46,333 nt of DNA from an uncultured Candidatus Saccharibacteria bacterium (GTDB taxonomy: Bacteria > Patescibacteriota > Saccharimonadia > Saccharimonadales > Saccharimonadaceae), in NCBI GenBank assembly GCA_946530935.1, contig CAMNAJ010000003.1, positions 1 to 46,333 of the forward strand, in the 5' to 3' direction. Positions 1-46,333 of the stretch are shown piece after piece. The stretch's first letter is position 1. The number at the start of each line of letters is the position of its first letter. The position numbers and the translations under genes were made by a program. The notes beneath the pieces are model-generated. The model was not told where the DNA came from. It worked only from the letters and a program-made list of their open reading frames with translations, and ran no database searches.

Positions 1-2
1 TA

Positions 3-3000
3 ACCGCTCTTACAGATACACGTGATAATAATACGTATGCAATTGCAAAACTTGCTGATGGCAACTGTTGGATGATTGAAAACCTTCGTCTTGACGCGGC
101 GAACTCCACGGATTCTACTAAATCCCAAGGTGTTGGCGGTGTATTTGAAGGGCTCGCAAACTCAGAACTCACTACATTTATAAAAACGTCTATACTTGCA
201 AATTCAGTTTATACTACAGATACCACTTCAAATCTATTAACTGTTATTCAAGGTGACGATCTAGAGTATCGCATTCCAAGATACTATAGCAATATATCCT
301 ATGTTGTTTCATCAATGAAGTCAAAGGACGAAAACATCTATTCTTATGGTAATCTTTATAACTCTTCAGCCGCGCTTGCTAACACCAGTTATACAGATAG
401 AACTAGTCGTGATGCGGGCGCATCAATTTGTCCTGCTGGGTGGAGATTACCAACCGGTGGTACTGCCGAAGCAGAATTTGGAACCTTAAATGACGCAGTA
501 AACGCCGGTTCAACCACGACAAGCGCTGGTCTTAGAGCTTATCCAAATAACATGCTATTTTCAGGTTACGCATGGGAAGCCGAAATAATGAATCGCGGTA
601 CATCAGGGTATTACTGGAGTAAAACCATTAATAGTAACAGTGGAACATACATTTATAAAATAGATAGCGGCGTCACCAGCTTCTCAGTTTTCAAATCCGT
701 AGGGTCGTCAGTTAGATGTATTTCCGCTCCAGGATTAGAAATTAAGCTTGATTCTAATGATGGTACTGACAGGGTAGCCAGAGTATATGGAGCATCTGGT
801 GATACAATCTCGCTTCCATTTGAAGAAAGTTTCTACAATGAAAACTACAAGATTTCATCATGGAACACTAGCGCGGATGGTACAGGGACTAGCTATACTG
901 ATACATACACGATTTCAACAAGTACCACCCTTTACGCACAATGGGATACTGCCGCATATACGATTACATACCATGGCAATGGTGCAGAAAGCACTTATAA
1001 CATGAATAACATTTCTATTCCAAATGTTGCAGTCGGCACCACCATAAAACTTAATACGTCAAATTATCATCGCTCTGGTTATGGCTTCCTTGGCTGGTCC
1101 ACCACTCAGATTAACCCAGATGCGTCAAATGCATCTACGCTTATTGCCAATGCCAAAATCTTTGGTCCAAACGAGGATATTAAGGTAAATTCAACCAATC
1201 TAGGTGTTGACGCACCAGCAAATGTGACGCTCTATGCGGTTTGGCTTAAAGCTTCTGGTCTTATCCAAGACTGGACTGCCGCTAGCTGTGAAAGTATGAC
1301 CGCTGCTACTTATTCAGATGGAACAATCACGCCAGGAAGTGTGATTGCCCTTAGAGACTATCGTAATGACGAAACTTATGCTATTGCTAAACTTACTGAC
1401 GGCCAATGTTGGATGATTGAAAATCTCCGTCTAAATACTAGCACAGCAAGCATCACTACTATCACAACGAATAACCCTACAGCGGAATTCCTTTCAAAAA
1501 GATCAAATACGTATTCTTGGTGTAGTACAACGGACGAAGAATGTGCAACTAGAGTTTTGAGCGCAAATACAACCGGCGGCATAAGCAATGGGTACTTCTA
1601 TAACTGGTATACTGCAACAGCAGGAAACGGCGCTTACGAAACGCTAGATGCATCATCAGGCGATATTTGTCCAGCTGGGTGGCATTTGCCAACGGGTGGC
1701 CAGTATGGTGAAACTGGTTTACTAGTCACCTCTCTTGGATCGATCACTGATATAGTGGTATCTGAACCTGCGAAGTTAGCCATATCAAAGTCGTTAAGGG
1801 CATATCCTAATAACTTCATATATGGAGGCCATAAAGATGATTCAACGGTTTACGACCTGAACTCTGAGGGCGGATATTATACATCAACAGGTTTCGAATC
1901 ATCAGGTTCCTCCTTCAAATACGCTTATAACCTAATAATTAGAGATAATGCTCTTTATACAAGTAGCGGGTACCCTACAACGGTTGGCCTTAGCGCTCGC
2001 TGTGTGAAGAACGCTATGCTTATTAGTTATAACGGTAATGGCGCAACCGGTGGAACCACAATGGATATAACGCATAAAGTTAGAAATGGCCAAGAAGTTA
2101 CTCTAGCTGCGTCCAACTATTCTCGCTCCGGCTATGGCTTCCTCGGTTGGTCAACTACTCAAATCAACCCTGATTCATCAAATTTCTCCACGCTCCTTGC
2201 TAATGCTACGGTTTATGGTCCGAACGAAACTATCACAGTAGAAGGAACTACAGATATTACTCTCTATGCCGTCTGGATAAAGTCCGCCGGTGACATGCAA
2301 GGCTGGACCGGCTGTTCATCAATGTCAATCGGTGACGTGACTGCTAGAAAAGATACTCGCGATAACCAGATTTATGCCATCGCCAAGCTCGCTGATGGTA
2401 ACTGCTGGATGATTGAGAACTTACGTCTTAATAACACCAACTCATCCGATTCTACAAAGGCGCAAGGTTTTAGTGGTGTGTTCTATGGTCTGGCAGATTC
2501 TGAAACCTCGTCATTCACAACTTCCACATTAGCCAATACGCTTTATGCTTCAGATCAAAGCTCGCAATCTCTAAACATTGTAACCGGGGATAATATCTCA
2601 TACAGAATTCCTAGATATAATAACCAAAGCACTGCCAATACGGTATCGGCCATGACTGGGAATGCACAAAACGTATATTCTTATGGTAATTATTATAATT
2701 TCCCAGCCGCTAAGGCAAACACAAACTACAATAATATGTCTGGAACATCAATCTGCCCAGCTGGGTGGAGAATACCAACCGAGAGCATTACTAATGAGAT
2801 AGAAAACGAACTAGACAGCTCTAGTGAGACATTTGATTTAGACGTGTCTAAGAGAACTAGGGAATACCCGAACAACTTTATTCTTTCAGGATATATTTAT
2901 GAATCATCCGTGTCGGCAAGAGGAAGCACTGGTCGTTATTGGCTTGATGCACCAACATCATCAACATATGTTCCTTATATTGCAGTTACTTCTCAACAGG

Positions 3001-6000
3001 CATATCAAAATACATTATTAAGGTCTGTAGGCGCATCGGTAAGATGCATTGTAGCCACCGGATTAGAAATCAAGCTTGAAGCCAACGACGGAAGCAGTAG
3101 GGTTATGAGATTATACGGGAACGCTGGCAGTACTGTCTCAATCCCAAGCGAATCCTTCGCAAGATCCGGCTACGTTGTTGCATCCTGGAACACTAATAGT
3201 GCAGGTACCGGCACGTCATATTCCTCGTCTTATTCAATTCCAAGCAGTGCTACTACTGGTATAACACTATATGCACAATGGGCACCAACTTATTCAATAG
3301 TCTACGATGGCAATGGCGCGACGGGTACCACTAGTATGGCCGTAAAAAACGAAAACGTTACCGAAGGGTCTACGACGAATCTATATGCCTCTAATTATTC
3401 TAGATCTGGCTACGGCTTCCTCGGCTGGTCCCTCACTCAAATTGACCCAGATGCTTCAAATGCGTCTAGCCTCATCGCCGCTACAACCATTTTCGGACCT
3501 AATGAAACTATTACCGCAAACTCAACCACCCTTGGTCAATCGCTGAGTGGTTCACCGAAAGCCATTACGCTTTATGCTGTCTGGATTAAATCCGCTGGCA
3601 ATATGCAAGACTGGTCTGGTTGCTCATCTATGGCCACCGGTGAAGTCACAGCTAGAAGAGATGTTCGTGATGGTAACGTTTATGCCATCGCCAAGCTCGC
3701 CGATGGTAACTGCTGGATGATTGAAAACCTTAGGTTAAATAACAATACTACAAGTACAAACTGGGGCGACGCTACTCTCTCGCAAGGTTTTGGCGGCGTA
3801 TTTAATGGTCTAGCAAACTCAGAAACGACTGTTTATACTACCTCGGTCAATGCCAACTCGCTGTATACCACCAATAGTTCAACGAGTGGGTTAATATATG
3901 TATACTCCGATGGCAGTGAGAATTATAGCCTCATCCCAAGATATCGCGCAACCTCCTCTAGTGCTGACTCAGTCATGTATAGCGGTGATTCAACGGTGTA
4001 TTCATATGGAAACTATTATTCATCCTCAGCTGCGTACGCGAATACCACAAAATATACTACATCCTCTGGCACTAATGGCGTTGAAAGCGCCGGCACTTCA
4101 ATTTGCCCAGCCGGATGGATCTTACCTACTTATACAGTGTCAACCCAACTTGAAAATGCGATAAAAACCACTGGCGTATATGAAGCGACTGGTGGAGATT
4201 ACACAAAGTATCCAAATAACTTTGTCTATTCTGGCGAAGTATACTCTAGCACATTCCATAAGAGAGGTACGCAAGGTCGCTATGTAGTCCAGGGTATTTC
4301 CACATCCCCAAGGACAATGAGCTTCGCAACGACTAACAGCTGGAGTGGTTACTCCTTTGCATTCACGGTTCGTTGTCTCGCCGCTTCTGGTGTCCCAGTA
4401 ACCCTGAACGCTAATGATGGTAGCGGCAGGGTTGCACGTATCTATGGTACTGCAGGATCGGCGATTACGCTTCCAACTAGGAACTTCTCACAAACGGGAC
4501 AAGCCGTGAATTCCTGGAACACAAATGCCGCTGGTACTGGTAATGACTATACTACTTCCTACACTATTCCATCCGGTTCTACCGGTGTGACACTTTATGC
4601 TAAATGGGCCAGTACATATGTCATTAATTATGATCCTAATAACGCTGATGGCGGCGGCGGAATGGATATTACTATACAACAAGTGGTCCCAGGAACCGAA
4701 ATTACCCTCCATGCTCCGAATTATTCTCGTTCTGGCCACGGCTTCCTAGGCTGGTCCACTACTCAAATTAATCCAGCTGCCTCTGATTATGCAACTCAGC
4801 TCGCTAGTGCAACTATCTATGGGCCGAACGAGACTATTACTGCCCCGGCTAGAACCGGCGGCACGCTCACTCTTTACGCCGTTTGGATCAAGTCTTCTGG
4901 TAATATCCAAAACTGGACTGGATGTTCATCACTCTCAAGTGGTGGCGTCATTGGCTTAACTGATCTTCGCGATGATAATGTTTATGCGGTCGCCAAACTC
5001 GCCGACGGCAAATGCTGGATGATTGAAAACCTTAGATTAAGTAACAATACTACAAATTCAAACTGGGGCGACCCGACTCTTTCTCAAGGCTTCGGTGGTG
5101 TATTTAACGGCTTGGCAAACTCAGAAACTACGAACTTCAACTCAAGCACTATTGGTAATAGTCTTTATAGCATTGGTGGCAATACACAATATGTCTTAAG
5201 TCCTAGTGACTATTATACTAGACAGTCTAACTTCTCTGGTGAGTATATGCCAAGATTTAATAATTCCGCCACCACTAACACTTCATCTATGACCCAAAAC
5301 ACTAGCTTGGCCTACGAGTATGGTAATTATTATACAATGGCTGCAGCTATAGCTAACACAAGATACCATGGTACATCCTATGCTATGATGTCTGATGCCG
5401 AATCTGGTACTTCACTCTGCCCAGCTGGTTGGCAACTACCAACATCCGGTCCAACTTCAACCACCTCTGATTATAATACGCTCATTCAAACAGTTAACCC
5501 AAGTTCTACATACCCATCATCTTCAGCTGGTCTCAGAAAGTACCCAAATAACTTTGTTTATTCAGGATATAGGAACTATAGTTCACATACTGGCGCTGGC
5601 TCCAATGCTCGCTATTGGTCTAGAAAGTATTCTAGTTCAACCTCAAATTACGCACTAAGCTTTGGAGACTCTTATCCAAGTTATACGTCTTCAAGCTATC
5701 TCGGGTTCTCAATCCGCTGTATTGTTGCTACTGGTGTTCCAGTAACACTATATGCAAATGATGGTAGTAATAGAGTGTCGCGTATCTATGGCACTGCGGG
5801 CTCATCAATCAATCTCCCTGATAATGAATTCTCACAAAGTGATTATAAACTAACATCATGGAACACAAACGCGGCAGGCACTGGAACCACCTACACATCA
5901 ACATACACCATTCCTTCAGGATCTACAGGAGTAAGTTTATATGCTGTTTGGTCTCCATCCTACTCAATAGTCTACAACGGTAATGGTGCAACCGGCGCTA

Positions 6001-6986
6001 CCACTATGGCCGTAGAACATAGTAATGTTGCTGAAGGTGGTGATGTATTACTATATGCATCCAACTATTCTCGCTCCGGTTACGGCTTCCTGGGCTGGTC
6101 ATTTACTCAGATTGATCCAGATGCTTCAAATGCCACCACTCTTATTACAAATGCTACAGTTTATGGTCCTAATGAAATCATCACTGCTCCTGCTAAGACT
6201 ACAGACACCAGAACTCTCTATGCTGTTTGGGTAAAGTCTGCCGGTAATATGCAGAACTGGTCCGGGTGTCTATCTCTACCAAATAACGGCTTTACTGCTC
6301 TTACCGACACAAGAGACGGCAATACCTACGCAGTGGCACTTCTAGCAGACGGTAGATGCTGGATGATTGAAAACCTTCGCTTGAACCATACTGCCACTAT
6401 CAATACAACAAACTCACAGGGCTTCGGTGGTGTATTCTCTGGGCTAGCGGCATCAGAGAGTAATCTTAGTGGCACGACTGCCAATACACTTTATTCTACT
6501 TCAAATATCACAGGAGATAATCAGACTTATCGTTTCCCACGTTACAATAATATAAACACTAGCTCAACAGTTAGTTCAATGACTAGTGGTAACCAGAGTA
6601 TTTATTCATACGGTAACTATTACACGTGGGCTGCTGCGGTAGCCAACACCACAGATGTTGGGAGCGCAACAGATTCTGAAGCATTTGGTACTTCAATTTG
6701 TCCAAAAGGATGGCATATCCCAACCGGTGGCACAGATGGCACGAAAGAGTACTATAATCTCGGCGCACTCAATGATCTAATTGCGTATCCAAACAACTTC
6801 GTTTATTCGGGTTATCGTTCTTCAACAAGCACACCTTATCGCGGCAATGAAGGATTCTATTGGTCTCAAACTGCATCAAACTATACACAATCATACTATC
6901 TTGGTTTATCTGATTCCGGGCGGCGCTTATCAGGTGCGTATACTAAGAACTACGGTTTTGTGGTTCGCTGTATCGCCGGCTCCTAA
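3..6986 (+). CDS. Giant FISUMP/InlB-type repeat surface protein (5' end outside window)
   Basis: The frame is open from base 3, so the ATG at 72 is internal and the true start lies left of the window. The visible part is about 2,327 residues. It has six FISUMP-type domains (Fibrobacter succinogenes major paralogous domain family), each marked by CWMIENLRL, CPAGW-LPT, YPNN and a closing RC. The WMIENLRL motifs begin near 69, 1410, 2406, 3714, 5016 and 6360. Between them lie InlB B-repeat-like modules (ANDGxxRVxRxYG, SWNT, LYAQW) and a second module (GNGATG, RSGYGFLGW, YGPNE, LYAVW). The protein ends directly after the sixth domain (RCIAGS), with no LPXTG motif and no final membrane helix. Probably secreted and displayed on the cell surface; any adhesive role is inference. 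Composition is rich in Ser, Thr, Asn, Gly and Tyr. A related gene starts at 44707. Confidence 0.9.
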   Translation, partial: TALTDTRDNNTYAIAKLADGNCWMIENLRLDAANSTDSTKSQGVGGVFEGLANSELTTFIKTSILANSVYTTDTTSNLLTVIQGDDLEYRIPRYYSNISYVVSSMKSKDENIYSYGNLYNSSAALANTSYTDRTSRDAGASICPAGWRLPTGGTAEAEFGTLNDAVNAGSTTTSAGLRAYPNNMLFSGYAWEAEIMNRGTSGYYWSKTINSNSGTYIYKIDSGVTSFSVFKSVGSSVRCISAPGLEIKLDSNDGTDRVARVYGASGDTISLPFEESFYNENYKISSWNTSADGTGTSYTDTYTISTSTTLYAQWDTAAYTITYHGNGAESTYNMNNISIPNVAVGTTIKLNTSNYHRSGYGFLGWSTTQINPDASNASTLIANAKIFGPNEDIKVNSTNLGVDAPANVTLYAVWLKASGLIQDWTAASCESMTAATYSDGTITPGSVIALRDYRNDETYAIAKLTDGQCWMIENLRLNTSTASITTITTNNPTAEFLSKRSNTYSWCSTTDEECATRVLSANTTGGISNGYFYNWYTATAGNGAYETLDASSGDICPAGWHLPTGGQYGETGLLVTSLGSITDIVVSEPAKLAISKSLRAYPNNFIYGGHKDDSTVYDLNSEGGYYTSTGFESSGSSFKYAYNLIIRDNALYTSSGYPTTVGLSARCVKNAMLISYNGNGATGGTTMDITHKVRNGQEVTLAASNYSRSGYGFLGWSTTQINPDSSNFSTLLANATVYGPNETITVEGTTDITLYAVWIKSAGDMQGWTGCSSMSIGDVTARKDTRDNQIYAIAKLADGNCWMIENLRLNNTNSSDSTKAQGFSGVFYGLADSETSSFTTSTLANTLYASDQSSQSLNIVTGDNISYRIPRYNNQSTANTVSAMTGNAQNVYSYGNYYNFPAAKANTNYNNMSGTSICPAGWRIPTESITNEIENELDSSSETFDLDVSKRTREYPNNFILSGYIYESSVSARGSTGRYWLDAPTSSTYVPYIAVTSQQAYQNTLLRSVGASVRCIVATGLEIKLEANDGSSRVMRLYGNAGSTVSIPSESFARSGYVVASWNTNSAGTGTSYSSSYSIPSSATTGITLYAQWAPTYSIVYDGNGATGTTSMAVKNENVTEGSTTNLYASNYSRSGYGFLGWSLTQIDPDASNASSLIAATTIFGPNETITANSTTLGQSLSGSPKAITLYAVWIKSAGNMQDWSGCSSMATGEVTARRDVRDGNVYAIAKLADGNCWMIENLRLNNNTTSTNWGDATLSQGFGGVFNGLANSETTVYTTSVNANSLYTTNSSTSGLIYVYSDGSENYSLIPRYRATSSSADSVMYSGDSTVYSYGNYYSSSAAYANTTKYTTSSGTNGVESAGTSICPAGWILPTYTVSTQLENAIKTTGVYEATGGDYTKYPNNFVYSGEVYSSTFHKRGTQGRYVVQGISTSPRTMSFATTNSWSGYSFAFTVRCLAASGVPVTLNANDGSGRVARIYGTAGSAITLPTRNFSQTGQAVNSWNTNAAGTGNDYTTSYTIPSGSTGVTLYAKWASTYVINYDPNNADGGGGMDITIQQVVPGTEITLHAPNYSRSGHGFLGWSTTQINPAASDYATQLASATIYGPNETITAPARTGGTLTLYAVWIKSSGNIQNWTGCSSLSSGGVIGLTDLRDDNVYAVAKLADGKCWMIENLRLSNNTTNSNWGDPTLSQGFGGVFNGLANSETTNFNSSTIGNSLYSIGGNTQYVLSPSDYYTRQSNFSGEYMPRFNNSATTNTSSMTQNTSLAYEYGNYYTMAAAIANTRYHGTSYAMMSDAESGTSLCPAGWQLPTSGPTSTTSDYNTLIQTVNPSSTYPSSSAGLRKYPNNFVYSGYRNYSSHTGAGSNARYWSRKYSSSTSNYALSFGDSYPSYTSSSYLGFSIRCIVATGVPVTLYANDGSNRVSRIYGTAGSSINLPDNEFSQSDYKLTSWNTNAAGTGTTYTSTYTIPSGSTGVSLYAVWSPSYSIVYNGNGATGATTMAVEHSNVAEGGDVLLYASNYSRSGYGFLGWSFTQIDPDASNATTLITNATVYGPNEIITAPAKTTDTRTLYAVWVKSAGNMQNWSGCLSLPNNGFTALTDTRDGNTYAVALLADGRCWMIENLRLNHTATINTTNSQGFGGVFSGLAASESNLSGTTANTLYSTSNITGDNQTYRFPRYNNINTSSTVSSMTSGNQSIYSYGNYYTWAAAVANTTDVGSATDSEAFGTSICPKGWHIPTGGTDGTKEYYNLGALNDLIAYPNNFVYSGYRSSTSTPYRGNEGFYWSQTASNYTQSYYLGLSDSGRRLSGAYTKNYGFVVRCIAGS
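69..6986 (+). repeat. Six tandem FISUMP plus InlB-like units inside the giant gene
   Basis: Distances between successive WMIENLRL motifs are about 1341, 996, 1308, 1302 and 1344 bases. The second unit (1413-2409) is about 310 bases shorter because it lacks the ANDG/SWNT module. Copies four and five share nearly identical protein stretches (NWGD-TLSQGFGGVFNGLANSE) encoded with many synonymous differences, so the duplications are not recent and the protein sequence is under selection. The stretch between NLRLN and CPAGW, and the stretch before the closing RC, vary most. Confidence 0.85.
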
Positions 6987-6993
6987 AACATAA

Positions 6994-7002
6994 TGCTATA
7001 AT
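6994..7002 (+). promoter_or_regulatory. Extended -10 promoter for the gene at 7012
   Basis: TGCTATAAT lies 9 bases before the ATG at 7012 and just after the stop of the giant gene. No Shine-Dalgarno sequence fits between it and the start, so the transcript would have almost no leader. No terminator hairpin is visible after the giant gene. Confidence 0.6.
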
Positions 7003-7011
7003 ATATATAAT

Positions 7012-7701
7012 ATGGGTGGTAAGCTAAAAGAGAAGATTAAGAAGCGAAAGAAAATCAAGATCAAAACTTGGGTTCTCATTTTGCTACTTATTCCTCTGAC
7101 TTTTGCCGATATCTGGCTACTTCGTCAGAATCATATCAAAATGACCGAGCTCCGTGATGCTGTACTCCAGGCTGACGCCGATGAAGATGACGAAAAGCTA
7201 GAAGCTGCGCTGATTGAGCTTCGCGACTATACCTTTAATAATGTTGTCATCAACGTCGTAGAAGAAAACGGCACTCAAAAAATTACCTTCGGTACTGGTC
7301 CGTTTTATCTTGAACACCAATATCTAAAAGCCGCCAAAAAAGCTCTCGAAGAGGCTGAAAAGAAGATGTCTGGCGACAATAACCCATATGGCAACGTCTA
7401 TGGCAAAGCGGGTGAAATATGCCGTGCCCGTGCTCTCGAAAATGGCTGGACTTGGGACAACGTGAACTTCATTAACTGTATGTTAACTGAAATCCAAAAA
7501 TACCCCTCCGCTAGTGAAATCCAGGATACCATCATCGCGAGTCTCCCGTCAACCGAATTGTATAGAAGAAATTACGCCTCACCTCTCTGGGCTCCAAGCC
7601 TTGTTGGGTTCGCACTTCTATTAACAGTGCTCGTCATCGTTGTAATTTTTATACGTTTTCTTATCTGGCTGGTATTACGCTTATCTCTATTATTTATTTA
7701 G
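7012..7701 (+). CDS. Two-helix membrane protein of unknown function
   Basis: 229 residues. The N-terminus is very lysine-rich (residues 4-22), followed by a membrane helix (about 24-42). A charged, probably coiled region with Asp/Glu and Lys follows (50-125), then a conserved-looking part with GEICRARALENGWTWDNVNF, and a long hydrophobic C-terminus (about 195-229). The positive-inside rule suggests that the N-terminus is cytoplasmic and the central part is outside. It has its own -10 box and is followed by a separate promoter, so it is probably monocistronic. I do not recognise a family; Saccharibacteria carry many such envelope proteins. Confidence 0.8.
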   Translation: MGGKLKEKIKKRKKIKIKTWVLILLLIPLTFADIWLLRQNHIKMTELRDAVLQADADEDDEKLEAALIELRDYTFNNVVINVVEENGTQKITFGTGPFYLEHQYLKAAKKALEEAEKKMSGDNNPYGNVYGKAGEICRARALENGWTWDNVNFINCMLTEIQKYPSASEIQDTIIASLPSTELYRRNYASPLWAPSLVGFALLLTVLVIVVIFIRFLIWLVLRLSLLFI

Positions 7702-7722
7702 TACCCCTAAAAATATATAAAA

Positions 7723-7731
7723 TTAGCACTC
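7723..7731 (+). promoter_or_regulatory. Perfect CIRCE half-site (TTAGCACTC) upstream of a promoter
   Basis: TTAGCACTC is the left arm of the HrcA operator CIRCE (TTAGCACTC-N9-GAGTGCTAA). The right arm is absent at the expected distance. It ends eight bases before the -35 box at 7740. The other perfect half-site in this window, in reverse orientation, lies in the hrcA promoter (18276-18284). HrcA control of the gene at 7801 is inference. Confidence 0.3.
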
Positions 7732-7739
7732 TAAACCTC

Positions 7740-7768
7740 TTGACAATCCCTCTCCCTAGTCATAAGAT
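7740..7768 (+). promoter_or_regulatory. Sigma70 promoter for the gene at 7801
   Basis: TTGACA (7740-7745), a 17-base spacer and TAAGAT (7763-7768). Unlike most genes here, this one has a leader of about 25 bases with a textbook Shine-Dalgarno sequence (AAGGAGG) before the ATG, which suggests strong conventional expression. Confidence 0.7.
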
Positions 7769-7800
7769 AAAATTATACTAACTTAAGGAGGAAAGCTTAA

Positions 7801-8004
7801 ATGGCTTACGAACATACTAATGGCAAGGGAGTAAAGTACTACCTTCATAAATCAGAAGTTACTCTTCGCGGTGGCAAACCTCAGACTATTTATTTCTTTA
7901 CTAAGGAAGAAAAAGGCGGCAAAGGTACTCCATGTGATCTTCCAGCAGATCGCAAGGTTTGTGAGAACCCACGCAACGGTTTCTTGACTCTCAAGAAGAA
8001 ATAA
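7801..8004 (+). CDS. Small conserved-looking cytosolic protein (67 aa)
   Basis: 67 residues, lysine- and glycine-rich, with GGKPQTIYFF and a Cys pair (PCDLPADRKVCEN, residues 42-53). There is no signal peptide or membrane helix. The start is fixed by a perfect Shine-Dalgarno sequence (AAGGAGG) eight bases upstream and by a consensus promoter. A strong terminator follows at 8031, so it is a single-gene unit, apparently highly expressed. The similar-sized basic protein at 17863 also has a strong ribosome-binding site. No family recognised. Confidence 0.8.
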   Translation: MAYEHTNGKGVKYYLHKSEVTLRGGKPQTIYFFTKEEKGGKGTPCDLPADRKVCENPRNGFLTLKKK

Positions 8005-8030
8005 TAACGCGAGTTATTTAGGTGCTAAAA

Positions 8031-8055
8031 TGCCGCCTCTAAGGGCGGTATTTTT
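8031..8055 (+). terminator. Rho-independent terminator after the 67-aa gene
   Basis: Seven-pair stem (TGCCGCC with GGCGGTA, one G-T pair), six-base loop, then TTTTT at 8051-8055. Confidence 0.85.
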
Positions 8056-8063
8056 ATTTAACG

Positions 8064-8072
8064 TGATATTAT
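8064..8072 (+). promoter_or_regulatory. Leaderless extended -10 promoter (TGATATTAT)
   Basis: TGA followed by TATTAT at 8067-8072, then exactly six bases, then the ATG at 8079. No ribosome-binding site is present. Confidence 0.6.
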
Positions 8073-8078
8073 ATAAAT

Positions 8079-8744
8079 ATGGTAGATTCAAAAGCTTGGG
8101 ATTGGAAAATAGTAAAAGGTAAACTTGAGAAGTATTGGCTAGAACCAGCCATCGAATCATATTGGCTAATAGATCGCTGGAAGAGCCAAAAGAAAAAGGA
8201 CTTTCTTGATCTTGGCTGCGGGTTAGGCCGCCACACTATTCAATTTGCTAAAAACGGGTTTGAAACTTCAGGATTTGACCTCAGCAAAAATTCCATAGAA
8301 AGAACCAAAGAATATGCCGACGCCGCAGGCGTTAAGATAGATTTGAAAGTCGGCGATATGCTAAATCTCCCCTACGAAGACAACAGTTTTGACTGTATCT
8401 ATTGTCGAAACGTCATCTCTCACACCGATACAAACGGAGTTCGCCAAATTGCAGCTGAACTAAAACGCGTCATGAAAAAGAACGGAGAATGTTACTTCAC
8501 CCTTGGTTCTAAAGACACTTGGGGCTTTAAGCAAGACTGGCCAAAAGTCGACGAAAACACTAAAATTCGCGTCGAAAATGGCCCTGAAAATGGCATTCCG
8601 CACTTTTTCGCCGACTACGACTTAATATTAGAGCTCTTTAAAGACTTTAAAATCATCAAAGTCTTCCAGGTAGAAGATTTCATAGAGAAGAACGGCAAAA
8701 CGCTAAATTCCCATCACTATCACGTCTTAATTCAAAAGAAATGA
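8079..8744 (+). CDS. Class I SAM-dependent methyltransferase
   Basis: 221 residues with the Rossmann-fold methyltransferase motifs of the Methyltransf_11/25 type: motif I DLGCGLGRH (about 47-55), a second-strand acidic region GFDLSKNSIE, motif II VGDMLNLPYEDNSFDCIY, and a post-I helix with LKRVMKKNGECYF. It would transfer a methyl group from S-adenosylmethionine to a small molecule or protein; the substrate cannot be read from the sequence. It has a leaderless promoter, ends in TGA and is followed by a terminator shared with the convergent HD gene. Single-gene unit. Confidence 0.85.
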   Translation: MVDSKAWDWKIVKGKLEKYWLEPAIESYWLIDRWKSQKKKDFLDLGCGLGRHTIQFAKNGFETSGFDLSKNSIERTKEYADAAGVKIDLKVGDMLNLPYEDNSFDCIYCRNVISHTDTNGVRQIAAELKRVMKKNGECYFTLGSKDTWGFKQDWPKVDENTKIRVENGPENGIPHFFADYDLILELFKDFKIIKVFQVEDFIEKNGKTLNSHHYHVLIQKK

Positions 8745-8745
8745 A

Positions 8746-8771
8746 AAATCCAGCTCGAAAGAGCTGGATTT
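8746..8771. terminator. Bidirectional terminator between convergent genes
   Basis: Perfect 11-pair stem AAATCCAGCTC / GAGCTGGATTT with a GAAA tetraloop. A-rich and T-rich flanks let it serve the methyltransferase (plus) and the HD protein (minus). Confidence 0.85.
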
Positions 8772-8774
8772 TCT

Positions 8775-9542
8775 TTAGTTTAGTATCGATTGAGCTTTTT
8801 TGATTGCTTCTTTTACATAAAGCTTTGTTGCGGCATTCTCAGTTGTATTAAAGATTCTCATCGCAAAAGCTTTAAAAAAGGGAAATGCGGCTTTCTGGCA
8901 CGAAACGCTGTTCAGCTGGAAGAACCAACCGAGGTAAAGAATCGCTTCCTCATTGAAATTCTGCATTTCTGCATATTTCATTGGAGTTCCAGCGAGGCAA
9001 CGCATCGCAAATTCATGACGCACACTACCGTCAAACTCGAGCGGTCTCTGAAAGACATTTTCCAGAGGTTCAGTAGACTGCCTTCTATAGCAGTCAACTT
9101 TATCGCAGTCCCTGAGCATGAAGGTCAGAGTCTTGCAAAAACCCTCAAGCCCTTCCGGTTCTGCACCGTCATGATTGGTGATCGCGGTAGTAATAGTCTG
9201 GATTTCCTCTCGAGAAAACCCATCGTAGTACTGAGTCAGAATACCAAAGGTGATGATGGCACCTCTGGCGCCGTGCTGTGGACCGTATTCCTTACCGGTA
9301 AGTGCGATGTCATTAATGCACGCGATGTCATGGAATTGCCCGACCGTAAAAGCCATCAGTTTCTCTTTTTCAGAGAATCCAGCTTCTTCAGCAGCCGATT
9401 CCATCAGTTTTGCCACATTCTCAATGTGACGGAACTTTGCCCACAGTCTCGAAGCATGGTCTTCGAGATGTTTCAGCCCATCGATTGTGAAAGGACAAGT
9501 TTTGAACAGATTGATAATCCGTTCTTTCTCAGTTTGATACAC
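8775..9542 (-). CDS. HD-domain phosphohydrolase
   Basis: 255 residues. The metal-binding HD pattern is complete: H39 (FRHIENV), H71-D72 (GQFHDIA), a downstream H124 in TNHDG, and an acidic cluster at D145-D150 (RDCDKVD). HD proteins cleave phosphoester bonds in nucleotides or signalling molecules; the substrate is unknown here. The start is a GTG preceded by AGGGGGTG, and a TTGACT-17-TATAAT promoter lies upstream, so it has a true leader. The opposite strand is open over nearly the same interval (8790-9557), but that translation has no recognisable motif and I regard it as a shadow. Confidence 0.85.
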   Translation of the reverse strand: MYQTEKERIINLFKTCPFTIDGLKHLEDHASRLWAKFRHIENVAKLMESAAEEAGFSEKEKLMAFTVGQFHDIACINDIALTGKEYGPQHGARGAIITFGILTQYYDGFSREEIQTITTAITNHDGAEPEGLEGFCKTLTFMLRDCDKVDCYRRQSTEPLENVFQRPLEFDGSVRHEFAMRCLAGTPMKYAEMQNFNEEAILYLGWFFQLNSVSCQKAAFPFFKAFAMRIFNTTENAATKLYVKEAIKKAQSILN

Positions 9543-9572
9543 GATTACACCCCCTAACCAATATCATTACTA

Positions 9573-9601
9573 ATTATATCACAAAAAGCATAAAAAGTCA
9601 A
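9573..9601 (-). promoter_or_regulatory. Sigma70 promoter of the HD gene
   Basis: On the minus strand: TTGACT (9601-9596), a 17-base spacer and TATAAT (9578-9573). The leader is about 25 bases and includes a G-rich ribosome-binding site. Confidence 0.7.
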
Positions 9602-9616
9602 TATGGGCACAAAAAA

Positions 9617-9693
9617 TGGTGGGGGTACTTGGACTCGAACCAAGGACACTGCGTGTATAAGACGCATGCTCTAACCAGCTGAGCTATACCCCC
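9617..9693 (-). tRNA. tRNA-Ile with UAU anticodon, CCA encoded
   Basis: 77 bases folding as a full cloverleaf: acceptor GGGGGTA/TACCCCC, D-stem GCTC/GAGC, anticodon stem TGCGT/ACGCA, T-stem CTTGG/CCAAG, discriminator A and encoded CCA. The anticodon loop is CTTATAC, giving anticodon UAU, which reads AUA directly. Most bacteria instead read AUA with a CAU-anticodon tRNA modified to lysidine by TilS. AUA codons are used in this window. Confidence 0.9.
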
Positions 9694-9702
9694 AGCTACT
9701 CT

Positions 9703-9725
9703 ATTTTAACACAAAATGCTATAAT
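9703..9725. promoter_or_regulatory. Divergent promoters for tRNA-Ile and the gene at 9733
   Basis: Minus strand: TGTTAAAAT (9711-9703), nine bases before the tRNA. Plus strand: TGCTATAAT (9717-9725), seven bases before the GTG at 9733. The whole intergenic space is 39 bases. Confidence 0.55.
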
Positions 9726-9732
9726 AGTAAGC

Positions 9733-10161
9733 GTGAACACCTTGAAAACCAAGTTTCGCCAAATAAAGTACAACCTAAAACACGGTTTTTTTTCGATAGA
9801 AAATGTCGTTTTAATTCTAGCTATCATCCTCTGTCTTACCTGGACTTACCAATCTATCCAGGCTATGTCCAGAAACTGGGAACTTACCGAACGTCTCAGT
9901 GCCGACAAAAAGAGTCTCGAACTCCTACAGATCGAAGTTGAAACCGCTGAACTGGAAAATGAATATTATCGCACCGATGAATACAAGGAATTATCCGCCC
10001 GTCGTCTAGCCAATAAGCAACTGCCCGGCGAATACATGGTATACTTACCGCCTAATTCCGAATCCGCCAAAAACAAGCATCAAGTTGCCACCATCATCAA
10101 AGGGGAAAAGCGATATTCCAATTTTGAAAAATGGATGATGTTTCTATTTCCAAATGTATAA
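9733..10161 (+). CDS. FtsB/DivIC-like septum formation initiator family protein
   Basis: 142 residues, GTG start seven bases after a -10 box. There is a short cytoplasmic N-terminus, one membrane helix (about 24-44, VVLILAIILCLTWTY), then a heptad-rich coiled coil (50-85, ELTERLSADKKSLELLQIEV) and a YKELSARRLANKQLPGE segment. This layout is that of the FtsB/DivIC/FtsL family, which bridges the divisome. The C-terminal part after the coiled coil resembles the usual LARE-xl-xxpgE region. It stands directly before the pseudopilin genes, so a role in the pilus cluster cannot be excluded. Confidence 0.65.
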   Translation: MNTLKTKFRQIKYNLKHGFFSIENVVLILAIILCLTWTYQSIQAMSRNWELTERLSADKKSLELLQIEVETAELENEYYRTDEYKELSARRLANKQLPGEYMVYLPPNSESAKNKHQVATIIKGEKRYSNFEKWMMFLFPNV

Positions 10162-10169
10162 AAAACTTA

Positions 10170-10178
10170 TGCTATAAT
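10170..10178 (+). promoter_or_regulatory. Leaderless extended -10 promoter
   Basis: TGCTATAAT, six bases before the ATG at 10185; no ribosome-binding site. Confidence 0.65.
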
Positions 10179-10184
10179 TAAAGT

Positions 10185-10997
10185 ATGAAAAAGGTTAAGC
10201 TTGGTTTCACCTTAATTGAAGTGTCTTTATTTTTGGCAATTACTGGCGCTTTATTTGTCAGCATTATTGTAGGCACCCAAAATTCAATCTGGCAACAAAA
10301 ATATAATGATTCCGTGCAAAACTTCACTAACTTTATTCGTAATGCTTATGCTCAAGTTTCGAATCCGCAGGGAATTGGCGATGGCCGTAGTGACCAAGCC
10401 ATTTACGGTAAACTTATCGTCTTTGGCCAAGAATATGATTTAAAGGGCGAAAAGATCCCAAGTGACGAACAAAGAATATTTATCTATGATGTAGTTGGTG
10501 ATGCTTCGAGCGTTGGCACTGGTTCAGTAATCGAAACCTTTAAAGCTTTAAGAATCAATGTGGTCGTTGAAGAAGTTAACGGTGGCACCACCAACGTTTC
10601 TCCGGCCGGTCTTGCAGATAGCTATGTACCAACCTGGGCCTCAGTAATCGAAAAAACCAGAGTCACTGCTGGTGCAGATAATAACTTCAAAGGTTCCATT
10701 TTGATTGTCCGCCATCCACGCTCTGGAATTATCAATACTCTATTTGCTGATCGCATTATCAAAGTCAATGAAGAAGTTAGAAATGCTCGCTTAAGCGGCA
10801 ATTATAGCGGCACCAGAACGCTTCTTACTAGCAAACTAGATTTCTTCTCAGTTGGACAAATCGATCTCTGTGTCAATCCTTATGGCATGGGTGAAATGGG
10901 TACATTTAGGCGTAATATCCGCATTGTCAAAAACGCCCGCAACTCATCTGGTGTCGAAATTATCGACCAAGACGCATCAGACAATTATTGCAAATAA
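10185..10997 (+). CDS. Type IV pseudopilin (prepilin N-methylation motif)
   Basis: 270 residues. The basic leader MKKVKLG is followed by the prepilin peptidase site G/FTLIEVSLFL, with the conserved Glu5 of the mature protein and a hydrophobic helix to about residue 32. Cleavage after Gly7 by PilD would give a minor pilin or pseudopilin; the large soluble domain suggests a minor subunit rather than the main filament. It is the first of three pilin-like genes and has its own leaderless promoter. Type IV pili in Saccharibacteria are linked to motility and host contact; the specific role of this subunit is inference. Confidence 0.85.
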   Translation: MKKVKLGFTLIEVSLFLAITGALFVSIIVGTQNSIWQQKYNDSVQNFTNFIRNAYAQVSNPQGIGDGRSDQAIYGKLIVFGQEYDLKGEKIPSDEQRIFIYDVVGDASSVGTGSVIETFKALRINVVVEEVNGGTTNVSPAGLADSYVPTWASVIEKTRVTAGADNNFKGSILIVRHPRSGIINTLFADRIIKVNEEVRNARLSGNYSGTRTLLTSKLDFFSVGQIDLCVNPYGMGEMGTFRRNIRIVKNARNSSGVEIIDQDASDNYCK

Positions 10998-11022
10998 AAT
11001 CTGGGTAAAAACATAATCATTA

Positions 11023-11031
11023 TGATATAAT
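11023..11031 (+). promoter_or_regulatory. Leaderless extended -10 promoter
   Basis: TGATATAAT, six bases before the ATG at 11038; no ribosome-binding site. Confidence 0.65.
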
Positions 11032-11037
11032 AATAGT

Positions 11038-11970
11038 ATGTCGAAAAAGGCTTATCGGGATGGGTTTACTTTGATTGAGCTGACGTTAGCTATGCTTTTT
11101 ATCGGTCTTCTTTCGATCTCGATTGTTCTTATCATTAGTAATACTGTTTCGGCCTTTCAGCGCGGTATGAAACTTAGCCGCGTTAACGCAGTTGGTACCG
11201 ACATTGTAGACGATATGCGCGCCTCAATTCAAAGCTCCTCCGCTAGAGGGTTACTAAATAGCTGTTATTCAAATGTTTTTGCTTCTGGCGTACCACTAGG
11301 CCCAGAACAACGTGATAAATGTGTAAAAGATAACGCAAAAAACTATGTGGCAGTATCCAAAGTTGCCAAAGTTAAAGTTAACGGTGTAGAACAAGAAGTC
11401 CCGATTCTTGGCGCCTTTTGTACCGGTTCATACACTTATATTTGGAACAGTGGCTACTTTGAAGCCGAAAACGTCACTTTCCCAGAAAGAACCAACAAAG
11501 ATTGGGCTAAAATCCGTTATATGGATGCTGGCGATATTAAAGAATATCCAGCCGCCGGTGCTAGACCGTTCCGTCTACTTCGCATCCAAGATGAAGCACG
11601 CATCTTTTGTCTTGCTGCAGTAGATAATACTGGTAATTCCTACGATTTACCAAATAACGGCATCAGCAACGTCTTTGATATTAGCACCATTAGCTACGGC
11701 CAGCTTCGCGATGATTTAGTTGATTTACTCCCACCAGACAGCGGGAACGATCTCGCCGTCTATGATATTTCAGTGGCACGTCCAGCCGTTAGTGAAAACG
11801 GCGACAATGCCTTCTATTCAGTTTCGTTTATTCTCGGCACCGTAACCGGTGGTGTAAACATTGTTGCTAACGGCAACTCGTGTGCTGCACCAAACGATTT
11901 GATGCCAGGGAATTACAATTATTGCGCGATTAATAAATTTAATTTTGCCGTACAGGTAAATGGAGGATAG
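11038..11970 (+). CDS. Type IV pseudopilin, PilW/minor-pilin-like
   Basis: 310 residues. Leader MSKKAYRDG followed by FTLIELTLAMLFIGLLSISIV, the class III prepilin signal with Glu5. A large extracellular domain follows, with several cysteines (for example SCYSNVF and RDKCV around residues 80-100, and a C-terminal pair SCAAP/YNYC). The size and position between a pseudopilin and a PilX-like gene match a minor-pilin set that primes pilus assembly. The stop TAG is immediately followed by the ATG of the next gene, preceded by GGAGG, so the two are translationally coupled. Confidence 0.85.
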   Translation: MSKKAYRDGFTLIELTLAMLFIGLLSISIVLIISNTVSAFQRGMKLSRVNAVGTDIVDDMRASIQSSSARGLLNSCYSNVFASGVPLGPEQRDKCVKDNAKNYVAVSKVAKVKVNGVEQEVPILGAFCTGSYTYIWNSGYFEAENVTFPERTNKDWAKIRYMDAGDIKEYPAAGARPFRLLRIQDEARIFCLAAVDNTGNSYDLPNNGISNVFDISTISYGQLRDDLVDLLPPDSGNDLAVYDISVARPAVSENGDNAFYSVSFILGTVTGGVNIVANGNSCAAPNDLMPGNYNYCAINKFNFAVQVNGG

Positions 11971-13302
11971 ATGAGAATAAAGGAAAAATTTAAATCAGGT
12001 GCTGCGTCATTCTACATTGTCGCATTTTCAACCTTGATTTTAATCATTATTGCAACAAGCTTTGCAGTTGCAATTGTGGCAGAAGTGACGCGTTCGTCAA
12101 ACGACGACCTTTCCCAATCTGCTTACGACGCCGCTCTTGCTGGTATTGAAGATGCCAAACTAACTTTTATGAATTACCAGAACTGTATTAATTCTGGTAA
12201 AACCTTTACCGACGATGCTCCAAACGATAATGGCGTAGTCACCTGCGACGATATCGTTTACTGGATGAATCACCCGGATTGTGACATGGTTGGTCATATT
12301 CTTGGACGCATCGATAAGACTGATAGCGGTGAAGTATTTGTTGAAGAAACTGAAAATTCCTCCGATTCGGGCAACAACGAGATGAACCAAGCTTACACCT
12401 GTGTGACGATTAAAACCAAACTAAATGACTACCGCGCAAGTCTTTCCTCAATGAATCCATATCGTATTGTTAAAGTCGATCTCGACAAGGCAAATGCCTC
12501 AGATATTCAAGCTGTAAAAATTAGCTGGTTCTTAAACGGCGGCACTCTTGCCCTTGATTACACCAACTATACTTCTGGACGCGTAGCTTTCCAGCCACTT
12601 AATTTAGTTAATGCTTCAACTCCTCCAACTCTCGCTGTTGAATTAATTCAAACCGCACAAAACTTCACCATGGCTCAACTAAACGGCACTACTTCAAGTA
12701 ACCGTACCGACCGTGCAACCGTTTATCTAGTTCCAACCGGCAGCGTCTCCCACGCTACTGGCACCACCCAAACCTACGTTGGCGCCTATGACTCCACAAA
12801 TCATCTCAACACGCTATCTGCTGCTCAAATTGCTGCCACTAACGATCATAGAAAGGATCTTCCATTTACCGTTTATTGTCCAGGTGACACAGTAACTGAC
12901 GAATACGTCTGTTCAACCACCTTGAATTTGCCAAAGCCAATTGGTGGGGAACGAAGTAAAGATACCTTCATGTTTGTCGTTTCTTTGCCTTATGGCCAGC
13001 CAGAAACCGATTTCTCACTTGAATTCATCTGTGCTGATGGCAAAGATTGTGGTTCTGCTACCGCTGGTGGTGGTTCAATGGGCGATACCTCTATTGCCTC
13101 TTTGAATGGTGTCCAGGTCCTCATCGACTCAACCGGCCGTGCTAACGATCTCTTCCGCCGCGTCGAAGTTCGTCTTGAGCCTGCTGACAACGCCTTTGCA
13201 TATCCGTTCTACGCAGTCCAAGTTGGCGAAAAACTCGAGAAAGACCTTACCGTTACTACAGAATGTAGCCTTCCATATAGCGCAGCAACCTGTCCACGTT
13301 AA
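11971..13302 (+). CDS. PilX-like pilus assembly protein
   Basis: 443 residues. It begins MRIKEKFKSGAASFYIVAF with one membrane helix (about 15-38). In place of the G/FTLIE site it has SGAASFYIV, as in PilX or GspK-like proteins where the motif is degenerate. The early AYDAALAGIEDA segment resembles the helix after the membrane part in PilX N-terminal domains (the SQAALAGIEdA pattern). The rest is a large secreted domain with paired cysteines. Its start follows the previous stop directly with a strong GGAGG site. End of the pilin cluster. Confidence 0.7.
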   Translation: MRIKEKFKSGAASFYIVAFSTLILIIIATSFAVAIVAEVTRSSNDDLSQSAYDAALAGIEDAKLTFMNYQNCINSGKTFTDDAPNDNGVVTCDDIVYWMNHPDCDMVGHILGRIDKTDSGEVFVEETENSSDSGNNEMNQAYTCVTIKTKLNDYRASLSSMNPYRIVKVDLDKANASDIQAVKISWFLNGGTLALDYTNYTSGRVAFQPLNLVNASTPPTLAVELIQTAQNFTMAQLNGTTSSNRTDRATVYLVPTGSVSHATGTTQTYVGAYDSTNHLNTLSAAQIAATNDHRKDLPFTVYCPGDTVTDEYVCSTTLNLPKPIGGERSKDTFMFVVSLPYGQPETDFSLEFICADGKDCGSATAGGGSMGDTSIASLNGVQVLIDSTGRANDLFRRVEVRLEPADNAFAYPFYAVQVGEKLEKDLTVTTECSLPYSAATCPR

Positions 13303-13307
13303 TAGTC

Positions 13308-13336
13308 TTTACAAAACATCAAAATTGGTGTATAAT
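13308..13336 (+). promoter_or_regulatory. Sigma70 promoter of tRNA-fMet
   Basis: TTTACA (13308-13313), a 17-base spacer and TATAAT (13331-13336), about 20 bases before the tRNA. Confidence 0.75.
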
Positions 13337-13356
13337 AACACCCGTACCTTAAATAT

Positions 13357-13433
13357 CGCGGGGTAGAGCAGCCTGGTAGCTCGTTTGGCTCATAACCAAA
13401 AGGTCGTTGGTTCAAATCCAACCCCCGCCACCA
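13357..13433 (+). tRNA. Initiator tRNA-fMet (CAU)
   Basis: 77-base cloverleaf with CTCATAA anticodon loop and encoded CCA. Initiator traits: mismatch at the end of the acceptor stem (C1-C72 here; C1-A72 in E. coli) and the A11-U24 pair in the D-stem (GAGC/GCTC). Sequence GCAGCCTGGTAGCTCGT matches bacterial initiators. Oddity: the anticodon stem is TTTGG/CCAAA, so only two of the three usual G-C pairs (29-31/39-41) remain. Confidence 0.92.
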
Positions 13434-13453
13434 AGTTCTAAATTTTTTAGAAT

Positions 13454-13495
13454 AAAAATCGGCCCGGGTTACCCCCCTAACCCAGGTCGATTTTT
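13454..13495. terminator. Long terminator hairpin between tRNA-fMet and the convergent flavoprotein gene
   Basis: 17-pair stem from AAAAATCGGCCCGGGTT and AACCCAGGTCGATTTTT, with one G-T pair and one mismatch and an eight-base loop. T-runs on both strands make it bidirectional. Confidence 0.85.
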
Positions 13496-13499
13496 GTTT

Positions 13500-14858
13500 T
13501 TAAAACAATTCACTAATTTCTGTAATCATCGAAGCGTAACTATTTGCAATATGTGGCGTATTATCGATGTCATCAATAGTAAGATTACGCTTTATAGCAA
13601 GAGCAAATTCGGCAATCATTAAACTAGCATTCGGCGCTACAATAGAAGCACCAAGGATCCTTCGATTATTTCCGATTAATACCTTAATCATTCCAGAATT
13701 AAATCTTTCAATTCTACTGATTGGAAGATCGCGTAAAACTAAGGATGCTTTTTTAAACTTTATACCTCGTTTCTTTAGCTCAGCCTCTGTTTCACCCACA
13801 ACTGCCACCTCAGGATAAGTATTAGTGACACGGCAAAAACCGCGGTAGTCTGGATAAATTCTACTCTTTTCTAACAGATTAGTTGCCAAAATCTTGCCCT
13901 GATATTCGGAGCGTTCTGTGGACGAGTCTCCACCTAATGCATCGCCGATTGCATAGATGTTCTTTTGTGAGGTTTGGAATAGCTTATTAACCTTAATGCC
14001 GTTTTTGTCGTATTTCACATTGGCATTTTCAAGCCCAAAATCTAGTACTGGTTTAGACCCAGTTGCAAGAATAATGCAATCAATCCTGAGTGATTTTTCG
14101 TGTCCTTCCGAAGATAAAATAACCTTTTTGCTAACATTATCTCGTTCTAACGCTACTACCTTTGTCTTTGTAGCAATCTTAACACCTAATTTCGTTGTAA
14201 GGTGCTCGGTAATTGCGGCGCTAACCTCAGAATCTTCTTTTGGCAGAATTCTATCCGCCGCCTCAACCATGAATACAGATGTGCCAAGCTCAGCTAAATA
14301 CGACGTAATTTCGCAGCCTGTTGCACCACCGCCAATTACCAAAGCATACTTCGGTAGCTTCCTCAGCTTAATGGCTGATTCTGGTGTCAAGAAGGGAACA
14401 GTATCAACTCCTACTATGTCACCAGTATCAAGCTTTGCACCAGTAGCTATAATGAAATTTTCAGAGGTAACCTGTTCTTGGCCCATAGCAATTGTATGGA
14501 CATCAAGAAAATGCGCATTGCCAAACATCGGGATTATGCCAGCTGAATCGTATATCTCTGTTGAACCGCCACCGAGTGCTGAAACAATTTGGTTTTGGTG
14601 CATCGTTACTGAAGGGAAATTAAAGTGTAGTTCCTGGCTATTTATCTCTGGATAGTTAGAAAGCCTTGAAAAAGTATGAGAAAAACCAAGGTTTACAAGA
14701 TATGGGATATCACGGGTATTTAGATTGTTGCCGCCAAAGGCATAACCTTCTACGATAGCAATTCTGTTCTTAGTTTTTTTAGCAAGATTTAAAGCGGCAG
14801 TAGTACCAGCCGGTCCACTACCGATTATTACATAATCAAAATTGTATTTTTTCCCCAT
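13500..14858 (-). CDS. FAD/NAD(P) oxidoreductase of the disulfide-reductase fold, without redox cysteines
   Basis: 452 residues. N-terminal FAD site GSGPAG (13-18), NAD(P) site IGGGATGCE in the middle, ATG at the domain hinge (IIATGAKL), second FAD contact IYAIGDALGG, and a C-terminal dimerisation domain. In dihydrolipoamide dehydrogenase relatives the active site reads GGTCxNxGCIP; here it is GGNNLNTRDIP (42-52), so both redox cysteines are replaced (Asn45, Asp50). The C-terminal HPTxxE motif is HIANSY, so its Glu is lost too. It cannot use a thiol/disulfide cycle; a quinone- or other acceptor-linked NAD(P)H oxidoreductase is plausible (compare mycobacterial LpdA-like enzymes). Last gene of a three-gene minus-strand operon, nine bases after its neighbour. 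Confidence 0.85.
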   Translation of the reverse strand: MGKKYNFDYVIIGSGPAGTTAALNLAKKTKNRIAIVEGYAFGGNNLNTRDIPYLVNLGFSHTFSRLSNYPEINSQELHFNFPSVTMHQNQIVSALGGGSTEIYDSAGIIPMFGNAHFLDVHTIAMGQEQVTSENFIIATGAKLDTGDIVGVDTVPFLTPESAIKLRKLPKYALVIGGGATGCEITSYLAELGTSVFMVEAADRILPKEDSEVSAAITEHLTTKLGVKIATKTKVVALERDNVSKKVILSSEGHEKSLRIDCIILATGSKPVLDFGLENANVKYDKNGIKVNKLFQTSQKNIYAIGDALGGDSSTERSEYQGKILATNLLEKSRIYPDYRGFCRVTNTYPEVAVVGETEAELKKRGIKFKKASLVLRDLPISRIERFNSGMIKVLIGNNRRILGASIVAPNASLMIAEFALAIKRNLTIDDIDNTPHIANSYASMITEISELF

Positions 14859-14866
14859 ACTTACCT

Positions 14867-15106
14867 CTATATTATTTTATCACGGTTTTGATAAACATAA
14901 GCAAAATCCGCATTGTACTTCTTCAACTCTTTTACTACCAACCGATCTAAATCAGCCCTTGTAATTACTGTTTTCTTCTTTAAGTTATTCTTTACGACCT
15001 TAATTGTAGCATCAATAAATGACTCCGCTGCACCTACCGGAATTCTCAGCGCTCTGGCGTGGATTTTTAGTTCTTTTCTTAATTCTTTCTCAGTATTACT
15101 ATCCAT
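14867..15106 (-). CDS. Small helical protein, weakly ATP-cone-like
   Basis: 79 residues, mostly helical and basic, without membrane segments. The C-terminal half (VITRADLDRLVVKELKKYN followed by FAYVYQNRDK) resembles the last helices of ATP-cone domains, which end in a similar Tyr-containing YxxYR pattern; the N-terminal strand part is missing. The start overlaps the end of the membrane-protein gene by eight bases and the stop is nine bases before the flavoprotein, so the three are surely co-transcribed. The link with ATP-cone proteins is weak; otherwise an unknown protein. Confidence 0.6.
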   Translation of the reverse strand: MDSNTEKELRKELKIHARALRIPVGAAESFIDATIKVVKNNLKKKTVITRADLDRLVVKELKKYNADFAYVYQNRDKII

Positions 15107-15803
15107 ATTGCACTCCTAGCCAAGCCATCGTACCTGCGAGTAATGTAAAGGTTATAAATAGGCCAATCTTAATAAATGCTTTTCTTTTTACCCGTTTTTT
15201 CTCAATTTCCGCCAGATTATGGTCTAGCCTGAATAGCGTCCTCATATAGAAAAGTGGAATCACCGAAATAACCACGTATAAAATCATAATTGCAGCGCGT
15301 GGTAAAGCAGGAGACTCTAGCAAGGCAATCACGCCGGCAATATAAATTGGAAGAGTAAACACCAATTCGAATGCCCCCACGATAAAGCCAAGCACAAACG
15401 CATCGGAACGTGTTTTGATGCTTTTAGCTTTGACAGTTATACCATTTGTAATGGAGCGCGGTACATATAATTCTGTAAGCTTACCCTTCCTATAATAAAA
15501 CAACAAACTAGTAATTGCTTCTGCAATAAAAACACCAAATAACACCCAAGGGACAATCTTGAACGCAATACCAGATGTTTCGCCAATTAGATTTGATAGC
15601 AGAAGATAAACTATCAGCCACATCCCGCCAATAAATATTTCCGCCCCTAGAATAAAATAAAGGCAAAAATTGTCAGCTTTAACAAATGTATTTTTACCTA
15701 GAGCGTAATGATAAAAAAGCGCTAGCGTACCAGGTGTCAGTTGCATGAATAGTTGAATAAGCGTAATCAGTATCAGAATAATTACAGAGATGAAGATGCC
15801 CAT
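15099..15803 (-). CDS. Six-helix membrane protein, LysE/CcdA-superfamily-like
   Basis: 234 residues with about six hydrophobic helices. The first has a conserved-looking QLTPGTLALFYHYALGK turn, and the fourth contains GFIVGAFELVFTLPIYIAG, which resembles the GxxxGxxxxPCxxP helix of CcdA/DsbD and the LysE superfamily, but with no cysteine. A basic cytoplasmic loop lies between helices three and four. First gene of an operon with the small helical protein and the cysteine-less flavoprotein, suggesting electron transfer or export across the membrane without thiol chemistry (inference). Leaderless promoter upstream. Confidence 0.65.
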   Translation of the reverse strand: MGIFISVIILILITLIQLFMQLTPGTLALFYHYALGKNTFVKADNFCLYFILGAEIFIGGMWLIVYLLLSNLIGETSGIAFKIVPWVLFGVFIAEAITSLLFYYRKGKLTELYVPRSITNGITVKAKSIKTRSDAFVLGFIVGAFELVFTLPIYIAGVIALLESPALPRAAIMILYVVISVIPLFYMRTLFRLDHNLAEIEKKRVKRKAFIKIGLFITFTLLAGTMAWLGVQYG

Positions 15804-15809
15804 GCTTTG

Positions 15810-15818
15810 ATTATAACA
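15810..15818 (-). promoter_or_regulatory. Leaderless extended -10 promoter of the 15803 operon
   Basis: TGTTATAAT on the minus strand, six bases before the ATG at 15803. Confidence 0.65.
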
Positions 15819-15863
15819 TGTAGAGGGTTGTATTTCTAGGAACGTTTTGTTACCGTCGTGAGC

Positions 15864-17243
15864 ATGAAAAACTATTTATTCATTTTAAGTATCCTGTCTG
15901 CGTTAGTTCTGGGTTTGTTCATGCCATTTCCGCCAGTTTTTGCCGAGACTATGGAGCCAGAGTACCCTGAAATCTTTATCTATGCCATCAATCCAGGTTA
16001 TACCATTGATGGTGTTAGCAACACCGGTGAAATGATAGAGCTGCGTCGCTCTAAGCCAGGTGATCCTATTTCGCTCGCTGGCCTATCCATAGGCTATACT
16101 AATACAAGCGGAGAATCTACCACGCTGATAGAATTCCCCGAGAACAGTTGGTTGGTCGGCGAGAGCATCCTCCTTCGCTTGGCCAGCTCGCCCGGGAGCG
16201 AGCTGGCTGCCGTAAACTATAAGACTACCAAAACATTTCGTGGTATTGGCTTTTCCGCTAGTCTTGATTTAAAACGCGGTGAAGAAATACTTGATGTAAT
16301 TTGTTGGACGGGGAAGAACAATTGCTACCCAGCCTTTAAATCTGCCACACCGAAGGTCCTTTTACGGGATTCTCCTACTAGTTTTATAGAGGTCGAATCT
16401 TACATGCCGGACTATGATGAAAAATCATTTTTTATTAAGGAAGAAGAAAAAGAAGAAATAAAAAGCCAGTGTAAAGGCCTAGTCTTCTCTGAAATCTTGA
16501 GTTATTACGAGGAACTTCAGAGCGAGCAATTCATTGAACTTTATAATTCAGCCGAAGAACAAATATTAATGGATGGCTGTACGCTAGAATATAAGAATAA
16601 ATCTTACCCCCTTCAGGGTATTTTAAAACCTGAATCATATTACAAGAGAGTACTATATGATTTTTCCATTACTAAAAATCCAACCAACATTGGTATCGTC
16701 TCTTTAATAGACACAACTGGCGAAGTATTAGATAAGCTCGAATATCCAAATGGCCAGAAAAAGGCCACTTCTTACGCTCTAGTTGGATATCAGAATAATG
16801 GCGAAGAACTCTGGCGAACAACTTTTTTACCCACGCCCGGAGAACCAAACATCTACCAAGAATTCCGCACTTGCGAAGATGGAAAAGTAATCAACGAAAC
16901 CACTGGCAACTGTGTAAAGCCAACCGTTATTAAGATTAAAACTTGTCCTGAGGGCCAGTTTTTGAATCCTTTAACAAATCGTTGCAATAAAATCCCCGTC
17001 ATAACTACTAAAACTTGCAAAGAAGGTTACGAACTAAACCCAGATACTGGTAAATGTAAAAAGATTAAAGTGAATAACGGCGCAGATTATAGTCTAGCCA
17101 CCTCAACTTTTGAAGAAAAAACGTCTTTTATTGCTCTTTATGCAGTTCTTGGTGTTGTTTTGCTTGGTCTAATCTATATTATCTATGAATTTAGGCAGGA
17201 GATTGCGAAGCTTTTTCGTAAAGTTTTTCGACAATCTCATTAA
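15864..17243 (+). CDS. Secreted lamin-tail-domain protein with C-terminal membrane anchor
   Basis: About 459 residues from the ATG at 15864; an in-frame GTG two codons earlier (15858) is the alternative start. A signal peptide (MKNYLFILSILSALVLGLF) is followed by two lamin-tail-like beta domains (roughly 30-165, NTGEMIELRR; and 200-345, SEQFIELYN with PTPGEPN at its end). Three short cysteine repeats follow, of the form TCxEGxxxNPxTGxC, separated by VIxIK/VITTK linkers. One membrane helix (about 428-448) and a basic tail close the protein. It is probably displayed outside and held by the C-terminal helix. Its last 53 bases overlap the 3' end of the opposite kinase gene. Confidence 0.8.
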   Translation: MKNYLFILSILSALVLGLFMPFPPVFAETMEPEYPEIFIYAINPGYTIDGVSNTGEMIELRRSKPGDPISLAGLSIGYTNTSGESTTLIEFPENSWLVGESILLRLASSPGSELAAVNYKTTKTFRGIGFSASLDLKRGEEILDVICWTGKNNCYPAFKSATPKVLLRDSPTSFIEVESYMPDYDEKSFFIKEEEKEEIKSQCKGLVFSEILSYYEELQSEQFIELYNSAEEQILMDGCTLEYKNKSYPLQGILKPESYYKRVLYDFSITKNPTNIGIVSLIDTTGEVLDKLEYPNGQKKATSYALVGYQNNGEELWRTTFLPTPGEPNIYQEFRTCEDGKVINETTGNCVKPTVIKIKTCPEGQFLNPLTNRCNKIPVITTKTCKEGYELNPDTGKCKKIKVNNGADYSLATSTFEEKTSFIALYAVLGVVLLGLIYIIYEFRQEIAKLFRKVFRQSH

Positions 17244-17814
17244 ATACATCTTCTCGTTTTTGGTTGCCATTAACTTCAATTAAGAGGTCTAAATCTCTAT
17301 AATGATATAAAACCGGCAAGGTCTTTTCGCGAAACTCTTTTAATCTGTTACGAAATACCTCAATATTATCATCATCTTTGCGATCGCCTCTATCGTTTAG
17401 TATTTTAGAAGTTTCAAACCTAGCCTCAACATCAGCCTCAGATACATTCAGCAGAATCACGGCCATTATTTCATGCCCAGCTCCCGCTGCGGCAGACATT
17501 ACAGCGTTCTCTTCACCAAACCACCTGCCAATCGAAGAAAGAATCAAGGGTTGTTTAAATAACTCTGGTCTTTCAAAATAAGGCAGAACCCAGTCATAAA
17601 AGACATTCGTTGGGATAAGATTCCCATCATCTGTATAATCCTTCTTTGTTTCAGCCTCCTTCTGTCTAATGATGTCCCCAGATGACAAAAATACTGCACC
17701 CAGTGCCTCTTTTAGCATCATTCCTTGGGTATCTTTACCGGACATCGGCAAACCGAAGATGTTAATTGAGCCATACCCTAGCCAATCTTTAATTTTTTCA
17801 ATCTTTTTTTCCAT
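17191..17814 (-). CDS. Adenylate-kinase-like nucleoside monophosphate kinase
   Basis: 207 residues. P-loop GLPMSGKDTQ (21-30), close to the adenylate kinase GxPGxGKGTQ site but with Asp for Gly. SSGDIIRQ matches the NMP-binding SxGDxLR segment, and NDRGDRKDDD followed by FRNRLKEFREKTLPVLYHY matches the DRxDD...R...F...T.P...YY region of adenylate kinases. The lid is short and has no zinc cysteines. It would phosphorylate AMP or another nucleotide; because several key positions deviate, the substrate is uncertain and it may be a second, divergent family member. Leaderless TGATATGAT promoter. The 3' end overlaps the LTD gene. Confidence 0.75.
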   Translation of the reverse strand: MEKKIEKIKDWLGYGSINIFGLPMSGKDTQGMMLKEALGAVFLSSGDIIRQKEAETKKDYTDDGNLIPTNVFYDWVLPYFERPELFKQPLILSSIGRWFGEENAVMSAAAGAGHEIMAVILLNVSEADVEARFETSKILNDRGDRKDDDNIEVFRNRLKEFREKTLPVLYHYRDLDLLIEVNGNQKREDVFNEIVEKLYEKASQSPA

Positions 17815-17820
17815 GCTTTA

Positions 17821-17829
17821 ATCATATCA
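17821..17829 (-). promoter_or_regulatory. Leaderless extended -10 promoter (TGATATGAT)
   Basis: Minus strand, six bases before the ATG at 17814. It lies next to the terminator of the upstream minus-strand gene. Confidence 0.55.
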
Positions 17830-17830
17830 C

Positions 17831-17856
17831 AAAAAGGCCCTGACTAAGTCAGGGCC
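17831..17856 (-). terminator. Terminator of the 69-aa gene
   Basis: Perfect nine-pair stem GGCCCTGAC / GTCAGGGCC with a TAA loop. On the minus strand it is followed by TTTTT (17835-17831). Confidence 0.85.
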
Positions 17857-17862
17857 AGGAGA

Positions 17863-18072
17863 TCAGCCAAAAATGGCTTCCATTTGAAGCTTCACAGGCA
17901 AGGGCAGGGTATCATTATGCCAAAACCCGTCAATCGGATCGAAAACACCTACCAGCATATTCTGGCCACGAGCAGTACGCTTAACGCGCACATGGACCTT
18001 GCCAGCTTTCATGACCCCCATGTAATGAGAGCCCTTGTACTCGATAGTCTTCTGCTTGGAATTCTTTGCCAT
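17863..18072 (-). CDS. Small basic protein (69 aa), unknown
   Basis: 69 residues, strongly basic in the first 45 (MAKNSKQKTIEYKGSHYMG, then VHVRVKRTARGQN), followed by an acidic/hydrophobic C-terminus (GVFDPIDGFWHND). No membrane helix. A nucleic-acid-binding role is possible from the charge but unproven. It has a near-perfect Shine-Dalgarno sequence (AAGGAGG), a structured leader and a strong terminator, so it is a well-expressed single-gene unit like the 67-aa gene at 7801. Confidence 0.75.
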   Translation of the reverse strand: MAKNSKQKTIEYKGSHYMGVMKAGKVHVRVKRTARGQNMLVGVFDPIDGFWHNDTLPLPVKLQMEAIFG

Positions 18073-18165
18073 AGCTAAAACCTCCTTATAATGTGCACCG
18101 CTTTTTATTGAGCGGCTGGGTTATCCCAAGCAACTATTGCTTGGGGGGTTTTATAATTGTAACAC
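18073..18165 (-). promoter_or_regulatory. Structured 5' leader of the 69-aa gene
   Basis: Reading on the minus strand, a possible -10 (TGTTACAAT or TTATAA) precedes two hairpins: CCCAAGCAA/TTGCTTGGG with a three-base loop (18125-18145) and CCGCT/AGCGG with an eight-base loop (18098-18115). The AAGGAGG site then precedes the ATG. No T-run follows either hairpin in the minus direction. They could stabilise the transcript or respond to a factor. Confidence 0.4.
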
Positions 18166-18247
18166 AGATTGATAGATAAGTAAACCCCTATAACGGTCTT
18201 GTTTGTTTATTTCAAGATAACTATTAGCGATAGTGTTTACTTGTTCC

Positions 18248-18295
18248 AAGACCGCTATTGGCGGTCTTGACGTACGAGTGCTAATTTTGTATAAT
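18248..18295 (+). promoter_or_regulatory. hrcA promoter with hairpin operator and CIRCE half-site
   Basis: TTGACG (18267-18272), a 17-base spacer and TATAAT (18290-18295), six bases before the hrcA ATG. The spacer contains GAGTGCTAA (18276-18284), a perfect right arm of CIRCE; the left arm is absent. Upstream, a perfect inverted repeat AAGACCGC/GCGGTCTT (18248-18268) overlaps the -35 box by two bases. Autoregulation by HrcA is expected from the family. Confidence 0.6.
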
Positions 18296-18301
18296 GAAAC
18301 C

Positions 18302-19030
18302 ATGGAAATCACTGAGCGTCAAAAGCAAATATTGTGCCAGATTATAGAGGAATATGCCGAAACCGCATCACCAGTTGGTAGTGTCACCATGGCAAAACTT
18401 TTTGGTGTTTCTCCAGCTACTGTTAGATCCGAAATGGCTCGTCTTGAAGCTCTTGGCCTTATTGCTCAGCCACACACTTCTGCTGGCCGCGTGCCAACAG
18501 ATGCTGGCTACCGCTTTTATGTGAATAATCTTGATGGCTCAGGTAATCAAACTGTCGAATCAGAAACCGAAAGAAATTCTCTCGAGCGTAGCACTCATGC
18601 TCTCGAGGTACGTGTATCATCCCAATCTCGTGCTGATGCCGCAATTCGCGGTGCCGTTGACACTCTTGTCGAACTCACTGGCAATCTTGGTCTCGCTACT
18701 ATTGATGGTCAACTATATCTTTCTGGCATTTCTCGTCTCTTTACCCAACCAGAATTTGGCGACACGCGCCGTGTACAGGCAGTGGCAAAACTCCTTGATA
18801 ATCTTGAGCCTTGGCTTCGTGAGGCAGCCCCAGGCGAAGCATTAAATATCTTTATTGGCCAGGAGAATCCTATTGGTAAAAACTCTGAAGTTTCTCTAAT
18901 CATTTCGAAATTCCGCTCCCCATTCTCTGATCGTAGTTATATTGGCGTCCTCGGTCCAACTCGCCAAAACTACTCCCGCGTCATGGCCCTAGTTCGTCAT
19001 GCCGGCCAAATGCTTGAAGAAATCTTATAA
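18302..19030 (+). CDS. hrcA: Heat-inducible transcription repressor HrcA
   Basis: 242 residues from the ATG at 18302. An upstream in-frame start at 18233 would run through the promoter, so I reject it. The N-terminal winged helix includes ITERQKQILCQIIEEYAET and ASPVGSVTMAKLFGVSPATVRSEMARLEALGL, then QPHTSAGRVPTDAGYRFYV, all typical of HrcA. The C-terminal GAF-like part (GLATIDGQLYLSGI, ... SFSDRSYIGVLGPTRQNYSRVM...) is shorter than the roughly 340-residue average, which is common in reduced genomes. HrcA represses chaperone genes through CIRCE. grpE follows after 11 bases; dnaK and dnaJ are not adjacent. Confidence 0.95.
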   Translation: MEITERQKQILCQIIEEYAETASPVGSVTMAKLFGVSPATVRSEMARLEALGLIAQPHTSAGRVPTDAGYRFYVNNLDGSGNQTVESETERNSLERSTHALEVRVSSQSRADAAIRGAVDTLVELTGNLGLATIDGQLYLSGISRLFTQPEFGDTRRVQAVAKLLDNLEPWLREAAPGEALNIFIGQENPIGKNSEVSLIISKFRSPFSDRSYIGVLGPTRQNYSRVMALVRHAGQMLEEIL

Positions 19031-19041
19031 AAGGAGGCTAA

Positions 19042-19497
19042 ATGCATAAAAAAGAATCGCAAAAACCGGAAGCTGTTGAGGCAGCACAAGAAATAGAACA
19101 AAGAATTACTGAACTTACCAATGATCTTCAGCGTACCCGTGCCGATTTCGAAAACTTCCGTAAGCAAACTGAAATTCAAAAGGAAAACGAGAAGAAAGCC
19201 ACTCGTCTTGCCACTGTTTACAAAGTATTGCCTCTTTTAGACGACATCGACCGGGCCATCTCGACCTATGAAGAGCTAAAACCGCTTGAAAAATCCCTTG
19301 AAAAAACCCTAAAAGAGCTAAATCTTGAGAGAATCGATTCAGGCGTCGGCACCGAGTTTAATCCGGATCACCATGAGGCTGTTATGGCCGAAGGAGACGG
19401 GGAAAAAGAAACAGTTTCAGAGACTCTCCGACCAGGCTATTACTATGAAGGAGAAGTACTTCGCCCAGCTATGGTTAAAGTTAAGAGGATATCTTGA
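19042..19497 (+). CDS. grpE: Nucleotide exchange factor GrpE
   Basis: 151 residues. An N-terminal coiled coil (ELTNDLQRTRADFENFRKQ, residues about 25-43, the GrpE signature) is followed by a helical dimer region (VLPLLDDIDRAIS) and the C-terminal beta-domain (GTEFNPDHHEAVM, GYYYEGEVLRPAMVKV). GrpE releases ADP from DnaK in the chaperone cycle. It is preceded by AAAGGAGG and lies 11 bases after hrcA in a heat-shock operon. It ends with TGA. It is short for the family (about 180-200), mostly in the N-terminal tail. Confidence 0.95.
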   Translation: MHKKESQKPEAVEAAQEIEQRITELTNDLQRTRADFENFRKQTEIQKENEKKATRLATVYKVLPLLDDIDRAISTYEELKPLEKSLEKTLKELNLERIDSGVGTEFNPDHHEAVMAEGDGEKETVSETLRPGYYYEGEVLRPAMVKVKRIS

Positions 19498-19548
19498 AAA
19501 ATCACCTCTAAAGTGGTAAAATATATCAAACAGTAGAAAAGGATTTAT

Positions 19549-20214
19549 ATGGCTGAACATAAACTAGTATTAGAAAAACGTGAATTAACTGGGAAAAAAC
19601 TAAAAGCTCTTCGCGAAAAGGGCCTCATTCCGTCAGTTATTTATGGTGGTAAAGATCCAGTGCTTACTGCTTCAGAGTACGTTCCAACCGAAAAAGTACT
19701 TGAAAAAGCTGGTTACCACTCACCAATTGATCTTGATATCGCTGGCAAGAAGCAACTTGCTATCGTTAAAGACATTCATATTGACCCAGTCTCTCGTCGT
19801 ATTATCAATTTAGAGTTCCAGGCAATTAAGGCTAATGAAGTTGTTGAAGCAACTACCCCAATTACTATCGTAAACTTTGAAGCTTCCGATGCTTCTAAGA
19901 TTTACCACTTTGAGATGAATCAGGCTATGGAGGAAATTGATATCAAAGCAAAGCCTGCTGATCTTCCAAACGAGCTTGTTATTGACGCCTCAGCGCTTAA
20001 AGAAGTTGACGACAAAATTACCATTTCTGATCTCGTTCTCCCTAGCGGTGTTGAACTAGCTAACAAAGAACTTGATGAAGAACAAGTAATCGCTTCACTT
20101 TATGACCCAGCCGCTGAAGCTGCAGCTCGTGAAGCTGAAGCTGAAGGAGAGCCAGTTGATGCTGCCGATGTTCCAGCCGACAATGGCACAAAACCAGAAG
20201 AGTCTGCTGAATAA
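19549..20214 (+). CDS. rplY: 50S ribosomal protein bL25 (CTC/TL5 type)
   Basis: 221 residues. The N-terminal 5S-rRNA-binding domain shows KRELTGKKLKALREKGLIPSV, YGGKDP and KQLAIVKDIHIDPVSRRIINLEF; the C-terminal TL5-like beta domain shows NKELDEEQVIASLYDP. It ends in an Ala/Glu-rich tail as in many long-form L25 (CTC) proteins. It binds 5S rRNA in the large subunit. A weak extended -10 (TGGTAAAAT, 19514-19522) and a leader with AAAGGA suggest it is also transcribed apart from grpE. A strong terminator follows. Confidence 0.95.
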   Translation: MAEHKLVLEKRELTGKKLKALREKGLIPSVIYGGKDPVLTASEYVPTEKVLEKAGYHSPIDLDIAGKKQLAIVKDIHIDPVSRRIINLEFQAIKANEVVEATTPITIVNFEASDASKIYHFEMNQAMEEIDIKAKPADLPNELVIDASALKEVDDKITISDLVLPSGVELANKELDEEQVIASLYDPAAEAAAREAEAEGEPVDAADVPADNGTKPEESAE

Positions 20215-20224
20215 TCAGCTGAAT

Positions 20225-20259
20225 AAAAAACTAACCCCCGAAAGGGGGTTATTTTTTTA
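20225..20259. terminator. Bidirectional terminator between rplY and the aldolase fusion
   Basis: Stem TAACCCCC / GGGGGTTA with a GAAA tetraloop (20232-20251), TTTTTTT on the plus side and AAAAAA on the other, which serves the minus-strand gene ending at 20257. Confidence 0.9.
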
Positions 20260-22050
20260 TAATACTTTAGTGTTTTCTATCAGTCTATCTCTAAATGCAG
20301 TACGTGCGGCATCAGCATTGTTGATATCACCGTGCCAAGCATAAAGTGCTGGGTCCTGCAAAGCCCTTGCAAAAGAGAAAGTCACCGCCCAAGGGAACGG
20401 ACCATTCTTTTTAACCTCTGCCAAATTATTGGTAGCTTGTTCAACCGTCTGGCCACCAGAAAGGAATACAACTCCAGCCAGTTCTTCTGGCACGTGATTT
20501 TTTAGCACGTCAGCGGTAGCTTTACCCACTTCTTCTGGGGTTGATTGTACTTCTTGTTTTTTGCCAGCCAGCACCATATTAACTTTCAAAATACACGCCT
20601 CAAGTTTTACGCCGAACTTCTTTAGTTCGCTAAACAGGGAATCAAGGATTCTGCTAGTAACCTCTATGTTCTTTTCAATCGGATAATCCCCGTCATAAAC
20701 TACTTCCGGTTCGACAATTGGCACCAAGCCTGCCGACTGGCAATCCTTGGCATATTCAGCAAGGATATGGCAATTCTCGGTAATCGCGTAATCAGTAGGT
20801 GTTAAAATTTCACCACTATCGGATAAGGTTATATTAAACGCTGCGCGCCACTTTGCAAATCTTAGCCCCATACCATAGTATTCGCGAAGCCTCTCTGGTA
20901 AATCATCTAGACCCTTAGTATAGGTTTCTTCAGAACCTTCAATTTTTTCTAGGCCTTTATCAACTTTAATTCCTGGAATAATCCGCTTTGAAATAAGATA
21001 GTCTACATTAGTCATACCATTATCCGCTTTGTCACGGGCAGTCTCATCAAACAAAATCACACCATTTACGTATTTTTCGAGATCCGGTGTCGTAAAGAAG
21101 ATATTTCTATAATCATGTCTGTTCTCAAAAGTATCTTCAATATTTAGCTCAGCAAATTTCTTTTTGATTGAACCGCCAGACTCGTCTGCTGCAAGAATAC
21201 CTTTTTTCTTAGCAACCAAACTTGCTGCAATCAGCTCAAGGTCTTCCTCTGGCATATTAGCGAGGTTTTTCATTTCATCGAGACTTAATACTGAATCAAG
21301 ATTTGAATTTTCTACATTAACTTTTGCCATCTTTAAGCTTTCTTCCACAGTATTCCCAAGAACAAAACCACCTAACACGGTCGCCGCAATAATTGAATAA
21401 GCCGAAAGATGCGTAAGTTTATCAATCCTATCAATCGTAATTGGCTCTGTAATATCGTGATATGAAATCATGTTTTCAGTGATATAAATCAGATTATTGT
21501 GCTCAATTCCTTCTGCCGACTCCGCAAAAACTAGGTCAGCTCTGTGCATTAACTCTCTAACGTATGGGTCATTATTGTTTTTTACATATAAAACAAATTT
21601 AGTTTCTTTGTGCTCTTCGAGATAAGAAGCAATTCTTTCTGCCGTATCTTGTGACAGATGTGCCGACCTATCAACAAAAACATAATCATACGTTTTTCTT
21701 GGTGTATTGAAAGAAGATATCACATCTTTAGTCGGGGCAAGATATGAAACTCCATCATCTGAAATTAAAATATACCTTCTAAGCGCCGTGTCAACTAATC
21801 TATCACCATCTTCCTTTAAGTCAAAATCAGAAGCCGAAATCTTCGCTTCAATCCCCATCTTTTTCAACACCTCAAGAGAAACCGCGGCGCCACCAAGACT
21901 CGAGTGGCGACTGTAAAAAAAGTGTTCAGATGCATCAAAGCTTACATTCAGCCAAGTTACGTTGTGTTTATCTTTTTCAAAATCCGACGAACGTCCATCA
22001 AGATTAAGATAGACGTCCTTCAGGACATTGCCCACGATCAAAATATTCAT
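20257..22050 (-). CDS. Fusion of degenerate PfkB-like sugar kinase and class I fructose-bisphosphate aldolase
   Basis: 597 residues. Residues about 1-255 follow the PfkB/ribokinase fold: MNILIVGNVLKDVYLNL, then SLGGAAVSLEVLKKMG (51-66). The second PfkB signature, normally ending GAGD with the catalytic Asp, reads LTHLSAYSIIAAT (212-224), so that Asp is missing. Residues about 265-597 are a full class I aldolase: KKGILAADESGGSIKKKF (282-299), ILFDET, GLVPIVEPEVVYDGD, Schiff-base Lys489 in CILKVNMVL, FLSGGQ (529-534) and FPWAVTFSFARALQDP. The aldolase splits fructose-1,6-bisphosphate to DHAP and glyceraldehyde-3-phosphate; tpiA lies close by. The kinase half may be structural, regulatory or specific for another sugar. 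It has its own leaderless promoter. Confidence 0.9.
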   Translation of the reverse strand: MNILIVGNVLKDVYLNLDGRSSDFEKDKHNVTWLNVSFDASEHFFYSRHSSLGGAAVSLEVLKKMGIEAKISASDFDLKEDGDRLVDTALRRYILISDDGVSYLAPTKDVISSFNTPRKTYDYVFVDRSAHLSQDTAERIASYLEEHKETKFVLYVKNNNDPYVRELMHRADLVFAESAEGIEHNNLIYITENMISYHDITEPITIDRIDKLTHLSAYSIIAATVLGGFVLGNTVEESLKMAKVNVENSNLDSVLSLDEMKNLANMPEEDLELIAASLVAKKKGILAADESGGSIKKKFAELNIEDTFENRHDYRNIFFTTPDLEKYVNGVILFDETARDKADNGMTNVDYLISKRIIPGIKVDKGLEKIEGSEETYTKGLDDLPERLREYYGMGLRFAKWRAAFNITLSDSGEILTPTDYAITENCHILAEYAKDCQSAGLVPIVEPEVVYDGDYPIEKNIEVTSRILDSLFSELKKFGVKLEACILKVNMVLAGKKQEVQSTPEEVGKATADVLKNHVPEELAGVVFLSGGQTVEQATNNLAEVKKNGPFPWAVTFSFARALQDPALYAWHGDINNADAARTAFRDRLIENTKVL

Positions 22051-22056
22051 GCTTAT

Positions 22057-22065
22057 ATTATATCA
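22057..22065 (-). promoter_or_regulatory. Leaderless extended -10 promoter of the aldolase fusion
   Basis: TGATATAAT on the minus strand, six bases before the ATG at 22050. It overlaps the last codons of the upstream PMM-like gene. Confidence 0.6.
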
Positions 22066-22822
22066 CACCAAGAATACCGCGTAGTGCGAATGCGGTGTCT
22101 TCGTGATTGCGCACCGTAATTGTATCAATCCCCATTTGTACAACAGGGTAATCATTGCCGCCAGGTTGTGTCATATCGCCAAAGTATAAGACATCAGATT
22201 TTTCAACCTTGAGTTCCTCTAATAGATGCGTCATACCAAAAGTTTTATTCATTCCAGGAGTAATTGCATTAATAGAAGTTGTTCCGCCTATCTCGTAATC
22301 AAACTCTGGTGCTAGTTCCTTACATCTTTTTACAATCTGTTCACGTTTTTTATGATCTGGATCCCATGCGTACTTCTCCTCCGTACCAGCGCTCTGCCCA
22401 AGTGCCGAGAAAGTAACTTGCGAAAGACGGTTCTCGATTATTTCATCACCCGGTTTTAGTTTATCCTCTTCCCAATAACCAAGTTCTTTTGCAGATTGCT
22501 CAATTGTTGCGGAAATCTTAGCGACCTGCTCCTCAGTTAGTGGATAACTATATACCTGCTCCCAATCACTTTTCTCGACATTAAAGCGATAATACTGTGT
22601 ACCTTGTGCTACAAAAAGATGTAAATGGCTTAAAAGTTCCGGAGAAGGGTTAGGCAACCGATTTACAATTTGAATCAAGAATTGGTCAAATTTTTGGCCG
22701 GAAATTGGGCAAATCTCGAATTTTTCTAAACACTTTGTCAGTAATTCCGCGATTTCATCGGTAATTGGCGTTTTAGCCACATTTAATGTTTGGTCAATAT
22801 CGAATGCTAGAACTTTTTTCAT
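22058..22822 (-). CDS. HAD-IIB phosphatase/phosphomutase, eukaryotic-PMM-like
   Basis: 254 residues. HAD motif I is DIDQT (nucleophile D8, acid D10). ICPISGQKF resembles the SGR/SGQ motif II region. GGTTSINAITPGMNKTFG aligns in pattern with the GGQISFDVFPxGWDK part of eukaryotic phosphomannomutases, and YFGDMTQPGGNDYPV with FGDKTxPGGNDxE, the Mg-binding motif IV. Possible reactions are mannose/glucose-1-phosphate to 6-phosphate conversion or sugar phosphate hydrolysis. It lies head-to-head with tpiA and directly before the aldolase fusion (seven bases), so a sugar-phosphate role fits. Confidence 0.8.
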   Translation of the reverse strand: MKKVLAFDIDQTLNVAKTPITDEIAELLTKCLEKFEICPISGQKFDQFLIQIVNRLPNPSPELLSHLHLFVAQGTQYYRFNVEKSDWEQVYSYPLTEEQVAKISATIEQSAKELGYWEEDKLKPGDEIIENRLSQVTFSALGQSAGTEEKYAWDPDHKKREQIVKRCKELAPEFDYEIGGTTSINAITPGMNKTFGMTHLLEELKVEKSDVLYFGDMTQPGGNDYPVVQMGIDTITVRNHEDTAFALRGILGVI

Positions 22823-22828
22823 GATTTC

Positions 22829-22846
22829 ATTATAGCATGATATAAT
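22829..22846. promoter_or_regulatory. Miniature bidirectional promoter between PMM-like gene and tpiA
   Basis: Two extended -10 boxes abut back to back: TGCTATAAT on minus (22837-22829) and TGATATAAT on plus (22838-22846). Each is six bases from its start codon (22822 and 22853). The whole intergenic region is 30 bases (6+9+9+6). Confidence 0.7.
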
Positions 22847-22852
22847 TAAGAC

Positions 22853-23623
22853 ATGAAATCATATATTGTGGGCAACTGGAAGCTGAATTTTACGGTCGGC
22901 GAAGCTTCTATCTATCTTCATAAACTCCAAAAGAAAATACCAAATTATCGTGATGTTGAGGTCATAGTTGCGCCAAGCGCACTAGCCCTTCAAACTTTAT
23001 CTCTTCAAATAGACCGTCACAAAATGAAACTCGCTGCTCAAAACGCTTATCATCGTGATTACGGTGCATTTACTGGCGAAATTTCATTCTCACAACTTCG
23101 TGGTATAGCAGATTATTGTATCATCGGCCACTCCGAACGCCGTTATATCTTTCGTGAAGATGACAAGGTTATTCAAAAGAAAGTCGAAGCCGCTGTCCGC
23201 AATAAAATCACACCAATCCTATGTGTTGGCGAGACCGAATCCGAACGTGCTTTTGGTGAAACAGCCGACGTAATTCGTGATCAAGTTATCGGTGGTTTAG
23301 CTGAAGTATCAGAAGAAGATATCGATAAAGTTATCATCGCTTATGAGCCAGTCTGGGCTATTTCTAGTACGAAATCCGCTAAACTAGCTGCCCCAGATGA
23401 AATTGCCGAAGTCGTAAAACTTATCCGCAAGATTTTGAAAGATGCCTACGGTGAAAAAACCGCCGAGAATGTACCAATCCTCTTTGGCGGTAGTGTCAAC
23501 CCTTCGAATGCTGGCGCTTATCTTACCGTGCCAGGCGTAAACGGCCTCCTTGTCGGCGGCTCTAGCTTGATTCTTACCGAGTTTGCTGATATAATCGAGG
23601 TAGCAAAAAGAGTGAAATCATGA
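22853..23623 (+). CDS. tpiA: Triosephosphate isomerase
   Basis: 256 residues. NWKLN with Lys10, IIGHSERR with the catalytic His, AYEPVWAI with the catalytic Glu, and the phosphate loop PILFGGSVNPSNAGAYL, GVNGLLVGGSSL. It interconverts DHAP and glyceraldehyde-3-phosphate, taking up the products of the aldolase encoded on the opposite strand. Leaderless promoter. The last four bases overlap the start of the next gene (ATGA), so the two are translationally coupled. Confidence 0.96.
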   Translation: MKSYIVGNWKLNFTVGEASIYLHKLQKKIPNYRDVEVIVAPSALALQTLSLQIDRHKMKLAAQNAYHRDYGAFTGEISFSQLRGIADYCIIGHSERRYIFREDDKVIQKKVEAAVRNKITPILCVGETESERAFGETADVIRDQVIGGLAEVSEEDIDKVIIAYEPVWAISSTKSAKLAAPDEIAEVVKLIRKILKDAYGEKTAENVPILFGGSVNPSNAGAYLTVPGVNGLLVGGSSLILTEFADIIEVAKRVKS

Positions 23624-24222
23624 ACAGACGATACATCGATTTCGTGCCGGCGCACAAAGTAGAAAAAACCGATGATAAGCCTACCAAGGCAAAATCTACT
23701 AGTGCCAAAAAACAGGAAATCGATGAATTAAGAATCAGCGAAATGTTCGCTGTTCGTGAAGATAAACCTCGTGCCGGTGTTACTATTTCAAAGCATCCAC
23801 AAAAAAAGCCGGTAGCTTATGAAGAAAAATTTGTTAAGACTAATATTGCTAAACGCCCGCTCGGCGAAGATAAAGATGTAGCAGCTGCAAAAGCCCGCAA
23901 GCTTACTAAAATGCCTCTACCGGCCCAAAAAGCTGCCCCAAAAGCTGCCCCGGCGCCTACTCCAGCTGAGAAAAAAGCTGCCGAGACTATGAAAGTACCA
24001 AAAACCAATTTTGTTAATACCGAAAAAGTTGCAAAGCGCCCACTTTCTAAAAACGTCTATCAAAAGAAAATCGTTGTGCCAGATGAAGAGCCTACCGGCC
24101 CAGTTACAATCATTAATAAACCAGAAAAAGATTCTCGCGTCGGTCTTATCGTGACGATTATTATCACTATTATTCTTGGCGCTACCGCCGGGACCGTTGC
24201 ATTCTTACTCTTGCCAAAATAA
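23620..24222 (+). CDS. Tail-anchored Lys/Pro/Ala-rich protein with repeated KRPL motif
   Basis: 200 residues, coupled to tpiA. A long charged, disordered-looking region (1-170) ends in one C-terminal membrane helix (about 176-197, LIVTIIITIILGATAGTVAFLL), so the bulk faces the cytoplasm in a tail-anchored layout. A short motif occurs twice: KFVKTNIAKRPLGED (about 70-84) and NFVNTEKVAKRPLSKN (about 127-142). The Ala/Pro/Lys stretch between them looks like a spacer. The repeated motif could be a docking peptide for a partner. No family recognised. The next small gene starts one base after its stop. Confidence 0.75.
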   Translation: MNRRYIDFVPAHKVEKTDDKPTKAKSTSAKKQEIDELRISEMFAVREDKPRAGVTISKHPQKKPVAYEEKFVKTNIAKRPLGEDKDVAAAKARKLTKMPLPAQKAAPKAAPAPTPAEKKAAETMKVPKTNFVNTEKVAKRPLSKNVYQKKIVVPDEEPTGPVTIINKPEKDSRVGLIVTIIITIILGATAGTVAFLLLPK

Positions 24223-24223
24223 A

Positions 24224-24493
24224 ATGAGCAGTCTACTAAGAAAATATATCATCAAGGGAAACAGGGAAGACGTTTTCCATTCTTCTGCTTATAGCAAAGT
24301 TCAAAGTGGCAGTAGTATGGGCTCAGCTTCAACTGAATCCTTTTCGGCTCGTCAAGCTATTGAAAGAAATCGTCGGCACATTAAAGGGTATCACCATTCG
24401 AATCTAATGGGCAGAAATATCACTAGTGGCTCACCACGTCCAAAAACTTACACTAGAGAGCAGAGACCTGGCCCTACTCGTCCACCAAAATAA
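24224..24493 (+). CDS. Small basic disordered protein (89 aa)
   Basis: 89 residues from the ATG at 24224, one base after the previous stop; a longer in-frame reading from 24176 would overlap that gene and is rejected. It is rich in Ser, Arg, His and Gly (FHSSAYSKVQSGSSMGSAS, then RQAIERNRRHIKGYHHSNLM and PRPKTYTREQRPGPTRPPK). No membrane helix or known motif. The coupling with tpiA and the tail-anchored protein suggests a shared transcript; function unknown. Confidence 0.65.
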   Translation: MSSLLRKYIIKGNREDVFHSSAYSKVQSGSSMGSASTESFSARQAIERNRRHIKGYHHSNLMGRNITSGSPRPKTYTREQRPGPTRPPK

Positions 24494-24516
24494 TCCTAGC
24501 ATTTAAAGAGAAAAAA

Positions 24517-24525
24517 TGATATAAT
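24517..24525 (+). promoter_or_regulatory. Extended -10 promoter of the tRNA-His/tRNA-Gly pair
   Basis: TGATATAAT, nine bases before G-1 of tRNA-His. Confidence 0.65.
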
Positions 24526-24534
24526 AAGCTCCAT

Positions 24535-24612
24535 GGTGGGATTAGCTCAGATGGTTAGAGCGTCTGATTGTGGTCCAGAAGGTCGTCGGTTCGATCCCGA
24601 TATCCCACCCCA
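24535..24612 (+). tRNA. tRNA-His (GUG), CCA encoded
   Basis: Anticodon loop TTGTGGT gives GUG. The extra G-1 opposite C73, the histidine identity element, is present in the gene. Acceptor GTGGGAT/ATCCCAC, D-stem GCTC/GAGC, anticodon stem TCTGA/CCAGA (one imperfect closing pair), T-stem GTCGG/CCGAT. Confidence 0.92.
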
Positions 24613-24619
24613 TTAACAA

Positions 24620-24694
24620 GCGGGTATAGTACAGTGGTTAGTATGCAAGTTTTCCAAACTTGAGATGAGAGTTCGATTCTCTCTACCCGCACCA
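24620..24694 (+). tRNA. tRNA-Gly (UCC), CCA encoded
   Basis: 75-base cloverleaf: acceptor GCGGGTA/TACCCGC, anticodon stem CAAGT/ACTTG, loop TTTCCAA giving UCC, T-stem GAGAG/CTCTC. It lies seven bases after tRNA-His, so both come from one transcript. Confidence 0.92.
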
Positions 24695-24704
24695 GATGAA
24701 AAAG

Positions 24705-24735
24705 AAGATAAGAATTTATTCTTATCTTATTTTTT
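24705..24735 (+). terminator. Terminator after the tRNA pair
   Basis: Ten-pair stem AAGATAAGAA / TTCTTATCTT with a TTTA loop, followed by TTTTTT. A/T-rich but long. Confidence 0.75.
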
Positions 24736-24742
24736 ATCGCCT

Positions 24743-24773
24743 GTACGGGAAAGCGCGAAGCGCTTACCCGTAC
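24743..24773. repeat. Long inverted repeat between terminators
   Basis: GTACGGG-A-AAGCGC, GAA loop, GCGCTT-A-CCCGTAC: 13 pairs with a symmetric A/A internal loop. There is no T-run on either side. It is unusually G/C-rich for this spacer. The element TTACCCGT occurs again at about 24811. Possibly a transcript 3'-end protection structure or a remnant of a repeat family. Confidence 0.5.
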
Positions 24774-24782
24774 CAAAGAATG

Positions 24783-24809
24783 AAAAACGAGAGCTTGCTC
24801 TCGCTTTTT
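24783..24809 (-). terminator. Terminator for the minus-strand genes at 25060-25181
   Basis: CGAGAG/CTCTCG stem with CTTG loop (24788-24803). On the minus strand TTTTT (24787-24783) follows; T-rich on the plus side too, so possibly bidirectional. Confidence 0.75.
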
Positions 24810-24826
24810 GTTACCCGTGGCCTGTA

Positions 24827-25060
24827 TTAGTTTGTTAGTTTCGCCACCAATTTATTGATTGTATCCTCGCTCATCCCAATCGAAACGAGGTATTTCTTTA
24901 CATAAGTAGCGTAATCAGAGATCTGAGTCAAGTCTTTTTCTTCTTTCTCGTCACCAATTACATAATGGAGCATTAAATCGATGTTTTTCTCTTTAATCGT
25001 TTGGTAGCGGCTTCTATCGCTAGAAGATGTAATATCATAATAGTTTTTATATGTAATCAT
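24827..25060 (-). CDS. Small acidic/basic helical protein (77 aa), unknown
   Basis: 77 residues, Tyr-, Lys- and Asp-rich at the start (MITYKNYYDITSSSDRSRYQ) and helical afterwards (SDYATYVKKYLVSIGMSEDTINKLVAKL). No membrane helix. A terminator follows on its strand. A possible tiny membrane-peptide gene (25068-25181) ends seven bases upstream. No family recognised. Confidence 0.55.
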   Translation of the reverse strand: MITYKNYYDITSSSDRSRYQTIKEKNIDLMLHYVIGDEKEEKDLTQISDYATYVKKYLVSIGMSEDTINKLVAKLTN

Positions 25061-25067
25061 ATAATCA

Positions 25068-25181
25068 TTAATTTACGCCGACATTTTTAATTAATCTATC
25101 TACAACCGGGTCACTACGCGGTATTAAAATAAGGGTGGCTAAAAGTGCTATTGCTGCTATGACAAAAGAACAGAAAAGCAT
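25068..25181 (-). CDS. Putative 37-aa membrane peptide
   Basis: An ATG at 25181 opens 37 codons: a hydrophobic stretch (MLFCSFVIAAIALLATLILI) and a polar tail (PRSDPVVDRLIKNVGVN), a plausible single-helix membrane peptide. The same frame stays open a further 12 codons upstream without a standard start, so the gene could be longer or the remnant of one. It ends seven bases before the 77-aa gene. No ribosome-binding site is evident, so this is tentative. The rest of the 25061-25256 gap holds only the promoter of the next plus-strand gene (TATAAT at 25239-25244). Confidence 0.35.
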   Translation of the reverse strand: MLFCSFVIAAIALLATLILIPRSDPVVDRLIKNVGVN

Positions 25182-25256
25182 AACTTTGTTTCCGTCCCAG
25201 TTATTTTGCTTTTCACTCTATATGTAGTAAAATAAACCTATAATTAAAGAGTTGAA

Positions 25257-26231
25257 ATGGCTAAAAAATTAATTACAATTATCATTCCTGCCTTTAATGA
25301 AGAAGAGGCTCTGCCAAAATGTCTTAGTCGTATTACGAAGCTAATCGATAAAGAGAAGGCCTATGATTTTGAAGTTCTATTAGTTGACGATGGCTCAAAA
25401 GATAAAACCATCGAGATTATCAAGAATAAACGTAAAGAAGACAAACGCTTTTGCTACTTAACCTTCTCTCGTAACTTTGGCAAAGAAATCGCTATCATGG
25501 CTGGCCTAGATTACGCCAAAGGTGATGCCGTGATTTTTATTGATGCCGACCTTCAAGATCCACCAGAAGTCATCCCAGAACTCATTAAATACTGGGAAGA
25601 AGGGTACGACGATGTTTACGCCAAACGCCGCTCTAGAAAAGGAGAGACCTGGCTCAAAAAATGGACTTCTAAAATGTATTACAAAGTCCTTCAAAAGATG
25701 TCTAGCGTCGAAATCCAAAAAGACACTGGTGATTTCAGGTTACTAGACCGTCGTTGCGTTAACGCTCTGAAAAAAATGCGCGAAACTTCTCGTAATTCTA
25801 AAAGCATGTTTAGCTGGATTGGCTACAAGAAAAAAGAGGTTCTCTACGATCGCGATCCGCGAGTGGCAGGGAAGACTAAATGGCGATACGGTCGTCTCAT
25901 AGATCTTGCCATCGATGGTATTACCTCTTTCACCACATCTCCACTAAAAATCTCTACCTACCTTGCCATTCCAACATTTGTTTTATTCATTGGTTATTTT
26001 ATCTACGTTATTATTAAAGCCATCATCGTTAAGATGCCGGTTCAGGCCTATCAAGCCATTATCCTCTTGATCCTATTCTTCGCCGGAGTTAATATCATGC
26101 TTTTTGGTATTATCGGCGAATACCTCGGCCGAATTTTCAAAGAATCTAAAGGACGCCCACTTTATTTCGTCGACGAATATAATGGTAAAAAAGAGATGAA
26201 TGATGGCAAAGAAAAAATTTCAAAAGAATAA
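25257..26231 (+). CDS. Family 2 glycosyltransferase, polyprenyl-phosphate type (DPM1/GtrB-like)
   Basis: 324 residues. A GT-A nucleotide-sugar fold with IIIPAFNEEEALPKCL, LLVDDGSKDKT and FIDADLQDPPEVI (the DxD region), then TGDFRLLDRR, followed by two C-terminal membrane helices (about 230-255 and 268-295). This is the layout of GtrB/ArnC-like enzymes that load a sugar onto a lipid phosphate at the inner face of the membrane. Its end overlaps the next gene, a GT-C type enzyme, by 32 bases, making a donor-plus-transferase pair for surface glycosylation. Confidence 0.9.
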   Translation: MAKKLITIIIPAFNEEEALPKCLSRITKLIDKEKAYDFEVLLVDDGSKDKTIEIIKNKRKEDKRFCYLTFSRNFGKEIAIMAGLDYAKGDAVIFIDADLQDPPEVIPELIKYWEEGYDDVYAKRRSRKGETWLKKWTSKMYYKVLQKMSSVEIQKDTGDFRLLDRRCVNALKKMRETSRNSKSMFSWIGYKKKEVLYDRDPRVAGKTKWRYGRLIDLAIDGITSFTTSPLKISTYLAIPTFVLFIGYFIYVIIKAIIVKMPVQAYQAIILLILFFAGVNIMLFGIIGEYLGRIFKESKGRPLYFVDEYNGKKEMNDGKEKISKE

Positions 26232-27804
26232 TACAGAAAAGACTTGCTTTGTTAAAAAGCACAAAACTCTTCTTCTTTTAGCTCTTGCTATTCTCATCCA
26301 AACTATCGTCTTTTTCTTAGTTGGTACCGAAAAACAGTATTTTCATATGGACGAAGCCTATTCGTTTGGTCTTTCGAGTTACGACAAAGTTGAAATTCAA
26401 GATAACGAAGATTTTTATAATACTTGGCACGACGGGTCGTATTATGCAGATTACCTAGAAATAAACGACGACGAACGTTTTAATTTCGCTCCAGTTTATG
26501 AGAATCAGAAAAATGATGTCCATCCGCCGTTTTATTATCTCCTTCTCCGTACTTTTATGGAATTTTCGCCAAATCGTATCACAAAATGGGGCGGCATTAT
26601 TCTAAACATTATTATTTACGCTCTTATATCTTTCTTTACCTTTTTAATTGCAAAATATCTTTGGGCTGGTAAACCACATGCCGATGCTATTGCCGTAGCT
26701 GTATCCTTCGTCTCATCAGTGACATTAGCTGCTTTAACCAGTGTTGTCTACATCAGAATGTACGCTCTCTCTACACTTAATATCGCTATTATTACTTATC
26801 TACATTTAAGATTAATCAAAAACTATGATAGAAAGACGCTTATTTTTATTTCATTATCAGCACTTATCGGCTCGCTCACGCACTACTTCTTCCTATTCTA
26901 CCTTGCAATCCTTTTTATAATGACTCTAGTTCGTCGTATCAAAAACAAAGAAAAAATCACTGGCTACATCATAGCTATTACTGTGGCAGCACTGCTATCT
27001 CTTGCAATTTTCCCATATTCAATTCAGCACATTCTCTTTAGCAATCGTGGCACAGGTGCAGTAAGCGGTATATTCAGTCTAGATTCATTATCCCATATTG
27101 GAAACTTTCTTAGCCTTACGCAAATCTATGCCTTTAACGGTATGCTTATTCCAATTACTCTAGCCATATTATTATTGTTGGTAGTTTTCTTTAAGCACTT
27201 ATCGAAATTTAAGATAAATAAATCATTCTGGTACGTTTTTAATCCAACCATCTTCTATTTTATTCTTACAGCCGTAGCGTCACCATTTATAGAATTAAGG
27301 TATATCATGCCAATTTGCGGCCTATTCTTTGTAGCAATCATCTATTTATTAACAGCATCGCTTGAGATTAAGGCTTCCACAAAGATTACTGGAATAATAA
27401 CAGCCGCGACTCTAGCCGTTACTTTAATAACACCATTTATCACTAAAACCGAGCCGATGCAGATTCTCTATCGCGACAAAAAAGAAATTGTTAGTCAAGT
27501 TGAAAACGAATTAAATCTCCCAACAATTTATTGGTTTAACCAAGATGAAAACCGTTTCCTAGACGATATTTATTTGTTTACTAAACTAAATAACTCTTTT
27601 GTTTCAAGGGATAACGAGCTAACGGAAGAAAGCATCAAAAAGATACTGATAAACAAAGATTATTCAAATGGATTACTGTTATTTATCAATAGCAACCAAG
27701 ATAACGACAAAATATTAGAGACCTTCAAAAAAGCTACCAAATTCGATCTCGCCATTCACCAAGAACACATGAACGCCTGTGATATCTATCTGTTAAAAAA
27801 CTAA
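26200..27804 (+). CDS. GT-C (family 39-like) integral membrane glycosyltransferase
   Basis: 534 residues with about ten or more membrane helices. After the first helix comes FHMDEAYSFGLSSYD with the acidic pair typical of GT-C catalytic loops, and NDVHPPFYYLLLRTF (the HPPxYY motif of PMT/ArnT-like proteins). The C-terminus has a soluble part (about 420-534). Such enzymes move a sugar from a polyprenyl-phosphate donor to a protein or glycan outside the membrane. The gene begins inside the GtrB-like gene, so both are co-expressed. The ATG at 26203 is an equally good start. Acceptor unknown; the giant surface proteins are candidates (inference). Confidence 0.8.
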   Translation: MMAKKKFQKNNTEKTCFVKKHKTLLLLALAILIQTIVFFLVGTEKQYFHMDEAYSFGLSSYDKVEIQDNEDFYNTWHDGSYYADYLEINDDERFNFAPVYENQKNDVHPPFYYLLLRTFMEFSPNRITKWGGIILNIIIYALISFFTFLIAKYLWAGKPHADAIAVAVSFVSSVTLAALTSVVYIRMYALSTLNIAIITYLHLRLIKNYDRKTLIFISLSALIGSLTHYFFLFYLAILFIMTLVRRIKNKEKITGYIIAITVAALLSLAIFPYSIQHILFSNRGTGAVSGIFSLDSLSHIGNFLSLTQIYAFNGMLIPITLAILLLLVVFFKHLSKFKINKSFWYVFNPTIFYFILTAVASPFIELRYIMPICGLFFVAIIYLLTASLEIKASTKITGIITAATLAVTLITPFITKTEPMQILYRDKKEIVSQVENELNLPTIYWFNQDENRFLDDIYLFTKLNNSFVSRDNELTEESIKKILINKDYSNGLLLFINSNQDNDKILETFKKATKFDLAIHQEHMNACDIYLLKN

Positions 27805-27841
27805 TAGTCAGCTTTCCAGGTGGTCTCCTCACTCTGTTTTA

Positions 27842-27850
27842 TGTTATAAT
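27842..27850 (+). promoter_or_regulatory. Leaderless extended -10 promoter of argS
   Basis: TGTTATAAT, six bases before the ATG at 27857. Confidence 0.65.
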
Positions 27851-27856
27851 ATATAC

Positions 27857-29497
27857 ATGGAAAAAATTAGGGAGCAATTAAAAAACACTATAAAAGAATT
27901 ATACGGAATTGATTTTGATGTCGACTTATCAGAAGCTCCAGAGAACATTTCCGCCGATTATTCCACGAATGCCCCTCTAAAACTTGCCAAAGATTTACAT
28001 AAACCACCAATGGTTATCGCTGAAGAATTAAAAGAAAAAATAGATGGCGCTTCCGTATCGGCTCCTGGATTTTTAAATTATACCGTTGATGATGAATATC
28101 TAAATCACGAGATTGCCGAATTGTCTGAAAATTTTGAAAGCATTGTATCGTCCGACGAATACGCTGGAAAGACGATCATCTGCGAGTTTTCTGATCCAAA
28201 TCCATTCAAAGTATTGCACGTCGGCCATCTTTACACATCTATCGTTGGTGATTCGATTTCGCGTCTTTTTGAAAACGCCGGTGCCAAAGTCATTCGAGCA
28301 AATTTTGGTGGCGATGTTGGTCTCCACGTTGCTAAGACCATGTACGTCTTAAGGCAAAAATCTATTGAAGAGCTTACAATCGAAGACATTGCAAGATGCT
28401 ATGTTGAGGGAACTGCGCTTTACGACGAAGATGAAGCTGCCCACGAAGAAATAACTAAACTAAACAAAGAAATATATAAGATTAATAGCGAAAATTTCCA
28501 CGATTCCGATCTTGCTAGGCTATATTGGCGCGGCCGCGAGCTGTCGTATGATTATTTCAACGATTTTTATGCCAAAATCGGTGTTAAATTTGACAAATAC
28601 TATCCAGAATCCACCGTCGCTGCGCTTGGTCTGAACACCGTTAAAGACCAGCTTGGCAGAGGTGTATATGAAATAAGCGATGGAGCCACCATCTTTAATG
28701 GTGAAAAATTTGGTCTTCATACCCGTGTCTTTATTAATAAAGAAGGCGTTCCAACATACGAAGCAAAAGATGTTGGCCTTATTCTCACCAAATGGCAAGA
28801 CTATCATTTTGATAAATCAGTTGTAATTACTGGTAGCGAACAACTTGATTATATGAAAGTTGTTTTAAAATCTATCGAACAATTTGAGCCAGATTTAGTA
28901 GCAAGAACCAGCCATCTGATTCATGGCCTCGTGAAGCTACCAGGAAACGTCAAGATGTCCTCCAGAAAAGGTAATTTTCTAAAAGCCGTCGATGTTCTCG
29001 ACATGATTAAAGACGAGCTGAAGGCTGAATATAATTCCGAAGACGAAAAGGTTATCTTAGCCGCCACCAAATATGCATTTCTAAAATATAAGATGGGCGG
29101 CGATATTATCTTTGATCCAAAGGAATCCGTTAAAATGACTGGTAATTCTGGTCCATATCTTTTATATTCTGCTGTTCGTGCCAAAAAGATTCTTCAAAAG
29201 AGTGAAGCTAAAGGTGAACAAAAAGAGAATTACAAACTAGAGCCAGCCGAAAGAAATCTTATTAAGAAAATCTTAGATTATAAAACCGTACTAAAGGATG
29301 CCACCGACGAAATGTCTCCACATAAAGTCGCAAACTATTTGTACGGACTTGCCCAAGACTTTTCTCGTTTTTACGAAAACTGCCAAGTTAATGGTTGCGA
29401 CAAAGAGATTGAACGCCTAAGATTGGTTCGCACTTATCTTCATGTCATGACACATGGCTTAAATATTCTCGGCATTAATATTCCGGAGGAAATGTAA
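27857..29497 (+). CDS. argS: Arginyl-tRNA synthetase
   Basis: 546 residues. An N-terminal additional domain is followed by the class I signature FSDPNPFKVLHVGH (111-124, HIGH-like HVGH), ANFGGDVGLHVAK, and MSSRKGNFL (KMSKS-like, KMSSRKGN). The C-terminal anticodon-binding DALR domain ends ...CQVNGCDKEIERLRLVRTYLHVMTHGLNILGI. It attaches arginine to tRNA-Arg. First gene of an operon with orn (which starts on the next base) and an MmcQ-like gene. Leaderless promoter. Confidence 0.96.
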   Translation: MEKIREQLKNTIKELYGIDFDVDLSEAPENISADYSTNAPLKLAKDLHKPPMVIAEELKEKIDGASVSAPGFLNYTVDDEYLNHEIAELSENFESIVSSDEYAGKTIICEFSDPNPFKVLHVGHLYTSIVGDSISRLFENAGAKVIRANFGGDVGLHVAKTMYVLRQKSIEELTIEDIARCYVEGTALYDEDEAAHEEITKLNKEIYKINSENFHDSDLARLYWRGRELSYDYFNDFYAKIGVKFDKYYPESTVAALGLNTVKDQLGRGVYEISDGATIFNGEKFGLHTRVFINKEGVPTYEAKDVGLILTKWQDYHFDKSVVITGSEQLDYMKVVLKSIEQFEPDLVARTSHLIHGLVKLPGNVKMSSRKGNFLKAVDVLDMIKDELKAEYNSEDEKVILAATKYAFLKYKMGGDIIFDPKESVKMTGNSGPYLLYSAVRAKKILQKSEAKGEQKENYKLEPAERNLIKKILDYKTVLKDATDEMSPHKVANYLYGLAQDFSRFYENCQVNGCDKEIERLRLVRTYLHVMTHGLNILGINIPEEM

Positions 29498-30025
29498 ATG
29501 AAAAAAGCAAAACTGCTCTGGATCGACCTAGAAATGACTGGTTTAGATCCAGAAAAAGATAAAATTCTAGAGGTTGCAGCTATTGCCACCGACATGGAGC
29601 TTAACGAAATTGCTCACATGGAAGCAGTAGTAGGGGTTGACGAAGCTCTCATGAAAGAGCGTATGGTCGGTGAATTTTGGGTCAAAAACCAAAGTAGTTA
29701 CGACGCTTTATTTAAACAAAATGCTACAGGTCAAGATATCAAAGACGTTGAAAAACTTCTCTTGGAATTCCTGGACCAGTATTTTGGTGCAGAAATCTAT
29801 CTTGCAGGCAATTCTATCCATCAGGATCGCAGATTCATTGAAAGGGAAATGCCAGAGCTAAATAAAAGACTCCATTACCGCATGCTCGATGTTTCGGCTT
29901 GGAAGATTTATTTCGAAAATGCTTTGAATAAAAAATTTATTAAACCAGACAATCACCGTGCCTTAGATGACATTAATGGTTCGATTGAAGAGTTCAAGTG
30001 GTATTTGTCATTTATTAAAAGGTAG
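29498..30025 (+). CDS. orn: Oligoribonuclease (DEDDh 3'-5' exonuclease)
   Basis: 175 residues, close to the usual 180. All family motifs are present: WIDLEMTGLD (D10, E12), AGNSIHQDRRFIEREMPEL, YRMLDVSAWK, and HRALDDINGSIEE (catalytic His and Asp). Orn degrades two- to five-base RNA fragments to mononucleotides, the last step of RNA turnover. It starts immediately after the argS stop with GGAGG inside the end of argS, so translation is coupled. Confidence 0.95.
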   Translation: MKKAKLLWIDLEMTGLDPEKDKILEVAAIATDMELNEIAHMEAVVGVDEALMKERMVGEFWVKNQSSYDALFKQNATGQDIKDVEKLLLEFLDQYFGAEIYLAGNSIHQDRRFIEREMPELNKRLHYRMLDVSAWKIYFENALNKKFIKPDNHRALDDINGSIEEFKWYLSFIKR

Positions 30026-30030
30026 GGAAT

Positions 30031-30309
30031 ATGAAAATAGAAGAAGTCACCGGTATCGGGAAATATGATGAGAAAATCGAAAAAGAACGAACATTATATT
30101 TAAAAGACGAAAAAGTCTTTCTTGTTGTCAATAAAAACACCATTGAAGTCCGTACGGATAGCGAACTCAGTAAACTTCTCAAGGAAAAATATGAATCCGT
30201 CATGGAGTCACGTTATTTTGGCCGCGGTGGCATCGAAATTGTGTTAGCCGGTCAGCTAACAAAAAGCGAACTAGAAGATCTAGTTCGCTTAAGCTACAAT
30301 CTTAGCTAA
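30031..30309 (+). CDS. MmcQ/YjbR-like small protein
   Basis: 92 residues. The C-terminal half (GRGGIEIVLAGQLTKSELEDL followed by VRLSYNLS) matches the end of MmcQ/YjbR family proteins, which close with a ...LxxLIxxSYxLV helix; the preceding part keeps the strand pattern. It is shorter than the usual 110-120 residues. Function in the family is poorly known (a CyaY/MmcQ-type DNA-binding-like fold). It ends with a TAA that directly abuts the mscL stop on the other strand, and its coding sequence contains the likely mscL terminator. Confidence 0.65.
   Translation: MKIEEVTGIGKYDEKIEKERTLYLKDEKVFLVVNKNTIEVRTDSELSKLLKEKYESVMESRYFGRGGIEIVLAGQLTKSELEDLVRLSYNLS
30259..30290 (-). terminator. mscL terminator embedded in the MmcQ-like coding sequence
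   Basis: Perfect 12-pair inverted repeat AAGCGAACTAGA / TCTAGTTCGCTT with a three-base loop (30264-30290). On the minus strand it is followed by TTTTT (30265-30261, partly shared with the stem). mscL ends at 30310 with no other space for a terminator. Confidence 0.7.
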
Positions 30310-30717
30310 TTATTTTTCTTTCTTAGCTTCACGACGGCGATTCAAACGATTCATCGCCTTAACTATCATAAAGATTACCCAAGCGATAATCAAGAATTGA
30401 ATCACATTTTGGATAAAGCTACCGTATCTAATTACTGCTTCGTCACCAGTGCCGAAGAAGTTAGGAATTGTGATAACAAGACCAGTGAAATCAACGCCAC
30501 CAGCAATTAGCCCCACGATTGGCATAACGATATCATTCACAAGGGAATTAACAATCGCCGTGAATGCGCCACCTACTGCCACACCTACGGCGAGTTCAAC
30601 TACCGATCCGCGGTTAATGAATTCTACAAACTCTTTTTTTAGGCCATGGCTTTTCTCGCGTGCAGCTGCTAGTTTCTCTTTTGCTTTTTCTGACTTTTTC
30701 TCGGTTTTTTCTGCCAT
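30310..30717 (-). CDS. mscL: Large-conductance mechanosensitive channel MscL
   Basis: 135 residues. The N-terminal amphipathic [20 protein letters not shown] and first helix ([18 protein letters not shown]) are the MscL signature; the second helix ([25 protein letters not shown]) is followed by a basic C-terminus. The N-terminus has an extra Lys/Glu-rich stretch (about 25 residues). It opens under membrane tension to release solutes during osmotic downshock. It has a good AAAGGAG site and lies 12 bases after the 204-aa membrane-protein gene, so both share a transcript. Confidence 0.95.
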
Positions 30718-30729
30718 TTGGCTCCTTTC

Positions 30730-31344
30730 TTATTTTGCTTCTGAGAAATTTTTAAATTGTTCACTGAGATTATCTAAACTCTTAAACGAAGCATTCAAAA
30801 AATCCTTGTACGATTGATCACTCACCGCACCATAGATAGTTTTCATCTCCGTTTGAATTAGAGAAATCTCAGACGACATCTTGGCTGCAAAGATACGGTC
30901 AAGCATCCCGTTAATCTTTGCTTCAAATAACTCATTATGAAGCTCTTGTTGAGATGCTTCAAACTTTGCTTTGGTTTTCTTATTTTCAGAACCACTCTTA
31001 TAGGAATATTTAGTCGTGATATATTTAGTAAGCTCGCTATTCGTATTAGAAAGAACTGTGTTCAAAGACGCACCGTTCGCTCTTAAACCAGAGTTTTTAA
31101 TGTAAGGTTGGAAGTTAGTAATCTCCTGAGTTGTGCCATCAAGATGAAGCTTAAGTGCTACAGATAAGTCTTTTGCGCTCTTTTTATTGCCACCCACAAT
31201 TGAACCAAAAATAATAATACCAATTACTGCTACCACCCCAATCAATGCTATTTTAAAAATCGGTGAAGAAAGTAGTCCTGATTTTGGTGCCTTTGGTGGG
31301 CGAACATTATTAGAGATTTGCGAGAGATACTCTTGTTGGTTCAT
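30730..31344 (-). CDS. Single-helix membrane protein, unknown (204 aa)
   Basis: 204 residues. A proline-containing cytoplasmic start (MNQQEYLSQISNNVRPPKAPK) leads to one membrane helix (about 29-50, IFKIALIGVVAVIGIIIFGSI), then a long, mostly helical external domain with Lys, Ser and Asn (for example SQQELHNELFEAKINGMLDRI). Coiled-coil-like and without cysteines. In an operon with mscL and read from a promoter shared with dnaG. Similar one-helix proteins are common in Saccharibacteria; role unknown. Confidence 0.8.
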   Translation of the reverse strand: MNQQEYLSQISNNVRPPKAPKSGLLSSPIFKIALIGVVAVIGIIIFGSIVGGNKKSAKDLSVALKLHLDGTTQEITNFQPYIKNSGLRANGASLNTVLSNTNSELTKYITTKYSYKSGSENKKTKAKFEASQQELHNELFEAKINGMLDRIFAAKMSSEISLIQTEMKTIYGAVSDQSYKDFLNASFKSLDNLSEQFKNFSEAK

Positions 31345-31359
31345 GCTATAATTATACCA
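31344..31359. promoter_or_regulatory. Overlapping bidirectional promoter, 14 bp between start codons
   Basis: TGCTATAAT on plus (31344-31352) and TGGTATAAT on minus (31359-31351): the two -10 hexamers share bases 31351-31352. Each is followed by six bases and then ATG (31359 plus, 31344 minus). The TG of each extended -10 borrows the last or first base of the opposite start codon. Confidence 0.75.
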
Positions 31360-32993
31360 TGAACGATGCGAAGGAGGAAATTAAATCTCGGCTTAGCATT
31401 GAAGATGTGGTTGGGCGCTATGTGGAGCTGAAACGGGCCGGCCGTAACTTAAAAGGCCATTCACCTTGGGGAGTAGACAAAACTCCAAGTTTTATGGTTT
31501 CTCCAGAAAAAGGCATTTGGCATGATTTTTCCGCCAACAAAGGCGGCGATATTTTCACCTTTGTTATGGAAGTTGAGGGAATCAGTTTCAAAGACGCAAT
31601 GGAAAAGCTTGCTGCTGAAGCCGGGGTTGATTTAACTAAATATCGTGGCGGTGATCCAAATATCACCAGGCGAAAACTTCGCGCTAAAGAAGCCTTAGAA
31701 CTTGCCACTCGTTATTATCAAGCCTGTCTTGCCCGTAATCGCAACGTCTGTGAATACGTTTTTTATAAACGAAACTTAAATCGCGGCACCGTAAGAGAAT
31801 TCAAAATTGGCTATTCTCCAGCAAGCGGCAAAGCCCTTTACGACGTCTTAACAAAACGCGATTTTAAAGATCAAGAGCTTCGCGACGCCGGTCTTTTAAA
31901 CCAATACGGAAAAGATATGTTTAGAGATCGCATGATGATACCATTTATTGATACTACCGGCAACATTATCGGGTTTACTGCTAGGATTGTTGGTAAAGGT
32001 GAACCAAAATACTTGAACACCCAAGATACAATTCTATTCAATAAATCACGCTTTATCTTTGGTTTGCACAATGCCAAAGAATCTATCCGAAAAAATGGCT
32101 TCGTAGTCATTGTGGAAGGAAATATGGATGTCATTTCGTCTCATCAAGCAGGTGTCAAAGAGGCAGTTGCTACATCCGGCACTGCTATGACGGAACAACA
32201 AATCAAAGCTCTTTCAAATCTCACATCAGATATTCGTCTTGCCTATGATGGCGATGAAGCTGGCGTTAAAGCGACAGAACGTGCTATCATGCTAGCCGGT
32301 GATCTCGGCATTGATCTAACTGTAATTTCCGATTATCACGGTGCCAAAGACCCAGACGAACTAATTCAAAAAGACCCAAAGCTTTGGCAACAAGCTGTCG
32401 AAGAGCGTGTGCCAGCTGTTGATTGGCTTCTTCAAAAATATGAAGAAAATCTCAACCTCCGCCTCGCCCCCGACAAAAAGAAATATTCCGATGTCGCCTT
32501 AAAACTTCTCGGTTATATTAAAGATGAAGTTGAACGTGCCACCTATGAAGAAAAAGTTGCCAAAAAACTTGGTATCGAGGTTGAAATACTGCGAAAAAAA
32601 GGCACTCGCTTGACTAAAAAACTTGAGGAATCTGCAAATAGTAAGTTCTATAAGAAACCAAAAACTACTATTATTCCAGACCATATTAAGAAAATGGAAA
32701 ATAGTCTTCTGGCTCTAAAAATTTTCGGCGGAGTCACAAAAACTAAAATCCCATTTGATGTTCCAGAAGAAGAAACTAAAATTGATGAACTTGAATTAAT
32801 CTTTTCGAGCGACCATGAAAACATCAAAGACCCAGATTACGAAAAAGAGGCCGCCGAATTAATGGGGCGCTATAACGCTGAATATAAAAAAGAACGTATC
32901 AAAGAACTAAACGAAAAACTATCCACCGTTGACGAAGAATCTACAGAGTACGACAAGATACTGCGAGAGATTACTGACTTGCAAAAATCCTAA
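31359..32993 (+). CDS. dnaG: DNA primase DnaG with degenerate zinc site
   Basis: 544 residues. The N-terminal domain keeps the fold signature (VELKRAGRNLKGHSPW, DKTPSFMVSPEKGIWHDF, GGDIFTFVMEVEGISF), but the CHC2 zinc ligands are gone: the usual CPFH reads SPWG (35-38) and HCFGC reads HDFSA (55-59). The catalytic TOPRIM domain is complete (VIVEGNMDVISSHQAG, AYDGDEAG with DxD). The C-terminal helicase-binding domain is reduced. It makes RNA primers for replication. rpoD follows after 21 bases, as in the classical macromolecular synthesis operon (rpsU-dnaG-rpoD, here without rpsU). Confidence 0.95.
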   Translation: MNDAKEEIKSRLSIEDVVGRYVELKRAGRNLKGHSPWGVDKTPSFMVSPEKGIWHDFSANKGGDIFTFVMEVEGISFKDAMEKLAAEAGVDLTKYRGGDPNITRRKLRAKEALELATRYYQACLARNRNVCEYVFYKRNLNRGTVREFKIGYSPASGKALYDVLTKRDFKDQELRDAGLLNQYGKDMFRDRMMIPFIDTTGNIIGFTARIVGKGEPKYLNTQDTILFNKSRFIFGLHNAKESIRKNGFVVIVEGNMDVISSHQAGVKEAVATSGTAMTEQQIKALSNLTSDIRLAYDGDEAGVKATERAIMLAGDLGIDLTVISDYHGAKDPDELIQKDPKLWQQAVEERVPAVDWLLQKYEENLNLRLAPDKKKYSDVALKLLGYIKDEVERATYEEKVAKKLGIEVEILRKKGTRLTKKLEESANSKFYKKPKTTIIPDHIKKMENSLLALKIFGGVTKTKIPFDVPEEETKIDELELIFSSDHENIKDPDYEKEAAELMGRYNAEYKKERIKELNEKLSTVDEESTEYDKILREITDLQKS

Positions 32994-33014
32994 ATCTAGT
33001 CTATACTTTATTCA

Positions 33015-33989
33015 ATGAATTCTAATAGTGATGATATTTTGAATCCAAGCGATTTAGCGCTTGATTTTGATGAGCCAGAATCATCTGATCTCGAAGGAGA
33101 AGAAGAGCTTAGCGACGAAGATCTCGCCATTACGGCCGAGAATGTCGACGCTTTTGCTGATGATTCTGTTCGCCTCTATCTTCGTGAAATTGGTAAAATT
33201 CCACTTCTCACCCCAGAAGAGGAAGCCGATCTCGCACAGCGTATTGTAAAAGGTGACAAAAAAGCTAAAGACAAAATGGTTGAATCAAACATGCGTCTTG
33301 TTGTTTCAATTGCTAAACGCTATGGTGGTCGTGGTCTCGACTTCCTTGATCTCATCCAAGAGGGAAATACTGGTCTTCTTCGTGCTGTTGAAAAATTTGA
33401 TCCAGAAAAAGGCTTTAAATTTTCAACCTACGCCACTTGGTGGGTTCGCCAAGCCATCACTCGTGCTATTGCTGATCAGGCTCGTACCATTCGTATTCCA
33501 GTCCATATGGTTGAAACGATTAATAAGGTTCTTCGTACCACTCGTAAGCTCACTTCCGAGCTAAATCGCGAACCAACCAATGAAGAAATCGCTAAAGAAC
33601 TCGATATGGAGCCAGAAAAAGTAGACTATGTCATGCGCATCAAACAGGACATCGCCTCTCTTGATGCTTCCGTCGGTCGTGAAGGTGATGATGAAGATTC
33701 CGTACTCGGTGATTTTGTTGAAGATGAAGAACGCGATTCGCCAGAAGATTCTGCCGCTAACCAAATTTTAAAAGAACAATTATCAGAAATAATTGCAACC
33801 CTCACCGACAGGGAACAAAAAATCATTCGCCTCCGTTTTGGTATCGGTGGCGGTCGTCCTCATACTCTTGAAGAAGTCGGTAATGAATTTGATGTTACCC
33901 GTGAGCGTATCCGCCAGATTGAAGCAAAGGCTCTCTCAAAACTTCGCAAGAATAAAGATACGAAAAAACTACACGAATATCTAAAATAG
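33015..33989 (+). CDS. rpoD: Main sigma factor RpoD (sigma70 family)
   Basis: 324 residues. Region 1.2 ([21 protein letters not shown]), regions 2.1-2.4 ([40 protein letters not shown]), region 3 and regions 4.1-4.2 ([20 protein letters not shown]) are all intact. An acidic N-terminal tail (about 45 residues) replaces region 1.1, and the long non-conserved insert is missing, as in small primary sigmas. It recognises the TTGACA/TATAAT promoters seen throughout the window. TATACT lies seven bases before its ATG, so it can also be read separately from dnaG. Confidence 0.96.
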
Positions 33990-33996
33990 GAGGTAT

Positions 33997-34467
33997 ATGT
34001 TAAAAAAACTAACTATATTTGTAGCAACACTCGTAATGGGTATTGCTGTTTTGGCCGTACCGACCGCTAATGTTATGGCAGATGGCCCTAGTCAGCACAG
34101 CCAGACTACTCACCAAAACGTAGCAGTTAATGACGGCGGCACAAAAACAGCTATTTTAAACAAATGTGGTTCGCAAGCTGACGATGAAAACGGCGGCGGC
34201 ATCATGTGCCTTCTAAGAGAAGGTCTTAATATCATGACTTACGTCGTTGGTGCTCTTGGTTTTGCTGCCATTGTTTGGTGTGGCATCCTCTATCTCACCG
34301 CTGGCGACAATGAAGAACAAGTCAAAAAAGCCAAACGTCGTATCTTTGAAGTGATTGTTGGCGTTGCTCTATTTATTCTTGCTAACGCCATTGTTCAATG
34401 GCTCACCGGTGATACCCCAGATACTGGCAATATCTTTCCTCCAGCAATTTACTCTATTATCGGGTAA
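33997..34467 (+). CDS. T4SS-pilin-type (VirB2-like) membrane protein
   Basis: 156 residues. A signal peptide (MLKKLTIFVATLVMGIAVLA, cleavage near ANVMADG) is followed by a short outside region with two cysteines and two membrane helices (about 78-101, LNIMTYVVGALGFAAIVWCG; and 112-131, IFEVIVGVALFILANAIVQW) joined by a charged AGDNEEQVKKAKRR loop. This matches the T4SS_pilin family frequent in CPR genomes, related in layout to VirB2/TrbC. No other T4SS gene is in the window. GGAGG precedes the ATG, seven bases after rpoD, so it is co-transcribed with it. Confidence 0.75.
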   Translation: MLKKLTIFVATLVMGIAVLAVPTANVMADGPSQHSQTTHQNVAVNDGGTKTAILNKCGSQADDENGGGIMCLLREGLNIMTYVVGALGFAAIVWCGILYLTAGDNEEQVKKAKRRIFEVIVGVALFILANAIVQWLTGDTPDTGNIFPPAIYSIIG

Positions 34468-34470
34468 ATT

Positions 34471-35382
34471 ATGCGTCGTCTATTAGTTGTTTATAATCCA
34501 AACTCTTCAAATTATATTCGTGTAAAAAACGAAGTTTTAGATAGGTTGCCAGAATTAAATGGCTTCATTATTGGTAAATTTATCATCGAAAAAGCACCTT
34601 TTGAAAAAAACGTTGATCGTTTAATTAAGGTCTTACAAGATGGCGATATCGTTCTTTCTGCTGGCGGTGACGCTACGGCTTCTGTTTGTGCAAACGCCAT
34701 TTTAATCTCCGAGAAAGACGCTTCGCTCTCAGTCTTACCTTACGGAAACTTCAACGATCTAGCAAGAACCTTGAGAACATTTGAATTAGACGACGTTTTA
34801 AAGAATGATTTTAAAACTGTGAATCTTTATCCTCTAGATATTATTGCTGATGGAGAACATTGGCGCTACGCAACCTGTTATGTCACAATCGGCATGACTG
34901 CCGAAGCTGTCGAGCTATTTGATAATCAAAAGATTCGTAAAAAACTTCAAAAAGGCCACAAAAGCTCTTGGCGTTCATACATTTATCTGGCTAAATGGTA
35001 TTTTAAAAATCGTCGCAAAAAAACATTTATCCCAGAATTTAAGCTAAATGGCGTGTTACAGCACAAAAAAACTTCAGATTATGCCGCCGTGAATGGTCGT
35101 TCAATGTCTCGTATTATGAAGGGCGGGGAAGACTATTTGAAACCAGTTATTTTTAGAAGCGAAACCGACCGTCTCGCTACAAATCTATGGCGTCTAGTAA
35201 AACTAATGACGAAAAGTATTCTTTCGCGCGTGCCTGGACACGACACCAAGGGTGACGTACTAGAATTTTTGGAACCATCAGATGTAGAACTTCAAGCCGA
35301 AGGCGAGTATAAGACCTTCGAAAAGGTTAATAAAATTGAGATTAGGAAAACCAAAAAATGTCTGAAAGTAGTTCAAAACTAG
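34471..35382 (+). CDS. Diacylglycerol-kinase-family lipid kinase
   Basis: 303 residues. DAGK catalytic pattern: LLVVYNPNSS at the start, VLSAGGDATAS (62-71; usually GGDGT, here Ala68) and VLPYGNFNDLARTLR (usually PxGTxNDxAR). It would phosphorylate diacylglycerol or a related lipid with ATP at the inner face of the membrane, for lipid recycling or undecaprenol-like carriers. Three bases after the T4SS pilin. The last 25 bases overlap the start of the zeta-like kinase gene. Confidence 0.8.
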   Translation: MRRLLVVYNPNSSNYIRVKNEVLDRLPELNGFIIGKFIIEKAPFEKNVDRLIKVLQDGDIVLSAGGDATASVCANAILISEKDASLSVLPYGNFNDLARTLRTFELDDVLKNDFKTVNLYPLDIIADGEHWRYATCYVTIGMTAEAVELFDNQKIRKKLQKGHKSSWRSYIYLAKWYFKNRRKKTFIPEFKLNGVLQHKKTSDYAAVNGRSMSRIMKGGEDYLKPVIFRSETDRLATNLWRLVKLMTKSILSRVPGHDTKGDVLEFLEPSDVELQAEGEYKTFEKVNKIEIRKTKKCLKVVQN

Positions 35383-36158
35383 AGCAAATCATCGCCTACA
35401 TGAAGACGCACTGGCCTAGCCAGGTCAAACCAGAGTGGCAAGTGGGTTTAAATGACTATGCTACAATTCTCCCAAAAGTTCTAAAGGACTTAACTATATC
35501 AAAAACCAAGAGTCGTAATTTAATTCGCATTGCTGGGCTATCCGGTTCCGGTAAAACCACTCAACTTCTTCCTGCTACCGAAAGCTATTTTAAGAATAGG
35601 GAATTAGACCCAGTTTTAGTTGCAGCCCGTGTTTTCGTAGAATATCACCCCCATTTTAAAGAAATCAGGGACTACTACGGTGAAGAAAACCTTCGCAAGA
35701 TGACTGATGAGTTTTCAACAATTATGCTCTTTCTCGCTATTACGGAGCTAATTAAAAATGGCTACGACATTATTCTAGATGTAACTCTCCTTGATCCAGC
35801 GATGGAAAAAATCCTTCAGGAGATGCTTGAGGCGGCCAAATATAATCAGATCATTTTAATGATTGCCATTTCTCCAGTTATTACGGAAAAGTTTTTAAGT
35901 GGCCGCGCTTGGCGACACACCAAAGAAACCGAAGAGGAATTCATTCGCGCGACCAAAAAGTCACTTGTTTACTATGCAGAAAACCATCCAGATACGCATA
36001 TTATTCTTTGGAGTGTTTATGATAAACCACCAATCTTTGATGGCAAAATCAAGGACTGTTTGGGGATATTTGAAGATTATCAAATGCGTACGCTTCCTCC
36101 GAAAAAAGATGATGATGAGCGCCGTGAGGCTAAAATAGAATATCTTAAAAATCTTTAA
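35358..36158 (+). CDS. Zeta-toxin-like P-loop kinase
   Basis: 266 residues. A helical N-terminus (1-50) is followed by Walker A GLSGSGKTTQ (60-69), DIILDVTLLDP (substrate/Walker B-like region) and SGRAWRHTKETEEEF, similar to the zeta-toxin/PezT kinase core. Zeta toxins phosphorylate UDP-N-acetylglucosamine; other members act on different small substrates. No antitoxin-like gene is adjacent, since the upstream gene is a lipid kinase, so a housekeeping kinase is as likely as a toxin. It overlaps the upstream gene by 25 bases and its stop directly abuts the stop of the opposite APH-like gene. Confidence 0.7.
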   Translation: MSESSSKLEQIIAYMKTHWPSQVKPEWQVGLNDYATILPKVLKDLTISKTKSRNLIRIAGLSGSGKTTQLLPATESYFKNRELDPVLVAARVFVEYHPHFKEIRDYYGEENLRKMTDEFSTIMLFLAITELIKNGYDIILDVTLLDPAMEKILQEMLEAAKYNQIILMIAISPVITEKFLSGRAWRHTKETEEEFIRATKKSLVYYAENHPDTHIILWSVYDKPPIFDGKIKDCLGIFEDYQMRTLPPKKDDDERREAKIEYLKNL

Positions 36159-36971
36159 TTAAAGCTCTGGTAAAGTGATTTCTGGAAAATTAGTTCTAAT
36201 ATGGTCGGCGTAGCCAGCATCGATGTTTTTCCAGGCTTCTTTCATACGGTCGATATCGGCCGTATCTTTAAACTGTGACAAAAATGCCGATTCAAAATCC
36301 TTTGGTACTGGACGAGAAAGTATTCTCGCCTCATCCATCTGTGGGTTACCTGTACCAGCAAAGCAGAAATCAATTACGCCAATCACTTTATCATTCTCAT
36401 CGAGAAGGATATTTCCAAGATTTAAATCTCCGTGCACCAGTTTATTTTGCTCTGTCGCTTTGATAAAATCATGGTCTGCATCGATGTGTTTAGCGTAGTG
36501 CTCGTAATCTAGCTCTTTTAAAAAATTCGACAAAGGATATTTTACTTCTTTTGGTGCACCGCGAAGATCAATTCCAGAAAGTTCCTTAATAAACTTTGCA
36601 ACATCATATGCTGCCCCAGTTAAAGCGGTGTGCGATAGATGATAAATCCTATCTCCAAGCGTATACCCCTCAATTTTTTGATGTACTGAATACGGGCGGT
36701 GTTTTTTATCATAATAAAGTTTCATCTGTGGAGTATAAAAACTAGTTTTACCATCCACAAAATTACAAACGGCCGCATCTTTTATAATCATTTTTGACCA
36801 AAAAGGGTTTCTCGGAAATCTGAAAAAATACGATCCTTCGTTTGTAGTAACTTCAATTACGATATTTGTCCACCCAGTTAGAATATGCTCGGTCTGTACA
36901 ATTTTTTTCTCTGGGAAAGTCTCGGCAATAATCTTATCTAACGGGTCCTTGGTAGTAAAAAAACTCACCAT
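36159..36971 (-). CDS. Aminoglycoside/choline-kinase-like phosphotransferase (APH fold)
   Basis: 270 residues. Brenner motif LVHGDLNLGNILLDEN (178-193: His180, Asp182, Asn187) and metal-binding IDFCFAGTGNP (Asp201) are intact, as in APH/choline kinases. The N-terminal lobe shows LTGWTNIVIEV and YFFRFPRNP for nucleotide binding. Likely phosphorylates a small alcohol or sugar (choline, ethanolamine or an amino sugar). It has a leaderless promoter shared back to back with the gene at 37002. Its stop and the opposite stop form the palindrome CTTTAATTAAAG. Confidence 0.8.
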   Translation of the reverse strand: MVSFFTTKDPLDKIIAETFPEKKIVQTEHILTGWTNIVIEVTTNEGSYFFRFPRNPFWSKMIIKDAAVCNFVDGKTSFYTPQMKLYYDKKHRPYSVHQKIEGYTLGDRIYHLSHTALTGAAYDVAKFIKELSGIDLRGAPKEVKYPLSNFLKELDYEHYAKHIDADHDFIKATEQNKLVHGDLNLGNILLDENDKVIGVIDFCFAGTGNPQMDEARILSRPVPKDFESAFLSQFKDTADIDRMKEAWKNIDAGYADHIRTNFPEITLPEL

Positions 36972-36977
36972 ATATAT

Positions 36978-36995
36978 ATTATATCATGTTATACT
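36978..36995. promoter_or_regulatory. Miniature bidirectional promoter, same design as at 22829
   Basis: TGATATAAT on minus (36986-36978) abuts TGTTATACT on plus (36987-36995). Each is six bases from its ATG (36971 and 37002). The intergenic space is 30 bases (6+9+9+6). Confidence 0.7.
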
Positions 36996-37001
36996 TAAGA
37001 T

Positions 37002-37568
37002 ATGGAAAATGTAAAAATCCTCGCTATTGTTGGCATGAGCGGTAGTGGTAAATCCGTCATTGTCGACCATCTTACCGATAAAGGCTATCCTAAAGTATAC
37101 TTTGGGGGCATGATCTATAAAGAAATGGAAAAACGCGGCATCGTGCGCACCGAAGATGGTGAATCTGAAAAAGAATTCCGCGAAATGATTCGCGAAACAG
37201 AAGGCAAAGACTGGGTAGTTCGCCAAGTCATCGCCGAGACTAAAGATCTTATCTCTGCCGGCCAAAAGCGAATCATTCTAGATGGCGTTTATTCATGGAC
37301 CGAATACAAAACTTTAAAACATGAATTTCCGCAGTGTTTAACCTTCATCGCCATTGTTGTAGATAAAAAACTTCGCTATAAGCGTGTAGCTGTTCGTCCA
37401 AACCGTCCTTTTGATACTACTGCCATCCGTGAACGCGACCGCTCTGAAATTGAAAACCTAGAAAAAGGTGGGCCAATCGCCGCCGCGGATTATTATGTAC
37501 TAAATAACGGCACCATCGAGGATGTAAAAACTCGCGTGGACGAAATACTAAAGGAGATTGAGTTTTGA
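37002..37568 (+). CDS. P-loop nucleotide/dephospho-CoA-kinase-like protein (archaeal UPF0200-like)
   Basis: 188 residues. Walker A GMSGSGKS (11-18), then YFGGMIYKEMEKRGI, resembling the GFPVxxMGDVxREExxRRG stretch of the archaeal UPF0200/dephospho-CoA-kinase-like family. ILDGVYSWTEY, AVRPNRPFD, IRERDRSEIENLEKGGPIAAADYYVLN (shown by its parts RERDRSEIE and AAADYYVLNNG) match the lid and the ADxxIxNxG end of that family. It would phosphorylate a nucleotide or coenzyme precursor. The TTG start of the next gene overlaps its TGA. Confidence 0.7.
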   Translation: MENVKILAIVGMSGSGKSVIVDHLTDKGYPKVYFGGMIYKEMEKRGIVRTEDGESEKEFREMIRETEGKDWVVRQVIAETKDLISAGQKRIILDGVYSWTEYKTLKHEFPQCLTFIAIVVDKKLRYKRVAVRPNRPFDTTAIRERDRSEIENLEKGGPIAAADYYVLNNGTIEDVKTRVDEILKEIEF

Positions 37569-38011
37569 GTAATCTAGACAACATATCAAACGTTGCGTAC
37601 AAAAAAGGGAACTGGATGCGCTATTCTTTCTGGGCAATCGCCGCTGCCGCCATCTTTATCCTTTTTTCAATGTTTTTTAATACGATGTTTAATAATGGCG
37701 AAATCTCTGCTGCCGTACCAGAAGGTTACACTTTTGCGGTAACTGATCATTACGCTGAAGGAAGTAACCTTCGTACAACCTATTATGTCTATAAAGACCA
37801 TATTATCGTTGAAGACGAAAGCGTCTATAATAACGTCGTAAACCGTACTCTTTTAATCTATGACAACATTAGTACTGCAAATTTGAAGTTAGATGAAAAC
37901 GATACCACAGAAGTCTGCGAGCTCGGTGCATGCTACCAACGCCCAAAGGTTCTAGCGGTCATCAAAAAACTAATTTCGCGTAGGGTTGGCCGCGAGTATA
38001 TAGGATTGTAA
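37565..38011 (+). CDS. Single-helix membrane protein, unknown (148 aa)
   Basis: 148 residues with a TTG start overlapping the previous stop (TTGA). AAAGGAG lies eight bases upstream, which favours this start over the ATG at 37615. A short inside part, a membrane helix (about 20-42, SFWAIAAAAIFILFSMFF) and an outside beta-rich domain with two cysteines (VCELGACYQR). Coupled to the kinase before it and two bases from polA after it. No family recognised. Confidence 0.7.
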   Translation: MSNLDNISNVAYKKGNWMRYSFWAIAAAAIFILFSMFFNTMFNNGEISAAVPEGYTFAVTDHYAEGSNLRTTYYVYKDHIIVEDESVYNNVVNRTLLIYDNISTANLKLDENDTTEVCELGACYQRPKVLAVIKKLISRRVGREYIGL

Positions 38012-38013
38012 TC

Positions 38014-40392
38014 ATGAAACGCCTGGTTTTAATCGATGGAAAATCGGTTTTTTACCGTGGCTACTATGCAATGGGCGCCCTTAGCCTCTCAGATGGTACT
38101 CCGACTGGTGGCATCTATGGCTTCGCTGCTATTGCTATGGAAATTGTTAAGAAGATTAATCCTACTAAGGTCGTTGTGGCATGGGATTCTCATACTTCAG
38201 TGTCAAAGCGTCGCGCCATTTATCCAGACTACAAAGCTGGTCGCGTCAAGCCAGGCGAAGATTTTTACGCTCAAATTCCACTTCTAAAAGAGCTGATAAA
38301 AGATTTAGGTTGGGATTTTGTCGAATTAGACAATTACGAGGCTGATGATATTATCGGCACACTTAGTCAAAAAGCCGACGAAGCCGGCGACTATGAAACA
38401 TTCATTATTTCTTCTGATCTCGATATGCTCCAAATCATCGATGATAATACTCATATGTGGCGTATTCTTAAAGGCTTTACAAATATTGAAAAAATCGATG
38501 TTAAGGAATTTGAAGAGAAATACGGCATTAAAAAGAATCAATTTCTTGATCTTAAATCGCTTAAAGGCGATTCTTCTGATAACATTCCGGGCGTCCCGGG
38601 AATTGGCGAAAAAACCGCCGCAAAGCTCTTAAACGATTACGGCACACTAGATAATATTTATGACAATCTAGACAAAATTTCTGGTGCGCTAAAAGAAAAA
38701 TTATCATCTGGAAAAGATAGTGCCTACATGTCTAAACAGATTGCAAAAATCATGTTCGACGCCCCAGTTGAATTAAACGATATCCCAGATTTTGAATTTA
38801 ATAAAGATCAAATCATCTCTGGCTTAAAGAAACTCCAATTTAATTCGCTTATCCGTAAAATCGAAAAAGAAGCTTCTATTAAAAAAACAGAAAAAGCGCC
38901 AGACAGTCCTGCACTAATCACGGATGCTCCAGTTGCTCCAACTCCAGTAAAAGTAGTAGAATCTGCTGATTTGCCTCTTATTAGTTACGACATAAAAAGC
39001 GATATGCATAAAAATGCAGCCCTCGCAAAAAAAGTCCTTTCAGGCGAAAAATTTTGGGATCTTTCTCAAGCAGCATTTCTCATTAACCCGCTCGCTCGTA
39101 GCACTGAAGAGGAACGCTCTTCCAATTTAGTTGCAGTTTATCACGAGCAAGTCGAAGCCTTTAAAGATGCCCCAAGGCTTTATTGGGTTTTAACAGAGCT
39201 TGATTTACCACTTATTCCAATTCTTTACAAGATGGAAGAAAAGGGCATGCTAATTGATAAAAATTATTTCAAAAATCTCCAAGAAGAGTATTTAGAAGAA
39301 GTAAAAAAACTCGAAAAAGAAATCTATGCTCTTGCGAACAAAGAATTTAATGTAAATTCACCAATTCAACTTTCAGAAGTGTTATTTACTGATCTCAATT
39401 TGCCGACCAAAGGCATCAAAAAGACCTCCCGTGGTTATTCTACTGGCGCCAAAGAACTTGAAAAGCTAAAAGATTTGCATCCAGTTATTCCAAAAATTAT
39501 GGAATATCGCGAAGCTGCAAAACTCCTCTCTACCTACATCACCCCAATTCCGGACCTTGCCGATAATAATAATCGTATTCATACTACCTTTACCCAAAAT
39601 GTGACTGCCACTGGCCGGTTGTCCAGTTTAAACCCAAACCTTCAAAATATTCCAGTTCGTACTGAAGAAGGAAAACGCATTCGCACTGGCTTCGTAGCAC
39701 CAGAAGGGAAAGTCCTAGTTTCTGCCGACTATTCGCAGTTTGAACTCCGCCTGGCCGCAGTTTTATCAGGCGACAAAAAGCTCATCGACGATTTTAATTC
39801 CGGTATCGATATTCATACAAAAACCGCCTCAGAAGCATTTCATGTACCGTTTTCCGAGGTTACTAAAAATCAGCGCCGCGCTGCAAAAGTAATCAATTTC
39901 GGCATTATTTACGGTATGAGCGTTAAAGGATTGTCCGATGCAGCTGGCATGCCATTTTACGAAGCTAAGAAGTTTATTGAGGATTACTTTAAACTTCGTG
40001 CTCCTATCAAGCAAAAATTAGATAGTTTCTTAAAGCAGGCAAGGGAACAAGGTTACGTAGAAACATTTTACGGTCGTCGCCGTCCGACTCCAGATGTTAA
40101 ATCCACCAATTTCATTATCCGCCAGGCCGCTGAACGTGCCGCTGCTAACATGCCAATCCAGGGAACAGAAGCCGACCTGATGAAACGCGCTATGATTAAT
40201 GTCGATCAATCTTTACCAGCTGGTGCTGAACTTGTAATGCAGGTGCACGATTCGCTGATTGTTGAATGTGACGAGAATATTGCAAATGAAATTGCAGTTT
40301 TGTTAAAGCATAAAATGGAATCCGTTGCACCGGAACTCGCCATCAAACTTGCCGTAGAAGTTACAATCGGCAAGAATTGGGGCGAACTTTAA
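38014..40392 (+). CDS. polA: DNA polymerase I
   Basis: 792 residues. The N-terminal 5'-3' exonuclease (1 to about 290) shows VAWDSHTSVSKRRAIYPDYK, LDNYEADDIIGTLSQKA, KGDSSDNIPGVPGIGEKTA. The polymerase domain (about 395-792) shows TGRLSSLNPNLQNIPVR, motif A VSADYSQFELRLAA, motif B RRAAKVINFGIIYGMS and motif C MQVHDSLIVEC. The part between them (about 290-390) is short and has no DxE exonuclease motif, so proofreading is absent, as in Taq-type enzymes. It fills gaps and removes RNA primers. Follows the small membrane-protein gene by two bases. Only a weak hairpin (TGGAA/TTCCA, near 40396) follows. Confidence 0.96.
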   Translation: MKRLVLIDGKSVFYRGYYAMGALSLSDGTPTGGIYGFAAIAMEIVKKINPTKVVVAWDSHTSVSKRRAIYPDYKAGRVKPGEDFYAQIPLLKELIKDLGWDFVELDNYEADDIIGTLSQKADEAGDYETFIISSDLDMLQIIDDNTHMWRILKGFTNIEKIDVKEFEEKYGIKKNQFLDLKSLKGDSSDNIPGVPGIGEKTAAKLLNDYGTLDNIYDNLDKISGALKEKLSSGKDSAYMSKQIAKIMFDAPVELNDIPDFEFNKDQIISGLKKLQFNSLIRKIEKEASIKKTEKAPDSPALITDAPVAPTPVKVVESADLPLISYDIKSDMHKNAALAKKVLSGEKFWDLSQAAFLINPLARSTEEERSSNLVAVYHEQVEAFKDAPRLYWVLTELDLPLIPILYKMEEKGMLIDKNYFKNLQEEYLEEVKKLEKEIYALANKEFNVNSPIQLSEVLFTDLNLPTKGIKKTSRGYSTGAKELEKLKDLHPVIPKIMEYREAAKLLSTYITPIPDLADNNNRIHTTFTQNVTATGRLSSLNPNLQNIPVRTEEGKRIRTGFVAPEGKVLVSADYSQFELRLAAVLSGDKKLIDDFNSGIDIHTKTASEAFHVPFSEVTKNQRRAAKVINFGIIYGMSVKGLSDAAGMPFYEAKKFIEDYFKLRAPIKQKLDSFLKQAREQGYVETFYGRRRPTPDVKSTNFIIRQAAERAAANMPIQGTEADLMKRAMINVDQSLPAGAELVMQVHDSLIVECDENIANEIAVLLKHKMESVAPELAIKLAVEVTIGKNWGEL

Positions 40393-40428
40393 TTGTGGAA
40401 AAATTCCATATTTAGTGTTAAAAAGTCC

Positions 40429-40458
40429 TTGACAACCGCTATATATAGCGTTTATAAT
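40429..40458 (+). promoter_or_regulatory. Strong promoter with a perfect palindrome in its spacer
   Basis: TTGACA (40429-40434), an 18-base spacer and TATAAT (40453-40458). The spacer contains the 14-base perfect palindrome CGCTATATATAGCG (40437-40450), placed like an operator between the two boxes. The leader to the ATG at 40515 is about 50 bases. Confidence 0.7.
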
Positions 40459-40514
40459 GAATTTCAGGTAATGCTTATAATAAATACTAAGTCCACTGGA
40501 CAGAAAGAAAACCA

Positions 40515-40952
40515 ATGAAGAAAATCATCTACAAGAATCCGAACGACGCCTGCAATTTCGATCTCAAGCGCTTCGTGAAATCGCTCGAAAGGTATGCTAA
40601 AGTTGACGAAAAAGAAGTTAAGGCTGCTCTCGAAGATTTCGAACAATACGAAACTATGCACGTTTCATGCCTTGTAGAAGTGGGTATGAATTTGATTGCT
40701 AAGAAGGAAGGAGAAGCCGCCGCTAAAGAGTATTTCAAAGAATACGCTGAATACTTTGATGAGGGCAAATTTGAGCGCCTTCGCCGCATTACTGGCTATC
40801 TAGTAGGCACGCTTGATCGTTGGAACGATGCTAAAAAAGCCGAGGAACACGCCCGCGTCAAGCACTCTGTAAACTCTGCCATCGATGATGCTGAGCGTTT
40901 AGCTGCACTTGAGACTCAAGCCATGGAGCAGAACATCGCCTACGCTCACTGA
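40515..40952 (+). CDS. All-helical soluble protein (145 aa), unknown
   Basis: 145 residues, almost entirely helical with high Lys/Glu/Ala content. The middle contains EGEAAAKEYFKEYAEYFDEG and ERLRRITGYLVGTLDRWNDA; the end (HSVNSAIDDAERLAALETQ) looks coiled. No membrane helix; two separate cysteines. It has one of the strongest promoters in the window, with an operator-like palindrome, so it is probably inducible or tightly controlled. I do not recognise a family. The mutM promoter follows at once. Confidence 0.7.
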   Translation: MKKIIYKNPNDACNFDLKRFVKSLERYAKVDEKEVKAALEDFEQYETMHVSCLVEVGMNLIAKKEGEAAAKEYFKEYAEYFDEGKFERLRRITGYLVGTLDRWNDAKKAEEHARVKHSVNSAIDDAERLAALETQAMEQNIAYAH

Positions 40953-40956
40953 GGTG

Positions 40957-40965
40957 TGATATAAT
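40957..40965 (+). promoter_or_regulatory. Leaderless extended -10 promoter of mutM
   Basis: TGATATAAT, six bases before the ATG at 40972, immediately after the previous stop. Confidence 0.65.
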
Positions 40966-40971
40966 ACGGGT

Positions 40972-41820
40972 ATGCCAGAGCTACCCGAGGTTGAAACAAT
41001 TAAACGTGGTCTAAGTAAGTTTATTATAAATAAGAAGCTTACAAAGACCACGATTTTGTGTGGTAAATCTTTTATTGGCGCCCCAGTTACCGGTACAGTT
41101 AAAACTATTCGTCGCTTCGGAAAAGCTTTAATCATTGACCTAGATAATGGCAAATCTCTCATGATTCATCTCCGCATGACTGGCCAATTAATTTACGATG
41201 GCAAAGAGCGCTACGCTGCTGGGCACCCAAGTGATAATTTTACCGATAAACTCCCTAATAAGCAGACCCGTGTTATTCTTGAATTTGATTCCGGACCGCT
41301 TTATTTTAATGACCAACGTAAATTTGGTTTTATTAAAGTTGTTGATACAGATAAAGTAGAAAAAGATGATTTCATCAAAAAACTTGCCAAAGAACCATGG
41401 GTAATGACGCCAGAAGAGTTCTATGAAAAACTCCAAAAACACAAGAATTCTCTAATCAAAGCCACGATTCTTGATCAAACGATTATCTGTGGGCTCGGCA
41501 ACATTTATGCCGACGAAGCTCTATTTGCATCTAAAATCCATCCAGAAAGAAGATGCTCAACTATCACAAAAAACGAGGCTAAGCTTCTTCTAGAATCCGC
41601 CAGAAAAGTAATGGACGAGTCCATCGCCTCAGGCGGCTCCACCATGGCCACTTACGTAAAAGCTGACGGCACAAAAGGGGATTATCTCGAGAAATTCGCT
41701 CAAGTTTTTCGCCACGAAGGTAGACCTTGTGTAAGATGCGGTGAAAAAATAATTAAGATTCGTGTCGCTGGTCGCGGCACCCACATTTGTCCTAACTGCC
41801 AAAGGAAAAACCATGATTAG
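40972..41820 (+). CDS. mutM: Formamidopyrimidine-DNA glycosylase (Fpg/MutM)
   Basis: 282 residues. The N-terminal PELPEVETIKRGL gives catalytic Pro2 and Glu3; the H2TH domain includes CGLGNIYADEALF; the C-terminal zinc finger is CVRCGEKIIKIRVAGRGTHIC (four cysteines: two at about 256-259 and two near 276-279). It removes 8-oxoguanine and other oxidised purines and cuts the strand by beta/delta elimination. First gene of a mutM-holA unit; holA begins inside its last codons (ATG at 41813, stop at 41820). Confidence 0.95.
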   Translation: MPELPEVETIKRGLSKFIINKKLTKTTILCGKSFIGAPVTGTVKTIRRFGKALIIDLDNGKSLMIHLRMTGQLIYDGKERYAAGHPSDNFTDKLPNKQTRVILEFDSGPLYFNDQRKFGFIKVVDTDKVEKDDFIKKLAKEPWVMTPEEFYEKLQKHKNSLIKATILDQTIICGLGNIYADEALFASKIHPERRCSTITKNEAKLLLESARKVMDESIASGGSTMATYVKADGTKGDYLEKFAQVFRHEGRPCVRCGEKIIKIRVAGRGTHICPNCQRKNHD

Positions 41821-42418
41821 AATCTTTTACGGAGACGACCGCGTCAAAGCTAACGCTGAAATTAAAAGGCTGCTAGGCGATAACTACGAAATCATGGACG
41901 GTCAAGACTTAGAACTTGGCGATCTCCCAAACATTTTTATGGGAGTATCACTCTTTGCCGACAAAAGAAACATCCTTATTCGTGATTTCACAGTTAATAA
42001 AGCCGCTTTCGAACAACTAATAAACTATCTAAAAACTCCTCATAATATCATTCTCCTAGAATCGAAGCTTGATAAAAGATCAAGTATTTTTAAAGAGTTA
42101 AAAGATAAAATTGAAATTAAAGAGTTTAATCTTCCAGAAGACCCTAATTTTAAACTTGTTTTTGATATCTTTCACACTGCTAGACGCGACGGCAAGAAAG
42201 CCATTGAAATGCTTGAAAAAATAAAAGAAATAGAAGACCCTATGATGTTTTCTGGTCTTATGTTTTCACAAGCAATTAAGGACTATTCCTCTCATCAGGG
42301 AATTAAAGAAAAAAATATCTTAAAAGAACTATCCAAACTTGATTTAGATATGAAATCAGCCAAGGTAGAACCTTGGCTGCTAATTGAATCTTTTTTGCTT
42401 AGGCTAGCGTCTATTTAG
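41813..42418 (+). CDS. holA: DNA polymerase III delta subunit (HolA-like)
   Basis: 201 residues from the ATG at 41813; an in-frame start at 41762 would lie deep in mutM and is rejected. IRIFYGDDRVKANAEIKRLL replaces the YG-e-xxl start of delta subunits; SLFADKRNILIRDF matches the segment after the first strand, and the C-terminus (SGLMFSQAIKDYSS, ... LLIESFLLRLASI) the helical collar. Delta opens the sliding clamp during loading. It is short for the family (about 330), with reduced middle and lid. The neighbouring rpsT supports this, since holA-rpsT adjacency is widespread in bacteria. A hairpin near its end may terminate rpsT. Confidence 0.7.
   Translation: MIRIFYGDDRVKANAEIKRLLGDNYEIMDGQDLELGDLPNIFMGVSLFADKRNILIRDFTVNKAAFEQLINYLKTPHNIILLESKLDKRSSIFKELKDKIEIKEFNLPEDPNFKLVFDIFHTARRDGKKAIEMLEKIKEIEDPMMFSGLMFSQAIKDYSSHQGIKEKNILKELSKLDLDMKSAKVEPWLLIESFLLRLASI
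42357..42379 (-). terminator. Hairpin inside holA, possible rpsT terminator
   Basis: Nine-pair perfect stem CAGCCAAGG / CCTTGGCTG with a TAGAA loop. On the minus strand it follows the rpsT stop by about 32 bases, but the following T-run is weak (ATTTCAT). On the plus strand TTTTTT lies about 11 bases further on. Confidence 0.45.
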
Positions 42419-42668
42419 CTAGTTTTACACCAGCTTTTTTTGCAAACTCGTGAAGATTGGCTTTGCGACGTGAAGCAGTATTCTTCTTAAGAAGGTCTTT
42501 TTTCACGGCTTTATCGTACTCAGATTGAGCAGCAGCCAAAGTCTTGGCGTTAGGATCAGCTTTAAAAGCCTTTACAGCAGCCTTGATATCCTTCTTGATT
42601 TCTACATTATGCTTCGTGCGCTTGTCAGCTTGACGAGCAGCCTTCTTGGCAGATTTAATAATCGGCAT
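42411..42668 (-). CDS. rpsT: 30S ribosomal protein bS20
   Basis: 85 residues. MPIIKSAKKAARQADKRTKHN is the S20 signature N-terminus; helices with KKDIKAAVKAF and the C-terminal KNTASRRKANLHEFAKKAG follow, as in all S20 proteins. It binds 16S rRNA near the foot of the small subunit. Its last eight bases overlap the convergent holA gene. It has its own promoter with a leader of about 30 bases. Confidence 0.96.
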   Translation of the reverse strand: MPIIKSAKKAARQADKRTKHNVEIKKDIKAAVKAFKADPNAKTLAAAQSEYDKAVKKDLLKKNTASRRKANLHEFAKKAGVKLAK

Positions 42669-42707
42669 TTTTTTCCTATATAGATTAAAAATTAATTACT
42701 TTTACAC

Positions 42708-42736
42708 ATTATAACCCTTTTCTCTCTAAAAGTAAA
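42708..42736 (-). promoter_or_regulatory. Sigma70 promoter of rpsT
   Basis: On the minus strand: TTTACT (42736-42731), a 17-base spacer and TATAAT (42713-42708). Confidence 0.7.
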
Positions 42737-42768
42737 GAGTAGATTATTCGGCAGATTAATTAAAAAGC

Positions 42769-42797
42769 TTGCACTTACGTCAAGCTTATGGTAATAT
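42769..42797 (+). promoter_or_regulatory. Sigma70 promoter of the DHH-like gene
   Basis: TTGCAC (42769-42774), a 17-base spacer and TAATAT (42792-42797). It excludes the upstream in-frame ATGs at 42769-42798 as start codons; AGAAAGG (42805-42811) serves the ATG at 42817. Confidence 0.65.
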
Positions 42798-42816
42798 GAA
42801 GGTTAGAAAGGTAAAA

Positions 42817-44547
42817 ATGCCTGATCAGGATAACACAAAAACACAGCCAGTAGACTCGCCTACTCCTGCAAAAGACACAGGAGACGATAATCCGACTCCA
42901 ATCATTCCAGGTGATGCTGTTTCTGATGCTGGAAAACCTGATGATAAGGATGCACCAAAAGAAGAAGCGCAGGATAATACCGAAATAATGTCCTCCGTTG
43001 CTTCAAAGATCGGCGAATCTCATAATATTCTTGTTGCTTTATCTTCTGATCCATCTATCGACGAGCTCGCTGCCGCAATCGGCCTTTCTTTATTCCTCGA
43101 TCGTATCGGCAAACGTGTTACCGCCATTTATTCAGGTAATACTCCGAATGTCCTCAAGTTTTTAAAACCAGAAGAAACCTTTGAACAATCTGCAGATATC
43201 TTACAGGATTTCGTTATTGCTCTTAATAAGGAGAAGGCAGATCATCTACGTTATAAACTCGACGGTGACTATGTCAAAATTTTCATTACCCCATATCGTT
43301 CTCGCATTACTGCTGACGATCTTGAATTCTCATATGGTGACTTCAACGTTGACCTCGTGATTGCACTTGACGTAGCAAATGGTGTCGACCTTGATGATGC
43401 GCTCCGCGAACATGGTCGTATTATGCATGACGCCGTTGTCGTAAACGTTACTACTGGTAAGCCAGGCAAACTTGGTGAAATCGAGTGGAGCGACAAAACT
43501 GCCAGCTCGGTATCTGAAATGATTGCCGAACTTCTTTATGGTATCAATAAAGAAGGTCTCCAAAAAGAAGAAGCCACCGCATTCCTCTCAGGTATCGTTG
43601 CTTCTACTAACCGTTTTGCTACTGCTAGCACCACTTCCCGCACGATGAAGCTATCCGCTCGTCTCATCGATTCCGGCGCCAATCAACAGCTGATTTCAAA
43701 GAATATTACCTCTGATATTGATAACGAAATGTTTAGTTATGCTGGCGGATTTGAACAATCCGATCGCGATAGAACCAAACTTGATATTGCCCATGGCAAC
43801 GAAGAAGGTGTCGACGAATCTGTCGAGATTGATGCTTCAGTTAATGAAAAAGAATCAACACTTTTAAACGACTTAAAAGCCGCTGAAGCCAGCCTTTCCG
43901 GTGTTGCTGCAGAGGTTACGCCAGATGATAGCAATAAACCAGTTCGCATTGATAATAATGAAGTAAAAGAAGAAAAAGAAGAGGAAGAAAAACCTGAAGC
44001 TCCTGAAATAGTCGCAGAAGAAAAAGCTCCAGAAGTTGAAGAACCAGAAGTTACTGGCACTGAATACACCGCAAGTAATTCCTCTGTTCCAGAGCACGAA
44101 CAAAGCGTTGAAGAACAATCTGCTGCTAACAATTTTGAAGCCGCAGTAAAGCCAGAAAAAGTCATTGCACCACCAACAGATTTCGCTCCAGAGACTCTAG
44201 GCGAGGGAACTAATAAATACGGTCGCATGCTTGAGGATGCACTCGCTGAAGCTCAAGCTGAGCTCTCCGCTCCAGGCGCGATTATCGCTAGCCCGTCCGA
44301 GATGCCAAATCCGGCCGCCGCCGCCGCTCCATTTGCTGCCGCTAGACCAGAAATTAACGGCGTCCCAGATATAAATTACATGCCACTTCCAGGTGATGAA
44401 GTTTTGCCTCCACCTCCAACCCCACCAATCGGCATGGATGGTGCCGGTGCCCCAATTGTCGGTGTTGGCCCACAGCCAGCCATGCAAGACCAAGTCTATG
44501 GTGCCCAGGCCGCCAACCCTGGTGCTTTCCAGATCCCAGGTGTTTAA
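42817..44547 (+). CDS. Degenerate DHH-family phosphoesterase-like protein with long acidic tail
   Basis: 576 residues from the ATG at 42817 (promoter and ribosome-binding site place the start here). An acidic, Thr/Pro-rich head (1-55) is followed by a DHH-like core (about 60-290): ILVALSSDPSIDELAAAIGL stands where NrnA-type enzymes have HxNPDxDAIGS, DLVIALDVANG replaces the second Asp motif, and the DHH triad itself is missing (NVTTGKPG). ASSVSEMIAELLYGI and FLSGIVASTNRFATAST match the following helices (usually TGI..DTg.Ft). The tail (about 330-576) is Glu/Pro/Ala-rich, with Gly/Pro near the end. It probably binds rather than cleaves its ligand. Confidence 0.7.
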   Translation: MPDQDNTKTQPVDSPTPAKDTGDDNPTPIIPGDAVSDAGKPDDKDAPKEEAQDNTEIMSSVASKIGESHNILVALSSDPSIDELAAAIGLSLFLDRIGKRVTAIYSGNTPNVLKFLKPEETFEQSADILQDFVIALNKEKADHLRYKLDGDYVKIFITPYRSRITADDLEFSYGDFNVDLVIALDVANGVDLDDALREHGRIMHDAVVVNVTTGKPGKLGEIEWSDKTASSVSEMIAELLYGINKEGLQKEEATAFLSGIVASTNRFATASTTSRTMKLSARLIDSGANQQLISKNITSDIDNEMFSYAGGFEQSDRDRTKLDIAHGNEEGVDESVEIDASVNEKESTLLNDLKAAEASLSGVAAEVTPDDSNKPVRIDNNEVKEEKEEEEKPEAPEIVAEEKAPEVEEPEVTGTEYTASNSSVPEHEQSVEEQSAANNFEAAVKPEKVIAPPTDFAPETLGEGTNKYGRMLEDALAEAQAELSAPGAIIASPSEMPNPAAAAAPFAAARPEINGVPDINYMPLPGDEVLPPPPTPPIGMDGAGAPIVGVGPQPAMQDQVYGAQAANPGAFQIPGV

Positions 44548-44550
44548 TCC

Positions 44551-44579
44551 TTGCAATTTGATTAAAAGTACGATATAAT
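44551..44579 (+). promoter_or_regulatory. Sigma70 promoter of tRNA-Asp
   Basis: TTGCAA (44551-44556), a 17-base spacer and TATAAT (44574-44579), 12 bases before the tRNA. Confidence 0.75.
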
Positions 44580-44591
44580 AACGAATACAGT

Positions 44592-44668
44592 GGAATCGTA
44601 GCTCAGTTGGTTAGAGCGCTGCCCTGTCACGGCAGAGGTCGCGAGTTCGAGTCTCGTCGGTTCCGCCA
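44592..44668 (+). tRNA. tRNA-Asp (GUC), CCA encoded
   Basis: 77-base cloverleaf: acceptor GGAATCG/CGGTTCC (one T-G pair), anticodon stem CTGCC/GGCAG, loop CTGTCAC giving GUC, T-stem GCGAG/CTCGT, discriminator G and encoded CCA. A T-run directly follows. Confidence 0.93.
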
Positions 44669-44687
44669 TTTTTTTGTTTCTAAAATA

Positions 44688-44696
44688 TGGTACAAT
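44688..44696 (+). promoter_or_regulatory. Extended -10 promoter of the FISUMP gene at 44707
   Basis: TGGTACAAT, ten bases before the ATG; no Shine-Dalgarno sequence. Confidence 0.5.
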
Positions 44697-44706
44697 ATAA
44701 CCATAA

Positions 44707-46333
44707 ATGTCATATAAAAAGTTAGTTTTAGGTGTAATATTGTTGCTACCTGCTATATTTATGCAGGGTGCATACGCAGAGTCCACTGCTACGGATAATA
44801 TTTCCGTTAATATACCAGTTTCTTGCTCTATGACCAGCACTATCGGGAGTGCCCATACCGCCGTTGTGGAACTTGGTACATATGAAGATGAAATAGGTGA
44901 AACTACTTTTAGTGTCTTTTGTAATGACGCTGGTGGGTTTGCTGTTTATGCGGTAGGGTATAGCGATAATACATATGGGAACACTGTGATGAAGCCATCT
45001 GTATTAGATGCTTCAAATGGTATAGTTACTGGAACGGCAATTTCCGGAAACACATCTAACTGGGCAATGAAATTAACCGCTGTTTCTGGGACTTACGCCC
45101 CTACATTAGCAACGGGTTTTAATAATTATCATGCAATACCAAATGAATACACAAAAGTTGTTTCATTTGCAGCCAATACAGATTCCGTATCAGGGTCATC
45201 ATTCAAATCTACTTACGCTGCATATGTATCTCAAGCACAAGCCGCTGATACGTATACGGGAAAAGTAAAATATACTATAGTTCATCCAAGTACTCCAGCC
45301 ACACCAGAAAATCTAAGTATTATGCAAAATTTTTCACCATCTGAATGCACTTCTACTCCAACTAGAGTAGTTGATAACCGTGATAATCACATATATACTA
45401 TCCAACGCCTCGCCGACGATCATTGCTGGATGATGGATAATCTAGATCTCGGGAGAGAAGATTTAACAGTAGACCTCACAAGCCAGAATACTAACCTCGT
45501 AACTACCATTTCGGCAGATACCTTTAATAGTTGGCGAACGACAGAAGGAACGAATACGACTGCCACTGGCGAGTTTATTCCATTAGAGGGCACCGATCCT
45601 ATAGCAAATACTACCTATGGCACCCTATATAATTATTACGTGGCTTCAGCAGGTACCGTCTATGGTGATAACGGCGCCATCAAGACAGATTCCGATATCT
45701 GTCCTGCGGGATGGAGATTGCCTACAGGAAGTACTTATAAAGAATATTATAGTCTAGCAATAATATACAATGAGTCTATAAATTCTTTCCGATCCCCGAT
45801 CCACGGAGGTGGGCTCGCTTTTACTTTTTCTGGGTCTTTCGGAAACGGGGCACCGAGTGGCATGGGCAATACTGGTAAATATTGGGGAGCAAACAGGATG
45901 AATGACGCCGTTGATTATATGACTTTTTTGTCATTAACTAAAACAATGGTTAGCCATGGAGGAGGCGGACGTGGTTATGGCTACTCAATTAGGTGTATAC
46001 TAGATGAGCCAAAGTCAATCACTAATTTGGTGCACTTACAAGATTTTTCAAAGCTTTCCGAAGAAGAAAAAAGCTTAGTAGTGTCCTCTATGCAAGGAAA
46101 CACTAACTATGAATTAATGGATTCTCGTTATAAGGGTGTATCATATAGTATCGCTAAATTAAAAGATGGCAATCTCTGGATGACAAGTAATCTGGGCGCA
46201 ATTGACGTTTCGTCATCGTATGCTAGCTATATCAATACTTCAACAAATATATCAGAGAATGCGCCCATAAGTTATACTACAATTAGAAATTGGTTTAAAA
46301 CATCTGGTTCGGCGGCTCTCACTAGCGGTGAAC
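44707..46333 (+). CDS. FISUMP-type surface protein (3' end outside window)
   Basis: At least 542 residues, open to the right edge. A signal peptide (MSYKKLVLGVILLLPAIFMQG, cleavage near AYAES) leads to a secreted domain of about 170 residues with two cysteines (SVNIPVSCSM, SVFCNDAGG) and then FISUMP domains. The first runs from about 45340 to 46005: LADDHCWMMDNLDLG, NYYVASAG, CPAGWRLPTGS, and closing SIRCILDE. A second begins near 46040 (SLVVSSMQG, IAKLKDGNLWMTSNLG). It is a paralogue in kind of the giant gene at the left edge and supplies what that one lacks here: an N-terminus with an export signal. Confidence 0.85.
   Translation, partial: MSYKKLVLGVILLLPAIFMQGAYAESTATDNISVNIPVSCSMTSTIGSAHTAVVELGTYEDEIGETTFSVFCNDAGGFAVYAVGYSDNTYGNTVMKPSVLDASNGIVTGTAISGNTSNWAMKLTAVSGTYAPTLATGFNNYHAIPNEYTKVVSFAANTDSVSGSSFKSTYAAYVSQAQAADTYTGKVKYTIVHPSTPATPENLSIMQNFSPSECTSTPTRVVDNRDNHIYTIQRLADDHCWMMDNLDLGREDLTVDLTSQNTNLVTTISADTFNSWRTTEGTNTTATGEFIPLEGTDPIANTTYGTLYNYYVASAGTVYGDNGAIKTDSDICPAGWRLPTGSTYKEYYSLAIIYNESINSFRSPIHGGGLAFTFSGSFGNGAPSGMGNTGKYWGANRMNDAVDYMTFLSLTKTMVSHGGGGRGYGYSIRCILDEPKSITNLVHLQDFSKLSEEEKSLVVSSMQGNTNYELMDSRYKGVSYSIAKLKDGNLWMTSNLGAIDVSSSYASYINTSTNISENAPISYTTIRNWFKTSGSAALTSGE

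Follow-up and report, generated by a model that had tools for sequence, protein, structure and literature searches.

A thiol-free three-gene cassette in Saccharibacteria related to CcdA-type membrane proteins and flavoprotein disulfide reductases

Layout of the cassette

We analyzed a stretch of 46,333 nucleotides from an uncultured Candidatus Saccharibacteria bacterium (assembly GCA_946530935.1, contig CAMNAJ010000003.1), here called the window. Positions 13500 to 15803 hold a tight cassette of three minus-strand genes for a membrane protein, a small protein, and a flavoprotein, and the cassette lacks the redox cysteine pairs (Table 1). A sequence-only reading of the same DNA had described these genes as one unit with overlapping or nine-base junctions. 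The overlap is present, with the membrane and cone genes sharing 8 bases, but the gap between the cone and flavoprotein genes is 8 bases rather than nine. Upstream, a sigma-70-like −10 element (TGnTATAAT) ends 6 bases before the membrane-gene ATG, although sigma-70-like matches occur over the region at chance level; the membrane gene possibly has a leaderless start. The promoter-like site, the tight junctions, and the terminator-like hairpin together make the three genes look like one unit. An alternative genetic code was rejected, as the three frames are identical under table 25 and these same proteins also use ordinary cysteine codons.

Genes with type IV pilin-like N termini (FTLIE) and no Pfam match lie at positions 9733 to 13302 of the window and precede a tRNA-Met gene, and genes resembling them also flank the cassette in other members of the genus. 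Positions 72 to 6986 encode a probable surface protein of 2304 residues, which contains Listeria-Bacteroides repeats and Fib_succ_major domains.

Table 1. Features of the cassette in window coordinates
Feature	Position	Strand	Basis or conservation
Promoter-like site, sigma-70-like −10 TGnTATAAT	15810..15838	-	pattern match only
Membrane gene, 234 aa, CcdA/DsbD-derived, Cys pairs lost	15099..15803	-	ORF and homology
Gln21-Leu22, replacing first CcdA Pro-Cys pair	15738..15743	-	Gln 118/142, Leu 123/142 cassettes
Glu146-Leu-Val-Phe149, replacing CcdA ELPC	15357..15368	-	Glu 138/142, Phe 113/142 cassettes
Truncated ATP-cone gene, 79 aa	14867..15106	-	family PF03477 matches
Cys-less flavoprotein disulfide reductase homologue gene, 452 aa	13500..14858	-	Pfam domains and structure model
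FAD-binding GSGPAG, residues 13-18	14805..14822	-	three glycines in 35/35 window-genus sequences
Asn45 to Asp50 (NLNTRD), replacing CxxxxC redox pair	14709..14726	-	alignment position
NAD-binding GGGATG, residues 176-181	14316..14333	-	three glycines in 35/35 window-genus sequences
His436-Ile-Ala438...Ser443, lost catalytic His-Glu dyad	13530..13553	-	alignment
Terminator-like hairpin, then T run, 3' of flavoprotein gene	13463..13486	-	end of unit

The three proteins and their missing catalytic residues

The flavoprotein has the complete architecture of a flavoprotein disulfide reductase, with the Pfam domains Pyr_redox_2 (E value, 1e-50) and Pyr_redox_dim (E value, 2e-20) and both the FAD and the NAD motifs, and it scored under every listed cutoff of the NCBIfam equivalogs. 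Its AlphaFold2 (AF2) model (pLDDT, 92.4) matched dihydrolipoyl dehydrogenase 6uzi best in the PDB (TM-score, 0.91) and aligned with dihydrolipoyl dehydrogenases and mercuric reductases at TM-scores of about 0.9. This likeness covers the whole fold, the FAD and NAD sites, and the dimerization domain, but the cassette protein has neither the CxxxxC pair nor the catalytic His-Glu dyad of those enzymes. The alignment agreed with the sequence-only reading that Asn45 and Asp50 replace the redox cysteines and that the C-terminal Glu is gone (Ser443), and the catalytic His is lost as well (Ala438). Within the window genus, position 45 is Asn in 29 of 35 sequences and position 50 is Asp in 33 of 35; over 142 distinct cassettes, this flavin-proximal position is Asp in 110 and Asp or Asn in 124. 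Relatives that keep the cysteines have Phe or Tyr at position 438 and Glu or Gln at position 443, with the window genus mixed, and because these cysteine-bearing relatives already have Phe or Tyr at 438, the loss of the catalytic His is older. The flavin-side Lys of dihydrolipoyl dehydrogenase (LPD; position 54) is absent from most of the window genus. Both Glu199 and Asp306 occur in all 35 window-genus flavoproteins, and the acidic Glu199 suggests a preference for NADH. Two genus members (L041 and L044) have a shortened or altered flavin-side loop, and the L059 flavoprotein has most of this loop ("GGxxLNTRDI") deleted, with the three genes kept.

By itself, the window membrane protein gave no meaningful Pfam match. 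However, the profile of its family aligned with that of its cysteine-bearing (Cys-type) relatives over nearly the full length (hhalign Prob, 99.1; E value, 8e-19; 216 columns), and two of these relatives exceed the gathering cutoff of DsbD_TM (PF02683). The profiles thus tie the protein to the CcdA/DsbD group, as the earlier comparison with CcdA had proposed. It shares with that group a six-helix membrane protein with helix breaks at the CcdA Pro-Cys sites; in its AF2 model (pLDDT, 91), the helices are broken at residues 20-21 and 146, and these breaks coincide with the positions of the two pairs. In place of the redox cysteines, however, stand Gln21-Leu22 and Val148-Phe149; at the second site the Glu of ELPC is retained and the Cys is Phe. 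The LPIY motif that had been equated with the PCxxP of CcdA aligns instead with GAPY, after the second pair. A further difference is that the partner gene in the cassette encodes a flavoprotein and not a thioredoxin. No obvious cofactor ligand was found in the membrane protein. A conserved cytosolic loop has the motif FYYRxGxxTxLWxPR. A Foldseek search of its model against the PDB gave no significant match, and neither VIA-align nor sequence comparison gave a convincing one, the solved CcdA included; VIA-align matched large transporters with middling scores, no higher than helical proteins would give anyway. Membership in the TerC, TauE, or LysE families was rejected, with no Pfam match for the membrane protein or its relatives.

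Both redox-active membrane cysteines are absent from 134 of the 142 cassettes. A thiol relay could in principle persist through other cysteines, namely, Cys182, Cys261, and Cys342 of the window flavoprotein and Cys47 of the membrane protein. We consider this barely plausible, as Cys47 is the sole cysteine of the window membrane protein, the membrane proteins of some relatives (L141 and L103) have no cysteine at all, and the set left in the flavoprotein varies among relatives.

The 79-residue protein gave no meaningful Pfam match alone, but 13 of 23 orthologues at the same position in the cassette matched the ATP-cone family (PF03477; best E value, 1.3e-8), and its description as ATP-cone-like was thus borne out through its relatives. 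Relatives in this slot are complete ATP-cones, whereas the cassette cone is a stand-alone protein that has lost the N-terminal hairpin in the window genus, including the window's own copy. The K-R motif of that hairpin is present in 7 of 7 Cys-type cones versus 2 of 36 cones of the window genus. No convincing solved relative of the cone protein was found.

These features bear on the main rival to the reading as an NADH flavoenzyme that we set out below, namely, that the membrane protein is a small transporter of the LysE-like superfamily with Gln21 and Glu146 as its substrate site. Transport would then be gated by the flavoprotein as an NADH/NAD+ sensor and by the cone as an adenine-nucleotide sensor, with zero net electron flow across the membrane. 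The Cys-type membrane relatives match SfLAP (PF11139) as well as DsbD_TM, conserved Gln and Glu residues occupy the two helix breaks, and ATP-cones generally act as allosteric sensors. The loss of the catalytic Cys, His, and Glu together and the retention of the three genes in L059 despite its damaged loop are also in keeping with a sensor. However, Asp50 and Asn45 are conserved at the flavin face beyond the need of a mere nucleotide sensor, the window-genus cone lacks its N-terminal hairpin, and no fold match to transporters was secured. On balance, we consider a gated transporter unlikely.

Distribution of the cassette and order of the cysteine losses

Among 151 genomes of the window's family, the flavoprotein is found in 132, the membrane protein in 125, and the cone in 105. 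Of 55 loci chosen by the flavoprotein alone, 54 have the membrane gene next to it, and the 55th has an insert. The genes are thus neighbors almost everywhere, and the possibility raised earlier that they would not be neighbors in any relative did not hold. Chance does not explain the gene order or the Cys-less state, since both are found again and again throughout an entire bacterial family. Named loci with the cassette are nearly all from Candidatus Saccharibacteria, and it is missing from all matches that were assigned to clearly other phyla. In other parts of the phylum, the cassette was absent at the examined loci with the same flavoprotein subtype. No PADLOC match was found, and a role in phage defense was rejected.

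The cassette could also be a decaying relic without function, which would fit the loss of catalytic residues in all three partners and the lack of a match in some genomes of the family and genus. This is the least credible of the explanations. Frames are open in nearly all genomes, and closely related pairs of Cys-less cassettes gave dN/dS values of about 0.02 to 0.06 for the flavoprotein and mostly <0.2 for its partners, with most values in related Cys-less cassettes <0.1. The pairs come from elsewhere in the family, outside the window genus, whose own sequences are too divergent for this test, and many dS values are saturated.

Thiols are retained on both sides of the cassette in eight genomes of other Saccharibacteria families. 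These Cys-type cassettes combine a CcdA/DsbD-type membrane protein (NPCAIG and ELPCTG motifs), a complete ATP-cone, and a CxxxxC flavoprotein (GGECPN[W/Y/F]xC); in one of them (L098), the cone gene is absent between the other two. The existence of relatives with both Cys pairs supports the earlier proposal that the window cassette descends from a thiol-transfer system that lost its thiols in both partners. In each of the eight Cys-type cassettes, a gene for a membrane-anchored Cys/His-rich protein lies upstream, either overlapping or adjacent; it is present in 10 of 244 genomes of the class and in none of the window's family. This fourth protein (L099:5631-6512, L094:5450-6505, L097:4171-5172, and others) has invariant Cys and the motif "GPVHWHADIEFWACG...HEHxDKRIHLEG." It belongs to no Pfam family, yielded no convincing solved relative, and is possibly a metal-binding end acceptor. 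The ancestral cassette looks like a short DsbD-like route, in which electrons would pass from NADH through FAD, the CxxxxC pair, and the CcdA-type protein to a protein outside. At many other-family loci (L094 to L099, L101, L103, L149, and L150), a gene for a P-type cation ATPase, often divergently transcribed, lies close to the cassette or flavoprotein. Another candidate phyla radiation genome shows a second membrane/flavoprotein pairing, where a DsbD-type membrane gene overlaps a MerA-like flavoprotein gene (L169:4069-6179; GGTCVNVGCVPSK, C-terminal SCCI).

Both cysteine pairs are present in 8 of the 142 cassettes, the flavoprotein pair only in 5, a single flavoprotein Cys in 2, and neither pair in 127, counts that do not stand for events, independent losses being few. 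No cassette of the 142 combines a Cys-bearing membrane protein with a Cys-less flavoprotein. Because the intermediates are seen and the reverse combination never is, the membrane side lost its thiols before the flavoprotein. A sign test on independent pairs had two pairs only and thus no power. In a tree built without the motif columns, the Cys-bearing cassette is the older state, and the flavoprotein pair requires three changes and the membrane pair two. A single clade of Cys-less flavoproteins, and with it a single origin, was rejected (p-AU, 4.8e-8), and the flavoprotein cysteines disappeared on three or more branches. At the flavin-proximal position, Cys gave way to Asp at least twice, in the crown of the family and in L151, which retains the first Cys. 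The sequence-only reading had held that thiol chemistry was removed from the partners in step; both did lose it, but the losses were not simultaneous, as the membrane protein went first: at five sampled loci, the flavoprotein keeps CxxxxC beside a membrane partner that is already Cys-less.

These data also bear on whether the proteins act together. They could be cotranscribed but separate; the flavoprotein would then be a soluble diaphorase or oxidase for NADH, and the other two proteins would have a different task. Two Cys-less flavoproteins (L110 and L126) have no membrane or cone gene nearby, and inserts of about 1.2 and 2.7 kb separate the cone and flavoprotein genes in L147 and L211, respectively. 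Separate action is nevertheless improbable in our judgment, given a gene order preserved over dozens of genera and cysteine losses that are ordered between the two partners.

A possible thiol-free electron path

Several LPD-like flavoproteins are short of one or both redox cysteines (PMC6296175). Mycobacterium tuberculosis LpdA lacks one Cys and the His-Glu dyad, and yeast Irc15p lacks both Cys and keeps the dyad; both are given there as quinone reductases or diaphorases and not as disulfide reductases. Unlike for the cassette protein, the relevant passages of that source mention no membrane or ATP-cone partner for them. SthA, also LPD-like, is described in the same text as lacking at least one redox Cys and the His, but it is a soluble transhydrogenase, and its NCBIfam model matched the cassette flavoprotein far below the cutoff. 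By analogy with LpdA and Irc15p, the most probable role of the cassette is that of an NADH flavoenzyme docked at the membrane that hands electrons to a non-thiol acceptor. As a full account, we tentatively favor descent from a one-step thiol relay across the membrane, with the thiols since lost and the enzyme working in this way.

The older state in the tree combines a CcdA/DsbD-type two-Cys membrane protein and an ATP-cone with a CxxxxC flavoprotein, and a secreted Cys/His-rich protein is usually encoded next to them. On the way to the window, the fourth gene disappeared together with the cysteines of the membrane protein, and those of the flavoprotein followed later. The FAD and NAD sites were conserved throughout, and new conserved residues came to occupy the former thiol positions; Asp50 would stand in for the thiolate beside the flavin. 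The flavoprotein would still dock on the membrane protein and be reduced by NADH, and the FAD electrons may pass to a non-thiol acceptor at the membrane, such as a scavenged quinone, another lipid-soluble carrier, free flavin, or O2. The role of the membrane protein would be docking or acceptor binding, and that of the cone would be regulatory or structural. Weighing against this account are the absence of COX1 matches and near absence of UbiA in the window genus, the lost flavin-side Lys, the lack of an obvious cofactor ligand in the membrane protein, and the deleted loop of L059.

The sequence-only reading had suggested a quinone- or lipid-linked electron path. An endogenous quinone path is unsupported for the window genome; a lipid or a scavenged quinone may serve instead. 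COX1 oxidase was not found in this genome or in the listed members of its genus, nor was the UbiA prenyltransferase, except for one fragment in G116; because no COX1 and only one UbiA fragment were found, an endogenous quinone is unlikely in the genus, and endogenous quinone respiration there is unsupported. For a soil Saccharibacterium, quinone scavenging has been proposed (PMC6031116). A COX1-type oxidase is present in many environmental relatives of the window's family, and many cassette-bearing genomes of that family are without COX1. COX1 was found in Cys-less or intermediate genomes (G211, G269, and G049) and was missing from Cys-type genomes (G215 and G275) and G244, a pattern that is suggestive in few cases.

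Seen more broadly, it is possible, although we put this cautiously, that a DsbD-type transmembrane thiol relay was converted stepwise into a thiol-free complex for membrane redox or redox-gated transport, in which the former cysteine sites gained new conserved residues and of which extant intermediates preserve the membrane-first order. The thiol-free set may now serve an undescribed role. A literature search restricted to openly licensed papers found no description of such a cassette, in line with the earlier remark that none was known.

When catalytic cysteines disappear, the usual conclusion is decay, but here the partners stayed together under strong selection, with ordered losses on separate branches and new conserved residues at the same sites. 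The ordered loss and the retained pairing therefore provide a natural series, with thiols on both sides, in the flavoprotein only, or on neither side, for asking how a thiol electron path changes its chemistry. Saccharibacteria are tiny and parasitic. Few members of the candidate phyla radiation have been cultivated, and Saccharibacteria are among them; a gene-knockout method exists for them (PMC10633639), and the cassette poses a defined question of function for these bacteria.
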